From positions 1 to 64,000 of the forward strand of contig JANXBZ010000011.1 of assembly GCA_025060475.1 (NCBI GenBank): DNA of 64,000 nt. The letters are read 5' to 3'. The position numbers were made by a program, and so were the translations under genes. Shown one piece after another: positions 1-64,000 of the stretch (positions within the stretch are counted from its first letter, which is position 1; each line of letters begins with the position of its first letter). The notes beneath the pieces are model-generated. The model made no database searches, was not told the DNA's origin, and saw only the letters and a list, made by a program, of their open reading frames with translations. The stretch is from Dictyoglomus sp. Lineage in GTDB: Bacteria; Dictyoglomota; Dictyoglomia; Dictyoglomales; Dictyoglomaceae.

Positions 1-107
1 AAATAGAAAGGTATGCAGAAGAAGTAAGAAGAGTTTTAAATCCTGTCTGGATTGAAGAGTTTGGTGGAAAAGCACCTATGGAGGAGAAAGAAGAAGTGAA
101 GGTATAA
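1..107 (+). CDS. C-terminal end of an unidentified protein (partial)
   Basis: An open frame enters the window (first full codon at base 3) and ends with TAA at 105-107, directly against the ATG of the next gene at 108. The 34 visible residues are charged and include the stretch NPVWIEEFGGKAP. They are too few to identify the family. The zero-base junction suggests the same operon as the glycerol-1-phosphate dehydrogenase gene. In Bacillus, araM lies in an arabinose operon next to a HAD phosphatase, but nothing here confirms that arrangement. Confidence 0.6.
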   Translation, partial: IERYAEEVRRVLNPVWIEEFGGKAPMEEKEEVKV

Positions 108-1319
108 ATGTTGGAATGGGATGAAGATTTTAAGAAGTTAATTTGTTTTTTGAAATATCAAAAAGAAAAGCCTTTTTTAATTTGTGATGAAAATACTTAT
201 AAGGTTTGTGGAGATTATATTTCGAAAGAATTAGAAAAACAAAAAAGAGAGTATGATTTATTAATTCTTCCAGGAAACTCTTCTTCTGACGAAAAAAGTA
301 TCTGTAAAGTTTTATTAAATACTGAAGAGAACTCATTAATAGTTTCCATAGGATCTGGAAGTATAACTGATACTGCAAGATTTGTGGCTTATAAACAAAA
401 ACTAAGATTTGTTTCTGTTCCTACAGCTCCTTCAATGGATGGATACGCATCACCTGTTTCCGCTCTTACTATTGATGGTTTAAAAACAACAGTTTTAGCT
501 AAACCTCCCGAAAAAATCTTTGTAAATTTTAATATTATAAAAAACTCACCTGATATATTAAAAAAAGCTGGTTTTGGAGACTTAATGGGTAAATATACTG
601 CTCTCTCCGATTGGATGCTTTCTAATATCTTAACAGGTGAGAATATAAATTTAAATGTAGTAAATGAAATGTATGATGCTTGTGAAAATACATTAAAAAG
701 CATAGAAAAAGAAGATTTTGAAAAATTGCTTCTTGAAGGACTTGTTAAGTCGGGGAAACTAATGATAGTTGTGGGAAATTCAAGACCAGCATCAGGTTCT
801 GAGCATCATTTAGCTCATTATTTAGAATTTTTAGGATATAATTTGTTTCATGGTATAAAAGTTGGTATTTCAACTTTATACATAATTCGCCTTTATAAAA
901 ATCTTTTGAAGATTGATTTAGATGATTTCAGAAACAATATTGCATATTCCATTGAAGATTGGAAAAAAGAGATTAAAAATAATTTTCCCAATATTTATGA
1001 TAAAATTATTAAAGAAAATATTGAAAGACTAAAAAAAATGAATGATCCAAGTTTTAGAAGAGAAATGATTAAAAAAATTAAAGAGAATATTAAAAAAATA
1101 TATTCAATTGTTGAAACTTTAGATAAAAAAGAAAAAGAAATTTTAGAGGGTTATAAAAAAATAAATTTTTCGATAACTTTAGAGGACTGGGGAATTAAAA
1201 AAGAGGACTTAAGAAGAGCAATAATCTATTCTCTATATATTCGTGATAGATTCTCAATTCTAACCTTATATCAAATGTTAGGAATATTAAAAGAAGAGGC
1301 AGAAAAGATTATTTCATAA
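108..1319 (+). CDS. araM: sn-glycerol-1-phosphate dehydrogenase, AraM/EgsA-like
   Basis: A 403-residue member of the iron-ADH/glycerol dehydrogenase superfamily. These enzymes reduce dihydroxyacetone phosphate to sn-glycerol-1-phosphate with NAD(P)H. The nucleotide-binding motif GSGSITDTA is at 82-90, followed by the family's SVPTAPSMDGYASP block (103-116). Likely metal ligands are Asp158 in GFGDLMGKY, a His in SEHHLAHYLE (231-240) and His248 in LFHGIKVG. The C-terminal 130 residues are lysine-rich and helical. The ATG directly follows the stop codon of the upstream gene, so translation is probably coupled. In archaea this enzyme makes the ether-lipid backbone, and in Bacillus AraM feeds heptaprenylglyceryl phosphate synthesis. 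Which applies here cannot be told from the window. Confidence 0.85.
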   Translation: MLEWDEDFKKLICFLKYQKEKPFLICDENTYKVCGDYISKELEKQKREYDLLILPGNSSSDEKSICKVLLNTEENSLIVSIGSGSITDTARFVAYKQKLRFVSVPTAPSMDGYASPVSALTIDGLKTTVLAKPPEKIFVNFNIIKNSPDILKKAGFGDLMGKYTALSDWMLSNILTGENINLNVVNEMYDACENTLKSIEKEDFEKLLLEGLVKSGKLMIVVGNSRPASGSEHHLAHYLEFLGYNLFHGIKVGISTLYIIRLYKNLLKIDLDDFRNNIAYSIEDWKKEIKNNFPNIYDKIIKENIERLKKMNDPSFRREMIKKIKENIKKIYSIVETLDKKEKEILEGYKKINFSITLEDWGIKKEDLRRAIIYSLYIRDRFSILTLYQMLGILKEEAEKIIS

Positions 1320-1332
1320 GGGGAAATAGCTT

Positions 1333-4300
1333 TTGAGAAAAAACATAGGAATTATTGTAAATGCACTTTATGAAAGTTATCAGCTAAAAATACTTTCTGG
1401 AGCATTTACTGCAGGAAAGAAATTAAATGTAAACCTATTTACTTTTGTAGGGGGCTCCTTAAATCCTGACCCTGAAAGTTTACAGAGGAACCAGATATAT
1501 AATCTCATATCAAAGGAAAGTCTCCATGGTCTTATTATATTGGGATTAGTAGTAGGTTTTAACCTTCCTAAAAATAAAATTGCTGAATTTTATAATAATT
1601 TCTCAAAAGAATTACCTATTGTAAGTATAGGTTTAAATTTAGAAAATATTCCTAGTATAATCGTGGATAATGAATTGGGATTTAAAGAACTCTTAATCCA
1701 TATTATTGAAAAACATAAATACAAAAAAATTGCCTTTGTTAAAGGACCATCTAATAATGAAGAAGCCCAATCAAGATATGAGACTTTTATGGAGATTATG
1801 GAATATTATGGGATTAAAATAGATGATAATTTTATATTTGAAGGAGATTTTTCTGAAACTGCTGGGATAAATGCAATTAGGACCTTTCTCGATGAAAGAA
1901 AACTATTTCCTGATGCTATTATTTTTTCTAATGATACAATGGCAATTTCTGCTCTTAATGAGTTGAAAAGAAGAGGGATAAAAGTCCCACAAGATATTGC
2001 TATAACTGGATTTGATGATATAGAGGAAGCAAACCTTGTAGATCCACCTCTTACCACGGTATATCAGCCTCTTTATGATCTAGGCTTTAAATCTGTAGAA
2101 ACATGTTATTCTATGATTTCAGGAGAAAAAGTGCATGATAAAATTATTCTTCCTACAAAAGTTAAAATTAGAGATTCCTGTGGTTGTAAACTTTTATTTG
2201 ATAGAAAAAAAGTAGAACCTTTAGAGAAAGACAAGTTAAATAGTTTTAAAGATTTAAGAAATTTAAAAGAACAATTTCTTAAATATATAGAGAGAAATTT
2301 AAAATTCTATGATAAAGAAATAACTCCATCTTTAGAAAAGCTTTATTTATCATTTATAAATGATCTTGAAGAAAAAACTCAAAGAGATTTTCTTGAGAAT
2401 TTAGAAAATTTTTTAAAAGAAGAAAAAAAGAATTTAGAAATTTATCATGAGTTCATATCTCTTCTTAGGAAATTTCTCTATCCCTATTTAAATGATACTC
2501 TTCTTATTATGGCAGAAAATTTATGGCACCAAGCAACAATTATAGTTAGTAATATTTCAGATAGAATTCAGAAATTAGAGAGAGTCAAAAGTCAACAACA
2601 AACCATACAAATTACAGGAATCGGAGTAGACTTTATTACAACCTTTAAATTAGAACATCTTCTTGATAGTATTTCCTCAAGACTATTGACCCTTGAGATT
2701 CCATCTTTTTATATTTCCTTATACGAAGATAAAATTCCCCCTTTTAAAAAAGCAAGACTAATTCTTGCGGTTAATGATGGAAAAAGATTGAGAGAGACAA
2801 ATATTAACTATCTCTTAAAGGAAATAATACCTCAAAAATATCTTCCTAAGAGAAGATTTACAATGATTGTTGAGCCTCTATTCTTCCAGAATAATCCTCT
2901 TGGTTTTGCTATTTTTGAGGTAGGTCCAGAAATAGGAATAATATATGAAAATCTAAGATCTCAAATTAGTTCAGCTATTCAAGGAGCTTTAATCTTTGAG
3001 GAGAGGGAAAAATTTATAAATGAACTAACTACTATTAATAAAATTGGAAGCACAATTACTTCTACTATTGAGTCAGATCTTCTTTGGGACTTAGTTATAA
3101 AAGAGATTTCAAAAATTTTTGAATATTCTGCTTTTTATATAATTCTATGTAAGGAAAACCATACCAAATTTAAAATAGTTGCTAAGGATATAAAAGAGAA
3201 TATTAAAAAAGACTTGTCTTCTACAGAAATAGATTTAATATTGAAGATCTTGGAAAAGAAAAAAGCAAGATGGAAAAGAAGCAAGGATGGTATGATCAAA
3301 TCCTTCTTAGGAGTTCCTATTATATTAGGAGAAAAAGTTAAGGGGGCTTTAATTCTTGAGCATTTTGAAAAGGATAATTTATATAATGCACATAGTATTG
3401 ATATTTTATCTATCATTTCCGATTTTATTGCCGTTGCTGTAGAAAATATTCACCTCTTTGAAGAAATAGAAAAACTAGCCATATTGGATCCTCTAACAGG
3501 TGTCTTGAATAGAAGAGGATTTGAAGAAATATATCAAAAGGAAATATCAAGGGCTAAAAGATATAATAGACCTTTATCGGTCATGATTCTTGATATGGAT
3601 GATTTTAAATTATTAAATGATACCTATGGACATCTTTTTGGAGATCAAATTTTAAAAGAAATAGCAAATCTTCTTAAAAAAGCCTGTAGAAAAGGAGATA
3701 CTATAGGAAGATATGGAGGAGATGAATTTGCTATAATCTTACCTGAAACCAATATCGAAGATAGCAATAAAGTTGCTGAGAGAATTCTAAGAAAGATAAA
3801 GAATAATCCCATTATAACCCCAAATAAAAAAAAGATTTCTTTAAAGATAAGTATAGGAATAGCCTCTTATCCAGAAGATACACTGGAACCTGAGAAATTA
3901 CTTGCCTTAGCAGATACAGCTATGTATAAAGCAAAAATTTATGGAGGTGGACAATATTCCTACTTTTCTTCCCCATCAAGGATTTCTATTTTAAAGGAAA
4001 TTCCTAAATTTGATATATTTTTAGGATTAATAAATGCTATAGATCACAAAGATAATTACACTTTTACCCATTGCCAAGATGTAGCAAAATATGCTTATAA
4101 ATTAGGTGAAAAATTGAAACTTTCTAAAGAAGAACTTGAAATTCTCAATTTAGCGGGAAGACTTCATGATATCGGTAAAATTGGGATACCCTCAGAAATA
4201 TTAAAAAAGCCTGGTCCTCTTTCGGAAAGTGAGTGGAACATTATAAAGGAACACCCAAGACTTGGATATCTTATTCTCAGTCAGATTCCTAAAATGGAAA

Positions 4301-4563
4301 AGCTTTTAAATGCAGTTCTTTATCATCATGAAAGGTATGATGGTAAAGGTTATCCTCAAAATCTTCAAGGAGAAGATATACCATTATTTGCAAGAATTCT
4401 TGCACTTGCAGATGCATACTCCGCTATGAGATCCGATAGACCTTATAGAATGGCTCTTACTAAAAGACAAATAATTAAAGAAATTCAAAAAAATGCAGGG
4501 AAGCAATTTGATCCTGAATTAGCAAAAATTTTTACCAATCTCATTGAAAAGGGTGAAGTTTAA
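1333..4563 (+). CDS. Sugar-sensor-like GAF/GGDEF/HD-GYP protein (c-di-GMP turnover)
   Basis: A 1076-residue multidomain protein starting at TTG after an AAGGGG site. Residues 1-285 match the LacI/PurR-type periplasmic-binding fold (GFDDIEEANLVDPPLTTV near 230) but have no helix-turn-helix. A long helical linker follows, then a GAF-like region (about 560-700). The GGDEF domain (715-870) has an intact GGDEF active site at 795-799 and the RxxD inhibitory site at 786-789 (RKGD), as expected for an active, product-inhibited diguanylate cyclase. The HD-GYP domain (885-1070) has HD at 945-946 and GYP at 1006-1008, as expected for an active c-di-GMP phosphodiesterase. I see no signal peptide or membrane segment, so it should be cytosolic. 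The ligand of the N-terminal domain is unknown; a sugar or purine is an inference from the fold. Confidence 0.88.
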   Translation: MRKNIGIIVNALYESYQLKILSGAFTAGKKLNVNLFTFVGGSLNPDPESLQRNQIYNLISKESLHGLIILGLVVGFNLPKNKIAEFYNNFSKELPIVSIGLNLENIPSIIVDNELGFKELLIHIIEKHKYKKIAFVKGPSNNEEAQSRYETFMEIMEYYGIKIDDNFIFEGDFSETAGINAIRTFLDERKLFPDAIIFSNDTMAISALNELKRRGIKVPQDIAITGFDDIEEANLVDPPLTTVYQPLYDLGFKSVETCYSMISGEKVHDKIILPTKVKIRDSCGCKLLFDRKKVEPLEKDKLNSFKDLRNLKEQFLKYIERNLKFYDKEITPSLEKLYLSFINDLEEKTQRDFLENLENFLKEEKKNLEIYHEFISLLRKFLYPYLNDTLLIMAENLWHQATIIVSNISDRIQKLERVKSQQQTIQITGIGVDFITTFKLEHLLDSISSRLLTLEIPSFYISLYEDKIPPFKKARLILAVNDGKRLRETNINYLLKEIIPQKYLPKRRFTMIVEPLFFQNNPLGFAIFEVGPEIGIIYENLRSQISSAIQGALIFEEREKFINELTTINKIGSTITSTIESDLLWDLVIKEISKIFEYSAFYIILCKENHTKFKIVAKDIKENIKKDLSSTEIDLILKILEKKKARWKRSKDGMIKSFLGVPIILGEKVKGALILEHFEKDNLYNAHSIDILSIISDFIAVAVENIHLFEEIEKLAILDPLTGVLNRRGFEEIYQKEISRAKRYNRPLSVMILDMDDFKLLNDTYGHLFGDQILKEIANLLKKACRKGDTIGRYGGDEFAIILPETNIEDSNKVAERILRKIKNNPIITPNKKKISLKISIGIASYPEDTLEPEKLLALADTAMYKAKIYGGGQYSYFSSPSRISILKEIPKFDIFLGLINAIDHKDNYTFTHCQDVAKYAYKLGEKLKLSKEELEILNLAGRLHDIGKIGIPSEILKKPGPLSESEWNIIKEHPRLGYLILSQIPKMEKLLNAVLYHHERYDGKGYPQNLQGEDIPLFARILALADAYSAMRSDRPYRMALTKRQIIKEIQKNAGKQFDPELAKIFTNLIEKGEV

Positions 4564-4605
4564 AACTCTTAAATAAAATTATCAAATTAGAAAGGAGGAA
4601 CTTTA

Positions 4606-5760
4606 ATGAATAAATTTGTTTTTTATAATCCTACTAAAATAATTTTTGGGGTTGATACAACTAATGAAGTAGGGAAGGAAGTTAAAAACTATGGAAAAAA
4701 GGTTTTAATAATATCAGGTCAAGGAAGTATTAAAAAGATTGGACTTTACGATAAAGTAGTAAAAATTTTAAAAGAAGAAATAGAAATTTTTGAGCTTGAG
4801 GGAGTTAAGCCAAATCCAAGGGTTGATCTAGTTAGAAAAGGAATAAAAATGGTTAAAGAAAATAATATTGATCTTTTGCTTGCAGTAGGGGGTGGAAGTG
4901 TTATAGACACAGCAAAAGCAATTTCAGCAGGACTTTCTTATGATGGAGATGTATGGGATCTTTTTAGATACAGAAAACCAATAAAACAAGGTATTCCTAT
5001 TGGAGTAATTTTAACCCTTGCTGCAACAGGTTCGGAAATGAATGGTAATGCAGTTATTTCGAATTTAGAAACCCAAGAAAAGCTTGCTATATCAAGTCCT
5101 TATTTATATCCAAAATTTTCTATCCTTGACCCTAAAAACACAGTGACTGTTCCTTTAAATCATACCTTATATGGTATAGTAGATATTCTGTCCCATGTTT
5201 TTGAACAATATTTTGATAGGACTGAAGGAGCAATTCTTCAAGACAGATTTGCTGAATCAATTATGAAAACCATAATTGAAACTACTCCTAAATTAATTGA
5301 AAATCCAGAAGATATCAACGCAAGAGCTATAATTCTTTGGTGTGGAACCAATGCCCTAAATGGAATAATAGGAGTAGGAAAGGAACAAGATTGGGCTACT
5401 CACTCCATAGAACATGCTATTTCTGCAATATATGATATTCCTCACGGTTTAGGTCTTGCTATTGTATTTCCTCACTGGATGAAATATGTCATTGATGCTA
5501 TACCCCACAAGTTTGCCCAATTTGCAAGAAATGTTTGGAACATTCAAGGTGATGATAATCTTAAAGTAGGATTAGAAGGTATTGAGAAGCTAATAAATTT
5601 CTACGAAAGTATTGGAATTCCTACGAAACTTTCAAAAATAGGAATAAATGAAGAAAAAATAGAAGAAATGGCGGAGAAAGCGACAATTTTTGGACCTATA
5701 GGTAATGTTAAAAGGCTTACAAAGGAAGACGTAATAAATATTTTAAAGATGTGTTTATGA
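4606..5760 (+). CDS. Iron-containing alcohol dehydrogenase, YqhD/butanol dehydrogenase type
   Basis: A 384-residue group III iron alcohol dehydrogenase, probably NADPH-dependent reduction of aldehydes to alcohols. [10 protein letters not shown] is at 95-104. The metal ligands fall at Asp193, His197 ([14 protein letters not shown]), His266 (WATHSIEH) and His280 (DIPHGLG), nearly the same numbers as in E. coli YqhD. A strong GGAGG site precedes the ATG. The gene stands between the c-di-GMP protein and ilvD. Its 3' end overlaps a stretch holding a promoter-like sequence for ilvD. A role in fermentative alcohol formation or aldehyde detoxification is inferred from the family. Confidence 0.88.
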
Positions 5761-5763
5761 ATC

Positions 5764-5793
5764 TTGACATTAGTCTTTTTTTATTGTTAGGAT
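5764..5793 (+). promoter_or_regulatory. Candidate sigma-70 promoter for ilvD
   Basis: TTGACA at 5764-5769 and TAGGAT at 5788-5793 are separated by 18 bases, just after the stop codon of the alcohol dehydrogenase gene. The predicted start of transcription would lie near 5800, ahead of the GGAGGG site at 5811. Confidence 0.45.
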
Positions 5794-5828
5794 TATTAAA
5801 ATTTTCTCTGGGAGGGAAGTTAGAAGTT

Positions 5829-7511
5829 ATGGGAAGAAGCGAACAAGTAAAAAAAGGAATTGAAAAAGCTCCTCATAGGGCTCTTTTTTATGCCATGGGA
5901 TACACCTCTGACGAATTAGAAAGGCCTCTTATTGGAGTAGTGAATTCAGGTAATGAAATGATTCCTGGACATATACATCTGGACATTATAGCTCAGTCGG
6001 TAAAAATGGGAATTTTAGAGGCAGGGGGAACCCCCATGGAATTTAGAGTTATTGGGATATGCGATGGAATTGCTATGGGACATAAAGGGATGAAATACTC
6101 TCTTCCCAGTAGAGAGCTTATCGCGGACTCTATAGAAGCTATGGTAGAAGCCTATCAACTTGACGGAATGATTCTTTTAACGAACTGTGACAAGATTGTT
6201 CCAGGAATGATTATGGCGATGGCAAGATTAAATCTTCCTTCCCTTATACTCAGTGGGGGTCCAATGTTGGCAGGCAGATGGAGAGGAAAAGATGTAGATT
6301 TAATTAGCGTATTTGAAGGAATTGGACAAGTTAAAACAGGAAAACTGAAAGAAGAAGAACTTAATGAGCTAGAACAATTTGCATGTCCTGGATGTGGTTC
6401 TTGTTCGGGAATGTTTACTGCAAATACTATGAATTGTTTATCTGAAGCTTTAGGTTTAGCTCTCCCTTATAATGGAACTTTACCTGCAGCCTACGATGGA
6501 ATGAGAAAAAGATTATCAAAGGAGGCAGGCGAAAGAATTGTTCAATTGGTAAAGGAGGGAATAAAAGTAAGAGATATATTAACAAAAACAGCTTTTGAAA
6601 ATGCCATTGCTGTTGATATGGCTCTTGGAGGATCTACAAACACAGTGCTTCATCTTCTTGCTATCGCAAAGGAAGCTAAAGTAGATCTTTCTCTTGATGT
6701 TTTTCAAAGAATAAGCGAAAAAACTCCAAATATCTGTAAATTAAGCCCAGCATCTTCTCAGCATATTCAAGATCTTCATGAAGCAGGAGGAATCCCCGCA
6801 GTCATGAAGGAACTCTTAAGGGGAAATCTCATAGATCCTTCTGCCCTTACTGTTTCTGGAAAGACTATTGGAGAAATAGCCATGAATGCTGTTATAAGGG
6901 ATAGAAATGTAATTAGGCCTCTTGAAGATCCTTATGCTCCTGATGGGGGTATAACTATATTATATGGAAATTTAGCACCTGAAGGGGCTGTAGTAAAAAA
7001 ATCTGCAGTGAGTCCCAAAATGTTGAAACATTCAGGACCAGCAAGAGTTTTTAACAGTGAAGAAGAAGCTATAAAGGAAATTTATGCTGGAAAAATTAAA
7101 AAGGGAGATGTAGTGGTAATAAGATATGAGGGACCAAAAGGAGGACCTGGAATGAGAGAAATGTTGGGACCAACATCTGCTCTTTCGGGTATGGGACTTG
7201 ATGAGGATGTAGCATTAATAACTGATGGAAGATTTTCAGGAGGAAGTAGAGGAGCAGCGATAGGGCATATTTCTCCAGAAGCAGCAGAAGGAGGGCCTAT
7301 AGCCCTTCTTAGAGATAAAGATATTATTGAAATAGATATTCCAAATAGAAAATTAAATGTAATGTTAGATGAGGAAGAACTTAAAAATAGAAAAAAAGAA
7401 TGGAAACCTTTAAAGAGGGAAATTGAATTTAGTTATTTAAAAAGATACTCTGCTTTGGTAACATCTGCAAGCTATGGTGCTGTATTAAAAGATTTGTATG
7501 AAGAATTCTAA
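5829..7511 (+). CDS. ilvD: Dihydroxy-acid dehydratase
   Basis: A 560-residue IlvD that dehydrates 2,3-dihydroxy-isovalerate and -methylvalerate in valine, isoleucine and leucine synthesis. I start it at the ATG at 5829, behind GGAGGG (5811-5816). An in-frame upstream ATG at 5751 would overlap the previous gene and add a hydrophobic tail not found in the family. Cysteines of the Fe-S cluster are Cys120 ([10 protein letters not shown]) and Cys192 ([11 protein letters not shown], 186-196). The position that holds a third cysteine in [2Fe-2S] enzymes reads PGH (46-48), as in the E. coli enzyme, so an oxygen-sensitive [4Fe-4S] cluster is likely. The substrate motif [10 protein letters not shown] is at 79-88. 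No other branched-chain amino-acid gene is in the window. Confidence 0.95.
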
Positions 7512-7528
7512 CAAAGGGAGGTTAAGAA

Positions 7529-8506
7529 ATGATAATAACTGTGGTAGATCATTATCCAAAAATTCCAAACCCCCCAAAAGAACCTAAATTAAGAAAAGCA
7601 ATTCATGCGTATGATCAAGGAAAAATAACAAAAGAAGAACTAGATAAAGTATTTGATGAGGTAACAAAAGAAGTAATAGAAGAACAGATATCTTTAGGAA
7701 TAGAATTGATAACTGATGGACAAATAAGATGGGAAGATGGACAAAGCTATATTGGAAGAAAACTTGAGGGGGTTGAGATTGGTGGACTTTTTAGATATTT
7801 TGATAATAATACTTATTATAGACAACCAATAATAAAAGGAGAAATAAAGTGGAAAGAGCCAATAATATTAGAAGATTGGAAAAAGGCTCAAAATTGGGCA
7901 AAAAATATACCAGTAAAAGCAGTGTTAACAGGTCCCTATACCCTGGCAAGATTAAGTAGAGACGAATATTATAAAGATTTAGGAAAATTAGCTTTAGCAT
8001 ATACAAAGGCTCTTTTGGAAGAAGTAAAATTACTGGAGCAGAATAAAGTCCCTTATCTTCAATTTAATGAACCGTCTATTCAATATTATCCTGAAGATTT
8101 TGATCTATTCCTAAATTTATATAAAGAATTTAGAAAAGTTTATTCAGGTAAACTAGCTATATATACTTATTTCTATACTCTTCTTCCTTTGAAAAATAGA
8201 TTGAAGGAACTTCCTATAGATATTTTAGGTGTTGATTTTGTATCAAAAAGAGAGAATTTTGAATTATTAGAGTCTTTTCCAAAGAGTTTAGCTCTTGGCT
8301 ATGGAATTATAGATGCAAGAAATACAAAATTAGAAACGCCAGAGCAAATTGCGAACCTAATAAAAAAGGCTTTAGATTATATTCCCGAAGAAAATCTATA
8401 TGTAAATCCCAGTTGTGGCCTTGAATATTTACCTAGAGAAAGAGCCTACGAGAAACTTCTAAATCTTACTCAAGGAGTTAATTTAGTAAGAGGTGATAGA
8501 AAATGA
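7529..8506 (+). CDS. Methionine synthase (MetE C-terminal)-like protein lacking most zinc ligands
   Basis: A 325-residue protein of the UROD/MetE-like barrel fold, matching only the catalytic half of B12-independent methionine synthase. It is a paralogue of the next gene, sharing LTGPYT (133-138) and NPSCGLEY (293-300). Compared with that neighbour, the zinc site is eroded: the His-x-Cys pair is replaced by Thr213 and Phe215, the Glu by Asp236, and only Cys296 remains. It probably does not bind catalytic zinc as MetE does. It may be a partner subunit of the next protein or have another methyl-transfer role; both are inferences. It has a strong AGGGAGG site and overlaps the next gene by four bases. 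Confidence 0.8.
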   Translation: MIITVVDHYPKIPNPPKEPKLRKAIHAYDQGKITKEELDKVFDEVTKEVIEEQISLGIELITDGQIRWEDGQSYIGRKLEGVEIGGLFRYFDNNTYYRQPIIKGEIKWKEPIILEDWKKAQNWAKNIPVKAVLTGPYTLARLSRDEYYKDLGKLALAYTKALLEEVKLLEQNKVPYLQFNEPSIQYYPEDFDLFLNLYKEFRKVYSGKLAIYTYFYTLLPLKNRLKELPIDILGVDFVSKRENFELLESFPKSLALGYGIIDARNTKLETPEQIANLIKKALDYIPEENLYVNPSCGLEYLPRERAYEKLLNLTQGVNLVRGDRK

Positions 8507-9531
8507 AAGAGATAAAATTACCTATATTACCTACAACATCTGTGGGAAGTTTTCCAAAGCCCGATTATCTAGTAAAGGCAAGAAATCAATATACAAGAGG
8601 ATTAATATCTTACTCTACCCTCCATGAGTTAGAACTAAAAGCAACAGAGGAAGTAATAAAAATGCAAGAAGAAATAGGAGTGGATATTCTTGTTCATGGA
8701 GAAATGGAAAGAGGAGATATGGCCACCTATTTTGCAGAAAATCTAGAAGGATTTACTATTAGTGGACTAGTTAGATCTTACGGAAACAGATATTATAAAA
8801 AGCCTATTGTTATAGGAAAGATAAAAAGAAATAAACCTATAACTATTGATATGTTTAAATATGCTCAAAGTCTTACAAAAAAACCCGTAAAGGGAATGCT
8901 CACTGGACCTTATACTATTGCAGATTGGTCCTTTAATGAATATTACGAGAATAAGAGAGACTTAGTAATTGATCTTGCAGAAGTGATTAATAAAGAAGCT
9001 TTAGATTTAGAAATAGCAGGAGCTTTGTTTATACAGATAGATGAGCCTGCAGTTCCTACTCATCCTGAGGAAATTGATATTGCAAAAGAGGGATTTAAAA
9101 TATCCACAAGAAATTTAAAAAGTTTTCTCATCACTCATATATGTTATGGAGATTTTAGACCTATTTGGAAGGAGGTAATAAATTTTCCTGTTCATCAATT
9201 TGACTTGGAATTTACAAATAATTCAGATAAACTTTATCCCCTTATTGAAAAGAATGGTTTCCCAAAGGAAAAGTATATAGCAGTAGGAGTTATTGATGTT
9301 CATTCCCACAGAATAGAAAGTGTTGAAGAGATAAAGGCTAGAATAAAAGAAGCTTTAAGATATTTTAGGCCTGAACAGATGTTTATAGATCCTGATTGCG
9401 GATTAAAGACAAGAACCTGGGAAGAAGCAAAATCTAAAATGCTAAATATGGTAAAGGCAGTAGAAGAAGTAAGAGAAGAGTTAATAAAAGAAGGTTATCC
9501 CTCAGAAATAATAATAAAAATGGAGGCCTAA
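8503..9531 (+). CDS. Short (core) B12-independent methionine synthase-like protein
   Basis: A 342-residue MetE C-terminal-type protein without the N-terminal half of classical MetE (about 750 residues). All four expected zinc ligands are visible: His212 and Cys214 (THICYGDF), Glu236 (LEFTNN) and Cys299 (DPDCGLKT). LTGPYTIADWSF is at 133-144 and the IDEPAVPTHP substrate loop at 179-188. Short core enzymes of this sort occur in archaea and anaerobic bacteria, and some are thought to take the methyl group from a corrinoid protein rather than a folate. The start overlaps the preceding paralogue by four bases, so the pair is probably made together. The homocysteine acceptor is inferred from the zinc site. 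Confidence 0.85.
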   Translation: MKEIKLPILPTTSVGSFPKPDYLVKARNQYTRGLISYSTLHELELKATEEVIKMQEEIGVDILVHGEMERGDMATYFAENLEGFTISGLVRSYGNRYYKKPIVIGKIKRNKPITIDMFKYAQSLTKKPVKGMLTGPYTIADWSFNEYYENKRDLVIDLAEVINKEALDLEIAGALFIQIDEPAVPTHPEEIDIAKEGFKISTRNLKSFLITHICYGDFRPIWKEVINFPVHQFDLEFTNNSDKLYPLIEKNGFPKEKYIAVGVIDVHSHRIESVEEIKARIKEALRYFRPEQMFIDPDCGLKTRTWEEAKSKMLNMVKAVEEVREELIKEGYPSEIIIKMEA

Positions 9532-9541
9532 GGATATTAAG

Positions 9542-12500
9542 ATGTACGAAGAATATATATTAAAACAGTGGGGTTTTTGGTTAGATGAACTTTATTCTTT
9601 TACTATATTACTAAGAAAAGAACTCTCTCCCTGGTATTTTACAAATAAAGAAGAAAAATCTTGTAAACCAATTGATGGATGGGAAGAGATCAAAATAGGG
9701 GATAGATGGCCTTCACAAACTTTTCCTGTCTGGTTTTATCATTTATTGACTCTTCCTACTGATTTATATAATCAGCCTATTTATTTATCTTTAGATTTTG
9801 GAGGAGAGGCTCTTTTATATATCAACAGAAAGCCTTTTTTTGGTCTGAATAATTATCATAAAGAGGTTTTACTAGCAAAAGATCAAGATTGTAAAAGTTT
9901 TGAAATCTTAGTTGAGGCAGTACCCAAAGGATTAATGGGACAACACCAATATGAACCTAAAATTTTAAAAGCAGAGATTTTTCAAAGAGATGAGGAGCTT
10001 TATTCTATTTTTTTAGACTTTTACACTTTATGGGAAGTATGTAAAACTCTTGAAGATATAGACTTAAAAAAGTCAATATTGGAAATTCTAGAAACTACTT
10101 TAGGAGAAATAAAACTTCCAACTTCTTTTGAGATTTTTAACTCTAGAGTAAAAGAAACTTATTTAACATTAACGGAATTAAAAAAACTATGGAAAATGCC
10201 CCAATTAGGAGAAATAAAAAAAACATTAGATGAAAAAACAAGAGCAAATATATTAGAAAAGGATAGAAAATTAAAAGAAAAATTAGAGATATTAAAGAAG
10301 AAGTATCCATCACAAGGAAAAGTTTATACTATTGGGCATTCCCATTTAGATTATGCGTGGCTCTGGCCAAGAAAAGAAACTATAAGAAAAGCTCAAAGAA
10401 CTTTTTCTACCATGCTTAAGCTTATGGAAGAGTTTAAAGAGTTTAAATTTTTGTGTAGCTCTGCACAGATATATAAAGACATAAAGGAAAATAATTTCTA
10501 TATATATGAAGAGATAAAAAAGAAAATAGGAAATGGCCAATGGATAGTGGAAGGTGGAATGTGGGTAGAAAGTGATTGTAATTTACCTTCGGGCGAATCC
10601 TTAGTAAGACAAATTCTTTATGCTCAAAAATTTTTTGAAAGGGAATTTGGAATAAGATGTAAAATTGCTTGGCTTCCAGATTCTTTTGGGTTTAATGCTA
10701 ATTTACCACAAATTTTAAAGAAAGCAGGGATAGAATATTTTGCTACTACAAAACTTACATGGAACGAAACAAATAGATTTCCTTATGACTTGTTTTATTG
10801 GAAGGGAATTGATGGCACAAGGATTGTTTCCCATATATTTTGCAAGAAAAGTGGCTATAATGCAGAAATGAGTCCAAAGGAAATATTAGACAATTGGAAA
10901 GATTATGATCAGAGAAATATTTATCCTGCAACAATTTATAGTTTTGGGCATGGAGATGGTGGTGGCGGTCCTACAAGAGAAATGATAGAAAAATGGCAAA
11001 GACTAAAAAACCTTCCGCATTTTCCAGAATTATTAATGGAATCTCCTTTAAAATTCTTTGAAAATATACCAGAAAATTTGCCTACATACTTTGGAGATTT
11101 GTATTTAGAACTTCATAGGGGGACATATACAACTCAAGGAAGGATAAAAAGATTAAATAGAAAAGCTGAAAATTATTTATTTATTCTAGAGGCTTTAAAT
11201 ACAATTTCATATTTAAAAAGAGGAAAATACAATCAATTTATTACTGAACTTTGGGAGAAGCTATTAAGAAATCAATTTCACGATATTCTTCCTGGTTCCT
11301 CTATAAGAGAAGTTTATGAGGAAACGGAAAAGGAACTAAATGAAATTTTAAATGAAAATCCTGATATTAATTGGATTTTTGGAAATAAAAAGGTAATCTT
11401 TGTTTTTAATCCTACATCTTTTCCTCAACCCTTAAAGATAGAACTTTCTTTATCTCCAATGGAAGCTTTATATACCTCTTCTGGAGAGATTCTACCCTAT
11501 CAAGAAGGAGATAAAACTTTAATTTATGACTCTTCTTTCCTCATTCCTCCTTTGACCTATATAACTTTAGAAGTAAAGGAGAAAAAAGAAAAAGAATTTG
11601 AAAAAGATATTAAAATTAGAGAAAATGTTGTGGAAAATAAATTTTTTATCTTAAGGATAAATGAAGATGGAACCTTACAAATTTATGATAAGGAGAGAAA
11701 AAGGGAGGCATTTAAAGAAAAGGGAAACCAGATCTGGGCTTTTTATGATATACCAAGAAATTGGGAAGCTTGGGATATAGCACTAAATTACGAAAAATTT
11801 GGAATAGAAATAAAAGAAGTAGAAAATATTAAATTTTTAGAAAAAGGACCTTTAAGAGTAAAGATTGAAGTGACAAAAAAATTTAATGATTCAAAGATAA
11901 AACAGATATACTGTGTTTACGCAAATTCTCCAAGAATAGATATAGAAAATGAGATAGATTGGAAGGAGAAAAGAATTCTTTTAAAAGCTTTCTTTCCCAT
12001 AAATGTAAATTCTCCCCTTTCTTTTTATGAGATTCCCTATGGAGTCTATTTTAAAACAACTCACGAGAACACATCTTGGGATAAAGCAAAATTTGAATTT
12101 CCTGTTCAGAGATTTATTAATCTATCTCAAGGTGATTTTGGAATAAGCATATTAAATAATGGTAGATATGGACATAGTGTAAAAGAAAATGTGATAGGAG
12201 TAACCTTATTAAGATCTCCTGCAATACCTGATTTTTATGCTGATTTAGGAAAACATGAATTTACCTATTCTATATTACTTCATGGAAAAGATTGGAAATA
12301 TATTACTATAAAAGAAGCAGAAGAATTAAATAGACCTCTCTTTGTAAAAGAAATAGAGAAAGGAGAAATAATAGAAGAATCCATTATAAATTGGAATTCG
12401 GAAAATATTGTAATAGGAGCTATAAAGAAAAGTGAAGATGAGAAAGGTATAATTTTAAGATTTGCAGAATATTTTGGATGGGAGAAGGAAATAGAATTTA

Positions 12501-12637
12501 GCTTTAATTTTCCTGTAAAAGAAGTTTATGAGACAAATCTTTTAGAAGAAAATATTTTAAAGTTAGAGTTAATTGAAAATAGAGTACAAGTAAAGGTTAA
12601 ACCTTATGAGTTAAAAACTTTAAAAATAATTTTATAA
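9542..12637 (+). CDS. Alpha-mannosidase, glycoside hydrolase family 38
   Basis: A 1031-residue cytosolic GH38 enzyme; no signal peptide is seen. It hydrolyses terminal alpha-mannose residues. The N-terminal ~220 residues form a beta-sandwich plus helices. The metal-binding motif GHSHLDYAWLW covers 265-275 (His266, His268, Asp270). The nucleophile is Asp380 in WLPDSFGFNANLPQ, and a glycine-rich GHGDGGGGPT loop follows. The beta-rich C-terminal region covers about 630-1031. The full length matches bacterial GH38 enzymes. It starts 10 bases after the methionine synthase-like gene with only a weak AAGGAT site, and ends at a bidirectional hairpin. A role in degrading mannose-containing glycans, or recycling mannosyl compounds, is inferred. 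Confidence 0.92.
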   Translation: MYEEYILKQWGFWLDELYSFTILLRKELSPWYFTNKEEKSCKPIDGWEEIKIGDRWPSQTFPVWFYHLLTLPTDLYNQPIYLSLDFGGEALLYINRKPFFGLNNYHKEVLLAKDQDCKSFEILVEAVPKGLMGQHQYEPKILKAEIFQRDEELYSIFLDFYTLWEVCKTLEDIDLKKSILEILETTLGEIKLPTSFEIFNSRVKETYLTLTELKKLWKMPQLGEIKKTLDEKTRANILEKDRKLKEKLEILKKKYPSQGKVYTIGHSHLDYAWLWPRKETIRKAQRTFSTMLKLMEEFKEFKFLCSSAQIYKDIKENNFYIYEEIKKKIGNGQWIVEGGMWVESDCNLPSGESLVRQILYAQKFFEREFGIRCKIAWLPDSFGFNANLPQILKKAGIEYFATTKLTWNETNRFPYDLFYWKGIDGTRIVSHIFCKKSGYNAEMSPKEILDNWKDYDQRNIYPATIYSFGHGDGGGGPTREMIEKWQRLKNLPHFPELLMESPLKFFENIPENLPTYFGDLYLELHRGTYTTQGRIKRLNRKAENYLFILEALNTISYLKRGKYNQFITELWEKLLRNQFHDILPGSSIREVYEETEKELNEILNENPDINWIFGNKKVIFVFNPTSFPQPLKIELSLSPMEALYTSSGEILPYQEGDKTLIYDSSFLIPPLTYITLEVKEKKEKEFEKDIKIRENVVENKFFILRINEDGTLQIYDKERKREAFKEKGNQIWAFYDIPRNWEAWDIALNYEKFGIEIKEVENIKFLEKGPLRVKIEVTKKFNDSKIKQIYCVYANSPRIDIENEIDWKEKRILLKAFFPINVNSPLSFYEIPYGVYFKTTHENTSWDKAKFEFPVQRFINLSQGDFGISILNNGRYGHSVKENVIGVTLLRSPAIPDFYADLGKHEFTYSILLHGKDWKYITIKEAEELNRPLFVKEIEKGEIIEESIINWNSENIVIGAIKKSEDEKGIILRFAEYFGWEKEIEFSFNFPVKEVYETNLLEENILKLELIENRVQVKVKPYELKTLKIIL

Positions 12638-12641
12638 AGAA

Positions 12642-12664
12642 AAGGAGGGTGAAGATCCCTCCTT
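12642..12664. terminator. Bidirectional terminator between convergent genes
   Basis: AAGGAGGG (12642-12649) pairs with CCCTCCTT (12657-12664) around a 7-base loop. A/T-rich flanks on both sides allow it to end the mannosidase transcript (+) and the oxidoreductase transcript (-). Confidence 0.75.
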
Positions 12665-12665
12665 C

Positions 12666-13703
12666 TTAAATTTCTATAGGAATTCCCTTTTCCGAAGATT
12701 CATATATACCCATAAGCATTTTCATTACAGTTAATCCTTGTTCTCCTGTTACAATAGGTTCCTTATTTTCTTTAACACACTCAACAAAGTGATCTATCTC
12801 TCCCTCTCCCCATTCAGTGGATTTTTCAATTATTTCTATATTAGAGGACATATTCTCCAAATCCTTAAAGATTTTAGGAGGATTTAGTTGAGCACCTCCA
12901 AGAGTTCCTAATATAAGATAATTTCCTTCATCTTTCTCTATATTAGAAGCCCAACTAGTCTCAATGGTTAAAGTTGCCCCATTTTCAAATTTTATAAATC
13001 CTACTGCAAAATCTTCCACATCAAAGATGGGTTTCCCCTTAGCACCCTTGTTCCATCCTCCCTCTCCTAAACCCTTTGGACCAAAATTTGCGTAGGTATT
13101 TCCAAGAATAAATTTAGGTTTTGGCATACCCATAAGCCACCAAACAATGTCTAGGATATGCACTCCAATATCTAAAAGACATCCTCCTCCTGCCATTTCC
13201 TTAGTAGTAAACCATGTACCTATTCCTGGAATCCCCTTTCTTCTTAACAAACTTCCCCGAGCATAATAAATCTCACCTAGTTCTCCTTTTTCAATAATCC
13301 TTTTTAATGCAGAGTTAAAGGGTCTAAACCTCTGAGTCTGTCCTATCATTAAAATTTTTCCTGATTTTTTACTTGCTTCAACCATATCTTCTGCTTCTTT
13401 TACAGAAGTTGCCATAGGTTTTTCACATAACACATGAATCCCTCTATTTAAGGCAGAAATAGTAACAGGTGCATGAAGATAATTAGGGGTACACACACTT
13501 ATAGCAGTTAAGTTTTCTTTTTCAAACATCTCTTCATAGTTACAATAGATTTTTGGGATATTAAATTCTTGAGCTAAGATTTCTGCTCTGTCTTTATCAC
13601 TATCTGCAATAGCTACAACTTCTACATCGGAAATCTTTTTGTATCTTGGAATATGAAGATGTCTTGCAATTCCACCAGCTCCAACAATACCTACTCGGAT
13701 CAT
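12666..13703 (-). CDS. Gfo/Idh/MocA family NAD(P)-dependent oxidoreductase
   Basis: A 345-residue sugar or inositol dehydrogenase-like protein. The N-terminal Rossmann motif GIVGAGGIARH is at 5-15, the family's EKP signature at 94-96 and the catalytic Asp178/His182 in GGGCLLDIGVHILD. These enzymes oxidise or reduce a hydroxyl of a sugar, inositol or a glycoside. The exact substrate cannot be read from the sequence. The start at 13703 follows an AAGGGGG site. The gene is convergent with the alpha-mannosidase, which makes a role in sugar catabolism plausible but unproven. Confidence 0.88.
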   Translation of the reverse strand: MIRVGIVGAGGIARHLHIPRYKKISDVEVVAIADSDKDRAEILAQEFNIPKIYCNYEEMFEKENLTAISVCTPNYLHAPVTISALNRGIHVLCEKPMATSVKEAEDMVEASKKSGKILMIGQTQRFRPFNSALKRIIEKGELGEIYYARGSLLRRKGIPGIGTWFTTKEMAGGGCLLDIGVHILDIVWWLMGMPKPKFILGNTYANFGPKGLGEGGWNKGAKGKPIFDVEDFAVGFIKFENGATLTIETSWASNIEKDEGNYLILGTLGGAQLNPPKIFKDLENMSSNIEIIEKSTEWGEGEIDHFVECVKENKEPIVTGEQGLTVMKMLMGIYESSEKGIPIEI

Positions 13704-13760
13704 ATAAACCCCCTTTAGCTTAATTTATAAAAAATCAAACCAAGAGATTATATAAAAAGA

Positions 13761-13790
13761 AAAAGCCCTAAGTCAAAACTTAGGGCTTTT
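13761..13790 (-). terminator. Rho-independent terminator of the RRM protein gene
   Basis: A perfect 12-bp stem, AAAAGCCCTAAG (13761-13772) with CTTAGGGCTTTT (13779-13790) and a 6-base loop. On the minus strand it is followed by a T-rich tail, about 30 bases after the stop codon of the RNA-binding protein gene. Confidence 0.85.
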
Positions 13791-13820
13791 TTTCAATTTA
13801 AAGAAACTTTCTATAAATTT

Positions 13821-14102
13821 TTAAAATCTTCGAAAATTATTTCTTGCTGGACGATCCTTTTTAGGTTTTGCTTCTGAAACTACAATCTTTCTTCCATCAA
13901 GCTCAGTTCCATTATAATTATTAATTATTTTTTGAGCTGTTTCTTCGGATGTTTCTACAAAAGCAAATCCTTTTGATCTTCCAGTGTTTCGGTCTGTTAT
14001 TAACCTTACACTCTCGATGGATCCCTCCTTGCTAAATAATTTTTGCAGATCCTCCTCTGTGGTCTGCCATGAAAGGTTCCCTACATACAGTGTCTTAGAC
14101 AA
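13821..14102 (-). CDS. RRM-type RNA-binding protein
   Basis: A 93-residue protein consisting of a single RNA-recognition motif plus a basic tail. RNP2 is LYVGNLSW (5-12) and RNP1 is KGFAFVET (about 44-51). The tail (KPKKDRPARNNFRRF) is basic and could bind RNA. The start is TTG at 14102, nine bases after GGAGG; no ATG fits. Bacterial single-RRM proteins are usually cold-shock or RNA-chaperone proteins, known mostly from cyanobacteria and a few other phyla. The gene has its own promoter, a hairpin-containing leader and a strong terminator, so it is a single-gene transcript. Confidence 0.92.
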   Translation of the reverse strand: MSKTLYVGNLSWQTTEEDLQKLFSKEGSIESVRLITDRNTGRSKGFAFVETSEETAQKIINNYNGTELDGRKIVVSEAKPKKDRPARNNFRRF

Positions 14103-14154
14103 TTTTTTGTACCTCCAATTTATAAAAATTTTTCTTAGAAACCTAAGACTCTTT

Positions 14155-14182
14155 AGTTTAACATAAAAAAATTTTTTGTCAA
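14155..14182 (-). promoter_or_regulatory. Promoter of the RRM protein gene, with leader hairpin
   Basis: On the minus strand TTGACA (14182-14177) and TAAACT (14160-14155) are 16 bases apart. The predicted 5' leader carries a small hairpin, CTTAG/CTAAG at 14134-14147 with a 4-base loop, before the GGAGG site. Confidence 0.6.
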
Positions 14183-14204
14183 AAAATTTTTTATTTTTTA
14201 ATTT
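14176..14204 (+). promoter_or_regulatory. Candidate promoter for ddl, overlapping the divergent one
   Basis: On the plus strand TTGTCA (14176-14181) and TAATTT (14199-14204) are 17 bases apart. The -35 boxes of the two divergent promoters lie on the same TTTTGTCAAAA palindrome. Confidence 0.4.
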
Positions 14205-14270
14205 CGTCTTTAAAAGTCCTTATAAAAATGATATAAAAAGTTCTAAGAATAAAATTGGAAGAGGTGATAA

Positions 14271-15215
14271 ATGATTAGGGTTGGAGTATTAATAGGAATA
14301 AAATCTTCTGAAAGTGAAATAGCAAAAAGAACTGCCCAAAATGTATCTTCAGCTTTAAAATCGAAAGGCTACGAAGTTATAGAAATTCCTATAGATGAAA
14401 ATCTAGCTGAGAATTTGAAAAAAGAAAAAATTAATGTTGCTTTCATATCCGCTCATGGAATTTATGGTGAAGATGGCACAGTTCAAGGACTTTTAGAATT
14501 GTTAGGAATTCCCTATGTAGGATCTCGAGTATTGGCAAGTGCTTTAGCTTTGAATAAAGCTATAGCTAAAAAAATATTTACCTATGAAGGGATTCCTACC
14601 CCAAAGTGGATAAATTTGAATAAAAAGGATCTAGAGGAGAAGGGTATAAAAGAAATTCTAAAAATTTTAGAATCTTTTAAGTTTCCGTTGGCAATAAAAC
14701 CAAGCTCTCAAGGTTCCACCATAGGTTTCTCCCAAGCTAAAGATGAGGAGAGTCTTCTAATTTCATTAGAGAATGCTTTCAAATATGATTACGAAATTAT
14801 AATAGAAGAGTTTATAAAAGGAAAGGAAATAACTGCAAGCATCTTTGACTGTGAAGAAACAATATGTTTCCCTTTAATTGAAATAATTCCAAAATCTGAA
14901 TCAGGAGTTTATGATTATCAAGCCAAGTACACTCCTGGGATGAGTGAACATATTATTCCCGCAAGGCTTTCTCCTGAAACTTATAAAAGAGCACAAGAAT
15001 TAGGAGTAAAAGCTCATAAGGCTTTAGGTTGCAGACATTTCTCCCGTGTTGATATGATAGTTGAGGATAAAACAGAAGAAATATACGTTTTAGAAGTAAA
15101 CACTATTCCAGGAATGACAGCTACAAGTCTCTATCCTGAAGCATGTCGAGCCTATGGAATTGATTTTCCTGAATTACTTCACTTCTTAATAGAAAAGGCC
15201 TTGAGAGAGGGATGA
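14271..15215 (+). CDS. ddl: D-alanine--D-alanine ligase
   Basis: A 314-residue ATP-grasp ligase joining two D-alanines for peptidoglycan precursors in the cytosol. The N-terminal domain carries the AHGIYGEDGTVQGLLELL motif (about 63-80). The central ATP-grasp region holds FPLAIKPSSQGSTIGFS (near 140-156). The metal-binding end has LEVNTIPGMTATSLYP near 280-295. Length and motifs are normal for the family. It is preceded by GAGGTGAT and followed closely by the PEP carboxylase gene, which probably has its own -10 box. Confidence 0.95.
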   Translation: MIRVGVLIGIKSSESEIAKRTAQNVSSALKSKGYEVIEIPIDENLAENLKKEKINVAFISAHGIYGEDGTVQGLLELLGIPYVGSRVLASALALNKAIAKKIFTYEGIPTPKWINLNKKDLEEKGIKEILKILESFKFPLAIKPSSQGSTIGFSQAKDEESLLISLENAFKYDYEIIIEEFIKGKEITASIFDCEETICFPLIEIIPKSESGVYDYQAKYTPGMSEHIIPARLSPETYKRAQELGVKAHKALGCRHFSRVDMIVEDKTEEIYVLEVNTIPGMTATSLYPEACRAYGIDFPELLHFLIEKALREG

Positions 15216-15244
15216 TGTCTTACATAACTTTTTATAAGCTATAC

Positions 15245-15250
15245 TATAAT
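15245..15250 (+). promoter_or_regulatory. Possible -10 box ahead of ppcA
   Basis: A perfect TATAAT stands about 30 bases before the PEP carboxylase start, but I find no convincing -35 box at the right distance, so this is weak. Confidence 0.3.
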
Positions 15251-15280
15251 TATTCTGAAAAAATTTAGTGGGGTGAAATG

Positions 15281-16741
15281 ATGGAAATAAAAATACCTAA
15301 ATGTATGAGTACTCAACATCCTGATAATGTGACAACTCCCTTTTTTTCTGAAAGTCCAGAAATTGGTGGAGATGATGAAATAACAGAAGCTTATTACGCT
15401 TTTTCTCATTTAGGTTGTGACGAGCAAATGTGGGATTGTGAAGGAAAAGAGGTGGATAATTTTGTTGTTAAAAAGTTATTAACTCGTTATGATTCTTTCT
15501 TTTCGGAAAATGTTCTTGGTAAGGATGTTTTTATAACCTTAAGAGTACCAAATCCATTATTTGAAAGAGATGAGGCAAAAATACTAATTGAAACTCTTGA
15601 AAGTATACCTCGATCTTACGATACTGCAAGAATTTTTTATCAGAAAGATATAGCTCCTATCTTTGAGATTATACTTCCTTTAACCACTTCTGCAACTTGT
15701 CTTAATAGAATATACTGGTATTATCGAGATTTTGTCTATGGAAAGCAATATATCAAATTTAGAAATGATGATTGTACTATAGCAGAATGGATAGGAGATT
15801 TTAACCCTAGTGATATTCATATTATACCTCTTTTTGAAGATTGGGATCATATATTAATTGCAGATCAAATTGTAAAAGAGTTTCTAAGAGATAAAGATTT
15901 TAAATATATAAGAGTATTCTTTGCAAGATCTGATCCTGCAATGAATTATGGAATGATAAGTGCAGTATTGTTAAATAAAATAGCTCTTCAAAGAATGTAT
16001 AAACTTTCTGAAGAAATTGGAGTTGAAATTTATCCAATTATAGGGGTAGGATCTGCACCTTTTAGGGGTAATATGAAACCCTCTACCGTTGAAAGAATTC
16101 TTAAGGAATATCCAAGTGCTCATACTTTTACAATTCAATCTGCATTTAAGTATGATAATTCTCCTGATGAAGTAAGGGAAGCTATTAAGAAAATACGCTC
16201 TCGTTCTAAAGGTTTACCTCATATGGTAGATGAGGAAAGAGCTCTTGAAATAATGAAAAAATATACTCAAGCATATAGAGGACATATTAAGAATCTTGCT
16301 AACTTAATAAATGAAGTAGCTAAATACGTGCCCAAAAGAAGAAGAAGAAAATTGCATGTAGGACTTTTTGGGTATCCCCGAGAAGTTGAAGGTATAAAAC
16401 TTCCACGAGTGATTACTTTTACTGCAGCTTTATACTCTATTGGTATACCACCTGAGGTTTTGGGGTTAGAGGTTTTAGATAAAGAAGATATAAGATTTTT
16501 AAAGACCGTTTATGTAAATTTTGAGGAAGATATCTTTGATGCTCTTAGTTATCTTGATATAGAAAATAATTATTTGCCTGAGGAAATTAGAAAAAGTGTT
16601 CATAAACTTGACTTTTCTTCTTTCAATATAGAGCACATCAAAATTTCTAGAAAAATTATAGAATTCCTTAAAGATGGAAAATATGATAATGTTCAGGAAG
16701 AGGTTCTAAGAGCTGCTTATCTTAGAAAATTCTTAGGATAA
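15281..16741 (+). CDS. ppcA: Phosphoenolpyruvate carboxylase, archaeal type
   Basis: A 486-residue member of the short, archaeal-type PEP carboxylase family. It is far smaller than the bacterial enzyme of about 900 residues. It makes oxaloacetate from PEP and bicarbonate. The N-terminal signature CMSTQHPDN, the DCEGKEVDNFVVKKLL block and the RRKLHVGLFGYPREVEG segment are those of this family. Two ATGs are adjacent at 15278 and 15281; I chose the second because GGGG at 15270-15273 is spaced better from it. It supplies oxaloacetate for aspartate-family and C4 metabolism. The family is typical of archaea with scattered bacterial members, so acquisition by transfer is possible. Confidence 0.92.
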   Translation: MEIKIPKCMSTQHPDNVTTPFFSESPEIGGDDEITEAYYAFSHLGCDEQMWDCEGKEVDNFVVKKLLTRYDSFFSENVLGKDVFITLRVPNPLFERDEAKILIETLESIPRSYDTARIFYQKDIAPIFEIILPLTTSATCLNRIYWYYRDFVYGKQYIKFRNDDCTIAEWIGDFNPSDIHIIPLFEDWDHILIADQIVKEFLRDKDFKYIRVFFARSDPAMNYGMISAVLLNKIALQRMYKLSEEIGVEIYPIIGVGSAPFRGNMKPSTVERILKEYPSAHTFTIQSAFKYDNSPDEVREAIKKIRSRSKGLPHMVDEERALEIMKKYTQAYRGHIKNLANLINEVAKYVPKRRRRKLHVGLFGYPREVEGIKLPRVITFTAALYSIGIPPEVLGLEVLDKEDIRFLKTVYVNFEEDIFDALSYLDIENNYLPEEIRKSVHKLDFSSFNIEHIKISRKIIEFLKDGKYDNVQEEVLRAAYLRKFLG

Positions 16742-16823
16742 GTTTTATAGATAATAATATCATTTCCTGTGCTTGTTCTGACAAGAATTTGAAATAAGTG
16801 ATGGAATCCAACATAGAAAATTG

Positions 16824-16852
16824 TTGCCAACTATCTTCCATAATGATATAAT
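16824..16852 (+). promoter_or_regulatory. Promoter of tRNA-Ser
   Basis: TTGCCA (16824-16829), a 17-base spacer and TATAAT (16847-16852) with an upstream TGA forming an extended -10. The tRNA begins 10 bases downstream. Confidence 0.75.
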
Positions 16853-16862
16853 TCTTTCGAAA

Positions 16863-16957
<95 letters not shown>

Positions 16958-16961
16958 TCTT

Positions 16962-18371
16962 TTAGAAGTTTTCTATAAAAATCTTATTTACTAACTCTTT
17001 ATATTTTTCAAATTTTTCTTGATATAATCTAGATTTAAAACTAGGAAGTATTTTATCAAATTCGTTGACTAAAAAATATTTTTGAAATTCTTGAGGAAAT
17101 ACTCTTTTTGCTACCAAATAGGCAGTACCTTTACTTGTTAATTCCCTGTCTTTTGATATTAATAAGGGAATACTTAAAATATTACTCTTCAATTCTAACA
17201 AATTCTTATATCTTGTCATTCCCCCACAAACAATAATTTTTTCTATGGGAAAACCTAAACCTCTTAACTCTTCAATAATGATTTTAGTTTCAAAAAATAA
17301 ACCTTCCCATATAGCCTTTTTAAGTTCAGAAATCTCAGTATTTATATCAATTCCATAGAATACCCCTTTTGTATTAGGATTAGGAAAAGGAATGTTTCTT
17401 CCTAAAATATAAGGAAAGAAAAATATATTTGTAGGTTTATCAAAACTCCGAGGAATATTCCATTTTAATTTTTCCTTGATCCAATTCCTTATACCTCCTG
17501 AAAAATGAATTCCTGCGATAAGATAATAATTTTCTTTAAAGATATAACCTACAGAAAAACCTTTCTTTCCAATATCTTTGTTTAAAAGAGGAAAAGGGAT
17601 AGATAAGAATAAAGCTTCAGCAGTACCCCACGAATCTAAAAGAACTTTATAAGATAAAGATAAAGAGATACTACCTATAGGGTGATCATGTCCACCTAAG
17701 ATAACAGGAACAGCTGGGAGAGAGTATTTTTCTTGCCAAGAAGGTAATATTTCTCCTATTATATTCCCAGCAAAGTTAATGCAAGGAAGTAGAGAAATAT
17801 CTAAATTGCATAGATCAATGATCTCTTTCGACCAGGTCTTATTTTTTATATCAAATAACAACATTCTACTTGCAAGAGTATAGTCTGTTATGAAATTTCC
17901 TGTTAAAAGATAATTTAAATAATCAACCACATTTAACCACTTATATCTCTTTTTCCAGATATCTTTTAAGTTTTCTTTAACCCAAAGAATTTTTGCTAAA
18001 GAGTATTTTGGAGATATTTTTAATCCTGTAATTTCAAATATCCTATCTTTACCTATTTTTTCTAATATCTTAATCTCTTTTTCTCCTCGTATATCCAACC
18101 ATGAAAATATATCTGTTAATGGATTTCCGTGATAATCAATTAGAAGGCCTGATTCTCCCATTCCTGAGATAGCTATTCCTACAAGTTTTTTTCTTCGATT
18201 TTCTAAGATTTCGAAAGTTTTATCTAAGTAATTTTTTAGTATAAACGGAGATATAGAATAATCTTTATTAAAAGGAGTAGGAAAAAATTTTTTAAAGATG
18301 ATTTTTCCTTCTCTATTCCAAAGAAAGATTTTAAAGTTTGTTGTTCCCAGATCTATAGTTAAAATATACAT
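16962..18371 (-). CDS. FGGY-family carbohydrate kinase
   Basis: A 469-residue sugar kinase of the xylulokinase/gluconokinase/glycerol kinase family. The phosphate-1 motif DLGTTNFK is at 7-14. ISGMGESGLLIDYHG and LGGHDHPIGSISLS follow in the order expected for FGGY proteins, and the adenosine-binding GGMTRYKNLLELK lies near the C-terminus. The substrate is not clear; gluconate- or xylulose-like sugars are the usual choices. The stop codon lies only four bases past the convergent tRNA-Ser. The ATG has no Shine-Dalgarno site and sits 10 bases after a TATAAT on the minus strand, so the message may be nearly leaderless. Confidence 0.85.
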   Translation of the reverse strand: MYILTIDLGTTNFKIFLWNREGKIIFKKFFPTPFNKDYSISPFILKNYLDKTFEILENRRKKLVGIAISGMGESGLLIDYHGNPLTDIFSWLDIRGEKEIKILEKIGKDRIFEITGLKISPKYSLAKILWVKENLKDIWKKRYKWLNVVDYLNYLLTGNFITDYTLASRMLLFDIKNKTWSKEIIDLCNLDISLLPCINFAGNIIGEILPSWQEKYSLPAVPVILGGHDHPIGSISLSLSYKVLLDSWGTAEALFLSIPFPLLNKDIGKKGFSVGYIFKENYYLIAGIHFSGGIRNWIKEKLKWNIPRSFDKPTNIFFFPYILGRNIPFPNPNTKGVFYGIDINTEISELKKAIWEGLFFETKIIIEELRGLGFPIEKIIVCGGMTRYKNLLELKSNILSIPLLISKDRELTSKGTAYLVAKRVFPQEFQKYFLVNEFDKILPSFKSRLYQEKFEKYKELVNKIFIENF

Positions 18372-18381
18372 AACTATGTAG

Positions 18382-18387
18382 ATTATA
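18382..18387 (-). promoter_or_regulatory. Candidate -10 box of the FGGY kinase gene
   Basis: TATAAT on the minus strand lies 10 bases before the ATG at 18371, which would give a leader of only a few bases. No good -35 box is visible. Confidence 0.4.
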
Positions 18388-18401
18388 CAATAAACTCAAA
18401 A

Positions 18402-18430
18402 TTGACACAGCAAATTTTTCTTTTTATACT
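18402..18430 (+). promoter_or_regulatory. Promoter of the purine operon
   Basis: A perfect TTGACA (18402-18407), 17-base spacer and TATACT (18425-18430). Transcription should start near 18437, right at the guanine aptamer. Confidence 0.88.
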
Positions 18431-18438
18431 ATAATTGT

Positions 18439-18505
18439 CTCGTATAGTCCCAAGGATAAGGCTTGGGAGTTTCTACCAGGCAACCGTAAATTGCCTGACT
18501 ACGAG
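18439..18505 (+). promoter_or_regulatory. Guanine (purine-class) riboswitch aptamer
   Basis: P1 pairs CTCGTA (18439-18444) with TACGAG (18500-18505). P2 pairs CCCAAG (18449-18454) with CTTGGG (18462-18467). P3 pairs AGGCAA (18478-18483) with TTGCCT (18491-18496). The junction TTTCTACC and loop CCGTAAA match the purine riboswitch consensus. The specificity base is C (18499, equivalent to C74), so guanine/hypoxanthine rather than adenine is expected. It lies directly upstream of purB, so it should repress the operon when guanine is plentiful. Confidence 0.95.
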
Positions 18506-18507
18506 TG

Positions 18508-18603
18508 GAAGAGTCCCTTAGGGCTCATTCAGAGTCCAAGCGGGACTGGCAAGACTTGTTAGTCTTGCTACACCGAAGGGATAAAAACCCAGGCGGGTAG
18601 GTT
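18508..18603 (+). promoter_or_regulatory. PRPP-type ykkC riboswitch aptamer (probable)
   Basis: Immediately 3' of the guanine aptamer is a structured stretch that matches features of the ykkC family as I recall them: a CTTAGGG segment (18518-18524), GGGACTGG (18542-18549), a hairpin AAGACTTGTTAGTCTT, then TACACCGAAGGGATAAAA and CCCAGGCGGGTAGG (18588-18601). A guanine aptamer in tandem ahead of purine genes is the known setting of the PRPP-sensing subtype, which switches expression on. The last segment is also the 5' half of the terminator, so ligand binding should prevent termination. Subtype assignment (PRPP rather than ppGpp or guanidine) rests on this context. Confidence 0.78.
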
Positions 18604-18634
18604 CCCTCGTATGAGTCCTACCTTCCTGGGTTTT
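18584..18634 (+). terminator. Riboswitch-controlled terminator of the pur leader
   Basis: AAAACCCAGG (18584-18593) pairs with CCTGGGTTTT (18625-18634), and GGTAGG (18596-18601) pairs with CCTACC (18617-18622). The 15-base loop contains CTCGTA (18606-18611), a copy of the guanine P1 5' strand. The T run is short (four bases). Confidence 0.82.
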
Positions 18635-18657
18635 AAAATTTATAATGGGGTGAAAGA

Positions 18658-19992
18658 ATGCTAGATAGATATTGCAGAAAGGAATTAAAAGAAATTTGGT
18701 CTGATGAGAATAGATATAGTCTTTGGCTTAAAGTAGAGTTAGCCTTTTTGAAGGCGCGTGCTTTTTATGGAGAGATTCCTACAGAAATAGTAGAAGACAT
18801 AGAAAAAAAAGCAAAATTTTCTGTCGAAGAAATAAGAGAAATAGAAAAAGAAACAAATCATGAAGTAATAGCCTTTTTGAGTAATGTTTCTCAATATGTA
18901 GGGAAAGGCTCTGAATATATCCATCAGGGTCTAACTTCCTCAGATATTATGGATACAGCTTTTTCCTTACAAATTCTCTCTTCCTTAAGTTATATTGAAC
19001 AAGATATTCTAATTCTTTTAGATATTCTAAAAGAGAAAGCATTAGAATATAAAGATCTTCCCATGATTGGAAGAACTCATGGGATGCATGCTGAACCTAT
19101 AACTTTGGGTTTTAAATTTTTAGGTTGGTGGTCAGAATTAGAAAGAGATTTAGAAAGACTTAAAAGAGCAAGAGAAAATATAAGATTTGGTAAATTTTCA
19201 GGAGTTGTAGGAACTTTAGCTCATATAGAACCAAAAGTTGAGGTAAAAGCTTGTGAAATTTTAGGACTTAAACCCGAACCAGTAGCAACCCAAGTTATTC
19301 CTAGAGATAGACATGCAGAAGTTATGTATAGTTTAGCAATGCTTGCTACTACTCTAGAAAGAATTGCTCAAGAAATAAGACATTTGCAGAGAACTGAAGT
19401 AGGTGAATTAGAAGAACCTTTCAGAGAAAAACAAAAAGGATCTTCTGCTATGCCTCATAAGAGGAATCCTATATTATCTGAAAGAATATGTGGTTTGGCA
19501 AGAGTAATAAGAGGGTATTTAATAACTGCCTTAGAAAATATTCCCCTCTGGCATGAAAGAGATATAAGTCATTCTTCTGCGGAAAGAGTTATTTTCCCTG
19601 ATGCTACTTCTTTATTAGATTATCTTTTAAATCTTATGATTAATATTATAAAGGATCTAAAGATTAATAAAGAAAAAATATGGAAAAATTTAGAAATGAA
19701 CCAAGGAGTGTTTTATTCACAAAATCTTTTAATTGCCTTAACAGAAAAAGGGATTCCAAGAGACATTGCATATTCTTGGATTCAAGAAGATTCCTTTAGA
19801 TCAATGAATGATAATATTTCTTTTAAAGAGGTAGTATTAAAAGATGAGAGAATAATAAATAAATTATCTAAGGAAGAAATAGAAAAATGTTTCTCTTTAG
19901 ATATTTTTTTAAAGAATATAGACATAATTTATAATAGAGTTTGGAATACCAAAAGATTGGAGGAAGAAAATCTTGGGGAAATGGTGGGTTAA
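18658..19992 (+). CDS. purB: Adenylosuccinate lyase
   Basis: A 444-residue fumarase/aspartase-superfamily lyase. It acts twice in purine synthesis, on SAICAR and on adenylosuccinate. The family signature GSSAMPHKRNP is near 261-271, GRTHGMHAEPITLG near 138-151, and TSSDIMDTA near 95-103. First gene of the pur operon, with GGGGTG (18647-18652) before its ATG. Its 3' end overlaps purS by 20 bases, and the purS ribosome-binding site lies inside it. Confidence 0.96.
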   Translation: MLDRYCRKELKEIWSDENRYSLWLKVELAFLKARAFYGEIPTEIVEDIEKKAKFSVEEIREIEKETNHEVIAFLSNVSQYVGKGSEYIHQGLTSSDIMDTAFSLQILSSLSYIEQDILILLDILKEKALEYKDLPMIGRTHGMHAEPITLGFKFLGWWSELERDLERLKRARENIRFGKFSGVVGTLAHIEPKVEVKACEILGLKPEPVATQVIPRDRHAEVMYSLAMLATTLERIAQEIRHLQRTEVGELEEPFREKQKGSSAMPHKRNPILSERICGLARVIRGYLITALENIPLWHERDISHSSAERVIFPDATSLLDYLLNLMINIIKDLKINKEKIWKNLEMNQGVFYSQNLLIALTEKGIPRDIAYSWIQEDSFRSMNDNISFKEVVLKDERIINKLSKEEIEKCFSLDIFLKNIDIIYNRVWNTKRLEEENLGEMVG

Positions 19993-20233
19993 ATTAGAAA
20001 TATTTTTAAAAGAAGGAATCCTAGATCCTCAAGGTAATACTATTAATTCTGCACTTCACTCTCTGGGTTTTGAGGAAGTAGAGGAGGTTCGTATGGGAAA
20101 AATTTTGAAACTTAAGATGGAAGGGGAAACTGAAGAAGAAGTTAGAGATAAAGTAAAAAGAATGAGCGAAATTTTTTTAGCAAATCCTGTAACAGAGAAT
20201 TTTGAGATCAAGGTAGAAAAGATATGCGAGTAG
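19973..20233 (+). CDS. purS: Phosphoribosylformylglycinamidine synthase subunit PurS
   Basis: An 86-residue PurS, the small dimeric bridge that lets PurQ pass ammonia to the short PurL. The core VKLEIFLKEGILDPQGNTI and the following small-subunit fold are typical. The start is TTG, nine bases after GGAGG, within the end of purB. It overlaps purQ by 10 bases. Confidence 0.93.
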   Translation: MGKWWVKLEIFLKEGILDPQGNTINSALHSLGFEEVEEVRMGKILKLKMEGETEEEVRDKVKRMSEIFLANPVTENFEIKVEKICE

Positions 20234-20901
20234 GTATTGTAGTTTTTCCAGGAACAAATTGTGATTATGATACCTTCTGGGCTTTGAAGCTAGCTGGATT
20301 GAACCCTGTTTTTCTATGGCATAAAGAAAAAGACCTTAAAGATGTTTCCGCGGTAATTCTTCCTGGTGGATTTTCTTACGGTGATTACTTAAGAGCCGGA
20401 GCTATCGCAAGATTTTCTCCATTAATTGATAGAATCTTTGAATTTGCAGAAAAAGGTGGTTTAGTTTTGGGAATATGTAATGGTTTTCAGATATTACTGG
20501 AAATGGGGCTTCTACCAGGTGCCATGCTTCCTAATGATACTAATACTTTTATATGTAAACCTGTTTATTTAAAAGTAGAAAATAATGATTCTCCCTTTTT
20601 AAGAAAATATCAAGTAGGCGAAATATTAAAGATGCCTATCGCTCATAAAGAAGGAAGATACTACATCCCTGAAAGAGATCTTTTAGCTTTAGAAAGGGAA
20701 GGACAAGTAGTGTTAAGATATGTGGGACCGAAAGGAGAGTCAGATTTAAAATTTAATCCTAATGGTTCAGTAAATAATATTGCTGGAATTGTAAATAAAA
20801 AAAGAAATGTTATGGGCTTAATGCCTCATCCTGAAAGAGCTGTAGAAAAATTATTGGGTAGTGATTCGGGTTTAAGGTTATTTTTATCCCTTTTAGATTA
20901 G
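20224..20901 (+). CDS. purQ: Phosphoribosylformylglycinamidine synthase, glutaminase subunit
   Basis: A 225-residue class I glutamine amidotransferase that releases ammonia for FGAM synthesis. The nucleophile cysteine is in LGICNGFQILLEMG (about 80-93) and the His/Glu of the triad in MPHPERAVEKL near the end. GTNCDYDTFWALKLAG at the N-terminus is typical of PurQ. It overlaps purS by 10 bases, so translation is coupled. Confidence 0.96.
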   Translation: MRVGIVVFPGTNCDYDTFWALKLAGLNPVFLWHKEKDLKDVSAVILPGGFSYGDYLRAGAIARFSPLIDRIFEFAEKGGLVLGICNGFQILLEMGLLPGAMLPNDTNTFICKPVYLKVENNDSPFLRKYQVGEILKMPIAHKEGRYYIPERDLLALEREGQVVLRYVGPKGESDLKFNPNGSVNNIAGIVNKKRNVMGLMPHPERAVEKLLGSDSGLRLFLSLLD

Positions 20902-20912
20902 GGGGTAATTAC

Positions 20913-23048
20913 ATGGGAATTCATGGATTAAAAGATGAAGAAATTCGACATGCGAGAAAATTATTAGGAAGAGAACCTAATGATATTGAATGGTCCGTGA
21001 TTTCTGTCATTTGGTCGGAACATTGTAGTTATAAACATTCAAGAAAGTATTTAAGAAATTTTTTAACAAAAGCTAATTGGGTAGCTCAAGGTCCAGGAGA
21101 GAATGCAGGAGTAATAGAGTTAGGAGATGGTTACAAACTAGTCTTTAAAGTAGAAAGTCATAATCATCCTTCGGCGGTAGAACCTTTTCAAGGTGCAGCA
21201 ACAGGAGTAGGTGGGATTGTAAGAGATATCTTGGCTTTAGGAGCAAGACCCATCGCACTATTAGATTCTTTAAGATTTGGACCTCAGGATAATTTAAGAA
21301 ATAGATATCTATTTAATGGAGTTATATCTGGAATAAGTTTCTACGGTAATTGTATTGGAGTTCCTGTAGTGGGTGGAGAAATTTTCTTTGAAGAATGTTA
21401 TAGCTCTAATCCTTTAGTAAATGTTATGTGTGTAGGAATAATTCCTCCAGAAGGAAAAATATATAAGGGGAAAGCAGAAGGTAAAGGGAATTTAATATTA
21501 TTAGTAGGAGCAAGAACAGGTAGAGATGGAATTCATGGAGCAAGTTTTGCATCAGAAAAATTAGAAGAAGATATACATTCTCAAAGGCCATCAGTCCAAG
21601 TTGGGGATCCTTTTATGGAAAAACTTCTTATTGAAGCATGTTTAGAGGCTGGATCTTTAGATGGAGTTATTGGAATCCAAGATTTAGGTGCTGCAGGACT
21701 TGTTAGTGCTTTATCAGAATCTGCAAGTAGAGGAAAATCAGGGGTAGTGGTTTATTTGGATAAAGTCCCTCAAAGAGAAAGAAATATGACTCCTGAGGAG
21801 ATTTTAATATCTGAATCTCAAGAAAGAATGATTCTTGTTGTTAAGCCAGAAGAGATTGAAAAAATTAAAAAGGTTTTTCAAAAATGGGATTTAGAGGCAG
21901 AAGTTATTGGAGAGGTAATAGAAGAAGAAAAATTTATTGCTTATTTTAAAGGTGAAAAGATTGTAGATCTACCTATAAGTTTGTTGACAAAAGATTCTTT
22001 AGAGTTTGATCCTATATATAAAATCCCAGAAAAAACTTACATGCCAATTTTACCTAAAAATAATGAAAAGATTGAAAAATTTATTGATAAATTGATACAA
22101 GATATTAAAATTAAAGAATATATTTATCATCAATATGATTATTCTGTCCAGACAAATACTGTGCTTCCTCCTGGAAAAGGAGATTCTGCTGTATTAAGGA
22201 TTAAAAACACAAGAATAGCGATAGCACTAACTATAGATGGAAATGGAAGATACTGCTATCTAGATCCTAAAATGGGAGCTATGTATGCAGTCTCGGAGGC
22301 TTGTAGAAATATACTTTGTGTTGGAGGAAGGCCATTGGCAATAACGGATGGTCTTAACTTTGGAGATCCTGATGATCCTGAAGTTTTCTATCAATTTAGA
22401 GCAGTAGTTTCTGGAATTAATCTTTCATCAAGGGTTTTAGAGATTCCTATAGTTAGTGGTAATGTAAGTTTTTATAATGGTCAAGGAGAAAATAAAGTAT
22501 TTCCTACCCCAATAATTGGAATGGTAGGAATATTAGAAGATATCAGCTATTTAATTACTCCTGATTTCAAAGAGGAAGGAAATTTGATTTATCTTTTAGG
22601 AGACTTAGACTGGTTATCTTTAGAGGGAAGTGAATATGTTAAATACTCTTATAATATTACCGCAGGAAGTCCCCCATATGTGGATCTTACCTGGGAAAAG
22701 AGATTAAAAAATTTTATGGAAGAAATTAGAAAAGAGAGAATAATTCTTTCTGCCCACGATGTGAGTGAAGGTGGGCTTCTAAATACTCTTTTAGAAATGA
22801 GTTTTTGGGGAGAGAAAGGAATAGATATTAAACTTCCAAAAGTTGAGGATTATGAAAGACTTCTTTTTGGAGAAGGGTCAGGTTTAATAATTGTTGAAGT
22901 TTCTAGAGAAAATAAAGATTATTTTACTAAAGAAACAGAAAAATATGGATTAAAAACTTATTTATTAGGAAGAGTAGTAAAAGATATTTTTAAGATTGAG
23001 CCTTATATTGATTATCCCCTTAAAAAAATATTAGAAAGAGGGAAATAA
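20913..23048 (+). CDS. purL: Phosphoribosylformylglycinamidine synthase subunit PurL (short type)
   Basis: A 711-residue PurL of the short type that needs separate PurS and PurQ, both encoded just upstream. It makes FGAM from FGAR and ATP. Two tandem AIR synthase-like halves are visible. Signature segments include WSEHCSYKHSRKYL near the N-terminus, KVESHNHPSAVEPFQGAATG, and IQDLGAAGLVSALSE in the first half. The Gly-rich HDVSEGGLLNTLLEMSFWG lies in the second half. The ATG follows GGGGGTAA with normal spacing. Confidence 0.96.
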   Translation: MGIHGLKDEEIRHARKLLGREPNDIEWSVISVIWSEHCSYKHSRKYLRNFLTKANWVAQGPGENAGVIELGDGYKLVFKVESHNHPSAVEPFQGAATGVGGIVRDILALGARPIALLDSLRFGPQDNLRNRYLFNGVISGISFYGNCIGVPVVGGEIFFEECYSSNPLVNVMCVGIIPPEGKIYKGKAEGKGNLILLVGARTGRDGIHGASFASEKLEEDIHSQRPSVQVGDPFMEKLLIEACLEAGSLDGVIGIQDLGAAGLVSALSESASRGKSGVVVYLDKVPQRERNMTPEEILISESQERMILVVKPEEIEKIKKVFQKWDLEAEVIGEVIEEEKFIAYFKGEKIVDLPISLLTKDSLEFDPIYKIPEKTYMPILPKNNEKIEKFIDKLIQDIKIKEYIYHQYDYSVQTNTVLPPGKGDSAVLRIKNTRIAIALTIDGNGRYCYLDPKMGAMYAVSEACRNILCVGGRPLAITDGLNFGDPDDPEVFYQFRAVVSGINLSSRVLEIPIVSGNVSFYNGQGENKVFPTPIIGMVGILEDISYLITPDFKEEGNLIYLLGDLDWLSLEGSEYVKYSYNITAGSPPYVDLTWEKRLKNFMEEIRKERIILSAHDVSEGGLLNTLLEMSFWGEKGIDIKLPKVEDYERLLFGEGSGLIIVEVSRENKDYFTKETEKYGLKTYLLGRVVKDIFKIEPYIDYPLKKILERGK

Positions 23049-23050
23049 TA

Positions 23051-24445
23051 ATGAGAGATAGATTTAAAGAAGAGTGTGGTATTGTAGGGGTTATAGCTCC
23101 AAATAAAAGTGATTATGCTAGTTTTTTAGTTTATCAGGGTTTATTTAATTTACAACATCGAGGACAAGAAAGCGTAGGAATTGTAAGTTTTAAAGGTTCA
23201 GAACTGATGTATCATAAAGACTTTGGTTTAGTAAATAATGTTTTTAATGAAGAGATAATTAAAAAATTAAAAGGAAGAATTGCCATAGGACATGTAAGAT
23301 ATTCCACTTCTGGTAAGAATAATCCTAATAATATTCAACCTTTAATCGTAAATTTTCCTAAATTTGGTTTTCTAGCTTTAGCCCATAATGGTCATATTTC
23401 TAATGCTAATTCTTTAAGAAAAAAACTTGAAGAAGAAGGAGCTATTTTCCAAAGTACTTCTGATACCGAAGTAATTATTCATCTTCTTGCTCGTTCTTCT
23501 AAAATTACTTTAGAGGAAAAACTTAGAGATGCTTTAGACAAAATAAACGGAAGTTATTCTTTGATAATAGGAACTAGTAAAGGAGTCTGGGCTATAAAAG
23601 ATCCCTATGGTTTTAGACCTCTTTTTATGGCAAAACTTAGGGATGGAGCAATAATATTTGCATCAGAAACTTGTGCCTTTAAACACCTTCAAGTGATAGA
23701 GATAAAAGAATTAGATAGAGGAGAGATGTTTTTTGTAGATTTAGAAGGAAATATTATAGAAAAAGTTTATAAAAAGAAAGAATCAAGATTTTGTCTATTT
23801 GAATTTATATATTTCTCACGACCTGATAGTTTGTATAATAATAAAACAGTCTATAATTATAGAAGAAATATGGGAAGAGTTTTAGCAAGAGAATCTTATG
23901 TTCCTGCAGATTTAGTTATTCCTGTTCCTGACTCAGGAATACCTGCAGCTATCGGATTTAGTGAATATAGCAAGATACCTTTAGAAATGGCTTTAGTAAG
24001 AAGTCACTATATAGGAAGAACTTTTATTCAGCCCAAGCAAAAAGAAAGGGAAGAAGCAGTAAGGATGAAAATTCTCTTAATAGGAGATATTATTAAAAAT
24101 AAAAGGATAATATTAGTTGATGATTCCTTGGTTAGAGGTACTACTGCGAAAAGATTAGCAGAAATGTTTAGAAGAGAGGGAGCTTTAGAAGTTCATCTCA
24201 GACTTTCATCTCCTCCTATAGTTTCTCCATGTCATTATGGGGTAGACATTCCTAGTTCAAAGGAATTAGTAAGTCATTACTATACTCCAGAAGAGATAGC
24301 AAGACTTTTAGGCTTTGATTCTGTAGCTTTTTTAAGTCTTGAAGGATTAGTAAGTATTTTACCTGATAAAGGATATTGTGGAGAATGTTTTGGAAGGAAA
24401 GTGGTGAAAAGGAAAATATGCCTAAAAGAGTTACATACAGTTTAG
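23051..24445 (+). CDS. purF: Amidophosphoribosyltransferase
   Basis: A 464-residue PurF, the committed step of purine synthesis (PRPP plus glutamine to phosphoribosylamine). MRDRFKEE before CGIVGV looks like a short propeptide removed to expose the Cys9 nucleophile. The PRPP loop is IILVDDSLVRGTTAKR (about 355-370). Cysteines in RFCLFEFIYF, SPCHYGVD and YCGECFGRK match the ligands of the structural [4Fe-4S] cluster found in B. subtilis PurF. Because it consumes PRPP, its position under a PRPP-responsive leader makes sense. Its end overlaps purM by 28 bases. Confidence 0.95.
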   Translation: MRDRFKEECGIVGVIAPNKSDYASFLVYQGLFNLQHRGQESVGIVSFKGSELMYHKDFGLVNNVFNEEIIKKLKGRIAIGHVRYSTSGKNNPNNIQPLIVNFPKFGFLALAHNGHISNANSLRKKLEEEGAIFQSTSDTEVIIHLLARSSKITLEEKLRDALDKINGSYSLIIGTSKGVWAIKDPYGFRPLFMAKLRDGAIIFASETCAFKHLQVIEIKELDRGEMFFVDLEGNIIEKVYKKKESRFCLFEFIYFSRPDSLYNNKTVYNYRRNMGRVLARESYVPADLVIPVPDSGIPAAIGFSEYSKIPLEMALVRSHYIGRTFIQPKQKEREEAVRMKILLIGDIIKNKRIILVDDSLVRGTTAKRLAEMFRREGALEVHLRLSSPPIVSPCHYGVDIPSSKELVSHYYTPEEIARLLGFDSVAFLSLEGLVSILPDKGYCGECFGRKVVKRKICLKELHTV

Positions 24446-25443
24446 CTGGTGTGCATATAAGCAAAGTTGAAAAGAGCCTTTCCTGTTTAAAGCCCTACTT
24501 TGAGTCTACTTATACTTCAAATGTTATTCCCTTTTGGAATGGCTTTTCTTCAGTGTTAAGAATTGATTGGAAGAATTATAAAAATCCACTCATTCTTCTA
24601 ACTACAGATGGGGTTGGAACTAAATTAAAGCTTGCTCTTAGAAAGAAAAGATATGATACCATAGGTCAAGATTTAGTAGCCATGAATATAAATGATCTTT
24701 TAACATGTGGAGCAAAACCTATCGCCTTTTTAGATTATTTTGCTACTGGAAGAATTGACGAGGAAGTTTATCAAAATATTTTAATAAGTATTTCAAAGGC
24801 ATGTAAGGCAGTGGAGTGTAGTTTTGTAGGAGGAGAAACAGCGGAATTACCAGGAATATACAAAGGAAAGGACTTAGATCTTGCTGGTTTTGCGATAGGA
24901 ATTGTGGAAGAAGAGGATTTATTGCCTAAGTTAAATGATATAAATGAAGATTGCAAATTGATTGGAATCTCTTCTTCAGGGTTACATAGTAATGGATTTT
25001 CTCTTTTAAGATATATTATGAAAAAGAAAAAATTGTCATGGAAAAATAAGATAGGAGAAATAACTATAGAGGAAGAAGTTTTAAAACCAACAAAACTTTA
25101 TTCTCCAATTATTCTTCCTTTATTAAAAATATTCAAAAATTCTATTAAAGGAATAGCTCACATAACAGGAGGGGGAATACCAGGAAATCTCCCAAGAATT
25201 CTTCCAAAAGGATATGGCGCATTGATTGATAGTTCTTCTTGGGAAATACCGGAGATTTTTTTATGGATTATTAAAAAAGGAAATTTATCTAAGAAAGAAG
25301 CCTTTAAAGTTTTTAATATGGGAATTGGACTTATTTTAGTTGTAAAAGATGAAAAGGAAATTATAAAATCTTTAAAAAATCAAGGAGAGAATGCTTTTTT
25401 AATTGGCAAAGTTGAAAAATGGGAGGGAATTAAAATTATTTGA
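24418..25443 (+). CDS. purM: Phosphoribosylformylglycinamidine cyclo-ligase (AIR synthetase)
   Basis: A 341-residue AIR synthetase that closes the imidazole ring. I start it at ATG 24418 because the residues after it (MPKRVTYSLAGVHISK) align with the usual N-terminus, while 14 further in-frame residues upstream do not. LLTTDGVGTKLKLA is near 57-70, FVGGETAELPG near 139-149, and HITGGGIPGNLPRIL near 245-259. It overlaps purF by 28 bases and purN by four. Confidence 0.94.
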   Translation: MPKRVTYSLAGVHISKVEKSLSCLKPYFESTYTSNVIPFWNGFSSVLRIDWKNYKNPLILLTTDGVGTKLKLALRKKRYDTIGQDLVAMNINDLLTCGAKPIAFLDYFATGRIDEEVYQNILISISKACKAVECSFVGGETAELPGIYKGKDLDLAGFAIGIVEEEDLLPKLNDINEDCKLIGISSSGLHSNGFSLLRYIMKKKKLSWKNKIGEITIEEEVLKPTKLYSPIILPLLKIFKNSIKGIAHITGGGIPGNLPRILPKGYGALIDSSSWEIPEIFLWIIKKGNLSKKEAFKVFNMGIGLILVVKDEKEIIKSLKNQGENAFLIGKVEKWEGIKII

Positions 25444-26087
25444 AAAAAAGATTAGGAGTTCTTGTATCAGGAAGAGGTACTAATCTTCAAGCTTTAATAA
25501 ATGCAGGAAAGAAGAAAGAATATCCGGCAGAAGTAGTAGTAGTTATTAGTGATAATCCTAATGCTTATGCTATAACTCGTGCAAAAAAAGCCCAAATTCC
25601 AGTCTATGTAGTCCAAAGAGAAGAATATAAAACCAAAAGAGAATATGAAGAGAAAATTAAGGAAATTCTTATATCTTATAGAGTAGATCTTGTTGTTCTC
25701 GCAGGATATATGAGAATTGTAGGTAAAGTTCTTCTTTCTGCTTTTCCTATGAAGATAATAAATATTCATCCTTCTCTTCTCCCATCCTTTCCTGGTCTTA
25801 ATGCTCAAAAGCAAGCATTGGAATATGGGGTGAAATTTTCAGGATGTACAGTTCATTTTGTAGATGAAGGAATAGACACAGGGCCAATTATTGGCCAAAA
25901 AGTTGTTCCTGTCTATGACTATGATACTCCTGAATCTTTAGCGGAAAGAATATTAAAAAAAGAACATAAACTTTTAGTAGAAGTTATTAGGAAATTACTT
26001 ACTGAAGAATATAAATTAGAAGGAAGAAGAGTGATTTTTATTAGAAAAAAGGAGGATGAAAAACATGAAGGTTCTTGTGGTAGGTAA
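25440..26087 (+). CDS. purN: Phosphoribosylglycinamide formyltransferase
   Basis: A 215-residue GAR transformylase using 10-formyl-THF. The N-terminal LGVLVSGRGTNLQALI is typical, INIHPSLLPSFPGL carries the catalytic Asn/His pair (near 109-122), and DEGIDTGPIIGQKVVPV carries the catalytic Asp (near 147-163). The start is TTG overlapping the purM stop (TTGA), behind GGGAGGG. It overlaps purD by 23 bases. Confidence 0.94.
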   Translation: MKKRLGVLVSGRGTNLQALINAGKKKEYPAEVVVVISDNPNAYAITRAKKAQIPVYVVQREEYKTKREYEEKIKEILISYRVDLVVLAGYMRIVGKVLLSAFPMKIINIHPSLLPSFPGLNAQKQALEYGVKFSGCTVHFVDEGIDTGPIIGQKVVPVYDYDTPESLAERILKKEHKLLVEVIRKLLTEEYKLEGRRVIFIRKKEDEKHEGSCGR

Positions 26088-27303
26088 TGGAGCACGGGAA
26101 CATGCTATAGTTTGGAAATTAAAACAAGATAAAAACGTTAGTGAAATTTATGCTCTTCCAGGAAATGCAGGAATTTCTCAAATTGCAAAATGTATTGAAG
26201 AGAGAGTAGATAATGTCCAAAAAATAGTAGATATTGCTTTAGAGTACAAAGTTGATTGGACTGTGGTAGGACCAGAATTGCCTCTTTCTCTTGGTATTGT
26301 AGATGCTTTTGAAGATAAGGGTTTGAAAATTTGGGGTCCTAATAAAGAAGGAGCTAAGTTAGAATATAGTAAGGCTTTTGCTAAAGAAATTATGAAAGAA
26401 TCTAAAATTCCCACAGCAGAATTTAAAATATTTGATTCCTTTTCTTCTGCGGAACAATTTATCAAAAAGGCTTCATATCCTTTGGTAATTAAAGCTGATG
26501 GACTTTGTGGAGGAAAAGGGGTTAAAATTGCGGAATCTTATGAATCCGCTATTAGAATTCTGAGTGAATATATGATTGATAAGATTTTTGGAACTGCAGG
26601 AGAAAAAGTAGTTATTGAAGAATATCTTGAAGGAAAGGAGTTTTCATTAATAGCAATAATTAAAAATGGGAATTTTTATTTTTTACCGCCTGCTCAAGAC
26701 TATAAAAGAGTAGGGGAGGGAAATACAGGAGAAAATACAGGAGGAATGGGGGCTTTTTCTCCTATTCCGTGGATTAATGAGGAAATATTAAAGAAATGTG
26801 AAAAAAATATTTTTTATCCTTTATTGGATGAATTAGACAAAAGAAAAATAAATTACCAAGGCTTTTTATATGCAGGTCTAATCTTGGTTAAAAATGATCC
26901 GTATGTTTTGGAATTTAATGTTCGTTTAGGTGATCCTGAGGCACAAGTAATTTTACCTCTTTTAGATTTTAATTTTACTGATATTCTTTATAATACTAGT
27001 TTTCCTTGGTCTTTAGATAAAAAAGCATTATGTGTCGTATTAGCGTCTAAGGGATATCCTGGTAATTATGAGATTGGAAAAGAAATAGATTTTAAGAACA
27101 TAGATTTTAAAGATTTGTATATATTCCATGCAGGGACAATTAAAAAGAACGGAAAAATAGTAACCTCTTCTGGAAGAGTTCTTTCTGTTACAGCATGGGG
27201 AGAAGACTTCAAAGAGATTCGAGAAAGGGTATATACTGCAATAGAGAGTATACATTTTGAAAATAAATATTACAGAAGAGATATCGGGGTTGAGCTTATC
27301 TAA
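26065..27303 (+). CDS. purD: Phosphoribosylamine--glycine ligase
   Basis: A 412-residue ATP-grasp GAR synthetase. I chose ATG 26065 over ATG 26056 because the AGGAGG at 26050-26055 touches the upstream one but sits nine bases from this one. VLVVGNGAREHAIVWKL at the N-terminus and GENTGGMGAFSP near 220-231 are family signatures, and VLEFNVRLGDPEAQVIL near 290-306 completes the ATP-grasp site. Last gene of the pur operon; purC, purE and purH are not in the window. Confidence 0.95.
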   Translation: MKVLVVGNGAREHAIVWKLKQDKNVSEIYALPGNAGISQIAKCIEERVDNVQKIVDIALEYKVDWTVVGPELPLSLGIVDAFEDKGLKIWGPNKEGAKLEYSKAFAKEIMKESKIPTAEFKIFDSFSSAEQFIKKASYPLVIKADGLCGGKGVKIAESYESAIRILSEYMIDKIFGTAGEKVVIEEYLEGKEFSLIAIIKNGNFYFLPPAQDYKRVGEGNTGENTGGMGAFSPIPWINEEILKKCEKNIFYPLLDELDKRKINYQGFLYAGLILVKNDPYVLEFNVRLGDPEAQVILPLLDFNFTDILYNTSFPWSLDKKALCVVLASKGYPGNYEIGKEIDFKNIDFKDLYIFHAGTIKKNGKIVTSSGRVLSVTAWGEDFKEIRERVYTAIESIHFENKYYRRDIGVELI

Positions 27304-27378
27304 ATAAACAAATAACCTTTAAGAAAAAAGTTAATTCTCTTAGAGGAAAACTTCTATCCCCTTTGTAAGCAAAAATTA
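27304..27378. other. Intergenic stretch with no recognised element
   Basis: The 75 bases between purD and the speD promoter are AT-rich. I see only weak inverted repeats (AAGTT/AACTT) and no convincing terminator. Confidence 0.4.
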
Positions 27379-27407
27379 TTGACAGGGATAGGGGTTTGAT
27401 GTATATT
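27379..27407 (+). promoter_or_regulatory. Promoter of the speD operon
   Basis: A perfect TTGACA (27379-27384), 17-base spacer and TATATT (27402-27407). Transcription should begin near 27414, which rules out the in-frame TTG at 27413 as the translation start. Confidence 0.88.
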
Positions 27408-27451
27408 TAGTTTTGAATTTTTTAAGGAAAGGAGTTAAAAGAGAAGAAAAA

Positions 27452-27853
27452 ATGTTGGGACCGCATGTTGTTTTAGATTTCTATGGATGTCCCAAAGAAT
27501 TATTAGAAGATATTGACTATATCTATGAAATTTTAGATGAACTTCCTGAAAAAATTGGTATGCATAAAATTATGCCACCATACGTAATGAAATATTTTCC
27601 AGATGAAGAACCAATGGACTGGGGAATCTCGGGAGTCGTCTTAATTGCGGAAAGCCACATAACCATTCATACCTGGCCCGAATTAAAATATACAAGTATA
27701 GATATTTTTTCCTGCAAAGCCTTTGATATTGAAAAGGCTAAAAAATTATTGGAAACAAAATTTAAACCAGAAAAGATAGAATGGGAAGTATTAGTTAGAG
27801 GTAAAGAATTTCCATCGCATCTATTAAAAAGAGGAAAATATGGAACAAGTTAA
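27452..27853 (+). CDS. speD: S-adenosylmethionine decarboxylase proenzyme
   Basis: A 133-residue class 1B SpeD. It makes decarboxylated AdoMet, the aminopropyl donor for spermidine. The self-cleavage site is the Glu-Ser bond in AESHITIHTWPE (about 61-72), which yields the pyruvoyl group. The start at ATG 27452 is chosen from the promoter position and from the LGPHVVLDFYGCP opening; only a partial GAGAAG site precedes it. It overlaps the next gene by 14 bases. No spermidine synthase gene is in the window. Confidence 0.92.
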   Translation: MLGPHVVLDFYGCPKELLEDIDYIYEILDELPEKIGMHKIMPPYVMKYFPDEEPMDWGISGVVLIAESHITIHTWPELKYTSIDIFSCKAFDIEKAKKLLETKFKPEKIEWEVLVRGKEFPSHLLKRGKYGTS

Positions 27854-28724
27854 ATCAACTCCTTCTTTTGCTGGCTTACCAAATATTTCTTTTGAAGAGG
27901 CTCAGGTAATTATTATTCCTATTTCTTATGAAGTTACTACTTCATATAAAAAAGGAACAAGAGACGGCCCCATAGCAATTCTTAATTCATCATATAATAT
28001 AGAATTATATGATGAAGAACTAGATACGATCCCTGCAGAAATAGGGATTTATACTTATCCTGAGCCTCTTCTTCCAATTGGAGATTTGAAACTTCCTCTA
28101 GAGTGTATAAAGGAAATTGCTAGTAAAATAATTGATTCAAAAAAATTCCCTATATTTTTAGGAGGAGAACATACAATAACTCGAGGAATTCTCTCCGCAT
28201 ATATAGAAAAATTTTTTACCGATGATCTAAGTGTTTTGCATTTAGATGCTCATTGCGATTTAAGAGAGGAGTATGAAGGTACTTCCTACCATCATGCTTG
28301 TGCATTAAGAATGGTAGCAGAAAAGTTGCCATTGATTCAAGTGGGGATAAGAAGTCTTTCAAAAGAAGAGAAAGAATTCATAAATGGAAAAGATAATATA
28401 AAAATATTTTGGAATTGGGAAATAAAAAAAAATAATAACTGGATAGAAGAAGTAATTACATCTCTAAAAGATAAAGTTTATATAACCTTGGATTTGGATG
28501 TATTTGATCCTTCTATAATGCCTTCTGTAGGAACACCTGAACCTGGGGGTTTAGATTGGTGGGATGTTTTGGAATTATTAAGAAAGGTATTTGAGAAAAA
28601 GAAAGTTTTAGGTGTAGATATAGTTGAGTTATCTCCTATCCCCGGATTAGTATATCCTGATTATTTAGTTTCAAGACTAATATATAAAATAGTGGGTTAT
28701 TATCGAGTTTTTCAAAAGAAATGA
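27840..28724 (+). CDS. speB: Agmatinase-family ureohydrolase
   Basis: A 294-residue arginase/agmatinase-family enzyme with a binuclear manganese site. GGEHTITRG is near 102-110, LHLDAHCDLR near 136-145, and LDLDVFDPSIMPSVGTPEPGG near 220-240. It releases urea from agmatine to give putrescine. In some thermophiles the true substrate is N1-aminopropylagmatine, so that is an alternative here. Coupling with speD in one operon supports a polyamine role. It overlaps wecB by four bases (ATGA). Confidence 0.88.
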   Translation: MEQVKSTPSFAGLPNISFEEAQVIIIPISYEVTTSYKKGTRDGPIAILNSSYNIELYDEELDTIPAEIGIYTYPEPLLPIGDLKLPLECIKEIASKIIDSKKFPIFLGGEHTITRGILSAYIEKFFTDDLSVLHLDAHCDLREEYEGTSYHHACALRMVAEKLPLIQVGIRSLSKEEKEFINGKDNIKIFWNWEIKKNNNWIEEVITSLKDKVYITLDLDVFDPSIMPSVGTPEPGGLDWWDVLELLRKVFEKKKVLGVDIVELSPIPGLVYPDYLVSRLIYKIVGYYRVFQKK

Positions 28725-29860
28725 TTAAAATTTCTTTAGTATTTGGAACAAGACCTGAAGCCATAAAAATGGCCCCTGTAGCGTATGCCCTTAAAAATTC
28801 CCAGTTTTTTGAAACTCAGATTATTCTAACAGCTCAACATAGAGAATTATTAGATCAAGTGATGGATTTATTTAAGCTTACTTCAGATTATGATTTAAAT
28901 ATTATGGAGGAAGGGCAATCTCTAACAGATATAACTATCAGAGTATTAAAAGGACTTGATAAGATTTGGAATAAAGATAAACCAGATATGATATTAGTTC
29001 ATGGGGATACAACTACAACTTTTTCTGCAAGTCTATCTGCCTTTTATAAAAAGATTCCTATAGCTCATGTAGAGGCAGGCCTTAGAACATATAATAAATA
29101 TCAGCCTTATCCTGAAGAAATGAATAGACGTTTAACAGGAATTTTAGCAGATTTACACTTTGCTCCTACAAAAACTGCAAAAGAAAATCTATTAAAAGAA
29201 AATGTTCCTAAAGAAAATATTTTTATAACAGGAAATACAGTAATAGATGCTTTTTTGTATACCTATAAAAATTTAGGAGATTTTAAACCTAGGAATATAA
29301 ATCTTCTAGATGGAAAAATGATTCTTGTTACAGCTCATAGAAGAGAAAATTGGGGGGAGCCTTTAAAAAATATAGCTTTAGCTTTAAAAGAAATTTTAGA
29401 AAATTTTCCTGATGTTTATATAGTTTTTCCAATGCATCCTAATCCTATTATAGGAAAAGCATTCTTACCTATTTTAGGTGATAGTAAGAGAGCAATTCTT
29501 ACTTCTCCTGTTGATTATAGAACTATGGTATATTTAATTGCAAATTCTTATATAATTCTTTCTGATTCAGGAGGGATTCAAGAGGAAGCTCCTTCCTTAG
29601 GAAAACCTGTTCTTGTATTAAGAGAAGTAACAGAAAGACCCGAAGCTGTGAAAGCGGGAACAGTAAAATTAGTAGGAACAAATAAAGATAATATTGTAAA
29701 GGAGTTATCAGAACTTCTTGAAAATGAAGAATCTTATAGAAAAATGTCTTCGGCAATAAATCCTTATGGTGATGGAAAAGCAAGTTTAAGAATAGTAGAG
29801 ATTTTAAAATATTATTTTAAGCTTTCCTCCTCTATTCCTGAAGAATTTAAAGGTGAGTAA
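28721..29860 (+). CDS. wecB: UDP-N-acetylglucosamine 2-epimerase (non-hydrolysing)
   Basis: A 379-residue GT-B-fold epimerase giving UDP-ManNAc for wall or surface polymers. SLVFGTRPEAIKMAPVA is at 5-21, VHGDTTTTFSASLSAFY near 93-109, HVEAGLRTYNKYQPYPEEM near 115-133 and LSDSGGIQEEAPSLGKPVL near 282-300. It probably feeds the TagA-like glycosyltransferase encoded 6 kb downstream, which uses ManNAc in other bacteria. It overlaps comF by eight bases. Confidence 0.93.
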   Translation: MIKISLVFGTRPEAIKMAPVAYALKNSQFFETQIILTAQHRELLDQVMDLFKLTSDYDLNIMEEGQSLTDITIRVLKGLDKIWNKDKPDMILVHGDTTTTFSASLSAFYKKIPIAHVEAGLRTYNKYQPYPEEMNRRLTGILADLHFAPTKTAKENLLKENVPKENIFITGNTVIDAFLYTYKNLGDFKPRNINLLDGKMILVTAHRRENWGEPLKNIALALKEILENFPDVYIVFPMHPNPIIGKAFLPILGDSKRAILTSPVDYRTMVYLIANSYIILSDSGGIQEEAPSLGKPVLVLREVTERPEAVKAGTVKLVGTNKDNIVKELSELLENEESYRKMSSAINPYGDGKASLRIVEILKYYFKLSSSIPEEFKGE

Positions 29861-30554
29861 TTTATATATTTTGAAAGAGATATTATTGGAATTATTTTTC
29901 CCTTCTAAATGTGTATTTTGTGGGGTTTATTTAGAAGGATATATTTGTCCTAAGTGTATTAATAAATTAAATTTTGCAAGAAATTTCTGTATATTCTGCG
30001 GAGTTCCCCTTACATCTTTAGAAAATATTTGTTATAATTGTAAAAAAGAAGAAAGGATAATAGATGGATTAGAATTATTAGGATACTATAAAGAAAGATG
30101 GGAAATTTTAATTCAGAAATTCAAATTTGAAAATAAACCTTACTTAGCAAAAACCTTTGCTTATTTAGGAAAAGAAAAAATTAAAAAAAGAGATTGGCAT
30201 ATAGATTTTATTACTTACGTTCCCATGGAGAGAAGAAAAGAGTTAAAAAGAGGATTTAATCAAGCAGAAATTTTAGCTAGATTTTTAGGAAGAGAACTTA
30301 ATATTAAAGTTATTAATATATTAATTCAGAAAAAACCTATTTTGGAACAAAAATCTCTTGAATATAAAGAAAGAATTAAAAATGTAAAGGACGCATATAA
30401 AATGAATTCAGGGATAAATATTGAGGGAAGAAATATTCTTTTAGTTGATGATGTCTATACTACTGGGGCTACACTAAAAGAATGTGCTAAGGAACTTAAA
30501 AAGGGAAAGGCAAGTAAAGTTTTTTCCTTTGTAATATGTAAAACTTTGATTTAA
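29853..30554 (+). CDS. comF: ComF-family phosphoribosyltransferase-like protein
   Basis: A 233-residue ComF/GntX-type protein. Two zinc-ribbon-like cysteine pairs occur at the N-terminus: CVFC/CPKC (about 20-40) and CIFC/CYNC (about 46-67). The C-terminal PRPP loop is NILLVDDVYTTGATLKE. ComF is tied to DNA uptake in Bacillus and Haemophilus, but many ComF proteins have unknown roles. The start is GTG within the end of wecB. The neighbouring order comF-hpf-secA-prfB is also seen in Firmicutes. Confidence 0.88.
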   Translation: MSNLYILKEILLELFFPSKCVFCGVYLEGYICPKCINKLNFARNFCIFCGVPLTSLENICYNCKKEERIIDGLELLGYYKERWEILIQKFKFENKPYLAKTFAYLGKEKIKKRDWHIDFITYVPMERRKELKRGFNQAEILARFLGRELNIKVINILIQKKPILEQKSLEYKERIKNVKDAYKMNSGINIEGRNILLVDDVYTTGATLKECAKELKKGKASKVFSFVICKTLI

Positions 30555-30569
30555 TAAGGAGGTTTAATT

Positions 30570-31106
30570 ATGCAGATTAATATTACAGGAAAGAATATAT
30601 CCCTTTCTCAAACAATGCAAGATTATGTAGAAAAAAAGATATCAAAATTATCAAGATTTTTTGATCATATTTCTCATATTGAAGTAGTATTAAAAGAGGA
30701 AGATAGAAAAGATGTTGGGAAAAGTCATATAGTTGAGGTTACTTTAGATGTTAATGGTACTATAATTAAGGCATCAGAGGAAAATCAAAATTTTAGGGCA
30801 TGTATTGATTTAGTAGTTGATAAATTGGAAAGCCAATTAAAAAAATATAAGGAAAAGTTAATTGAAAGGGGAAGAAGAGGACCGAGTATTCGTGAAATTT
30901 TAGCTACAGAGGAAGAATCTAAGCCTAAAGTTGTAAAAGTGAAAAAATTTGGACTTAAACCCATGGATATTGAAGAAGCAATTTTGCAAATGGAAATGCT
31001 TGGCCATGACTTTTTTCTATATTTAGATGCTGAGACTAATAAAATGTCTTTATTGTATAAGAGAAAAGACGGAAATTACGGACTGATAATTGCTGAGGAG
31101 GAATAA
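30570..31106 (+). CDS. hpf: Ribosome hibernation promoting factor, long form
   Basis: A 178-residue long HPF/YfiA. The N-terminal ~100 residues form the S30AE ribosome-binding domain ([18 protein letters not shown]). The C-terminal ~55 residues ([20 protein letters not shown]) form the dimerisation domain that joins two 30S subunits into 100S particles. It silences ribosomes in stationary phase or stress. An AAGGAGG site precedes it, and its TAA overlaps the secA ATG by one base. Confidence 0.94.
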
Positions 31107-33574
31107 TGGGATTTTTTTCAAAATTATTTGATTCCAATGCTAAAACTCTAAAAAAATTAGAAGATTATGTAAAAAGAATAAATGCTTTGGAACCTGAAAT
31201 TTCTAAACTTTCTGATGAAGAGCTAAGTAAAAAAACTCAGGAATTTAAAACCAAATTAGAGAGAGGTGCAACATTGGATGATCTATTGATAGAGGCTTTT
31301 GCAGTAGTAAGAGAGACTGCAAAAAGAAAAGTTGGAATGCGTCCCTTTGATGTTCAGTTAATGGGAGGAATTGTTCTTCATCAAGGAAAAATTGCAGAGA
31401 TGCAAACAGGTGAAGGAAAAACTTTAGTTGCTACTATGCCTGCTTATCTTAATGCCTTAGAAGGTAAAGGAGTTCATATAGTAACTGTAAATGATTATCT
31501 AGCAAAGAGAGATAGATACTGGATGGGACCAATATATGAGTTTTTAGGTTTAAATGTAGGACTTCTTCAACATGATACACCTATTTTAGAAAGAAAGAAG
31601 GCTTATAATGCAGATATTACTTATGGTACAAATAATGAGTTTGGATTTGACTATCTAAGAGATAATATAGCCCTTTCTCCAGATCATATAGTTCAAAGGA
31701 CTTTAAATTATGCCATCGTAGATGAGGTAGACAGTATTTTAATCGATGAGGCAAGAACACCATTAATAATCTCGGGTCCTTCCCAGGGTAATAGTCAAAT
31801 TTATAAACTTGCAATAAGAGCCGCAAGATATCTTGAAAAAGATAAAGACTATTTAGTTGATGAAAAGTCTAAAACAGTATCCTTAACTGATGAAGGATTG
31901 AGAAAAGCTGAAAAATTTTTAGGTATAAAAGATTTATATGATTTTGAACATATGAATTTAGCTCATGCTCTTCTTCAGTGTTTAAAGGCTCTTAATTTAT
32001 TTCATAAAGATAGGGATTATATTGTTAAAGATGGAGAAGTAATAATTGTTGACGAATTTACAGGAAGATTAATGTTTGGAAGAAGATATAGTGATGGTCT
32101 TCATCAGGCTATCGAAGCAAAGGAAGGTGTAAGAATCAAAGATGAAAATATTACTTTGGCAACTATATCGATTCAAAACTATTTTAGAATGTATAAAAAA
32201 CTTGCAGGAATGACAGGAACAGCAGCAACAGAAGAGGAAGAATTTGTAAAAATATATGGATTAGAGGTCGTAGTTATTCCTCCAAATAAGCCTTTAATTA
32301 GAACTAATTATCCCGATGTAATCTATAAAACTGAGAAAGAAAAATTTGAAGCTGTGGTTAAAGAGATAGAAGAATTGTATAAAATTGGAAGACCTGTGCT
32401 TGTTGGTACTACATCTATAGAAAAATCAGAGAAATTGAGTCAAATGTTAAAGAAAAAGGGTATCCCTCATAATGTATTAAATGCTAAATATCATGAAAAG
32501 GAAGCATATATTGTGGCTCAAGCAGGAAGATATAAAGCTGTTACTATTGCCACAAACATGGCAGGAAGAGGAACAGATATACTTCTTGGAGGAAATCCAG
32601 AGATGCTTGCAAAACAAGAAGTAGATCCCGAAAAGGATAGGGAAAAGTATCTAAAGAAACTTGAAGAATATAAAAAAATATGTGAAGAAGAAAGGAAAAA
32701 AGTTGTAGAATTAGGTGGTCTACATGTTATTGGTACAGAGAGACATGAAAGCAGAAGAATAGATAATCAGTTAAGAGGAAGAGCAGGAAGACAAGGTGAT
32801 CCTGGATCTTCTCGTTTTTATCTATCCCTTGAAGATGATCTTTTAAGACTTTTTGGAGGGGAACAGATTAAAAATTTAATGTCAAGATTAGGAATGGAAG
32901 ATGGACAGCCTATAGAATCTCCTCTTTTAACAAGAATTATTGAGAATAGTCAAGCAAAGGTTGAAAAGATGAATTTTGAAATTAGAAAGCAACTTCTAGA
33001 GTATGATGATGTACTAAATAAACAAAGAGAGATAGTCTATAGTGAAAGAAGAAAGATTTTATTAAATGAAAATCTAGATGAACTTGTAAGAAATATTTTA
33101 GATAGAGTAATGGAGAGATTTTTTAATGGGTTAATGTATGAAGATAAAAATTTATGGGATAAATTATTTATAAATCTTTACGGATTTCTACCCAAAAATT
33201 GGAAAGAAATTATTAATAAGAACGATGAAAAAGAGATACTCGAAGAATTAAGAATAAAAATACTTGAAAGATTTGAAGAGAGAAAAAAAGAGTTTGGTAA
33301 AGATTTGTGGGATCAAATTCAAAGATTAGTCTTATTGTATATTATAGATAAGCTTTGGATTGAACATCTTAACGATATGGATACTTTAAAAGAAGGAATT
33401 GGGTTGAGAGCAATAGCACATCATGATCCATTAGTAGAGTATAAAAAGGAAGCTTATGAAATGTTTCAAAATATGGTGCATACATTTGAATGGGAAAGCA
33501 TAAGGTACTTATTTAATATTCATGTTACTCAAGACAAAACATCAAAGTCTATGAATAAGGGAAGGAGGTATTAA
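31106..33574 (+). CDS. secA: Protein translocase ATPase SecA
   Basis: An 822-residue SecA, the motor that drives preproteins through SecYEG. Walker A is [12 protein letters not shown] (99-110), the DEAD-like box is [15 protein letters not shown], and the second helicase half carries [16 protein letters not shown] and [14 protein letters not shown]. The C-terminal end (MNKGRRY) has no CxCxSG zinc motif, so the SecB-binding tail is missing, which is common in thermophiles. It sits directly upstream of prfB with a two-base gap. Confidence 0.96.
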
Positions 33575-33576
33575 AT

Positions 33577-34693
33577 ATGGCAATATCTTCTATAGAATTA
33601 GAGAATACATATCAAGAGTTAATTTCAAAATTTGAACAACTAAGAGGTTATCTTTGATATAGACAAAGAGGAAGAAGAACTGAAAATCTTAGAAGACAAA
33701 ATCTCCAAAGAAAGTTGGCACGATCCAGAAAAGCTTAAAGATTTGACAACAAAATATAAAAGACTTAAAGAAAGATTAGAAAAGTGGTACTTTTTAGAAA
33801 AAGAAATAAAAGAACTCGCAGAATGGAAAGAACTTATAGAAGAAGGAGAAGAATATAAAAATGAATTTTCTATCAGATTAAAAAATTGTGAGAAATTACT
33901 TAAATCTTTTGAACTAGATTCTATCCTTCAAGATCCTCATGATAAAGTAAATGCTATCTTATCCCTTCATGCGGGAACAGGAGGTACCGATGCTCAGGAC
34001 TGGACTGAAATTCTTTTAAGAATGTATATAAGATGGGCAGAGAAGAAAAATTTTAAGGTTAAAATTATTGATATATCTCAGGGAGAAGAAGCAGGGATAA
34101 AGAGTGCTACTTTATTGATTGAGGGTGAAAATGCATATGGTTATTTAAAAAGTGAGAAAGGAGTGCATAGATTAGTAAGAATTTCTCCTTTTGACGCAAA
34201 TCATAGAAGGCATACATCTTTTGCTCTAGTAGAAGTAATACCAGAACTTCCTGATAGCAAAGTTGAAATAAAACCAGAAGACTTGAAAATAGAAACTTTC
34301 AGAGCAGGTGGGGCAGGGGGGCAACATGTGAATAAAGTAGAGTCTGCAGTAAGAATTACTCATATTCCCACAGGAATAGTTGTTCAATGCCAAAATGAAA
34401 GGTCTCAACATGCTAATAAGGAAATGGCTTTGAGAATTTTAAAGGCGAGATTAGAAGAATTAGAAGAAAAGAAAAGAAGGGAACAAATACAAGCTTTAAA
34501 AGGAGAAGTTCAGGAGATAAGCTGGGGAAATCAGATAAGATCTTATGTCTTTCATCCATATACTCTGGTGAAGGATCATAGAACAGGATTGGAAATTGGT
34601 AATATTCAAGGGGTAATTGATGGAGACTTAGATCCCTTCATTGAAGCTTATCTTTATAAAGAATGGCAGAAGTTAAAAGGGTTTTCTAAATAA
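33577..34693 (+). CDS. prfB: Peptide chain release factor 2, made by +1 programmed frameshift
   Basis: RF2 of about 371 residues, recognising UGA and UAA. The ATG at 33577 follows AAGGAGG and opens a 26-codon frame that ends in TGA at 33655-33657. The rest of RF2 continues from base 33656 in the +1 frame with no gap in homology. The codon-recognition tripeptide SPF is at 203-205 and the catalytic GGQ at 247-249 (GGQHVNKVESAVRITH). The frameshift lets RF2 regulate itself: scarce RF2 means slow termination at TGA and more shifting. Confidence 0.96.
33643..33658 (+). promoter_or_regulatory. Programmed +1 frameshift site in prfB
   Basis: The recoding site reads AGA GGT TAT CTT TGA T. The usual form is AGG GGG TAT CTT TGA C. 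The slippery CTT and the TGA are intact, the SD-like element is reduced to AGAGGT, and the base after TGA is T instead of C. Confidence 0.93.
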
Positions 34694-34694
34694 C

Positions 34695-35699
34695 ATGAAA
34701 AATATTTTGATTTTTGGATATTATGGAGAAAAAAACTTAGGCGACGAATTAATTTTAGAGAATCTTAGAGATTGTTTTGAAAAAAGATTTAATTTAGGTG
34801 TGCTCACTTCTAATAAAGATTATTATAAAAATTTAATTACCTTTCAGAAGTTTAAACCTTTGGAATTATTCAAAGGAATAAATTGGGCAGATATAATAAT
34901 AGGAGGCGGAGGGGGGATATTCCAGGATAAAACAAGCTTAAGATCTCTTATTTATTATCTTTCTATCCTTTGGCTTTCCTTTTTAAAAGGAAAAAAAATA
35001 TATCTCCTTGGACAAAGCTTTTCACCTTTTAAGTACGCTATAAGTAAGTATTTAGTGAAAATTTCTCTTCTATTATGTGAAAAAATATATTTAAGAGATA
35101 GTTTTTCTTTCAAATATTTGATTAACATTGGTATTCCAAGAGAAAAGCTTTATATAATTCCTGACATAGCATTTCTTTCAAAGTTTGAAAAACGAAGTTT
35201 AAATAAAAATTATGTAGGTGTAAATTTTAGACCTTGGAAAGGGATTAATATAAATGATCTTGAGAACATTTTAAAGAACCTAAAAAAAAATGAGAGAGTA
35301 ATATTTTTTTCTTTTCAAGATTCTTTAGATTTAAAGTTTTTTAATAGTCTTTCTCAAGAAGCAAAAAAAGATATTGACGTTGTACCATATTTTGATGAAA
35401 ATTTTATTGATAAATTTTCCTCTTGTAAATATTTTATTGGAATGCGTCTTCATTCGTTGATCTTAGCATCTATTTTCTATATCCCCTTTCTTGCAATATC
35501 CTACGATGAGAAGATAGAAGCATACTTGGAAGATTTAGGATGGAAATTTTATCTGAAAATTAATGACTTAGATCGATTTTTACCCTTATGGATTCAACTA
35601 AAAGAAGAGGATGGTTTAGACTTATACTTAAGATACAAAGTAGAGGATAAGAAAAAATCATTAAAAGAAGAACTTGAGAAACTTATGTCTCAGATATGA
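34695..35699 (+). CDS. csaB: Polysaccharide pyruvyl transferase, CsaB-like
   Basis: A 334-residue pyruvyltransferase-family protein. The N-terminal GYYGEKNLGDELILENL, the IIGGGGGIFQDKTS loop and FIGMRLHSLILASI near 250 are typical of CsaB. CsaB adds ketal pyruvate to secondary wall polymers, to which SLH-domain S-layer proteins bind. Its overlap with the TagA-like gene supports a wall-polymer role. It begins one base after the prfB stop and overlaps tagA by four bases. Confidence 0.87.
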   Translation: MKNILIFGYYGEKNLGDELILENLRDCFEKRFNLGVLTSNKDYYKNLITFQKFKPLELFKGINWADIIIGGGGGIFQDKTSLRSLIYYLSILWLSFLKGKKIYLLGQSFSPFKYAISKYLVKISLLLCEKIYLRDSFSFKYLINIGIPREKLYIIPDIAFLSKFEKRSLNKNYVGVNFRPWKGININDLENILKNLKKNERVIFFSFQDSLDLKFFNSLSQEAKKDIDVVPYFDENFIDKFSSCKYFIGMRLHSLILASIFYIPFLAISYDEKIEAYLEDLGWKFYLKINDLDRFLPLWIQLKEEDGLDLYLRYKVEDKKKSLKEELEKLMSQI

Positions 35700-36421
35700 A
35701 AACAGTAAAAATTTTAGGAATTCCATTTACTTTTTTTGAAGATATAAAAGATTTTGAGAACAAAGTTATATCTTTTTTGAAAGAAGAAAAAGTACATTCT
35801 ATTTTCACCCCAAATGCAGAAATGATTTCAATCTCAGAGAGAGATGATATATTTAAAGATATGTTAATAAATTCTGATTTAAATATTCCTGATGGTATAG
35901 GAATAATTCTTCTTGCTAAGAAATTTGGATATAAAAATTTAAGAAAACTTGCAGGAATTGATGCTATGAAATATATTCTTCATTTATCTATTAGAGAAAA
36001 TATTCCTGTCTATTTTTTGGGTGCAAAGAAAGAAGTTTTAGAAGAATTGATAGATAGAATAAAAAAGGACTATAAAGGAATATCTATAGCGGGGTATCAT
36101 CATGGATATTTTCTAAAAGATTCTCAAGAAAAGATTATAGAAGATATAAATAAATCTGGAGCTAAAATATTGTTTGTTGCATTAGGAGCTCCAAAACAAG
36201 AAATATGGATAAGCAAAAATAAGAATAAATTAAAAGTAAGAATAGCAATGGGAGTAGGGGGAAGTTTTGATGTTCTATCAGGAAAAAAAAGAAGAGCTCC
36301 TAAGATTTTTATAGATCTTGGTTTAGAGTGGTTATATAGGATTCTTCAAGATCCAATAAGATTGATAAGAAGGGCTCCTAATCTTTTTTATTTTTTGTAT
36401 TTGTATATTATTAGGAGTTGA
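35696..36421 (+). CDS. tagA: WecG/TagA/CpsF family glycosyltransferase (GT26)
   Basis: A 241-residue GT26 enzyme that, in relatives, transfers ManNAc from UDP-ManNAc to a GlcNAc-lipid at the membrane. The motifs TPNAEMISI (near 40-48), PDGIGIILLAK (near 64-74), VALGAPKQEIWI (near 161-172) and GVGGSFDVLSGKKRRAP (near 183-199) are characteristic. A basic C-terminus (EWLYRILQDPIRLIRRAPN) probably holds it at the membrane. It works downstream of wecB and next to csaB in secondary wall polymer synthesis (inference). Confidence 0.9.
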   Translation: MKTVKILGIPFTFFEDIKDFENKVISFLKEEKVHSIFTPNAEMISISERDDIFKDMLINSDLNIPDGIGIILLAKKFGYKNLRKLAGIDAMKYILHLSIRENIPVYFLGAKKEVLEELIDRIKKDYKGISIAGYHHGYFLKDSQEKIIEDINKSGAKILFVALGAPKQEIWISKNKNKLKVRIAMGVGGSFDVLSGKKRRAPKIFIDLGLEWLYRILQDPIRLIRRAPNLFYFLYLYIIRS

Positions 36422-36426
36422 CGTAT

Positions 36427-37266
36427 ATGTTTAAAAAGGCCATAGATTATCTAGGAATTTTTGTTGGAGTTCTCTTGGTTGCTATAAGTATTGTTGTTTT
36501 TTTAGCACCTAATAAGCTAGTGGGTGGAGGAGTTAGTGGTATTGCCATTATTCTTTTTCATACTCTTAAATTTCCTATTGGAGTTGTCATGATAATTTTG
36601 AATATACCGATATTTATTTCAGGAGTTAAAATATTAGGATTACATTTTGGAATAAAGACTTTTATAGGAACTTTGTTACTTTCTATCCTAATAGATATTT
36701 TTCAATTTTTTCCTCTTCCTTCTATAACTAATAACTTTTTAGCTACAGTCTACGGAGGTCTTATTGGAGGATTTGGTCTTGGAATTGTCTTTAAATATGG
36801 AGGATCAACAGGAGGAACAGACATTCTTGCTCAAATTCTTTCTCATTATTCTGGTTTAAATTTAGGTCAAGCTCTTTTATTAATTGATGGAATAATTGTT
36901 TTAATTGCAGGATTTATCTTTAATTTTGAATTAGCTCTGTATGCACTTTTAGTAATCCTTATTCAAGGATATGCAATTGATCTTGTACAACAAGGTCTTT
37001 CTTATACAAAAGCAGCTTTGGTATTTTCTGATAAACCAAGGGAACTTGGAGAAAAAATATTATATGATTTAGGAAGAGGAGTTACAATTCTCTATGGAAT
37101 GGGACTTTACACGGGACAAGAAAAGGAGATATTATATTGCGTTGTTAGTCAATCGGAAGTTGGAAAACTAAAAGAAATAATTCATAAGAATGATCCTAAA
37201 GCCTTTGTTGTAATTTCACCAGCTCATGAAGTTTTAGGGGAGGGATTCAAATCTTTCAAAAAATGA
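36427..37266 (+). CDS. YitT-family membrane protein
   Basis: A 279-residue protein with five to six membrane helices in the first 190 residues, followed by a cytosolic DUF2179 domain. GGSTGGTDILAQILSHYSGL (about 118-137) is the family hallmark. I start it at ATG 36427, nine bases after AGGAG; an earlier in-frame TTG at 36418 touches that site. The biochemical role of YitT proteins is not established. It overlaps maf by four bases. Confidence 0.86.
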   Translation: MFKKAIDYLGIFVGVLLVAISIVVFLAPNKLVGGGVSGIAIILFHTLKFPIGVVMIILNIPIFISGVKILGLHFGIKTFIGTLLLSILIDIFQFFPLPSITNNFLATVYGGLIGGFGLGIVFKYGGSTGGTDILAQILSHYSGLNLGQALLLIDGIIVLIAGFIFNFELALYALLVILIQGYAIDLVQQGLSYTKAALVFSDKPRELGEKILYDLGRGVTILYGMGLYTGQEKEILYCVVSQSEVGKLKEIIHKNDPKAFVVISPAHEVLGEGFKSFKK

Positions 37267-37841
37267 AAAAGATCGTTCTTGCATCTAATTCTCCAAGAAG
37301 AGAATTTCTCTTGAAACTGATAGGTTTAGATTTTATTATTTATCCTAGTAATATTGAAGAAGATGAAGGAGAAGATAAAAAATCCCCAAAAGAGGTTGTT
37401 TTAAGAAATGCATTAGAAAAAGCAAAGGCTGTTTCCCAAGTTTTTAATTCTGCTATTATTATAAGTGCTGATACTATTGTTGTTTTAGATGGCAAAATAT
37501 TAGGAAAACCTAAAGATAAAGAATCTGCTATTAATATGCTGAAAAAATTAAGAGGAAAAACTCATCAGGTTTTTACAGGAGTAGTTGTTTGGGAGACACC
37601 AGAAAATAGGTACTTTACAAGAGTTGTAAAAAGTTTAGTAAAAATGAGAAATTATTCCATGGAAGAAATTATAAATTATGTAGAAACAGGAGAACCTATG
37701 GATAAAGCTGGAGCTTATGGTATTCAAGGGAAGGGAGCACTTTTAATTGAAAAAATAGAAGGTGATTACTATAATATAGTTGGATTACCATTAGCCCCTT
37801 TATATTTACTTTTGAAAAAAGTAGGGGTTAGGATTTTTTAA
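37263..37841 (+). CDS. maf: Maf-family nucleotide pyrophosphatase
   Basis: A 192-residue Maf protein, a house-cleaning pyrophosphatase for non-canonical or UTP/dTTP-type nucleotides that is linked to septum formation. The opening IVLASNSPRREFLLKLIG and the SADTIVVLDGKILGKPKD loop (near 69-86) are diagnostic, as is DKAGAYGIQGKGALLIEKI near 147-165. It precedes mreB, as in many bacteria. Confidence 0.94.
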   Translation: MKKIVLASNSPRREFLLKLIGLDFIIYPSNIEEDEGEDKKSPKEVVLRNALEKAKAVSQVFNSAIIISADTIVVLDGKILGKPKDKESAINMLKKLRGKTHQVFTGVVVWETPENRYFTRVVKSLVKMRNYSMEEIINYVETGEPMDKAGAYGIQGKGALLIEKIEGDYYNIVGLPLAPLYLLLKKVGVRIF

Positions 37842-37867
37842 AATAAACAAAGAAAGAAGGAGGAGTT

Positions 37868-38911
37868 ATGGCTTTTAATTTTTTAGCAAATATATTCTCA
37901 AAGGATTTAGGAATTGATTTGGGAACTGCAAATACAGTAGTTTATGTTCGAGGAAAGGGAATAGTAATATTTGAACCTTCAATGGTTGCTATTAGAAGAC
38001 AAGATAAGAAAGTTATTGCCGTTGGAGATGAAGCTAAAAAGATGCTGGGGAGAACGCCAGAAGAAATTATTACTTTAAGACCTTTAAAAGATGGAGTTAT
38101 TGCAGATTTTGAGTCTGCTGAAAAAATGTTAAGATATTTTATTGAAAAAGCCCATAATAGAAGAGACTTTTTTGTTAGTCCTCGTATTGTTATAGGTATT
38201 CCGTCGGGAACTACTTCTGTAGAAAGAAGAGCAGTAATAGATACTGCGTATCAAGCAGGAGCAAGAGATGTTCTTTTAGTTACAGAACCTATGGCTGCAG
38301 CAATTGGAGCGAATATTCCTATATGGGAACCATCGGGCAATATTATTGTAGATATTGGTGGTGGAACTACAGAAATTGCAGTTATTTCGCTTGGAGGAAT
38401 TGTGGTAAGTAGTTCTATAAAAATAGCGGGGGATGAGATGGATGAAGCTATTATACATTTTATAAGGAAAAAATATAGTCTTTATATTGGAGAGAGAACT
38501 GCAGAAGAGATAAAAATAAAATTAGGAAATGTTTATTTTGGGAACGAAAATAAAGAATATATGGAAGTAAAAGGTAGAGACCTTATAACTGGTGTTCCAA
38601 GAACTATAGAGCTTTCATCTACAGAAGTAAGAGATGCTCTAAGAGAAATTGTAAATATAATTGTCAATACTATAAGAGATACATTAGAAAAGACCCCACC
38701 TGAACTTGCAGCAGATATAATGGACAAGGGAATAGTTTTAACGGGGGGAGGAGCTCTTCTTAAAGGATTAGATGAATACATTTCTGAAGAACTGGGTGTT
38801 TATACTTTTGTAGCTGAAGAACCTTTGTATTGTGTGGTTAAAGGAACAGGAAAAATTATTGAAGAATACGAAAAATATAAACAGGTTCTTCCAAATTTGA
38901 GTAGCTATTAA
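37868..38911 (+). CDS. mreB: Rod-shape determining protein MreB
   Basis: A 347-residue bacterial actin that guides lateral wall synthesis. Phosphate-binding loops [15 protein letters not shown] (near 14-28) and [19 protein letters not shown] (near 158-176), and [15 protein letters not shown] near 292-306, are typical. It has a strong AAGGAGGAG site and is followed two bases later by mreC. Confidence 0.96.
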
Positions 38912-38913
38912 TA

Positions 38914-39699
38914 ATGAATAAAAAAAAATTAAAGTGGCGAATTTTAGCATTAATATCTTTAATATTTCTGATCTCTTGGGGGGAAGGATTTTTAGAAGAT
39001 GGGATATCTTATATACAAGGATATTTTTCAAACTTATTAATAAGTATAAGAGAGTTTAGAAAAAATTTATATGATTTTGTTACAATATATAAAAACTTGC
39101 AAAAAGAAAAAGAATATTGGCAAAAAGAAGCTGAAGGTTTATATAAAGAAAATGTTATCCTAAAACTTTCTCTAGAAAAAATAAAGAGACTTCAAGAGTT
39201 TTCATGGATAAAAAATTTTAAGATAGAAAATTATGAGTTAATTCCTGCTATTATAATCGGAAGAGACTTCTTGAGTTGGAACCTAAATTTTAGAATTAAT
39301 AAAGGAAAACGGGATGGATTAAAGGAAAACATGCCAATAATTTATAAAGACCAGTTAATTGGGATAATTGAACACGTTGGTGAGAATTATTCTGAAATAA
39401 AGTCTATTTTTGATCCATCCTTTTCTGTAGGTGTAGTTATACCTGAAACAAAGGATCAAGGAGTTATAAAAGGTGCATTAGATTATATGGAAATATCATA
39501 TTTATTTTCTGACAGTGGAATAGAGCGTGGATTCAATGTAATTACTTCAGGCATAGAGGGGTATGTTCCTTATGGTTTAAAGGTAGGATATATTACTGAA
39601 GTTGATAAAAATTCAAGTCACTTTTTGCCTAAAATAAAAGTTTTGCCTTTCTATGACCTCTCCAAATTAGAGGGGGTAGTAGTTTGCAAAAAGCTTTAG
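38914..39699 (+). CDS. mreC: Rod-shape determining protein MreC
   Basis: A 261-residue MreC with an N-terminal membrane anchor (about 9-22), a coiled coil (about 45-90) and the periplasmic beta domain (KGKRDGLKENMPII, FDPSFSVGVVIPE). It links MreB to PBP2 and other wall enzymes. It starts two bases after mreB and overlaps mreD by 16 bases. Confidence 0.94.
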   Translation: MNKKKLKWRILALISLIFLISWGEGFLEDGISYIQGYFSNLLISIREFRKNLYDFVTIYKNLQKEKEYWQKEAEGLYKENVILKLSLEKIKRLQEFSWIKNFKIENYELIPAIIIGRDFLSWNLNFRINKGKRDGLKENMPIIYKDQLIGIIEHVGENYSEIKSIFDPSFSVGVVIPETKDQGVIKGALDYMEISYLFSDSGIERGFNVITSGIEGYVPYGLKVGYITEVDKNSSHFLPKIKVLPFYDLSKLEGVVVCKKL

Positions 39700-40139
39700 T
39701 TTTCATTCTTCCTCCTATCTTTTCCTTATTACAGGGTTTATTATCATTTGAGTACTTTAAGCCATATTTTTTGCTTTTGTTTTTTATATATCTCTCTTTA
39801 AAGGGAATTTTTAAAAGAGAGCTTCTTATATATTTTTCCTTTTGGGAATCAATTTTTTATTATAAACCTTTTTATTTTTCTTTAATATTTTGGATTATTT
39901 TAGAGGTTATAATGAATTTTTGGAAAAAAAGGCTTTTTCTCATTCATAAAAGCTTTTCTTTTGTTTTAGTAATTTTTTTTAGCTTGTTAACTTTGGTGTT
40001 TTGGAATTTCACTTCTTTTTTAAATTTCGGTATTTTTAGAAAATTTCTATTCTTTTCTTCGTCTAATCTAATAGCCTTTTTGCCTTTTTACCTATTTTTG
40101 CCAAAATACTTAGAGAAAATTGAATATGAAGAAGTCTAA
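39684..40139 (+). CDS. mreD: Rod-shape determining membrane protein MreD
   Basis: A 151-residue, very hydrophobic protein with about five membrane helices. Identity comes mainly from its place between mreC and the PBP2 gene and its size, since MreD is poorly conserved. The start is TTG inside the end of mreC, and its last 14 bases overlap the next gene. Confidence 0.82.
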   Translation: MQKALVFILPPIFSLLQGLLSFEYFKPYFLLLFFIYLSLKGIFKRELLIYFSFWESIFYYKPFYFSLIFWIILEVIMNFWKKRLFLIHKSFSFVLVIFFSLLTLVFWNFTSFLNFGIFRKFLFFSSSNLIAFLPFYLFLPKYLEKIEYEEV

Positions 40140-41874
40140 GAGTTTCTTATATATAATTCATGTTCTATTATTTATTTTAGCTTTTAGGCTTTTTCATGTT
40201 CAAATAATAAAGGGAGATTTTTATGATGATCTTTCTAAAAGAAATTATCTCAAATTTATAATTATACCTTTTCCTCGAGGATTGATCACAGATAGAAATG
40301 GAAATATTCTTGCATCAAATAAAGTAAAATACTCATTATATCTTGTTCCTCCATACGAATTTGATGAAAACAAAACTAAAAATCTTGCAAAAATTCTTAA
40401 CCTATCTTTTGAAGAATTAGAGAAAAATCTAAAAAAAATTAATTCTTATAACCCTGCAGTACTTTTGAAGAAAAATCTTGATAATAAAGAGATTTCTTTA
40501 CTAGAGAGTAATAGGAAGAAGTTACCATCGTTTATTATTAATATGGAACTTGAAAGAACTTATCCTTTTGGAAGTATGGCTTCTCATATTTTGGGGCATG
40601 TAGGAGAAATAGGAAAAGAAGAATTTTTAAATGGAGAAGATTTTGATTATTCTCTTGGAGATATGATTGGAAAATCTGGATTAGAAAAAATATATGAAAG
40701 ATACTTGAGAGGTAGAAAAGGTTATAGAAGTATAGAGCTTTTTTCGAATAAAAGGAAATACAATCTTCTTCCAAGTAAAGATCCTGAGCCGGGAAATACA
40801 TTAGTTCTTACTATTGATAAAGATTTACAGGAGCTTGCTGAGAAAGTATTAGGTGACGATGTAGGAGTAATAATAATTTCAGATCCATGGAGTGGAGAAA
40901 TTCTTGCCTTAGTTAGCCATCCTGATTTTGATCCTAATAAGTTTGTTATTGGATTTTCTAAAAAGGAATGGGAAGAACTTATAAACAATCCAAAAGATCC
41001 TTTTAACAACAGAGCAATATCGAGTCTTTATCCTCCAGGCTCCATATTTAAATTAATTGTTGCTCTGTCTGTTTTAGAGAATAATAAGATTTCCTTAAGA
41101 GAAAAATTTTATTGTTCGGGAGGTATAAGCTTAGGAAAGAACTTTTTTGGCTGTTGGAAAAGTGAAGGACACGGATCTATTGATTTTCTCGAAGGAATAG
41201 CCCAATCTTGTAATGTGGTTTTCTATAATTTAGGCCTAAGAGTTGGACCTGATGAAATATCAAAAATGGCTAAAAAATTTGGATTAGACGAAAAGACAGG
41301 TATAGATCTACCAGGAGAACTAAAAGGATTGATTCCTTCTCCAGCATGGAAACAAAATAAGTTAAAAGAACCTTGGTATCCGGGCGATACTTTGAACATG
41401 TCCATAGGACAAGGATATATTTTAACTACTCCCATAGAAATACACTTTATGATGAGTATTATTGCTACGGAAGGTTTAGGATATAAACCTCATTTAGTTA
41501 AAAAGATCATAAATTCTCAAGGAGAAGTTGTTAAAGTTTTTGAACCTGAGATTTTAAGAAAAGTTTCTCTAAAACCTGAAAGCTGGAAAATTCTTAAAGA
41601 AGGAATGAAATTAGTAGTAGATAAAGGCACAGGAAGGTCTGCAAAAGGGGAAATTTGGAGTGTAGGTGGAAAAACAGGAACAGCTCAAAATCCTCATGGA
41701 GATAGTCATGCATGGTTTGGAGCATTTTTTCCTTTGGAAAGTCCGAGATATGTAATATCAATTTTTGTAGAACATGGGAAAAGTGGTGGAGGAAAATGTG
41801 CTCCAAAGGCAGGTGAAATTATAAGATACTTAGAGAAGAAAGAGGTTGAGAGGGTTGGAAAAGATAGTCATTAA
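40126..41874 (+). CDS. mrdA: Penicillin-binding protein 2 (peptidoglycan transpeptidase)
   Basis: A 582-residue class B PBP of the elongation machinery, with one N-terminal membrane helix (about 6-25) and its catalytic domain outside the membrane. The active-site motifs are SxxK at 306-309 (PGSIFKL), SxN at 361-363 (SCN) and KTG at 516-518 (GGKTGTAQ). The dimerisation domain carries FPRGLITDRNGNILASN. I start it at ATG 40126, since an in-frame TTG at 40120 has no better ribosome site. It overlaps minC. Confidence 0.94.
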   Translation: MKKSKSFLYIIHVLLFILAFRLFHVQIIKGDFYDDLSKRNYLKFIIIPFPRGLITDRNGNILASNKVKYSLYLVPPYEFDENKTKNLAKILNLSFEELEKNLKKINSYNPAVLLKKNLDNKEISLLESNRKKLPSFIINMELERTYPFGSMASHILGHVGEIGKEEFLNGEDFDYSLGDMIGKSGLEKIYERYLRGRKGYRSIELFSNKRKYNLLPSKDPEPGNTLVLTIDKDLQELAEKVLGDDVGVIIISDPWSGEILALVSHPDFDPNKFVIGFSKKEWEELINNPKDPFNNRAISSLYPPGSIFKLIVALSVLENNKISLREKFYCSGGISLGKNFFGCWKSEGHGSIDFLEGIAQSCNVVFYNLGLRVGPDEISKMAKKFGLDEKTGIDLPGELKGLIPSPAWKQNKLKEPWYPGDTLNMSIGQGYILTTPIEIHFMMSIIATEGLGYKPHLVKKIINSQGEVVKVFEPEILRKVSLKPESWKILKEGMKLVVDKGTGRSAKGEIWSVGGKTGTAQNPHGDSHAWFGAFFPLESPRYVISIFVEHGKSGGGKCAPKAGEIIRYLEKKEVERVGKDSH

Positions 41875-42442
41875 GGGAGATATAAAAGAGGGATTGAAAA
41901 TTATTGTGGATCCTAATCTTACTTGGGAAGAAATTAAAGAGCTCATATGGGAAGAATTAAGCAGAAAGGAAAGTTTTTTGAGAGGAGCTTCTATAAGTTT
42001 AGATTTAAGAAATAAAAAAATAGATGAAGAAGAATGGATTAATTTTCAACAGAAAATTTTTAAAGAATTTGGTATAATGTTATATAAAGAAATTTTTGCA
42101 ACAAAATTAGAAGATAAAAATATAGCTCAAATCATCTTAGGACCTATAAGAAGTGGACAAAGAATCTATTCTAAAAATAGTCTGTTAATTATAGGAGATA
42201 TTAATCCAGGTGCAGAAATTATTAGTGAGAAGAGTATTTTTGTATTAGGAAAAATTAAAGGTTTTGTTTATGCAGGGATGGAAAGAAATAGAAAAGCTTT
42301 AATTTTTGGATTATATTTAAGTCCAGTTCATATGCAAATTGCAGACATTGTATGGGAAGGGGAGAAAATTTTAGATTCTTCTTTTGGATATTGGGTGTAT
42401 ATAGAAGATGAGAAGTTGAAGATAAGTATAAATATTCTTTAG
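41855..42442 (+). CDS. minC: Septum site-determining protein MinC
   Basis: A 195-residue MinC, the FtsZ inhibitor carried by MinD. The C-terminal beta-helix (GPIRSGQRIYSKNSLLIIGD, then repeats ending KALIFGLYLSPVHMQIADIV) is clear; the N-terminal domain is divergent. TTG 41855 is nine bases after AGAGG and is preferred to an in-frame TTG at 41846 that touches it. Overlap with the PBP2 gene links rod elongation to division-site control. Confidence 0.87.
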   Translation: MEKIVIKGDIKEGLKIIVDPNLTWEEIKELIWEELSRKESFLRGASISLDLRNKKIDEEEWINFQQKIFKEFGIMLYKEIFATKLEDKNIAQIILGPIRSGQRIYSKNSLLIIGDINPGAEIISEKSIFVLGKIKGFVYAGMERNRKALIFGLYLSPVHMQIADIVWEGEKILDSSFGYWVYIEDEKLKISINIL

Positions 42443-42452
42443 GAGGGAGACA

Positions 42453-43247
42453 ATGGGAAAAGCTTTTGTAATAACATCTGGTAAGGGAGGGGTGGGAAAA
42501 ACTACAGCGGTAGCAAACATAGGAACAGGTTTAGCTATGAGAGGATATAATGTAGCATTAGTAGACACAGATATTGGATTAAGAAATTTAGATCTTCTAC
42601 TAGGATTGGAAAATAGAATAGTTTACACTATTGTGGATGTTGCTGAAAAGAAGTGTCAAATTAGACAAGCATTGATTAAAGATAAAAGATTATCAAATCT
42701 TTTTCTTCTTCCAGCTGCTCAAACTCGAGAAAAAGATGCTATAAATAGAAATCAAATGATAGAAATAATTGAAGAATTAAGAACATCTTTTGATTATATT
42801 CTTATTGATTGTCCTGCTGGAATTGAGCAAGGTTTTAGGAATGCTATTGCTGGGGCAGATTTTGCAATAGTTATAACAACCCCAGAAGTTGCAGCAGTAA
42901 GGGATGCAGACAGGGTAATTGGTCTTCTAGAAGCTAACGGATTTAAAGATCCAGTACTTATTATAAACAGAGTTCGACCTGATATGGTAAAAAGAGGAGA
43001 TATGTTGGGAATAGAAGATGTTTTGGAAGTTCTTGCAATTAAACTTTTAGGAATTATTCCTGAAGATGAGGAGATAATTGTAAGTGTTAATAAGGGAGAA
43101 CCAATTATTTTTAATAATAATAAAAGCAAAGCAGGAATTGCATTTAATTTAATAGTAGACAGTCTCTTAGGAGAAAAAGTAGATTGGAATAATCTATTTG
43201 TAGAGTCCACTCTTTGGGATAGATTAAGGAAATTTTTCAATATTTAG
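42453..43247 (+). CDS. minD: Septum site-determining ATPase MinD
   Basis: A 264-residue ParA/MinD ATPase. The deviant Walker A TSGKGGVGKTTAVAN (8-22) carries Lys11 and Lys16. YILIDCPAGIEQGFRNAI is the Walker B region, and the C-terminal amphipathic membrane-targeting helix is STLWDRLRKFF. It carries MinC to the membrane and is released by MinE. AGGAGGG precedes the ATG. Confidence 0.96.
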   Translation: MGKAFVITSGKGGVGKTTAVANIGTGLAMRGYNVALVDTDIGLRNLDLLLGLENRIVYTIVDVAEKKCQIRQALIKDKRLSNLFLLPAAQTREKDAINRNQMIEIIEELRTSFDYILIDCPAGIEQGFRNAIAGADFAIVITTPEVAAVRDADRVIGLLEANGFKDPVLIINRVRPDMVKRGDMLGIEDVLEVLAIKLLGIIPEDEEIIVSVNKGEPIIFNNNKSKAGIAFNLIVDSLLGEKVDWNNLFVESTLWDRLRKFFNI

Positions 43248-43256
43248 GAGGATAAA

Positions 43257-43499
43257 ATGCCTATTTTTGATTTTGGAGGAAAACAAAAATCTCCAAGAGA
43301 TATAGCAAAAGAAAGACTTCAAGTTATGTTAGTATATGACAGAATACATATAGATCCAGGATTAGTAGATGCATTAAAAGAAGATTTAATTAAGACAATT
43401 TCTAGGTATTCTAAATTTGATGTGGATAATCTAGCTATAGATCTTTCCAATAGAGATAATCAGATAATATTAAGAATAGATATACCCATTAAAGGCTAA
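43257..43499 (+). CDS. minE: Cell division topological specificity factor MinE
   Basis: An 80-residue MinE. The anti-MinCD segment KERLQVMLVYDRIHIDPG (about 18-35) and the C-terminal dimerisation domain are recognisable. Presence of MinE rather than DivIVA suggests an oscillating Min system. Final gene of the min cluster; no strong hairpin follows, but a new promoter begins 13 bases later. Confidence 0.93.
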   Translation: MPIFDFGGKQKSPRDIAKERLQVMLVYDRIHIDPGLVDALKEDLIKTISRYSKFDVDNLAIDLSNRDNQIILRIDIPIKG

Positions 43500-43511
43500 C
43501 GAACTCATTAA

Positions 43512-43540
43512 TTGACAACACCTTAAATTTTTGATAAATT
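43512..43540 (+). promoter_or_regulatory. Promoter of the aromatic amino acid operon
   Basis: A perfect TTGACA (43512-43517), a 17-base spacer and TAAATT (43535-43540) preceded by TGA, an extended -10. Confidence 0.87.
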
Positions 43541-43571
43541 AATCCCAAATTTATATCAGGGAAAGGAAACT

Positions 43572-44423
43572 ATGATTTCACAAGAGACGAAGATTTTAGG
43601 TTTAATAGGCTATCCTTTAAAACATTCCATATCCTTTATTTTGCATAATTTTGCTTTTAAACAATTAAATATTCCTGCGATCTATTTAAATATTCCTATT
43701 CCCTATGAAAAATTTCATAAGGCTTTAGAGGGGTTAAAACATCTTCCTCTTTATGGGTTAAATGTTACTATTCCCTATAAGGAATTAGTGATTACTTATT
43801 TAGATGAAATATCTATTTTGGCTCAAAAAATCAAAGCTGTAAATACAATAACAGTTAAAGATGGAAAATGGTTTGGAGATAATACAGACGTCCCGGGATT
43901 TATTAAAACCTTAGAAGATTTAAACCTTCCAAGGGATATTTCTTATTTAGTATTAGGAGCAGGAGGCGCAGGAAGAGCTATAGCTTTTTCCTTAATAGAG
44001 TATGGTGTTCAGAAAATTTATATCACTAATCGAACAAAAGAAAAAGGAGAAAATTTAATAAAAGATCTAAAATATTATTATCCTTATATAAAATCTGAGT
44101 ATATTTCCTGGGAAGAGAAAGAATATTTCTCAGAATATCCCTTTGTACTTATAAATACAACATCTGTAGGATTAGACGGAAAAACTTTATCCTTTAAAAT
44201 AAATAAAACTTTTAAGGAAAGAATATATTTAGTTTACGATATAATTTATAATCCATATAAAACTCCATTAATATTACAGGCTGAAGAACTAAAAATTCCA
44301 TGGAAAAATGGGCTAGATATGCTTATTTATCAAGCCATCTATGCTTGGAAAAACTGGTTTGGTTTTATGCCTCCTTTTGAATTTCTTAAAAACGAGGGAG
44401 AGAAATATCTATGCGCTTTTTAA
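43572..44423 (+). CDS. aroE: Shikimate 5-dehydrogenase
   Basis: A 283-residue AroE reducing 3-dehydroshikimate with NADPH. The substrate site has PLKHSIS (16-22), NVTIPYKE (with the catalytic Lys) and DNTDVPGF (with the catalytic Asp). The NADPH loop is VLGAGGAGRAIAFSLIEYG (near 126-144). First gene of the aro operon, with an AAAGG site. It overlaps aroC by 13 bases. Confidence 0.95.
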   Translation: MISQETKILGLIGYPLKHSISFILHNFAFKQLNIPAIYLNIPIPYEKFHKALEGLKHLPLYGLNVTIPYKELVITYLDEISILAQKIKAVNTITVKDGKWFGDNTDVPGFIKTLEDLNLPRDISYLVLGAGGAGRAIAFSLIEYGVQKIYITNRTKEKGENLIKDLKYYYPYIKSEYISWEEKEYFSEYPFVLINTTSVGLDGKTLSFKINKTFKERIYLVYDIIYNPYKTPLILQAEELKIPWKNGLDMLIYQAIYAWKNWFGFMPPFEFLKNEGEKYLCAF

Positions 44424-45577
44424 CTGCAGGAGAATCTCATGGTCCATGCCTTACTGCAATAATTGAAGGATTTCCAGCAGGAGTAAAAGTTTCTATTGAT
44501 GAGATAAATAAAGAATTAGAAAAAAGACAAAGAGTCTATGGGAGAGGAGAAAGGATGAAAATTGAAAAGGACGAAGTAGAGATCCTTTCAGGAGTAAGAG
44601 GAGGCTATACTCTTGGTTCACCAATAACTTTAAGAATAAAAAATAGAGACTGGGAGAACTGGAAAGAAATTATGAATATTTTAGAAGAACCCCATATTAA
44701 TCCTATAACTATACCTCGGCCTGGACATGCGGATCTTCCAGGAGTTTTAAAATATCATTTTGATGATATTAGAAATGTTTTAGAAAGAGCAAGTGCAAGA
44801 GAAACTGCAATTAGGGTTGCTGTTGGTGCTTTTGCAAAAATCTTTTTAAAAGAATTTAATATTGAATTATTAAGTTATACCGAATCTATCGGGGAAATCG
44901 AAGATAAATTTGATAATCTCTCTTGGGACGAATTAAAGGAAAGAGTCGAAAATTCTGATTTGAGATGGATAAATTTCGAGTCAGAAAATAAGGTTAAGAA
45001 CTTGATTGATAAAGCAAAAGAAGAGGGAGATACTTTAGGAGGAACTTTTATTGTTTTAATCAGAAATGTACCTCCAGGACTTGGAAGTTATGTTCATTGG
45101 GATAAAAGATTAGATGGTTTGTTAGCTCAAGCTATTCTAAGTATTCCATCGGTAAAAGGGGTGGAAATTGGGGAAGCTTTTTTGATTTCAAAAAAAAGAG
45201 GATCTGAAGTTTTAGATTCTTTTGTAGAAGAAAGAGGAATAATTAAAAGAAAAACAAATTACATGGGAGGAATAGAGGGAGGAGTTTCCAATGGAGAAAA
45301 TATAAAAATAAGAGGAGCTGTGAAGCCTATTCCTACTTTAAGAAAACCGTTGTTATCCTTTGATCTTAAGGAGCATAAATTAAAAGAAAGTTTTTATGAA
45401 AGAAGTGATGTATGCGTGGTGCCTGCAGTATGTATTATAGGAGAAGCAATGGTCTCTTGGGTAATTGCCTCTGAATTTTTAAAGAAATTTTCAGGAGACC
45501 ATCTTTCTGAGATAAAAAGAAGTTATGAAGAATATAGAAAATATCTTTATAAAAGAATATGGAAGAAATTAGAGTAA
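44411..45577 (+). CDS. aroC: Chorismate synthase
   Basis: A 388-residue AroC that uses reduced FMN to make chorismate from EPSP. The opening FLTAGESHGPCLTAIIEGFP is nearly invariant, RPGHADLPGVLKYHFDDIRN lies near 97-116, and RASARETAIRVAVGA near 120-134. MGGIEGGVSNGENI is near 287-300. It overlaps aroE and aroB, so translation is coupled along the operon. Confidence 0.96.
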   Translation: MRFLTAGESHGPCLTAIIEGFPAGVKVSIDEINKELEKRQRVYGRGERMKIEKDEVEILSGVRGGYTLGSPITLRIKNRDWENWKEIMNILEEPHINPITIPRPGHADLPGVLKYHFDDIRNVLERASARETAIRVAVGAFAKIFLKEFNIELLSYTESIGEIEDKFDNLSWDELKERVENSDLRWINFESENKVKNLIDKAKEEGDTLGGTFIVLIRNVPPGLGSYVHWDKRLDGLLAQAILSIPSVKGVEIGEAFLISKKRGSEVLDSFVEERGIIKRKTNYMGGIEGGVSNGENIKIRGAVKPIPTLRKPLLSFDLKEHKLKESFYERSDVCVVPAVCIIGEAMVSWVIASEFLKKFSGDHLSEIKRSYEEYRKYLYKRIWKKLE

Positions 45578-46629
45578 ATATTCCTCAGAATGAATATTCT
45601 ATATTTATAGGTGAAAACTATCTTTCTTCTCTTCCAGCTTGCTTTTTTTCTTGTTCTTCTCTGTTTATAATTACCCATCCTTTCTTAGCTTGGCAATTTG
45701 GCGAAGAAATTAAAAAGAGTTTAGAAAAGAATAATATAAAACCTAATTTTATATTTGTTCCTCCTGGAGAAAAAAGTAAATCCTTTAAGGAATTTATTAG
45801 GATTCAAAGAATTCTCGCTCAATCTAATGCAGATAGAAAATGTATTATTGTAGCGTTAGGAGGAGGAGTTATTGGTGACTTAGCTGGATTTGTCTCTGCT
45901 ACTTATTTGAGAGGTGTAGATTATGTACAGATACCTACCACTTTACTTTCACAGGTTGATAGTTCCATTGGAGGTAAAGTAGGAATAAATATCCCTGAAG
46001 GGAAAAATCTTGTTGGAGCTTTTTATCATCCTAAAGTAGTCTTTATTGATGTAAAAACTCTCGATACTCTCCCAGAAAGAGAATTTAAAAGTGGTTTAGC
46101 GGAAGTTATTAAATATGGGGTTATTTTAAATGAAGATTTATTTGAATTTTTAAATAAAAATTATGAGAAAATTCTAAAAAGAGATGAAAAATCTCTTTTA
46201 TATATCATAAAAGAAAGTATATTATGTAAAAAATACGTAGTCGAAAAAGATGAAAAGGAGAAGAATTTGAGAATGATATTAAATTTTGGACATACAATAG
46301 GACATGCTCTTGAAGCAAAAGGAAGATTTAATAAATTTCTACATGGAGAGGCTGTAGCTATAGGAATGCTATTAGAAACAAAAATATCTTATCTTCTTAA
46401 CTATTGTTCAAAGGATACTTATATAAAAATAAAGGAAATCTTATTGAAATTTGGTTTTAATTTAGACTTTTCTTATAAATTTTCTTCTTTACTTCCTTAT
46501 ATTATGAGGGATAAAAAAGCTTTATCCAGTAAGATTAGATTTATTCTCCCTTTAAAAATTGGTGAGGTTTTTATATGTGAGGAAGTATCTTTAGATATTG
46601 TTAAAAAAGTTATTAATAAGGAGGAGTAA
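45559..46629 (+). CDS. aroB: 3-Dehydroquinate synthase
   Basis: A 356-residue AroB converting DAHP to 3-dehydroquinate with NAD and a metal. ALGGGVIGDLAGFVSATYLR is near 96-115, PTTLLSQVDSSIGGKVGIN near 124-142, and metal-ligand histidines lie in NFGHTIGHALEA and FLHGEAVAIGM (near 240-275). It overlaps aroC by 19 bases. The next gene's ribosome site lies in its last codons. Confidence 0.95.
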   Translation: MEEIRVNIPQNEYSIFIGENYLSSLPACFFSCSSLFIITHPFLAWQFGEEIKKSLEKNNIKPNFIFVPPGEKSKSFKEFIRIQRILAQSNADRKCIIVALGGGVIGDLAGFVSATYLRGVDYVQIPTTLLSQVDSSIGGKVGINIPEGKNLVGAFYHPKVVFIDVKTLDTLPEREFKSGLAEVIKYGVILNEDLFEFLNKNYEKILKRDEKSLLYIIKESILCKKYVVEKDEKEKNLRMILNFGHTIGHALEAKGRFNKFLHGEAVAIGMLLETKISYLLNYCSKDTYIKIKEILLKFGFNLDFSYKFSSLLPYIMRDKKALSSKIRFILPLKIGEVFICEEVSLDIVKKVINKEE

Positions 46630-46633
46630 AGAA

Positions 46634-47659
46634 ATGATAATAGTATTAAGACCTACAGCTACTGATGAGGACATTCAGAAAGTAGTTGAAAAACTAAAGG
46701 AATTTAATTATGGTGCTCATATATCAAGGGGAGAAACAAGAACTGTAATTGGAGCTATAGGAGAAAAAAGGATGGAAGAAAAAATATTAATAATGGAACA
46801 AATAGAAGTTCTTCCTTTTGTTGAAAAGGTTATACCTATTTTAACTCCTTATAAATTGACTCTTCGAGATTTAAAACCTGAAGGGACAAAGATTTATATA
46901 AATGATATAGAAATTGGTGGAAATACTATAATTATTATGGCAGGGCCATGTGCTGTTGAAAGTAAGGAACAATTAAGAGAGACTGCAAAGTTTATAAAGG
47001 AAAAAGGCGCAAAAATATTAAGAGGAGGAGTTTTTAAGCCAAGAACATCTCCTTATAGTTTTCAGGGTTTAGGAATAGAGGGTCTAAAACTTCTTTATGA
47101 AATTAAAGAAGAATTTAAAATTCCTGTGATTACTGAAATAATGGATCCTCGAGATTTAGAAAAAGCCTTAGATTATATAGATATTGTACAAATCGGCGCA
47201 AGAAATATGCAAAATTTTACCTTATTAAAAGAAGTGGGACAAATTAGAAAACCTGTTCTTTTAAAAAGAGGACCTTCTGCAACTTTAGAAGAATTGCTTT
47301 TTGCTGCAGAATATATTTTATTAGGAGGAAATAACGAAGTTATTCTTTGTGAAAGAGGAATAAGAAGTTTTTCTGACTTTTCAAGAAATACATTGGATTT
47401 AAATATTGTTCCTGCTCTAAAAGAAAAAACTCATCTTCCTGTTTTTGTTGATCCTAGTCATGGAACAGGAAGTTACAAATTAGTACCTAGTATGGCAAAG
47501 GCAGCTATTGCATGTGGAGCGGATGGTTTAATTATAGAGGTTCATCCTAATCCTGAAAAGGCTTTATCCGATGGGCCTCAGTCTTTAAATTTCTCAGCTT
47601 TTGAAAGTCTTATGAAAGATCTTGTAAAGATTGCAAATGCTGTAGGTAGAAATATATGA
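46634..47659 (+). CDS. aroF: DAHP synthase, type I beta (AroF-like)
   Basis: A 341-residue 3-deoxy-7-phosphoheptulonate synthase, the entry step of the pathway. Residues 1-70 form a ferredoxin-like regulatory domain as in Thermotoga, which usually gives feedback inhibition by tyrosine or phenylalanine. The barrel carries IIMAGPCAVES, LRGGVFKPRTSPYSFQG, LLKRGPSATLEE and VDPSHGTGSY. I start it at ATG 46634, seven bases past AAGGAGGAG. An in-frame upstream start at 46598 would add twelve unneeded residues. Confidence 0.95.
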   Translation: MIIVLRPTATDEDIQKVVEKLKEFNYGAHISRGETRTVIGAIGEKRMEEKILIMEQIEVLPFVEKVIPILTPYKLTLRDLKPEGTKIYINDIEIGGNTIIIMAGPCAVESKEQLRETAKFIKEKGAKILRGGVFKPRTSPYSFQGLGIEGLKLLYEIKEEFKIPVITEIMDPRDLEKALDYIDIVQIGARNMQNFTLLKEVGQIRKPVLLKRGPSATLEELLFAAEYILLGGNNEVILCERGIRSFSDFSRNTLDLNIVPALKEKTHLPVFVDPSHGTGSYKLVPSMAKAAIACGADGLIIEVHPNPEKALSDGPQSLNFSAFESLMKDLVKIANAVGRNI

Positions 47660-48498
47660 AGATAGGAATAATAGGTTTGGGACTTATTGGCACCTCTTTA
47701 GCTCTTGCATTTAAAGAACAGAAATTATTTATATGGGGTATAGATATAGAAAAAACTGCAGTAGATAATCTTTTAAATAATGGAATTATAGAAAAGGGAG
47801 ATACAAATTTAAAAAAATTATCGAAAGAAATAAAAGAAAGTGAAGTAATTTTCATTTCAGTGTATCCATCAAAAGTTTTAGAAATTGTTAATGAATTGAA
47901 AAATTTTTTAAATGAAAATCAGATTTTGACGGATACTGCAAGTATAAAAGAAAAAATTATAAATTATATTGAAAAAGATAAATTTCTAAGAAAAATATTT
48001 ATTGGTGGACATCCTCTTGCTGGAAAGGAAAAAGGTGGATATAAAGAGGGAGAAGTAAAACTTTTTCAAGATAAAATATACTTTTTAACTCCATCCTCCG
48101 AAGTTTCTGATGAAAAACTTAATAAAATTACATCTTTAATTAGATCAATTGGGGCAAAACCCTTTATTATCTCACCTTATGAACATGACAAAATATTATC
48201 ATATACAAGTCATCTACCTCAGATAATTTCATATATACTTTCTTATTCTGTTCCTCTAGAGTACTTATGTTTTACTGGATCAGGATTTAAAGATTCTACA
48301 AGATTAGCGAAAAGTCCTGTAGATCTTTGGATGGATATCATAAAAGAAAACGAAGAGAATATTTTAAAGGCATTAGATGATTTCTATAAAGTTTTCAATA
48401 TTGTTTATGAAAAAATTAATATGAAAGATTGGAACGAATTAAAGAATTTTTTAGAAAAATCTAGAGAAAAAAGATTAGAGATTGAGGTGAAATCATGA
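47656..48498 (+). CDS. tyrA: Prephenate dehydrogenase
   Basis: A 280-residue TyrA making 4-hydroxyphenylpyruvate for tyrosine. The Rossmann motif is IGIIGLGLIGTSLALAF (2-18). GGHPLAGKEKGGYKE near 115-129 and YTSHLPQIISYILSYS near 188-203 are typical substrate-site blocks. There is no C-terminal ACT domain. It overlaps both neighbours by four bases. Confidence 0.92.
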   Translation: MKIGIIGLGLIGTSLALAFKEQKLFIWGIDIEKTAVDNLLNNGIIEKGDTNLKKLSKEIKESEVIFISVYPSKVLEIVNELKNFLNENQILTDTASIKEKIINYIEKDKFLRKIFIGGHPLAGKEKGGYKEGEVKLFQDKIYFLTPSSEVSDEKLNKITSLIRSIGAKPFIISPYEHDKILSYTSHLPQIISYILSYSVPLEYLCFTGSGFKDSTRLAKSPVDLWMDIIKENEENILKALDDFYKVFNIVYEKINMKDWNELKNFLEKSREKRLEIEVKS

Positions 48499-49796
48499 GA
48501 AGAATAATGGTAAAAAAAAGTAAAGGCCTAAATGGAGTAATAGAAATTCCAGGAGACAAATCCATTTCTCATAGAGCTCTTATTTTCTCTTCTTTGGCCA
48601 AAGGAAAATCTAAGATTGTGAATTTTTTATTTGGTCAAGATTGTATTTCTACTATGAACTGCCTAAAAAAATTGGGAGTAAAGATAGAAATTGAGAATAA
48701 TATAATTCATGTGGAAGGCAGAGGATTAAGAGGATTATCAGAATCCGAAGATATCTTAGATGCTGGAAATTCGGGAACAACAGCAAGAATTCTTTTGGGA
48801 ATATTAGCAGGTCAGGAAGGTTTATTTAGTGTGTTAACTGGAGATAGTTCTCTAAAAAAAAGGCCGATGGGAAGAGTAGTTCAACCTCTTTCTCAAATGG
48901 GAGCGCATATCATAGGAAGAAAAGAAGGAAATTTTCTTCCTATTGCTATTAAAGGAAAAAAATTAAGGGGAATAACTTACAAATTACCTGTTCCTAGTGC
49001 TCAGGTAAAATCCTGTCTTCTTCTTGCTGGATTATTAGCAGAAGGAGAAACAAAAATAATAGAACCTTCTTTATCTCGTAATCATACAGAACTAATTTTT
49101 GAATATCTTAATTTACCTTTAATAAGAAACGATTTAGAAATAATTACCCATGGAATAGAAGAATTTTCCTCTAAAGATTTTTATATTCCTGGCGATTTTT
49201 CTTCTGCAAGTTTCATAATAGCAGGAGCATTGCTAGTTCCAAATTCAGAGATTATATTAAAAAATTGTGGATTAAACCCAACAAGAACAGGAATGTTAGA
49301 AGTCTTAAAAAAATGTGGTGCTAAGATTCATATATTAAAAGAAGAATATTGGGGAAAGGAAAAAGTAGGAGATATCTTAGTTAAAACCTCAGACTTAACT
49401 GAATTTATTATAGAAGGGGATATAGTTCCAAGATTAATTGATGAAATCCCGATATTAGCAGTAATTGCAACCCAAGCAAAGGGAAAAAGTTACTTTAGAA
49501 ATGTTGAAGAATTAAGAGTTAAAGAATCTGATAGGATAAAAGGAATTTTAGAAAACATTAGAAAAATGGGGGGGAAAGGTGAAGAAACAGCAGAGGGCTT
49601 TTATATTGAGGGACCTACTCCTCTTAAGGGAATACAAATTGAAACTTTTAATGATCATCGTTTAGCAATGGCTTTTACTATTGCAGGACTTATAGCAGAT
49701 GGTGAAACTATTGTAGAAAGAGAGAGTATTGATATTTCCTTTCCTAATTTTATAGAAGTTCTTAAAAATATTGGGGGTGAAGTATTTGAATTATGA
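48495..49796 (+). CDS. aroA: 3-Phosphoshikimate 1-carboxyvinyltransferase (EPSP synthase)
   Basis: A 433-residue EPSP synthase joining PEP and shikimate-3-phosphate. GDKSISHRALIFSSLAKG is at 20-37, DAGNSGTTARILLGILAG near 91-108, and KESDRIKGILENIRKMGG near 339-356. The residue after GNSG is Thr and the S-A-Q-x-K motif is present (SAQVKSCLLLAG). A shikimate kinase gene is not in this cluster, so it must lie elsewhere. Confidence 0.95.
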   Translation: MRRIMVKKSKGLNGVIEIPGDKSISHRALIFSSLAKGKSKIVNFLFGQDCISTMNCLKKLGVKIEIENNIIHVEGRGLRGLSESEDILDAGNSGTTARILLGILAGQEGLFSVLTGDSSLKKRPMGRVVQPLSQMGAHIIGRKEGNFLPIAIKGKKLRGITYKLPVPSAQVKSCLLLAGLLAEGETKIIEPSLSRNHTELIFEYLNLPLIRNDLEIITHGIEEFSSKDFYIPGDFSSASFIIAGALLVPNSEIILKNCGLNPTRTGMLEVLKKCGAKIHILKEEYWGKEKVGDILVKTSDLTEFIIEGDIVPRLIDEIPILAVIATQAKGKSYFRNVEELRVKESDRIKGILENIRKMGGKGEETAEGFYIEGPTPLKGIQIETFNDHRLAMAFTIAGLIADGETIVERESIDISFPNFIEVLKNIGGEVFEL

Positions 49797-50097
49797 GCCT
49801 AAATGGTTAGATGAGAATATTAAAGAATTAGTTCGTGCTATTTTAGTTTTGGAGACAGAAGAAGAGGTTTTAAGATTTTTAGAGGATATTTGTACTATAA
49901 ATGAAATAAGAGATTTAGCACAAAGATTAGTTGTAGCAAAAATGTTAGATGAAGGAAAATCTTACGAAGAAATTGAAAAAGTTACAGGTACTAGCTCAGC
50001 AACTATTAGTAGGGTTAAAAAATTTTTATATTATGGAGCAGATGGTTATAAAATTGTTTTAGATAGATTAAAGAGATTAAAAAAGGGAGAGATGTAG
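49786..50097 (+). CDS. TrpR-like (YerC family) DNA-binding protein
   Basis: A 103-residue protein of the YerC/YecD group related to the Trp repressor. Helical throughout, with CTINEIRDLAQRLVVAKML followed by a helix-turn-helix SYEEIEKVTGTSSATISRVK. I start it at TTG 49786, seven bases after GGGGGTG. It overlaps aroA by 11 bases. As the last gene of an aromatic operon it could regulate that operon in response to an aromatic ligand, but this is inference; YerC's role is not well established. Confidence 0.88.
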   Translation: MNYEPKWLDENIKELVRAILVLETEEEVLRFLEDICTINEIRDLAQRLVVAKMLDEGKSYEEIEKVTGTSSATISRVKKFLYYGADGYKIVLDRLKRLKKGEM

Positions 50098-50109
50098 TCT
50101 CTCCCTTTT
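50081..50109. terminator. Bidirectional terminator containing the yerC-like stop codon
   Basis: AAAAGGGAGAGA (50081-50092) and TCTCTCCCTTTT (50098-50109) form a 12-bp stem with a 5-base loop. The plus-strand TAG lies in the loop, and the minus-strand gene's stop codon begins at its far edge. Confidence 0.85.
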
Positions 50110-51088
50110 ATTTATTAAATAACCAACATTTTACCCAATGATTAGGTTTTACCTCTATTTCCGCAGGTTCAGTACTACAAATTTCCATTGCATACTGACA
50201 CCTTGGAGAGAATCTGCAGCCAGGAGGTGGATCAATAAGATTTGGTGGTTCTCCTGGAGGAACGTCTCTTAGTTTCTTTCTGTTTTCAGGATCAGGATCT
50301 GGAATTGCAGAAAGAAGAGCTTTTGTGTAAGGATGAAGAGGATTATTTAAAATTTCATTAGTATGTGCTCTTTCTACAAGATTTCCCGCATACATAATGA
50401 AAATCCAATTAGAAAACATCCTAACAGTAGCTAAATCATGGGTTATATATATAAGGCTCATATGAAACTTTTCCTGTAATTCTCTAAGAAGATCTAAGAT
50501 TTCAATTCTAACTGAGGCATCAAGCATAGATACAGGCTCATCTGCAATCACAAGTTTTGGTCTCATAATCAAAGCTCTTGCAATGACTACTCTTTGCATC
50601 TGTCCACCAGAAAGCATATGGGGATATTTAGGTGCAAAATCTTCGACAGGTGTCAATTTGACATCTTCTAAAGCTCTAAATATTCTTTCTTTTCTTTCCT
50701 CAGGAGTTCCTATTTTATGAATTAGTAATGGTTCCTCAAGAATTCTATAAACGGTGAAATGAGGAGGAAGAGCACCAAAAGGATCTTGTTGTATAAGACC
50801 TGTCTCTCTTCTATACCATTTCAAATCATTCGAGTTTAAATTAGTTATATCCTTTCCATCAAAGTAAATCTTTCCAGAGGTTGGTTCATATAACTTTAAA
50901 ATTGTTTTACCAAGAGTAGTTTTTCCACTGCCACTTTCTCCAACAAGAGAAATGGATTCTCCTTTTTTCAATTCAAAATTTATTCCATCCACAGCTCTTA
51001 CATAAAGAGGTTGAGATATAAGTCTTCTTTTAATTTCAAACCATACCTTTAAGTTTTCAATTTTTAATAAAATTTGATCATTATTCAT
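50108..51088 (-). CDS. Oligopeptide/dipeptide ABC transporter ATP-binding protein (OppF-like)
   Basis: A 326-residue ATPase energising uptake. Walker A is VGESGSGKTTLGKT, the signature LSGGMQRVVIA-like block reads MLSGGQMQRVVIARAL, and Walker B is LVIADEPVSMLDAS. The C-terminal oligopeptide-transporter extension has CRFSPRCQYAMEIC. I start it at ATG 51088, six bases after AGGTG, rather than at GTG 51097. It overlaps the OppD-like gene by eight bases. Confidence 0.92.
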   Translation of the reverse strand: MNNDQILLKIENLKVWFEIKRRLISQPLYVRAVDGINFELKKGESISLVGESGSGKTTLGKTILKLYEPTSGKIYFDGKDITNLNSNDLKWYRRETGLIQQDPFGALPPHFTVYRILEEPLLIHKIGTPEERKERIFRALEDVKLTPVEDFAPKYPHMLSGGQMQRVVIARALIMRPKLVIADEPVSMLDASVRIEILDLLRELQEKFHMSLIYITHDLATVRMFSNWIFIMYAGNLVERAHTNEILNNPLHPYTKALLSAIPDPDPENRKKLRDVPPGEPPNLIDPPPGCRFSPRCQYAMEICSTEPAEIEVKPNHWVKCWLFNK

Positions 51089-52049
51089 GGCTCTCACCTA
51101 TATAACATTTTGCAAAATGTTCTTCATCTTTTTTAAACATTTCTGGCTCTTTGATCCTACATATGTCCATCACATATTGACATCGGGGATGAAATCTACA
51201 AGCTTTTGGGGGTGATATAAGACTTGGTGGGGTTCCGGGGATAGATCTTAATTTTTTATCTGTCTTTAAAGTAGGCACACTATTAATAAGCATCATAGTA
51301 TATCCATGAGCAGGTTTATGATAAAAAGACTCAGCAGGACTTATTTCTACGATTTCTCCTGCATACATTACTGCTACCCTATCCGCAAGCTCACTTGCTG
51401 TTGCAATATCATGGGTAATGAAAATATAACTTAAATTAAATTCTTTTTTAAGCATTTTAAGAAGATTCATAATATTAGCTTGAGTTATGATATCTAATGC
51501 AGATGTTGGTTCATCAAGTATTACAATTTGAGGATTAGTTATCAGAGCCATTGCAATAACAACTCTTTGTTTCATACCACCAGATAGTTCAAAAGGATAT
51601 CTTTCTGCAAAGGACTCTGAAATACCAACTAAGCTAAGTATTTCTTTTGCTCTTTTGAAGGCAGTTTCTTTGTCTATTTTTGTATGAACTATTAATGGTT
51701 CCGCTACTTGATATACTACTTTTAATACAGGATTAAGAGAATTCATAGCTCCTTGAAAAACCATAGAAATTTTACTCCATCGAATATTTTTTCTAAAAGT
51801 TTCTTCGTCTAATGAGAGAATTTCTTGTCCATCTAAATAAATTTCGCCAGAAGCTCTTTCTAAATTTCTTGGAAAAAGACGCATAATGCCCCTTGCTAAT
51901 GAACTTTTTCCACAACCTGATTCTCCTACAATTGCTAAAGTCTCTCCCTTTTTTAGCTCAAAATTTGCATTTCTTACTGCTTCTAAGATTCCCTTTCTTG
52001 TTTTATAAGAAATACTAAAATTTTTTATTCTTAAGATTATCTCATCCAT
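51081..52049 (-). CDS. Oligopeptide/dipeptide ABC transporter ATP-binding protein (OppD-like)
   Basis: A 322-residue partner ATPase. Walker A is GESGCGKSS (42-50), the signature ELSGGMKQRVVIAMAL, and Walker B IVILDEPTSALD. The C-terminal CRFHPRCQYVMDIC motif is typical of the Opp/Dpp family. ATG 52049 is eight bases after AGGAG; an in-frame GTG at 52058 is less likely. Together with its neighbour it forms the heterodimeric motor of this transporter. Confidence 0.92.
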   Translation of the reverse strand: MDEIILRIKNFSISYKTRKGILEAVRNANFELKKGETLAIVGESGCGKSSLARGIMRLFPRNLERASGEIYLDGQEILSLDEETFRKNIRWSKISMVFQGAMNSLNPVLKVVYQVAEPLIVHTKIDKETAFKRAKEILSLVGISESFAERYPFELSGGMKQRVVIAMALITNPQIVILDEPTSALDIITQANIMNLLKMLKKEFNLSYIFITHDIATASELADRVAVMYAGEIVEISPAESFYHKPAHGYTMMLINSVPTLKTDKKLRSIPGTPPSLISPPKACRFHPRCQYVMDICRIKEPEMFKKDEEHFAKCYIGESHE

Positions 52050-52060
52050 ATCTTTCACTC

Positions 52061-53443
52061 CTATATTTCCTTTAGTTTTGGATTTACAATTCTATCTATG
52101 ACAAAACCTAATAATGCAAAAGATACTGCTGTTAATATTAGAAGAAAAGATGGTTCTAAAACCCAATAATAATATCCTTTATATAAAGCTCCATTTCTAA
52201 AAGCATCTTCAATTATTCTCCCCCAAGTTGGTTGAGTAGGATCAAGAACCCCAAAAAGAGACAATATTGCTTCTAGAAATACATAAGCAGGTATTGATAT
52301 TATAAGACTTGGAATTACTGGGGGTAATATTTTGGGAATAATATATAGAAATATTATTCTCCAATTACTCGCGCCATATGCCTTTGCAGCTTCAATATAT
52401 GGTAGGGTTTTTACTTGGAGAACCAAAGCTCTTTGAGTTTTTACTCCTGTTCCGAACAAACTCAAGAATATAAGTACAAAAAGAAGTTTCCAAATAGTAA
52501 GCTTATAAAATAAAGAAATCATGATCATAAGAGGAAGAAAAGGAAGTACCATATATATTTCTGTTAATCGTTGTATAAATGAATCTACTTTTCCTCCAAA
52601 CCAGCCACTAATGGTTGCTAAGATTAAATGTAAAAGAGTAATACTTATGGATGCTCCTAATCCAAAGGCAAGATCAATAGGAGTTCCCCAAAGAAGAGCT
52701 AATTCAAGAGGTCTTCTTAAATGATCTGTTCCTGCTATACCATATACCTTTCCGTATATTATTGGTTCAATTTCAATAGTGTCTTCTTGGTTTTTAAATT
52801 CCACTTCAATGTGAAGTTTATATTCTCCTTTTTCAATATTTATATTACCTGAGGTATCTACAAAAAGTCCCCTTAAAACACTTACAGAGTAGGGAGGATG
52901 ATATTCTAATTTTGATTTCAAATATTCTGTAAGTTTTTCTTCGATAGATGTTTCATTACCTAAATATAAGGTAGATTCTTCTCCGCCTAATTGATATTCT
53001 ATCAAGAAAATCTTATCCTTATTGGGTTTTTCCCAAAATATTTTTACAGTTGGTGGTTCATTTTTAAAATTACTTTTGAAGAATATATTAAAATCCGTAG
53101 GAAAATCATCGTAATTATAATTAAAAGGATAAGTAATTTCAATTTTTTTGGGATTTTGAGAGGTCACATTTAATAAACCCTTTTTAGAGAGATCTATATT
53201 TCTTGGAAGGTTTTTTCCCGTCAAAAATCCCCACCAAATAGGTATAGCATTTCTTGGATATTTTAGCCATGCCTGACTATCATTCCATAATGAAATAGTC
53301 TTGTCATATGGGACTGCAATAACTGCATATATTATAAGAATAATAAAAAAGGCAAAAATAGCAAGAGAGAATATACCTATTTTATATCTTAATATTTCTT
53401 TAAATATTCCTTTTAAACTATAGATAGATAATTCTTCTGTCAT
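52061..53443 (-). CDS. ABC transporter permease (OppC-like) with a large inserted domain
   Basis: A 460-residue permease, much longer than the usual ~300. One membrane helix (about 24-46) is followed by about 190 residues that lie outside the membrane and are rich in beta-strands (for example KGLLNVTSQNPKKIEITYPF, SVLRGLFVDTSGNINIEKGE). Then IAGTDHLRRPLELALLWGTP leads into five helices and the EAA loop EAAKAYGASNWRIIFLYIIP. The insert sits where ordinary OppC has a short loop. It may bind substrate or the binding protein (inference). Confidence 0.88.
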   Translation of the reverse strand: MTEELSIYSLKGIFKEILRYKIGIFSLAIFAFFIILIIYAVIAVPYDKTISLWNDSQAWLKYPRNAIPIWWGFLTGKNLPRNIDLSKKGLLNVTSQNPKKIEITYPFNYNYDDFPTDFNIFFKSNFKNEPPTVKIFWEKPNKDKIFLIEYQLGGEESTLYLGNETSIEEKLTEYLKSKLEYHPPYSVSVLRGLFVDTSGNINIEKGEYKLHIEVEFKNQEDTIEIEPIIYGKVYGIAGTDHLRRPLELALLWGTPIDLAFGLGASISITLLHLILATISGWFGGKVDSFIQRLTEIYMVLPFLPLMIMISLFYKLTIWKLLFVLIFLSLFGTGVKTQRALVLQVKTLPYIEAAKAYGASNWRIIFLYIIPKILPPVIPSLIISIPAYVFLEAILSLFGVLDPTQPTWGRIIEDAFRNGALYKGYYYWVLEPSFLLILTAVSFALLGFVIDRIVNPKLKEI

Positions 53444-53455
53444 CTTTTTCTCACC

Positions 53456-54514
53456 TCATATTCTTACTCTTGGATCAATAATAGCATAAATAAAATCTAA
53501 TAATAAAACTGTTCCTGCCAAAAGATACGCGTAAATAACCGTTACTCCTATAATTACAGGAGCATCAAACATTCCAATTGCTTGAGATAGAACCATACCT
53601 AATCCTGGCCAGCTGAAAATATGTTCTGTTATTATGGCTCCCATCCAGGAAGAAATTACTGATAAAGCAAAACTTGTAATTATAGGGGGAAGTGCTGGTC
53701 GAAGAATATATTTTCTCTCTACATCTTTTTGGGGTAGACCTTTTGCTCTTGCTACTTCAACGTAATCTTCTGTGGAATAAATCAAGAAAAAGTTTCTTTC
53801 ACTGTATGTACCCACAAAGATTGAAGATATAAGCCAAGCAGATAATGGAAGAATCATATGTTTAATCACACTCAAAATTTTCTCCCAGAGAGTAGGAGGA
53901 GGTGGGAAATCCATAAATCCTCCGTGAGGAAGAATATGGAGCCACGAGTAAAAAATCAAAAGAAGAAAAATTCCATAAAACCATCCAGGAATTGTAGATA
54001 AGGGGGAAAGATAGACAATTAATTTATCTAAGAAAGAACCATATTTTTGAGATAATTTAAGTCCAAGAAATAGATTAATAAAGAAAATTAATACAGTCGC
54101 TGTGGTAAATAAAAGAATAGTAAGGGGAAGTCTTTCGAGAATAATATTTTTAACTTTCATAGATCCACTATCACTCGTCATCCACATTGCAGTTCCCAAA
54201 TCTAAGGTAAGAGCATTCCTTAAATGATATAGACTTCTTATAAAAAAGGGTTTATCTAAACCCTTCATTTTTAATTGAGTTTTTACTTGAGACTCTATAA
54301 GACTCATTTTCTGCTCTTCGGTATACCCTCTAAGAGTTGGATCCTCTTTTATAGCCATAGCTACATTCATTCTAATTTCTGTCTCAATTAATTTATCTAC
54401 ATATCCTCCAGCATTTGCGACTACAATAGTTAAATAGACTGCCACAGCTACCGTTATAAATAAAACTATAGTCCTTCTTAAAAAATATTTAAGAATTTTT
54501 ACTATTTCTCCTAT
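53456..54514 (-). CDS. ABC transporter permease (OppB-like), probably starting at ATA
   Basis: A permease of about 352 residues if it starts at ATA 54514, nine bases after AAAGGAGG. The first standard start in frame, GTG 54445, has no ribosome site and would cut the first membrane helix (RRTIVLFITVAVAVYLTIVV) in half. A helical extracytoplasmic segment of about 70 residues follows helix 1, then five helices and the EAA loop EDYVEVARAKGLPQKDV. It pairs with the OppC-like permease to form the channel. Confidence 0.82.
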   Translation of the reverse strand: MGEIVKILKYFLRRTIVLFITVAVAVYLTIVVANAGGYVDKLIETEIRMNVAMAIKEDPTLRGYTEEQKMSLIESQVKTQLKMKGLDKPFFIRSLYHLRNALTLDLGTAMWMTSDSGSMKVKNIILERLPLTILLFTTATVLIFFINLFLGLKLSQKYGSFLDKLIVYLSPLSTIPGWFYGIFLLLIFYSWLHILPHGGFMDFPPPPTLWEKILSVIKHMILPLSAWLISSIFVGTYSERNFFLIYSTEDYVEVARAKGLPQKDVERKYILRPALPPIITSFALSVISSWMGAIITEHIFSWPGLGMVLSQAIGMFDAPVIIGVTVIYAYLLAGTVLLLDFIYAIIDPRVRI

Positions 54515-54570
54515 GGAAATCTACCTCCTTTTGTAATTTAATTTTATGAACTTTATTTTACCAAAAAAAA

Positions 54571-54598
54571 TCCCAGGGAGGAAATACCCTCCCTGGGA
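54571..54598 (-). terminator. Terminator between binding protein and permease genes
   Basis: An 11-bp stem, TCCCAGGGAGG (54571-54581) with CCTCCCTGGGA (54588-54598), followed on the minus strand by eight T residues. It lies just after the binding protein gene, so it should reduce read-through into the permease genes. Confidence 0.85.
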
Positions 54599-54614
54599 AA
54601 TAATTAAACTACTT

Positions 54615-56729
54615 CTATTTTAAGAATTTTGAATTCTTTAGTAAGACTGTATGAGCAGTTATATCTGGTTTCTCTAAGTAATATGGACCATTGCTAACCC
54701 ATAGATGTCCAAATCTATCAAACCATTTCTTTAGTGATGCATATCTTTCTTTTGCTAAACTTTCTGATACATACTTTCCAACAAAAGCTTTGAAAGGAAT
54801 ATATGCATCTTTTTCAGATTTCTCTAACATATCTTTTAGAACCGCTAGACTTGGACCACCTATGTAATTCATCCATTCTACTTTCTTTTCTTGAGCTTTA
54901 CTTGCTGAGAATGCGAGTTTTCCTTCTTCCTCTGCTCTAATACCTAAGGCGTGAGCATGCCATGGGAATAGTACAGAAGTTGTAGGCCATAAAGCAGTTA
55001 ACTCTGCATCAAGTTCTGCGTAGTTAGTGTAGTATTCTATTATTAATGGATTTTCTTTAACTATCTTCCATGCTACAAATTGTTCTCTCCAAGATTTGAA
55101 TGAAGCTACATAAGATTCATCATAGAGTTTGCTGTCTTTACTTGCTCTTTCAAATCCAATAATAAATTCTACAATATAATCTGCAAGATTCTGAACTGTT
55201 CCATCATGATATTTCTTTTTTCCAAGGACATCTCCATAGTTTATTACTACTTTGACTTTTGATTCTTTTACTCCAGCTTCACCTGCGGTAACCATAGTCT
55301 GTTTCTTTACATCCCAACCATACCATGCGTCAGATGGAACAGATACAGTCTTAACCTTCTTGAACTTAAGCCAACCTTCTGATCCTTTATTTGGGAATGT
55401 AGGAACTTCAGCGTTAACAGTTAATTCTGCACTTTCTATTCCTAGAAGAATAGGAAGACCTGTGTATGGATGATAGATCCAGTTTCTACCGAGTGTTGCT
55501 TCATATATAACAGTATCATACATCCAGTTAGATCCTGCGATCAGATTCCATGGATCAATAATTACTTCTAACATTCCTACTTTAACATTTCCACCCTCTC
55601 TTCCTGCAATTCTTAGAGTATAGGGCCATATTCTTGCAGCATTTCCGCCAGCAAAATCTACAGCTGTATCTATGGTTTTTCTTCTTGCCCATGCAGCTTT
55701 TTGATCAACTAAAAATATTCTTACAGAATCTTTAAGAGAAAGCTCCAAGGCTTTTCTCATAAGAAGGTTTCTTTCTGCTAGGCTCTTAAAATTCCTCTGG
55801 GCAAGTTTATTTGCAATATCTCTAAATTCTTTATCGGGCTTATAAGCTCTCCAAAGAGGAGAATAGGACATAGGAGAATCAGGAAGATAGAAAAATTGAA
55901 AATTATCGGACATATCCCTTGCAAGGACTGTAGTTATCCAGCCACCAGTATAAAGATCCCATTGTCCATCCTCAGGATTTCCTCTAACCCAAAGAGGTGA
56001 TGCCTCACGAGATGTTCTATACATTCTTTCTACAGTAAATCCTAATTTTTCAAGCTGAGTAGAAACATAATCACCAATTATTTTTCTTGCATCTTCAATT
56101 CTTATGAGGAATTTTATTACAACAGGATTACCTTTGTAGTACCATTTTCCACCTCGAAGCTCTGCTCCCATTTTTTTCATTTCTGAAGTTATTATATTCT
56201 TTCCTTTTTCAAAATTATATTTATAAAGCTCCTCTAATTTTGTAATGGTATCTTTATATCTCTCATACTCTGGAAATCCTTTATTTATAGGCACAAATTT
56301 TGCTTCTCCAAGTCCTCCCATAATTTCATCAACAATGTATTTTCTATCAACAATCAAGTTCATTGCCTCTCTTATTTTTTTATTACTAAAAGGATTAAAT
56401 CTTCCATCTTTATATGTAGGTCCTACTGGATTAAAAGTTAGTTCATAATATAGACCAAAGGATGTTCCATAGGTTAAATTTGGATCTTCTTTAATTCTTC
56501 TGAAAAGTGCTGGGTCTCCAAATTCATTAAAATAAATATCAATGTCTCCCTTTATTAACATTTCTAAAGCTTTTGCTCTATCTTTTTCAGGAATAAATAC
56601 AACTTGATCAAGCCATCCATTGGGATTAACGTTCAATGTTTGAGCTGAGGATGGAAAAATTATAATAGAAAAAAGAGTTAATACAATTAATAATAGAGAA
56701 ATTCTTGGAGACTTTAAGATTCTCCACAT
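54615..56729 (-). CDS. ABC transporter substrate-binding protein, family 5
   Basis: A 704-residue extracellular binding protein of the SBP_bac_5 (oligopeptide/dipeptide) family. A Sec signal peptide covers about 1-29 (hydrophobic core ISLLLIVLTLFSIIIF, cleavage after SSA). I see no lipobox cysteine, so it may be anchored otherwise or soluble. FNPFSNKKIREAMNLIVDRK is a typical family block. It is longer than usual OppA (about 540), and its ligand could be a peptide or an oligosaccharide, since thermophiles use this family for sugars too. It has GGAGGTGAT before ATG. Confidence 0.9.
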   Translation of the reverse strand: MWRILKSPRISLLLIVLTLFSIIIFPSSAQTLNVNPNGWLDQVVFIPEKDRAKALEMLIKGDIDIYFNEFGDPALFRRIKEDPNLTYGTSFGLYYELTFNPVGPTYKDGRFNPFSNKKIREAMNLIVDRKYIVDEIMGGLGEAKFVPINKGFPEYERYKDTITKLEELYKYNFEKGKNIITSEMKKMGAELRGGKWYYKGNPVVIKFLIRIEDARKIIGDYVSTQLEKLGFTVERMYRTSREASPLWVRGNPEDGQWDLYTGGWITTVLARDMSDNFQFFYLPDSPMSYSPLWRAYKPDKEFRDIANKLAQRNFKSLAERNLLMRKALELSLKDSVRIFLVDQKAAWARRKTIDTAVDFAGGNAARIWPYTLRIAGREGGNVKVGMLEVIIDPWNLIAGSNWMYDTVIYEATLGRNWIYHPYTGLPILLGIESAELTVNAEVPTFPNKGSEGWLKFKKVKTVSVPSDAWYGWDVKKQTMVTAGEAGVKESKVKVVINYGDVLGKKKYHDGTVQNLADYIVEFIIGFERASKDSKLYDESYVASFKSWREQFVAWKIVKENPLIIEYYTNYAELDAELTALWPTTSVLFPWHAHALGIRAEEEGKLAFSASKAQEKKVEWMNYIGGPSLAVLKDMLEKSEKDAYIPFKAFVGKYVSESLAKERYASLKKWFDRFGHLWVSNGPYYLEKPDITAHTVLLKNSKFLK

Positions 56730-56762
56730 AAACTAATCACCTCCAAATAAGATTTTAATTGT

Positions 56763-56791
56763 AATATAATAGCGATTTTTTTATTTGTCAA
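56763..56791 (-). promoter_or_regulatory. Promoter of the ABC transporter operon
   Basis: On the minus strand a perfect TTGACA (56791-56786), 17-base spacer and TATATT (56768-56763), with the binding protein ATG at 56729. Confidence 0.87.
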
Positions 56792-56860
56792 TCTTTATTA
56801 CTAAATGTTTATTTTTTTCTAAGGGGACGGATGATTATTGTTTTAGGCTATTTCCAATTC

Positions 56861-56889
56861 TTGACAAAAAATGAAAAAAATTCTATTCT
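56861..56889 (+). promoter_or_regulatory. Promoter of the tRNA-Gly/Cys/Ala cluster
   Basis: A perfect TTGACA (56861-56866), 17-base spacer and TATTCT (56884-56889), 12 bases before tRNA-Gly. Confidence 0.85.
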
Positions 56890-56901
56890 AACTATAAAAG
56901 A

Positions 56902-56976
56902 GCGGGTGTAGCTCAGAGGTAGAGCATCGGCTTCCCAAGCCGAGGGTCGCGGGTTCAACTCCCGTCACCCGCTCCA
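56902..56976 (+). tRNA. tRNA-Gly (anticodon CCC)
   Basis: Acceptor GCGGGTG/CACCCGC, anticodon stem TCGGC/GCCGA, loop TTCCCAA, T-arm with GGTTCAACT, and an encoded CCA end. Confidence 0.96.
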
Positions 56977-56983
56977 ATATAGA

Positions 56984-57059
56984 GGCGGCATCGCCAAGCG
57001 GCTAAGGCAGGAGATTGCAAATCTCCCATTCCCCGGTTCGAGTCCGGGTGCCGCCTCCA
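56984..57059 (+). tRNA. tRNA-Cys (anticodon GCA)
   Basis: Acceptor GGCGGCA/TGCCGCC, anticodon stem GAGAT/ATCTC with loop TGCAA core, anticodon GCA, GGTTCGAGT T-loop and encoded CCA. It lies seven bases after tRNA-Gly. Confidence 0.96.
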
Positions 57060-57066
57060 AAAAAGT

Positions 57067-57141
57067 GGGGCTGTGGCGCAGAGGGAGCGCGCTTCCATGG
57101 CACGGAAGAGGTCGGGGGTTCAAGTCCCCCCAGCTCCACCA
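57067..57141 (+). tRNA. tRNA-Ala (anticodon GGC)
   Basis: Acceptor GGGGCTG/CAGCTCC (one G-T pair), anticodon stem CTTCC/GGAAG around loop ATGGCAC, GGTTCAAGT T-loop and encoded CCA. It lies seven bases after tRNA-Cys, so all three are probably one transcript. Confidence 0.93.
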
Positions 57142-57166
57142 TAAAATAGAATTTCGGGAGGGATTT

Positions 57167-57859
57167 ATGAAATTCCTCTTTTTTTTATTAATTTTTTTCC
57201 TAATTATAAATTTTTCTTTGGCAATAAATAGTGAGAATATAAATACATTATTAAAAATTGCTAAAGAGCAAGAAGATATTTTCTGGAAAAATCCTGAAAA
57301 AGGCTATATACCTTGGAATATAGCTGTAGATTATTATACAAAACTCCTCCAAGTTTATAACAATTTTCAATTTCAAGAGAAATTAATCAGGCTCCATGTG
57401 GAAGGATATCTCATAAATAATAAAAATCCAAATTTTTTTAATTTTCATTATGCATATAATCCCAGTTATCCTTTGAAAATTATAGTATTAAATTTGAAAA
57501 ACTATCCAAGATTTAATTTGCCAATTTTTGAAAAAGTCTTACCTTTGTTTGTAACAATACAAAATCATGGAGAAAAAAATTTAGATTTAAGTAAAATGAA
57601 ACTTTATCTTGAGAATACTGGAAATTATCGTGAAATATTATTAAACAATGATCAATTATATAATAATCTTTTAAAAGAAAGTTTGCTCTCTTTTCCTATA
57701 AATAAGATAATAAAACCAAAAGAAAGCTTTTCCTTTATAATTCTTTTTTCCTATAATAAATTTCCAAGAGTCTTGAAAATAGAATTGGAAAATATTCAGG
57801 TAAATTTAATATTTTTTGAAAGTATTTTATTAACGGAGCCTTCAACAATAAAAACTTAG
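57167..57859 (+). CDS. Exported protein of unknown function
   Basis: A 230-residue protein I do not recognise. It has a hydrophobic Sec signal peptide (about 1-20, KFLFFLLIFFLIINFSLA) and then a helical stretch followed by a beta-rich part with an extracytoplasmic-like VTIQNHGEKNLDLSKMKLYL segment. That segment resembles the Ig-like folds found in extracellular proteins. I start it at ATG 57167 behind GGGAGGG; the frame runs open upstream only because it passes through the tRNA-Ala gene. The next gene, nfnA, follows after 20 bases and may share its transcript. Confidence 0.75.
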   Translation: MKFLFFLLIFFLIINFSLAINSENINTLLKIAKEQEDIFWKNPEKGYIPWNIAVDYYTKLLQVYNNFQFQEKLIRLHVEGYLINNKNPNFFNFHYAYNPSYPLKIIVLNLKNYPRFNLPIFEKVLPLFVTIQNHGEKNLDLSKMKLYLENTGNYREILLNNDQLYNNLLKESLLSFPINKIIKPKESFSFIILFSYNKFPRVLKIELENIQVNLIFFESILLTEPSTIKT

Positions 57860-57879
57860 AACTTAAGGAGGGAAAAAAG

Positions 57880-60106
<2,227 letters not shown>

Positions 60107-60108
60107 GC

Positions 60109-60137
60109 TTGCATATAATTCAATATTTATTTATAAT
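60109..60137 (+). promoter_or_regulatory. Candidate promoter of tRNA-Arg
   Basis: TTGCAT (60109-60114), 17-base spacer and a perfect TATAAT (60132-60137), 11 bases before the tRNA. The -35 match is only partial. Confidence 0.6.
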
Positions 60138-60147
60138 TGTAACATGG

Positions 60148-60224
60148 GCGCCCGTAGCTCAACAGGATAGAGCGGCGGACTACGAATCCGTAGGTTAGAG
60201 GTTCGAGTCCTCTCGGGCGCACCA
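60148..60224 (+). tRNA. tRNA-Arg (anticodon ACG)
   Basis: Acceptor GCGCCCG/CGGGCGC, anticodon stem GCGGA/TCCGT around loop CTACGAA, T-loop GGTTCGAGT, and encoded CCA. The A34 should be edited to inosine to read CGN codons, so a TadA is expected in the genome. Confidence 0.95.
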
Positions 60225-60240
60225 TTAAGGGAGGTATTCC

Positions 60241-60810
60241 ATGAGAAGGATATTGATATTTTATTTATTTTTAATCTTGTTTTTAATTAATTTCTCCTTT
60301 GGCGAATCTTTATGGGGATTTTCCCTACAAGAAAGAGTTTATTATTTTTCTAACTATTTAGATTTGGGACTATTTGTTTCTCCTTTAAATCTCTATGGAC
60401 TCTTAGTATTTTCTCCTGATAAGAATATGAGATTTTGGGCAGGACTTGGTTTAAATGACTTCCCAAGAATAGGGGGTGGTTTCAAATTTTATCCAAATCT
60501 TGTTTTAAATATTGAATTTAGAGATAACGAAAAATATTTAGGAGTATTGATTCCCTTTGTATTAGAGAAACTTTATGGTGGATTTCAAATTAATATTGGC
60601 ATTTTAGGAAGTACAAGTATAAATATAGAATCTGCTTTTTCTTATCCAATAAATAAATCTTTATCTTTGGGAACCTATATATATTTTCCCTTTACAGAAC
60701 CTGGAAAAGTGTTTGTTTTTGGAAGATATTTTTGGAATAATTATTTTTGGTCTTTAGCCTTCGATGGAGAAAAGATATTATTTGGTATTTTAAAATACTT
60801 AAAATTTTAA
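60241..60810 (+). CDS. Small exported protein of unknown function, possible beta-barrel
   Basis: A 189-residue protein not recognised as a known family. A Sec signal peptide (about 1-21, ending FSFGES) is followed by alternating hydrophobic beta-like strands rich in aromatic residues and glycine (MRFWAGLGLNDFPRIGGGF, FVFGRYFWNNYFWSLAF). It ends in a phenylalanine, as outer-membrane beta-barrels often do. A location in an outer membrane or outer sheath is inference. AAGGGAGG precedes the ATG. Confidence 0.72.
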   Translation: MRRILIFYLFLILFLINFSFGESLWGFSLQERVYYFSNYLDLGLFVSPLNLYGLLVFSPDKNMRFWAGLGLNDFPRIGGGFKFYPNLVLNIEFRDNEKYLGVLIPFVLEKLYGGFQINIGILGSTSINIESAFSYPINKSLSLGTYIYFPFTEPGKVFVFGRYFWNNYFWSLAFDGEKILFGILKYLKF

Positions 60811-60826
60811 AAAGGAGAGATGTAAC

Positions 60827-61645
60827 TTGCCATTAACAGGTAATTTGAGAGAGTTTGATCTTGCTTCATTAATTCAGTTTATAAGTGGTAAAACAGAAAC
60901 AGGAATATTAGTTATACAAAGAAGCTATAGAAATGGAAATATTTATTTTAAAAATGGAAGAGTAATTCATGCCCAAGCAGGAAATTTATCAGGAATGGAT
61001 GCTTTTTTTGATCTTTTCACATGGAACGAAGGAAATTTTGAGTTTAAATCTGGAAACTTACCTAATATACCTACATCTATAGATCTTTCTCCAGAAGCTC
61101 TAATATTAGAGGCTGCAAGAGTTATTGATGAATGGCAATCAAAAAGACAACAGCTTAAATCTCTAACTTGTGTTCCTTACTTTGTTAATCCCGAATTTGC
61201 TATTCCCTCTGCAGTTCAAGTTTTACTTCTTAGAAAAAAGCCTGAAACAATGACCTACGAAGAAAAGGAGAGATTAATTTTAGCTAATATAGATGGTAGA
61301 AGAGATTTTGCTACTGTTGCTCGAATGAGTGGTGTTGTTACGTTAATGGCAATAAGTGTTGTTTTAGAAAATATATCCTTAGGAAGATTAGCTATTAGAG
61401 ATTTAGTTGACTTACAAGAAATTATCCCAGAACTTGCAGGGAGTGTAAGTTCTCCTTTTACACCTGTTCAAAAAATGATAAAAGCTATAGATGGAAATAG
61501 AAATCTTGAAGAGATCCTCTTGGAAATTGAGGAAGAAAGAGGTAAAATTATTCCGGAATTTGTAAGTCTTGTTAAAGCGAGAAAAATAAGAATTAAAAAA
61601 GGAATGGAATATCTTAACAGATTAGAACAAGAGAGGTTGTATTAA
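60827..61645 (+). CDS. DUF4388 (PATAN-like) domain protein
   Basis: A 272-residue protein. The first ~100 residues are a DUF4388 domain: LTGNLREFDLASLIQFISG, then TGILVIQ, GNIYFKNGRVIHAQAG and ALWNL-like FDLFTWNEGNFEF. The rest is helical, with repeats like AIDGNRNLEEILLEIEEERG (about 217-236) that resemble winged-helix-like modules. Such proteins accompany two-component and gliding-type regulation in other bacteria, but the function here is unknown. TTG start behind AAGGAGAG. Confidence 0.8.
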   Translation: MPLTGNLREFDLASLIQFISGKTETGILVIQRSYRNGNIYFKNGRVIHAQAGNLSGMDAFFDLFTWNEGNFEFKSGNLPNIPTSIDLSPEALILEAARVIDEWQSKRQQLKSLTCVPYFVNPEFAIPSAVQVLLLRKKPETMTYEEKERLILANIDGRRDFATVARMSGVVTLMAISVVLENISLGRLAIRDLVDLQEIIPELAGSVSSPFTPVQKMIKAIDGNRNLEEILLEIEEERGKIIPEFVSLVKARKIRIKKGMEYLNRLEQERLY

Positions 61646-61650
61646 AGAAC

Positions 61651-63054
61651 ATGAGATATGATGTAATCATTGTAGGTGGAGGACCTGCGGGTATTTTTAG
61701 TGCCTTAACACTAATAAATTCCCAAAAGTCTTTAAAGATTTTATTAATAGAAAAAGGAGACCTAACAAATAGAAGAATTTGCCCTGCCCGAATTGATCAT
61801 AGAACTTGTATATTATGTTCTCGATGCGCTTTAGTAACAGGTTGGGGTGGTGCGGGAGCTTTTAGTGATGGAAAGCTTACTTTTTCTACAGAAGTTGGTG
61901 GATGGCTTAAAGATTACATAGGTGAAAAAAGACTTTTGGAATTAATGGAATTAGTAGATAAAATATACACAAGTTTTGGTGCAGATCAACCCTTAATAAA
62001 GCCTGACCCAGAAATTTTCGAGAAATTTCAAAAGAAAGCAATTTCAGCAGATCTTAGGCTTGTTTATTTTTCTATTAAACATTTAGGAACAGAAAATTGT
62101 GCCCCAATTCTTTTGAACATGTATGAATATCTTAGAGATAAAATAGATATTATCTTAAATAAACAAGTAGCGAAATTATTAGTAGATAAAGGAAAAATTT
62201 ATGGTGTAGAACTAGAAAATGGAGAGATTTACCATAGTAATTTTGTAATAGTAGCACCAGGAAGAGAAGGAGCAAAATGGCTAAGTGAAGAGGGAAGAAG
62301 GATTGGTCTTTCTTGGTCTATTAATCCTGTAGATATTGGAGTTAGAGTAGAAATTCCTGCAATAGTTATGAAGGATTTGACGGACCATTTGTATGAAGCA
62401 AAGTTTATATATTATACAAAAACCTTTGACGATAAAGTAAGAACTTTTTGTATGAATCCCTACGGTGAGGTAGTAATGGAACAGAATGAAGGGATAATAT
62501 CTGTTAATGGTCATAGCTTTGCAGAAAAAAAGACAGAGAATACAAATTTTGCGGTTTTAGTTTCAAAGAATTTTACAGAACCTTTTAAAGATCCAATTTC
62601 ATATGGAAGAGCAATTGGAAGTCTTGCAAATCTTCTTAGTAACGGTATTATTCTCCAAAGATTAGGAGATCTCCTCGCAGGAAGAAGATCTACATGGGAG
62701 AGATTACAAAAAGGAATGGTAATTCCAACTTTAAAAGAGGCAATTCCTGGAGATCTAAGCCTGGTTTTGCCTTACAGATATCTAGTTAATATTATTGAAA
62801 TGCTTCAAGCTTTAGATAAAGTAACCCCTGGAGTTTACTCTCGTCATACTCTTTTATATGGTGTAGAAGTAAAGTTTTACTCTGCAAGAGTAAAACTTTC
62901 TCCATCGTTAGAGACAGAGATAAAAAATCTTTTTGCTATTGGAGATGGGGCGGGAATTACAAGAGGTTTAACACAAGCTTCCTGCTCTGGAATATTAGTA
63001 GGACAAGAAATTTTAAAAAGACTATCTCTTCCTATTCCTTCTTTCAAATTCTAA
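61651..63054 (+). CDS. FAD-dependent dehydrogenase-like protein (COG2509-type)
   Basis: A 467-residue flavoprotein of unknown substrate. The FAD motif VIIVGGGPAGIFSAL is at 5-19. A cluster of cysteines (Cys44, 53, 56, 59) in CPARIDHRTCILCSRCA is followed by the family's TGWGGAGAFSDGKLTF. These cysteines could bind Fe-S or zinc. The C-terminal FAIGDGAGITRGLTQASCSG is the usual flavoprotein end. It resembles geranylgeranyl reductase/NAD(FAD)-dependent dehydrogenases. Its 3' end overlaps the convergent amidohydrolase gene by 11 bases. Confidence 0.83.
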   Translation: MRYDVIIVGGGPAGIFSALTLINSQKSLKILLIEKGDLTNRRICPARIDHRTCILCSRCALVTGWGGAGAFSDGKLTFSTEVGGWLKDYIGEKRLLELMELVDKIYTSFGADQPLIKPDPEIFEKFQKKAISADLRLVYFSIKHLGTENCAPILLNMYEYLRDKIDIILNKQVAKLLVDKGKIYGVELENGEIYHSNFVIVAPGREGAKWLSEEGRRIGLSWSINPVDIGVRVEIPAIVMKDLTDHLYEAKFIYYTKTFDDKVRTFCMNPYGEVVMEQNEGIISVNGHSFAEKKTENTNFAVLVSKNFTEPFKDPISYGRAIGSLANLLSNGIILQRLGDLLAGRRSTWERLQKGMVIPTLKEAIPGDLSLVLPYRYLVNIIEMLQALDKVTPGVYSRHTLLYGVEVKFYSARVKLSPSLETEIKNLFAIGDGAGITRGLTQASCSGILVGQEILKRLSLPIPSFKF

Positions 63055-64000
63055 GATCTTCTTTTTTATAGACCAATTGTCCTTTAGAAATAGTTGCAAC
63101 TACTTCAAGAGATGAATAAAAATCCTTGGGTTTTACTAAAAAAGGATCTTTATTTAAAAAGACTATATCTGCAATTTTTCCTATAGCTAAAGAACCCTTT
63201 TTCTTTTCAAGAAAAGCTAAGTAGGCTCCATTATATGTAAAAATTCTAATCGCTTCGAAAACATTCAAACTTTCATTGGGATTTGGATGGTTTATTGCGG
63301 AGTGAATTCCTAATAGTGGATCTAATGGGGTAATAGAACTATCTGATCCTCCTCCTAAAATTACACCTTCATCATATAATTCCCTTAAAGGAATTATTCT
63401 TTTTGCTCTTTCCTTTCCTAAATAATTTTCGTAGAGCTTTTCTTCTCCTCCCCAAAAATGTAAAAAACTCGGTTGAACAGAGATGTTTAATCCTAAATCT
63501 CTTGCAAGTTTTATATGTTCATTTCTTGGATATTCAAAATGCTCAATTCTATGTCTATGATCTTCTCTTGGAAAGTTTTTTAATATCTTTTTATAAGCCT
63601 TAAGAAGAAGATCTATTCCTCTATCTCCTACAGCATGAAAAGAGATTTGAAGGCCATCATTATGAGCAGACTTAATAAAATTTTCTAAAGTTTCTGGTTC
63701 CCAGTATAATATTCCATAGTTATTCTCATCTCCCTGATAGGGCTCAAAAAAGGCTGCAGTTTTGCTACTTACAGATCCATCAATAAGAAGACAGCCACCA
63801 ATTCTTGGAAGATTTATTGACTTTACTTTAGAAATAGAGGTGGTTTGATAATAAATTACTAACTGTAGTGGTAGATAGTGTTCAATTCCCAACAAGAGAT
63901 TAGGAGTATTAGGAGGAGAAGTATAGCCTCCTTCTAATGTATGAATAGTAGTTATTCCCTTTTCTATTGCCTTTCTTGTTATCTTTATAATTCCTTTAAT
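63044..64000 (-). CDS. YtcJ-type amidohydrolase (N-terminus beyond window)
   Basis: The C-terminal 318 residues of a metal-dependent amidohydrolase of the YtcJ/amidohydrolase-3 family; the frame stays open to the window end, so the true start lies outside. ISFHAVGDRGIDLLLKAY and HRIEHFEYPRN hold metal-binding histidines. LGGGSDSSITPLDPLLGI holds the catalytic Asp, and GSLAIGKIADIVFLNKDP is the usual C-terminal block. Substrates are generally N-acyl amino acids or aromatic amides, but cannot be told from sequence. Confidence 0.88.
   Translation of the reverse strand: MKGIIKITRKAIEKGITTIHTLEGGYTSPPNTPNLLLGIEHYLPLQLVIYYQTTSISKVKSINLPRIGGCLLIDGSVSSKTAAFFEPYQGDENNYGILYWEPETLENFIKSAHNDGLQISFHAVGDRGIDLLLKAYKKILKNFPREDHRHRIEHFEYPRNEHIKLARDLGLNISVQPSFLHFWGGEEKLYENYLGKERAKRIIPLRELYDEGVILGGGSDSSITPLDPLLGIHSAINHPNPNESLNVFEAIRIFTYNGAYLAFLEKKKGSLAIGKIADIVFLNKDPFLVKPKDFYSSLEVVATISKGQLVYKKEDLRI

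Follow-up and report, generated by a model that had tools for sequence, protein, structure and literature searches.

A probable tandem guanine–PRPP riboswitch ahead of the purine genes of Dictyoglomota, with tandem relatives in Chloroflexota

Eight purine-synthesis genes of a Dictyoglomus genome are preceded by a leader (18439-18634) in which a guanine aptamer, an adjoining RNA of the ykkC fold and a single terminator follow one another 5' to 3'. I consider it highly probable (roughly 0.9) that this leader acts as a tandem guanine–PRPP riboswitch controlling transcription of purB-S-Q-L-F-M-N-D. The kind of gate is known (guanine–PRPP IMPLY; Sherlock 2018); new is its phylum, Dictyoglomota, for which it is unreported as far as could be checked. 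The window is the whole stretch of DNA analysed, 64,000 nucleotides long, and all positions refer to it.

Leader architecture and the genes that follow it

The features are as follows, all on the + strand:
18402-18430: sigma-70-like promoter, TTGACA-17-TATACT (consensus scan, 11/12 matches), adjoining the 5' side of the aptamer
18439-18505: guanine aptamer (RF00167 score, helices, residues)
18439-18444/18500-18505, 18448-18454/18462-18468 and 18478-18483/18491-18496: guanine aptamer helices P1, P2 and P3
18445, 18470, 18474 and 18499: guanine aptamer key bases U22, U47, U51 and C74
18507-18605: putative PRPP-type ykkC (subtype 2b) aptamer (RF00442 score; residue map against PMC6031431)
18507-18510/18602-18605, 18512-18517/18542-18547, 18549-18556/18561-18568 and 18578-18580/18588-18590: its helices P0, P1, P2 and P3
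18510, 18511, 18540, 18541, 18570-18573, 18592 and 18599-18601: its mapped bases A5, G6, G48, C49, A74-C77, G96 and A103-G105
18584-18634: single intrinsic terminator (folding, pair counts), its 5' arm (18584-18601) sharing bases with the PRPP aptamer's 3' half
18606-18611: CUCGUA, in the terminator loop, repeating the 5' strand of guanine P1 (pairing; conserved in 4/4 Dictyoglomota leaders)
18658-19992: purB, adenylosuccinate lyase (TIGR00928, 518 bits)
19973-27303: purS, purQ, purL, purF, purM, purN and purD (NCBIfam equivalogs over cut-off)

The span that the initial annotation had given for a tandem leader proved exact, as both aptamers and the terminator were recovered within 18439-18634, and a leader of 202 bases folded with a z-score of -7.8 relative to shuffles. 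Its description of a canonical guanine aptamer with C at the specificity site was borne out as well: searching the whole window gave an RF00167 (Purine) match at 18420-18521 with 88.7 bits (E 8.2e-15) against a curated cut-off of 37 bits, the sole such match in a genome-wide search, and the specificity base C74 is found at 18499. Transferring the xpt numbering places the guanine-contact bases U22, U51 and C74 at 18445, 18474 and 18499. The J1/2 base A24 is a G in the window (18447) and an A in three related leaders. Given the strong promoter-like site at 18402-18430, the transcript would start just 5' of guanine P1.

The guanine P1 end (18505) and the start of the P1 helix of the second RNA (18512) are separated by 6 bases, within the 5-7 bases that define the tandem class, and the two RNAs thus directly abut as first described. 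The eight genes 3' of the leader, purB-S-Q-L-F-M-N-D, are likewise of the purine-synthesis kind found with that class. Calling them a full pur operon was too strong, since purC and purH are located on other contigs. Judging by the spacing 3' of purD and by a separate speD, the transcription unit appears to end at ~27303. Further along the window (33578-34693) lies prfB, encoding release factor 2, in which AAGAGG precedes the CTT TGA that closes a short first frame; the gene carries on in the +1 frame, as in the usual programmed frameshift.

Class of the second aptamer

The second RNA had been proposed to belong to the ykkC family, with an Rfam search as the check. The fold was recovered, with a full-length match to RF00442 (ykkC/Guanidine-I) at 18506-18597 that was significant (41.2 bits, E 2.8e-6 in the leader search) and the sole one in the genome (E 3.8e-6 genome-wide), but the score fell short of the guanidine-I cut-off of 63 bits, while the Purine match stood well over its own. 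A significant score under the cut-off is as expected for a variant class, and argues for a variant rather than for guanidine-I; the RNAs of Dictyoglomota as a group scored 36-41 bits. Among Rfam models, no PRPP-specific one was matched by the second aptamer.

The ligand contacts and two class markers are named in the PRPP aptamer structure paper (PMC6031431): a pyrimidine at position 49 divides subtype 2 from guanidine-I, and G96 divides PRPP from ppGpp aptamers. Residues were located by the spacing given there. Two anchors placed independently, A74-C77 and A103-G105, resulted in one offset (18496) that was gapless over positions 74-105, and the contacts A5, G6, G48, C49, A74-C77, G96 and A103-G105 were all found. 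The pyrimidine at 49 is C18541, and the G at 96 is G18592, which is G in 4/4 Dictyoglomota leaders. The conserved 5' and 3' tails form the P0 helix characteristic of the PRPP class, GGAA (18507-18510) with UUCC (18602-18605). Among the mapped bases, an A stands at position 95, for which G95 is reported, and a G instead of A at position 101, within the purine tolerance described for this weakly conserved position (PMC6031431). On these residues, the second sensor very probably binds PRPP.

Subtypes 2a and 2b are closely alike, and a single G96A change shifts specificity ~40,000-fold, so a ppGpp (subtype 2a) riboswitch, and hence a guanine–ppGpp gate, deserves consideration; with G at position 96 in all four leaders, where subtype 2a has A, C or U or lacks the base, I regard it as very unlikely (PMC6031431). 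A guanidine-I riboswitch is next to impossible despite the RF00442 match, as the RNA reaches 41 of the 63 bits required, whereas 91 of the 92 genomes with an RF00442 match in a control sample from Cyanobacteriota (the phylum of the Gastranaerophilales record) have one above the cut-off, position 49 is C rather than the A of that class (its A46), and the operon contains no guanidine gene.

Terminator, extended P0 and the expected logic

A single stem at 18584-18634 serves both aptamers, in line with the one shared terminator first proposed. It comprises 17 pairs (18584-18601/18617-18634) and ends in TTTT, and its 5' arm shares sequence with P3 and with the PRPP aptamer's 3' tail. A stricter terminator scan did not list 18584-18634, probably owing to the long apical loop and an internal mismatch.

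The CUCGUA motif in the terminator loop can pair with UACGAG (18500-18505), the 3' strand of guanine P1, adding six pairs that prolong P0 past a one-base bulge. These pairs use the guanine P1 strand, and P1 and the extended P0 are therefore mutually exclusive. For RNAs whose 3' end lies in the terminator loop, the closed-P1 and extended-P0 conformations are predicted to lie at most 2.5 kcal/mol apart at 37°C and at most 1.9 kcal/mol apart at 72°C; at both temperatures, three of the four leaders had the extended P0 as their lowest-energy fold. The complete terminator is predicted to be favoured over the extended-P0 state by ~12-16 kcal/mol at 37°C and by ~5-8 kcal/mol at 72°C; with the completed terminator so strongly favoured, the decision must be kinetic.

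CUCGUA is invariant in 4/4 leaders, unlike the terminator's 3' arm, which differs among them. Shuffling the tails produced a continuation of P0 of this kind by chance in 250 of 20,000 cases (~1%), and a stricter energy test, a modest control, gave p ~0.02 per sequence, the sequences being related. As the six added pairs are constant across Dictyoglomota, covariation speaks neither for nor against them. Helix pairing was kept between the genera, with 99.4% of cells paired and 7 pairs changed on both sides, these figures coming from four related sequences only.

In the proposed mechanism, guanine on the first aptamer would lock its P1 helix, and PRPP on the second would stabilise P0, whose 5' half directly follows guanine P1. 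With PRPP present, P0 and P3 would sequester the terminator's 5' arm, allowing the operon to be read; with neither ligand, P0 and P3 would probably hold the arm as well, again leaving the operon on. Guanine together with little PRPP would leave P1 closed and the arm free, so that the terminator would form and transcription stop. I infer from this the direction of each response and an IMPLY truth table, off solely with guanine and without PRPP, in agreement with the logic first expected. Since the 5' arm overlaps the PRPP aptamer, PRPP binding should block termination, an effect that was measured in other members of the class, including that of B. megaterium (PMC5912903). PurF consumes PRPP, and high PRPP would thus induce its own use.

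One leader holding two aptamers of opposite sign could alternatively work as two successive independent switches, giving NOT A AND B instead of IMPLY, exactly the distinction drawn in PMC9481103. I consider this very unlikely for the present leader, in which there is a single terminator that overlaps the second aptamer, and in which one strand is common to P1 and the extended P0.

Distribution and comparison with known systems

The source genome, that of a hot-spring bacterium, belongs to Dictyoglomota, which agrees with the unusual and probably thermophilic lineage suspected at the outset: D. turgidum has a preferred growth temperature of 72°C (PMC5167688). Seven Dictyoglomota genomes were sampled, and four of the five near-complete ones have the tandem leader ahead of purB; D. 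thermophilum, D. turgidum and one further relative share both leader and operon with the window. A close relative from the same genus (G005, locus L163) carries a complete purB-to-purD operon without a riboswitch leader, which is most simply a loss, as both genera carry the leader.

Scanning 301 genomes of Chloroflexota (the phylum of the Dehalococcoidia record) returned 25 ykkC-like RNAs. By match coordinates, a Purine aptamer overlaps the 5' end of 11 of these, in at least 10 of the 301 genomes (L175-L180, L184, L186-L188 and L190), and these loci have a shared terminator. One group (e.g. L186, L187 and L188) lies upstream of PurL-like proteins and another (L176, L177, L178 and L184) upstream of apparent NCS2 purine permeases, recognised by eye. 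Also by eye, CCC-G is followed in all of the tandems by a G where G96 would be. Their P0 likewise extends into GAG at the base of guanine P1, and the P1 strand hardly varies across lineages. Four single ykkC RNAs from the same phylum (L170, L172, L173 and L189) scored slightly below the guanidine-I cut-off and lie 5' of apparent phosphoglycerate dehydrogenase (serA) genes; they may represent ppGpp-type RNAs or others of subtype 2.

The RF00442 matches of Cyanobacteriota are nearly all guanidine-I by score. No ykkC match was obtained in other genomes with a PurB relative or in 80 genomes of one further phylum. A distant BLAST of plasmids with the PRPP part gave no match, a tandem query matched guanine aptamers alone and no tandem, and scanning viral contigs for the PRPP core found none.

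Tandem guanine–PRPP Boolean gates were already known, as had been stated at the outset, and Sherlock 2018 (PMC5912903) reports the class for Firmicutes only. In the literature searched, no paper linked PRPP riboswitches with Dictyoglomus or Chloroflexi, and the alignments published with that study may already contain such rows. The B. megaterium codA tandem described there shares with the Dictyoglomus leader the order of the aptamers, a gap of a few bases, a shared terminator overlapping the PRPP aptamer, and purine genes; it differs in belonging to Firmicutes, while the present leader belongs to Dictyoglomota and lies 5' of purB (PMC5912903).

The tandem of Thermoanaerobacter mathranii, whose PRPP aptamer structure is 6CK5, agrees in its contact residues and in having a P0 that is predicted to exclude guanine P1; Dictyoglomus departs from it by the A at 95 and the G at 101 (Knappenberger 2018, PMC6031431). 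The six-pair continuation of P0 is seen in Dictyoglomota from the sequence, and the exclusion of P1 and an extended P0 there fits the P0/P1 model put forward earlier for Thermoanaerobacter (same source). In the B. subtilis yxjA guanine riboswitch, an alternative (central) helix likewise occupies one strand of guanine P1 and competes with the terminator, and this strand exchange was measured; yxjA has no second aptamer, unlike the Dictyoglomus leader (PMC9756952).

The evidence tips modestly towards the extended P0 of Dictyoglomota being an antiterminator that takes the guanine P1 strand and is near balance at growth temperature, and towards a guanine–PRPP gate that is not confined to Firmicutes, serving purine-operon control in Dictyoglomota and being present in Chloroflexota. 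Published studies left the mechanism of aptamer competition open, and the Dictyoglomota leaders would be compact, thermostable examples in which this competition is readable from sequence and testable by mutation. A two-input RNA logic gate reported from Firmicutes would thereby gain a wider range that takes in Chloroflexota and a deep thermophilic phylum.
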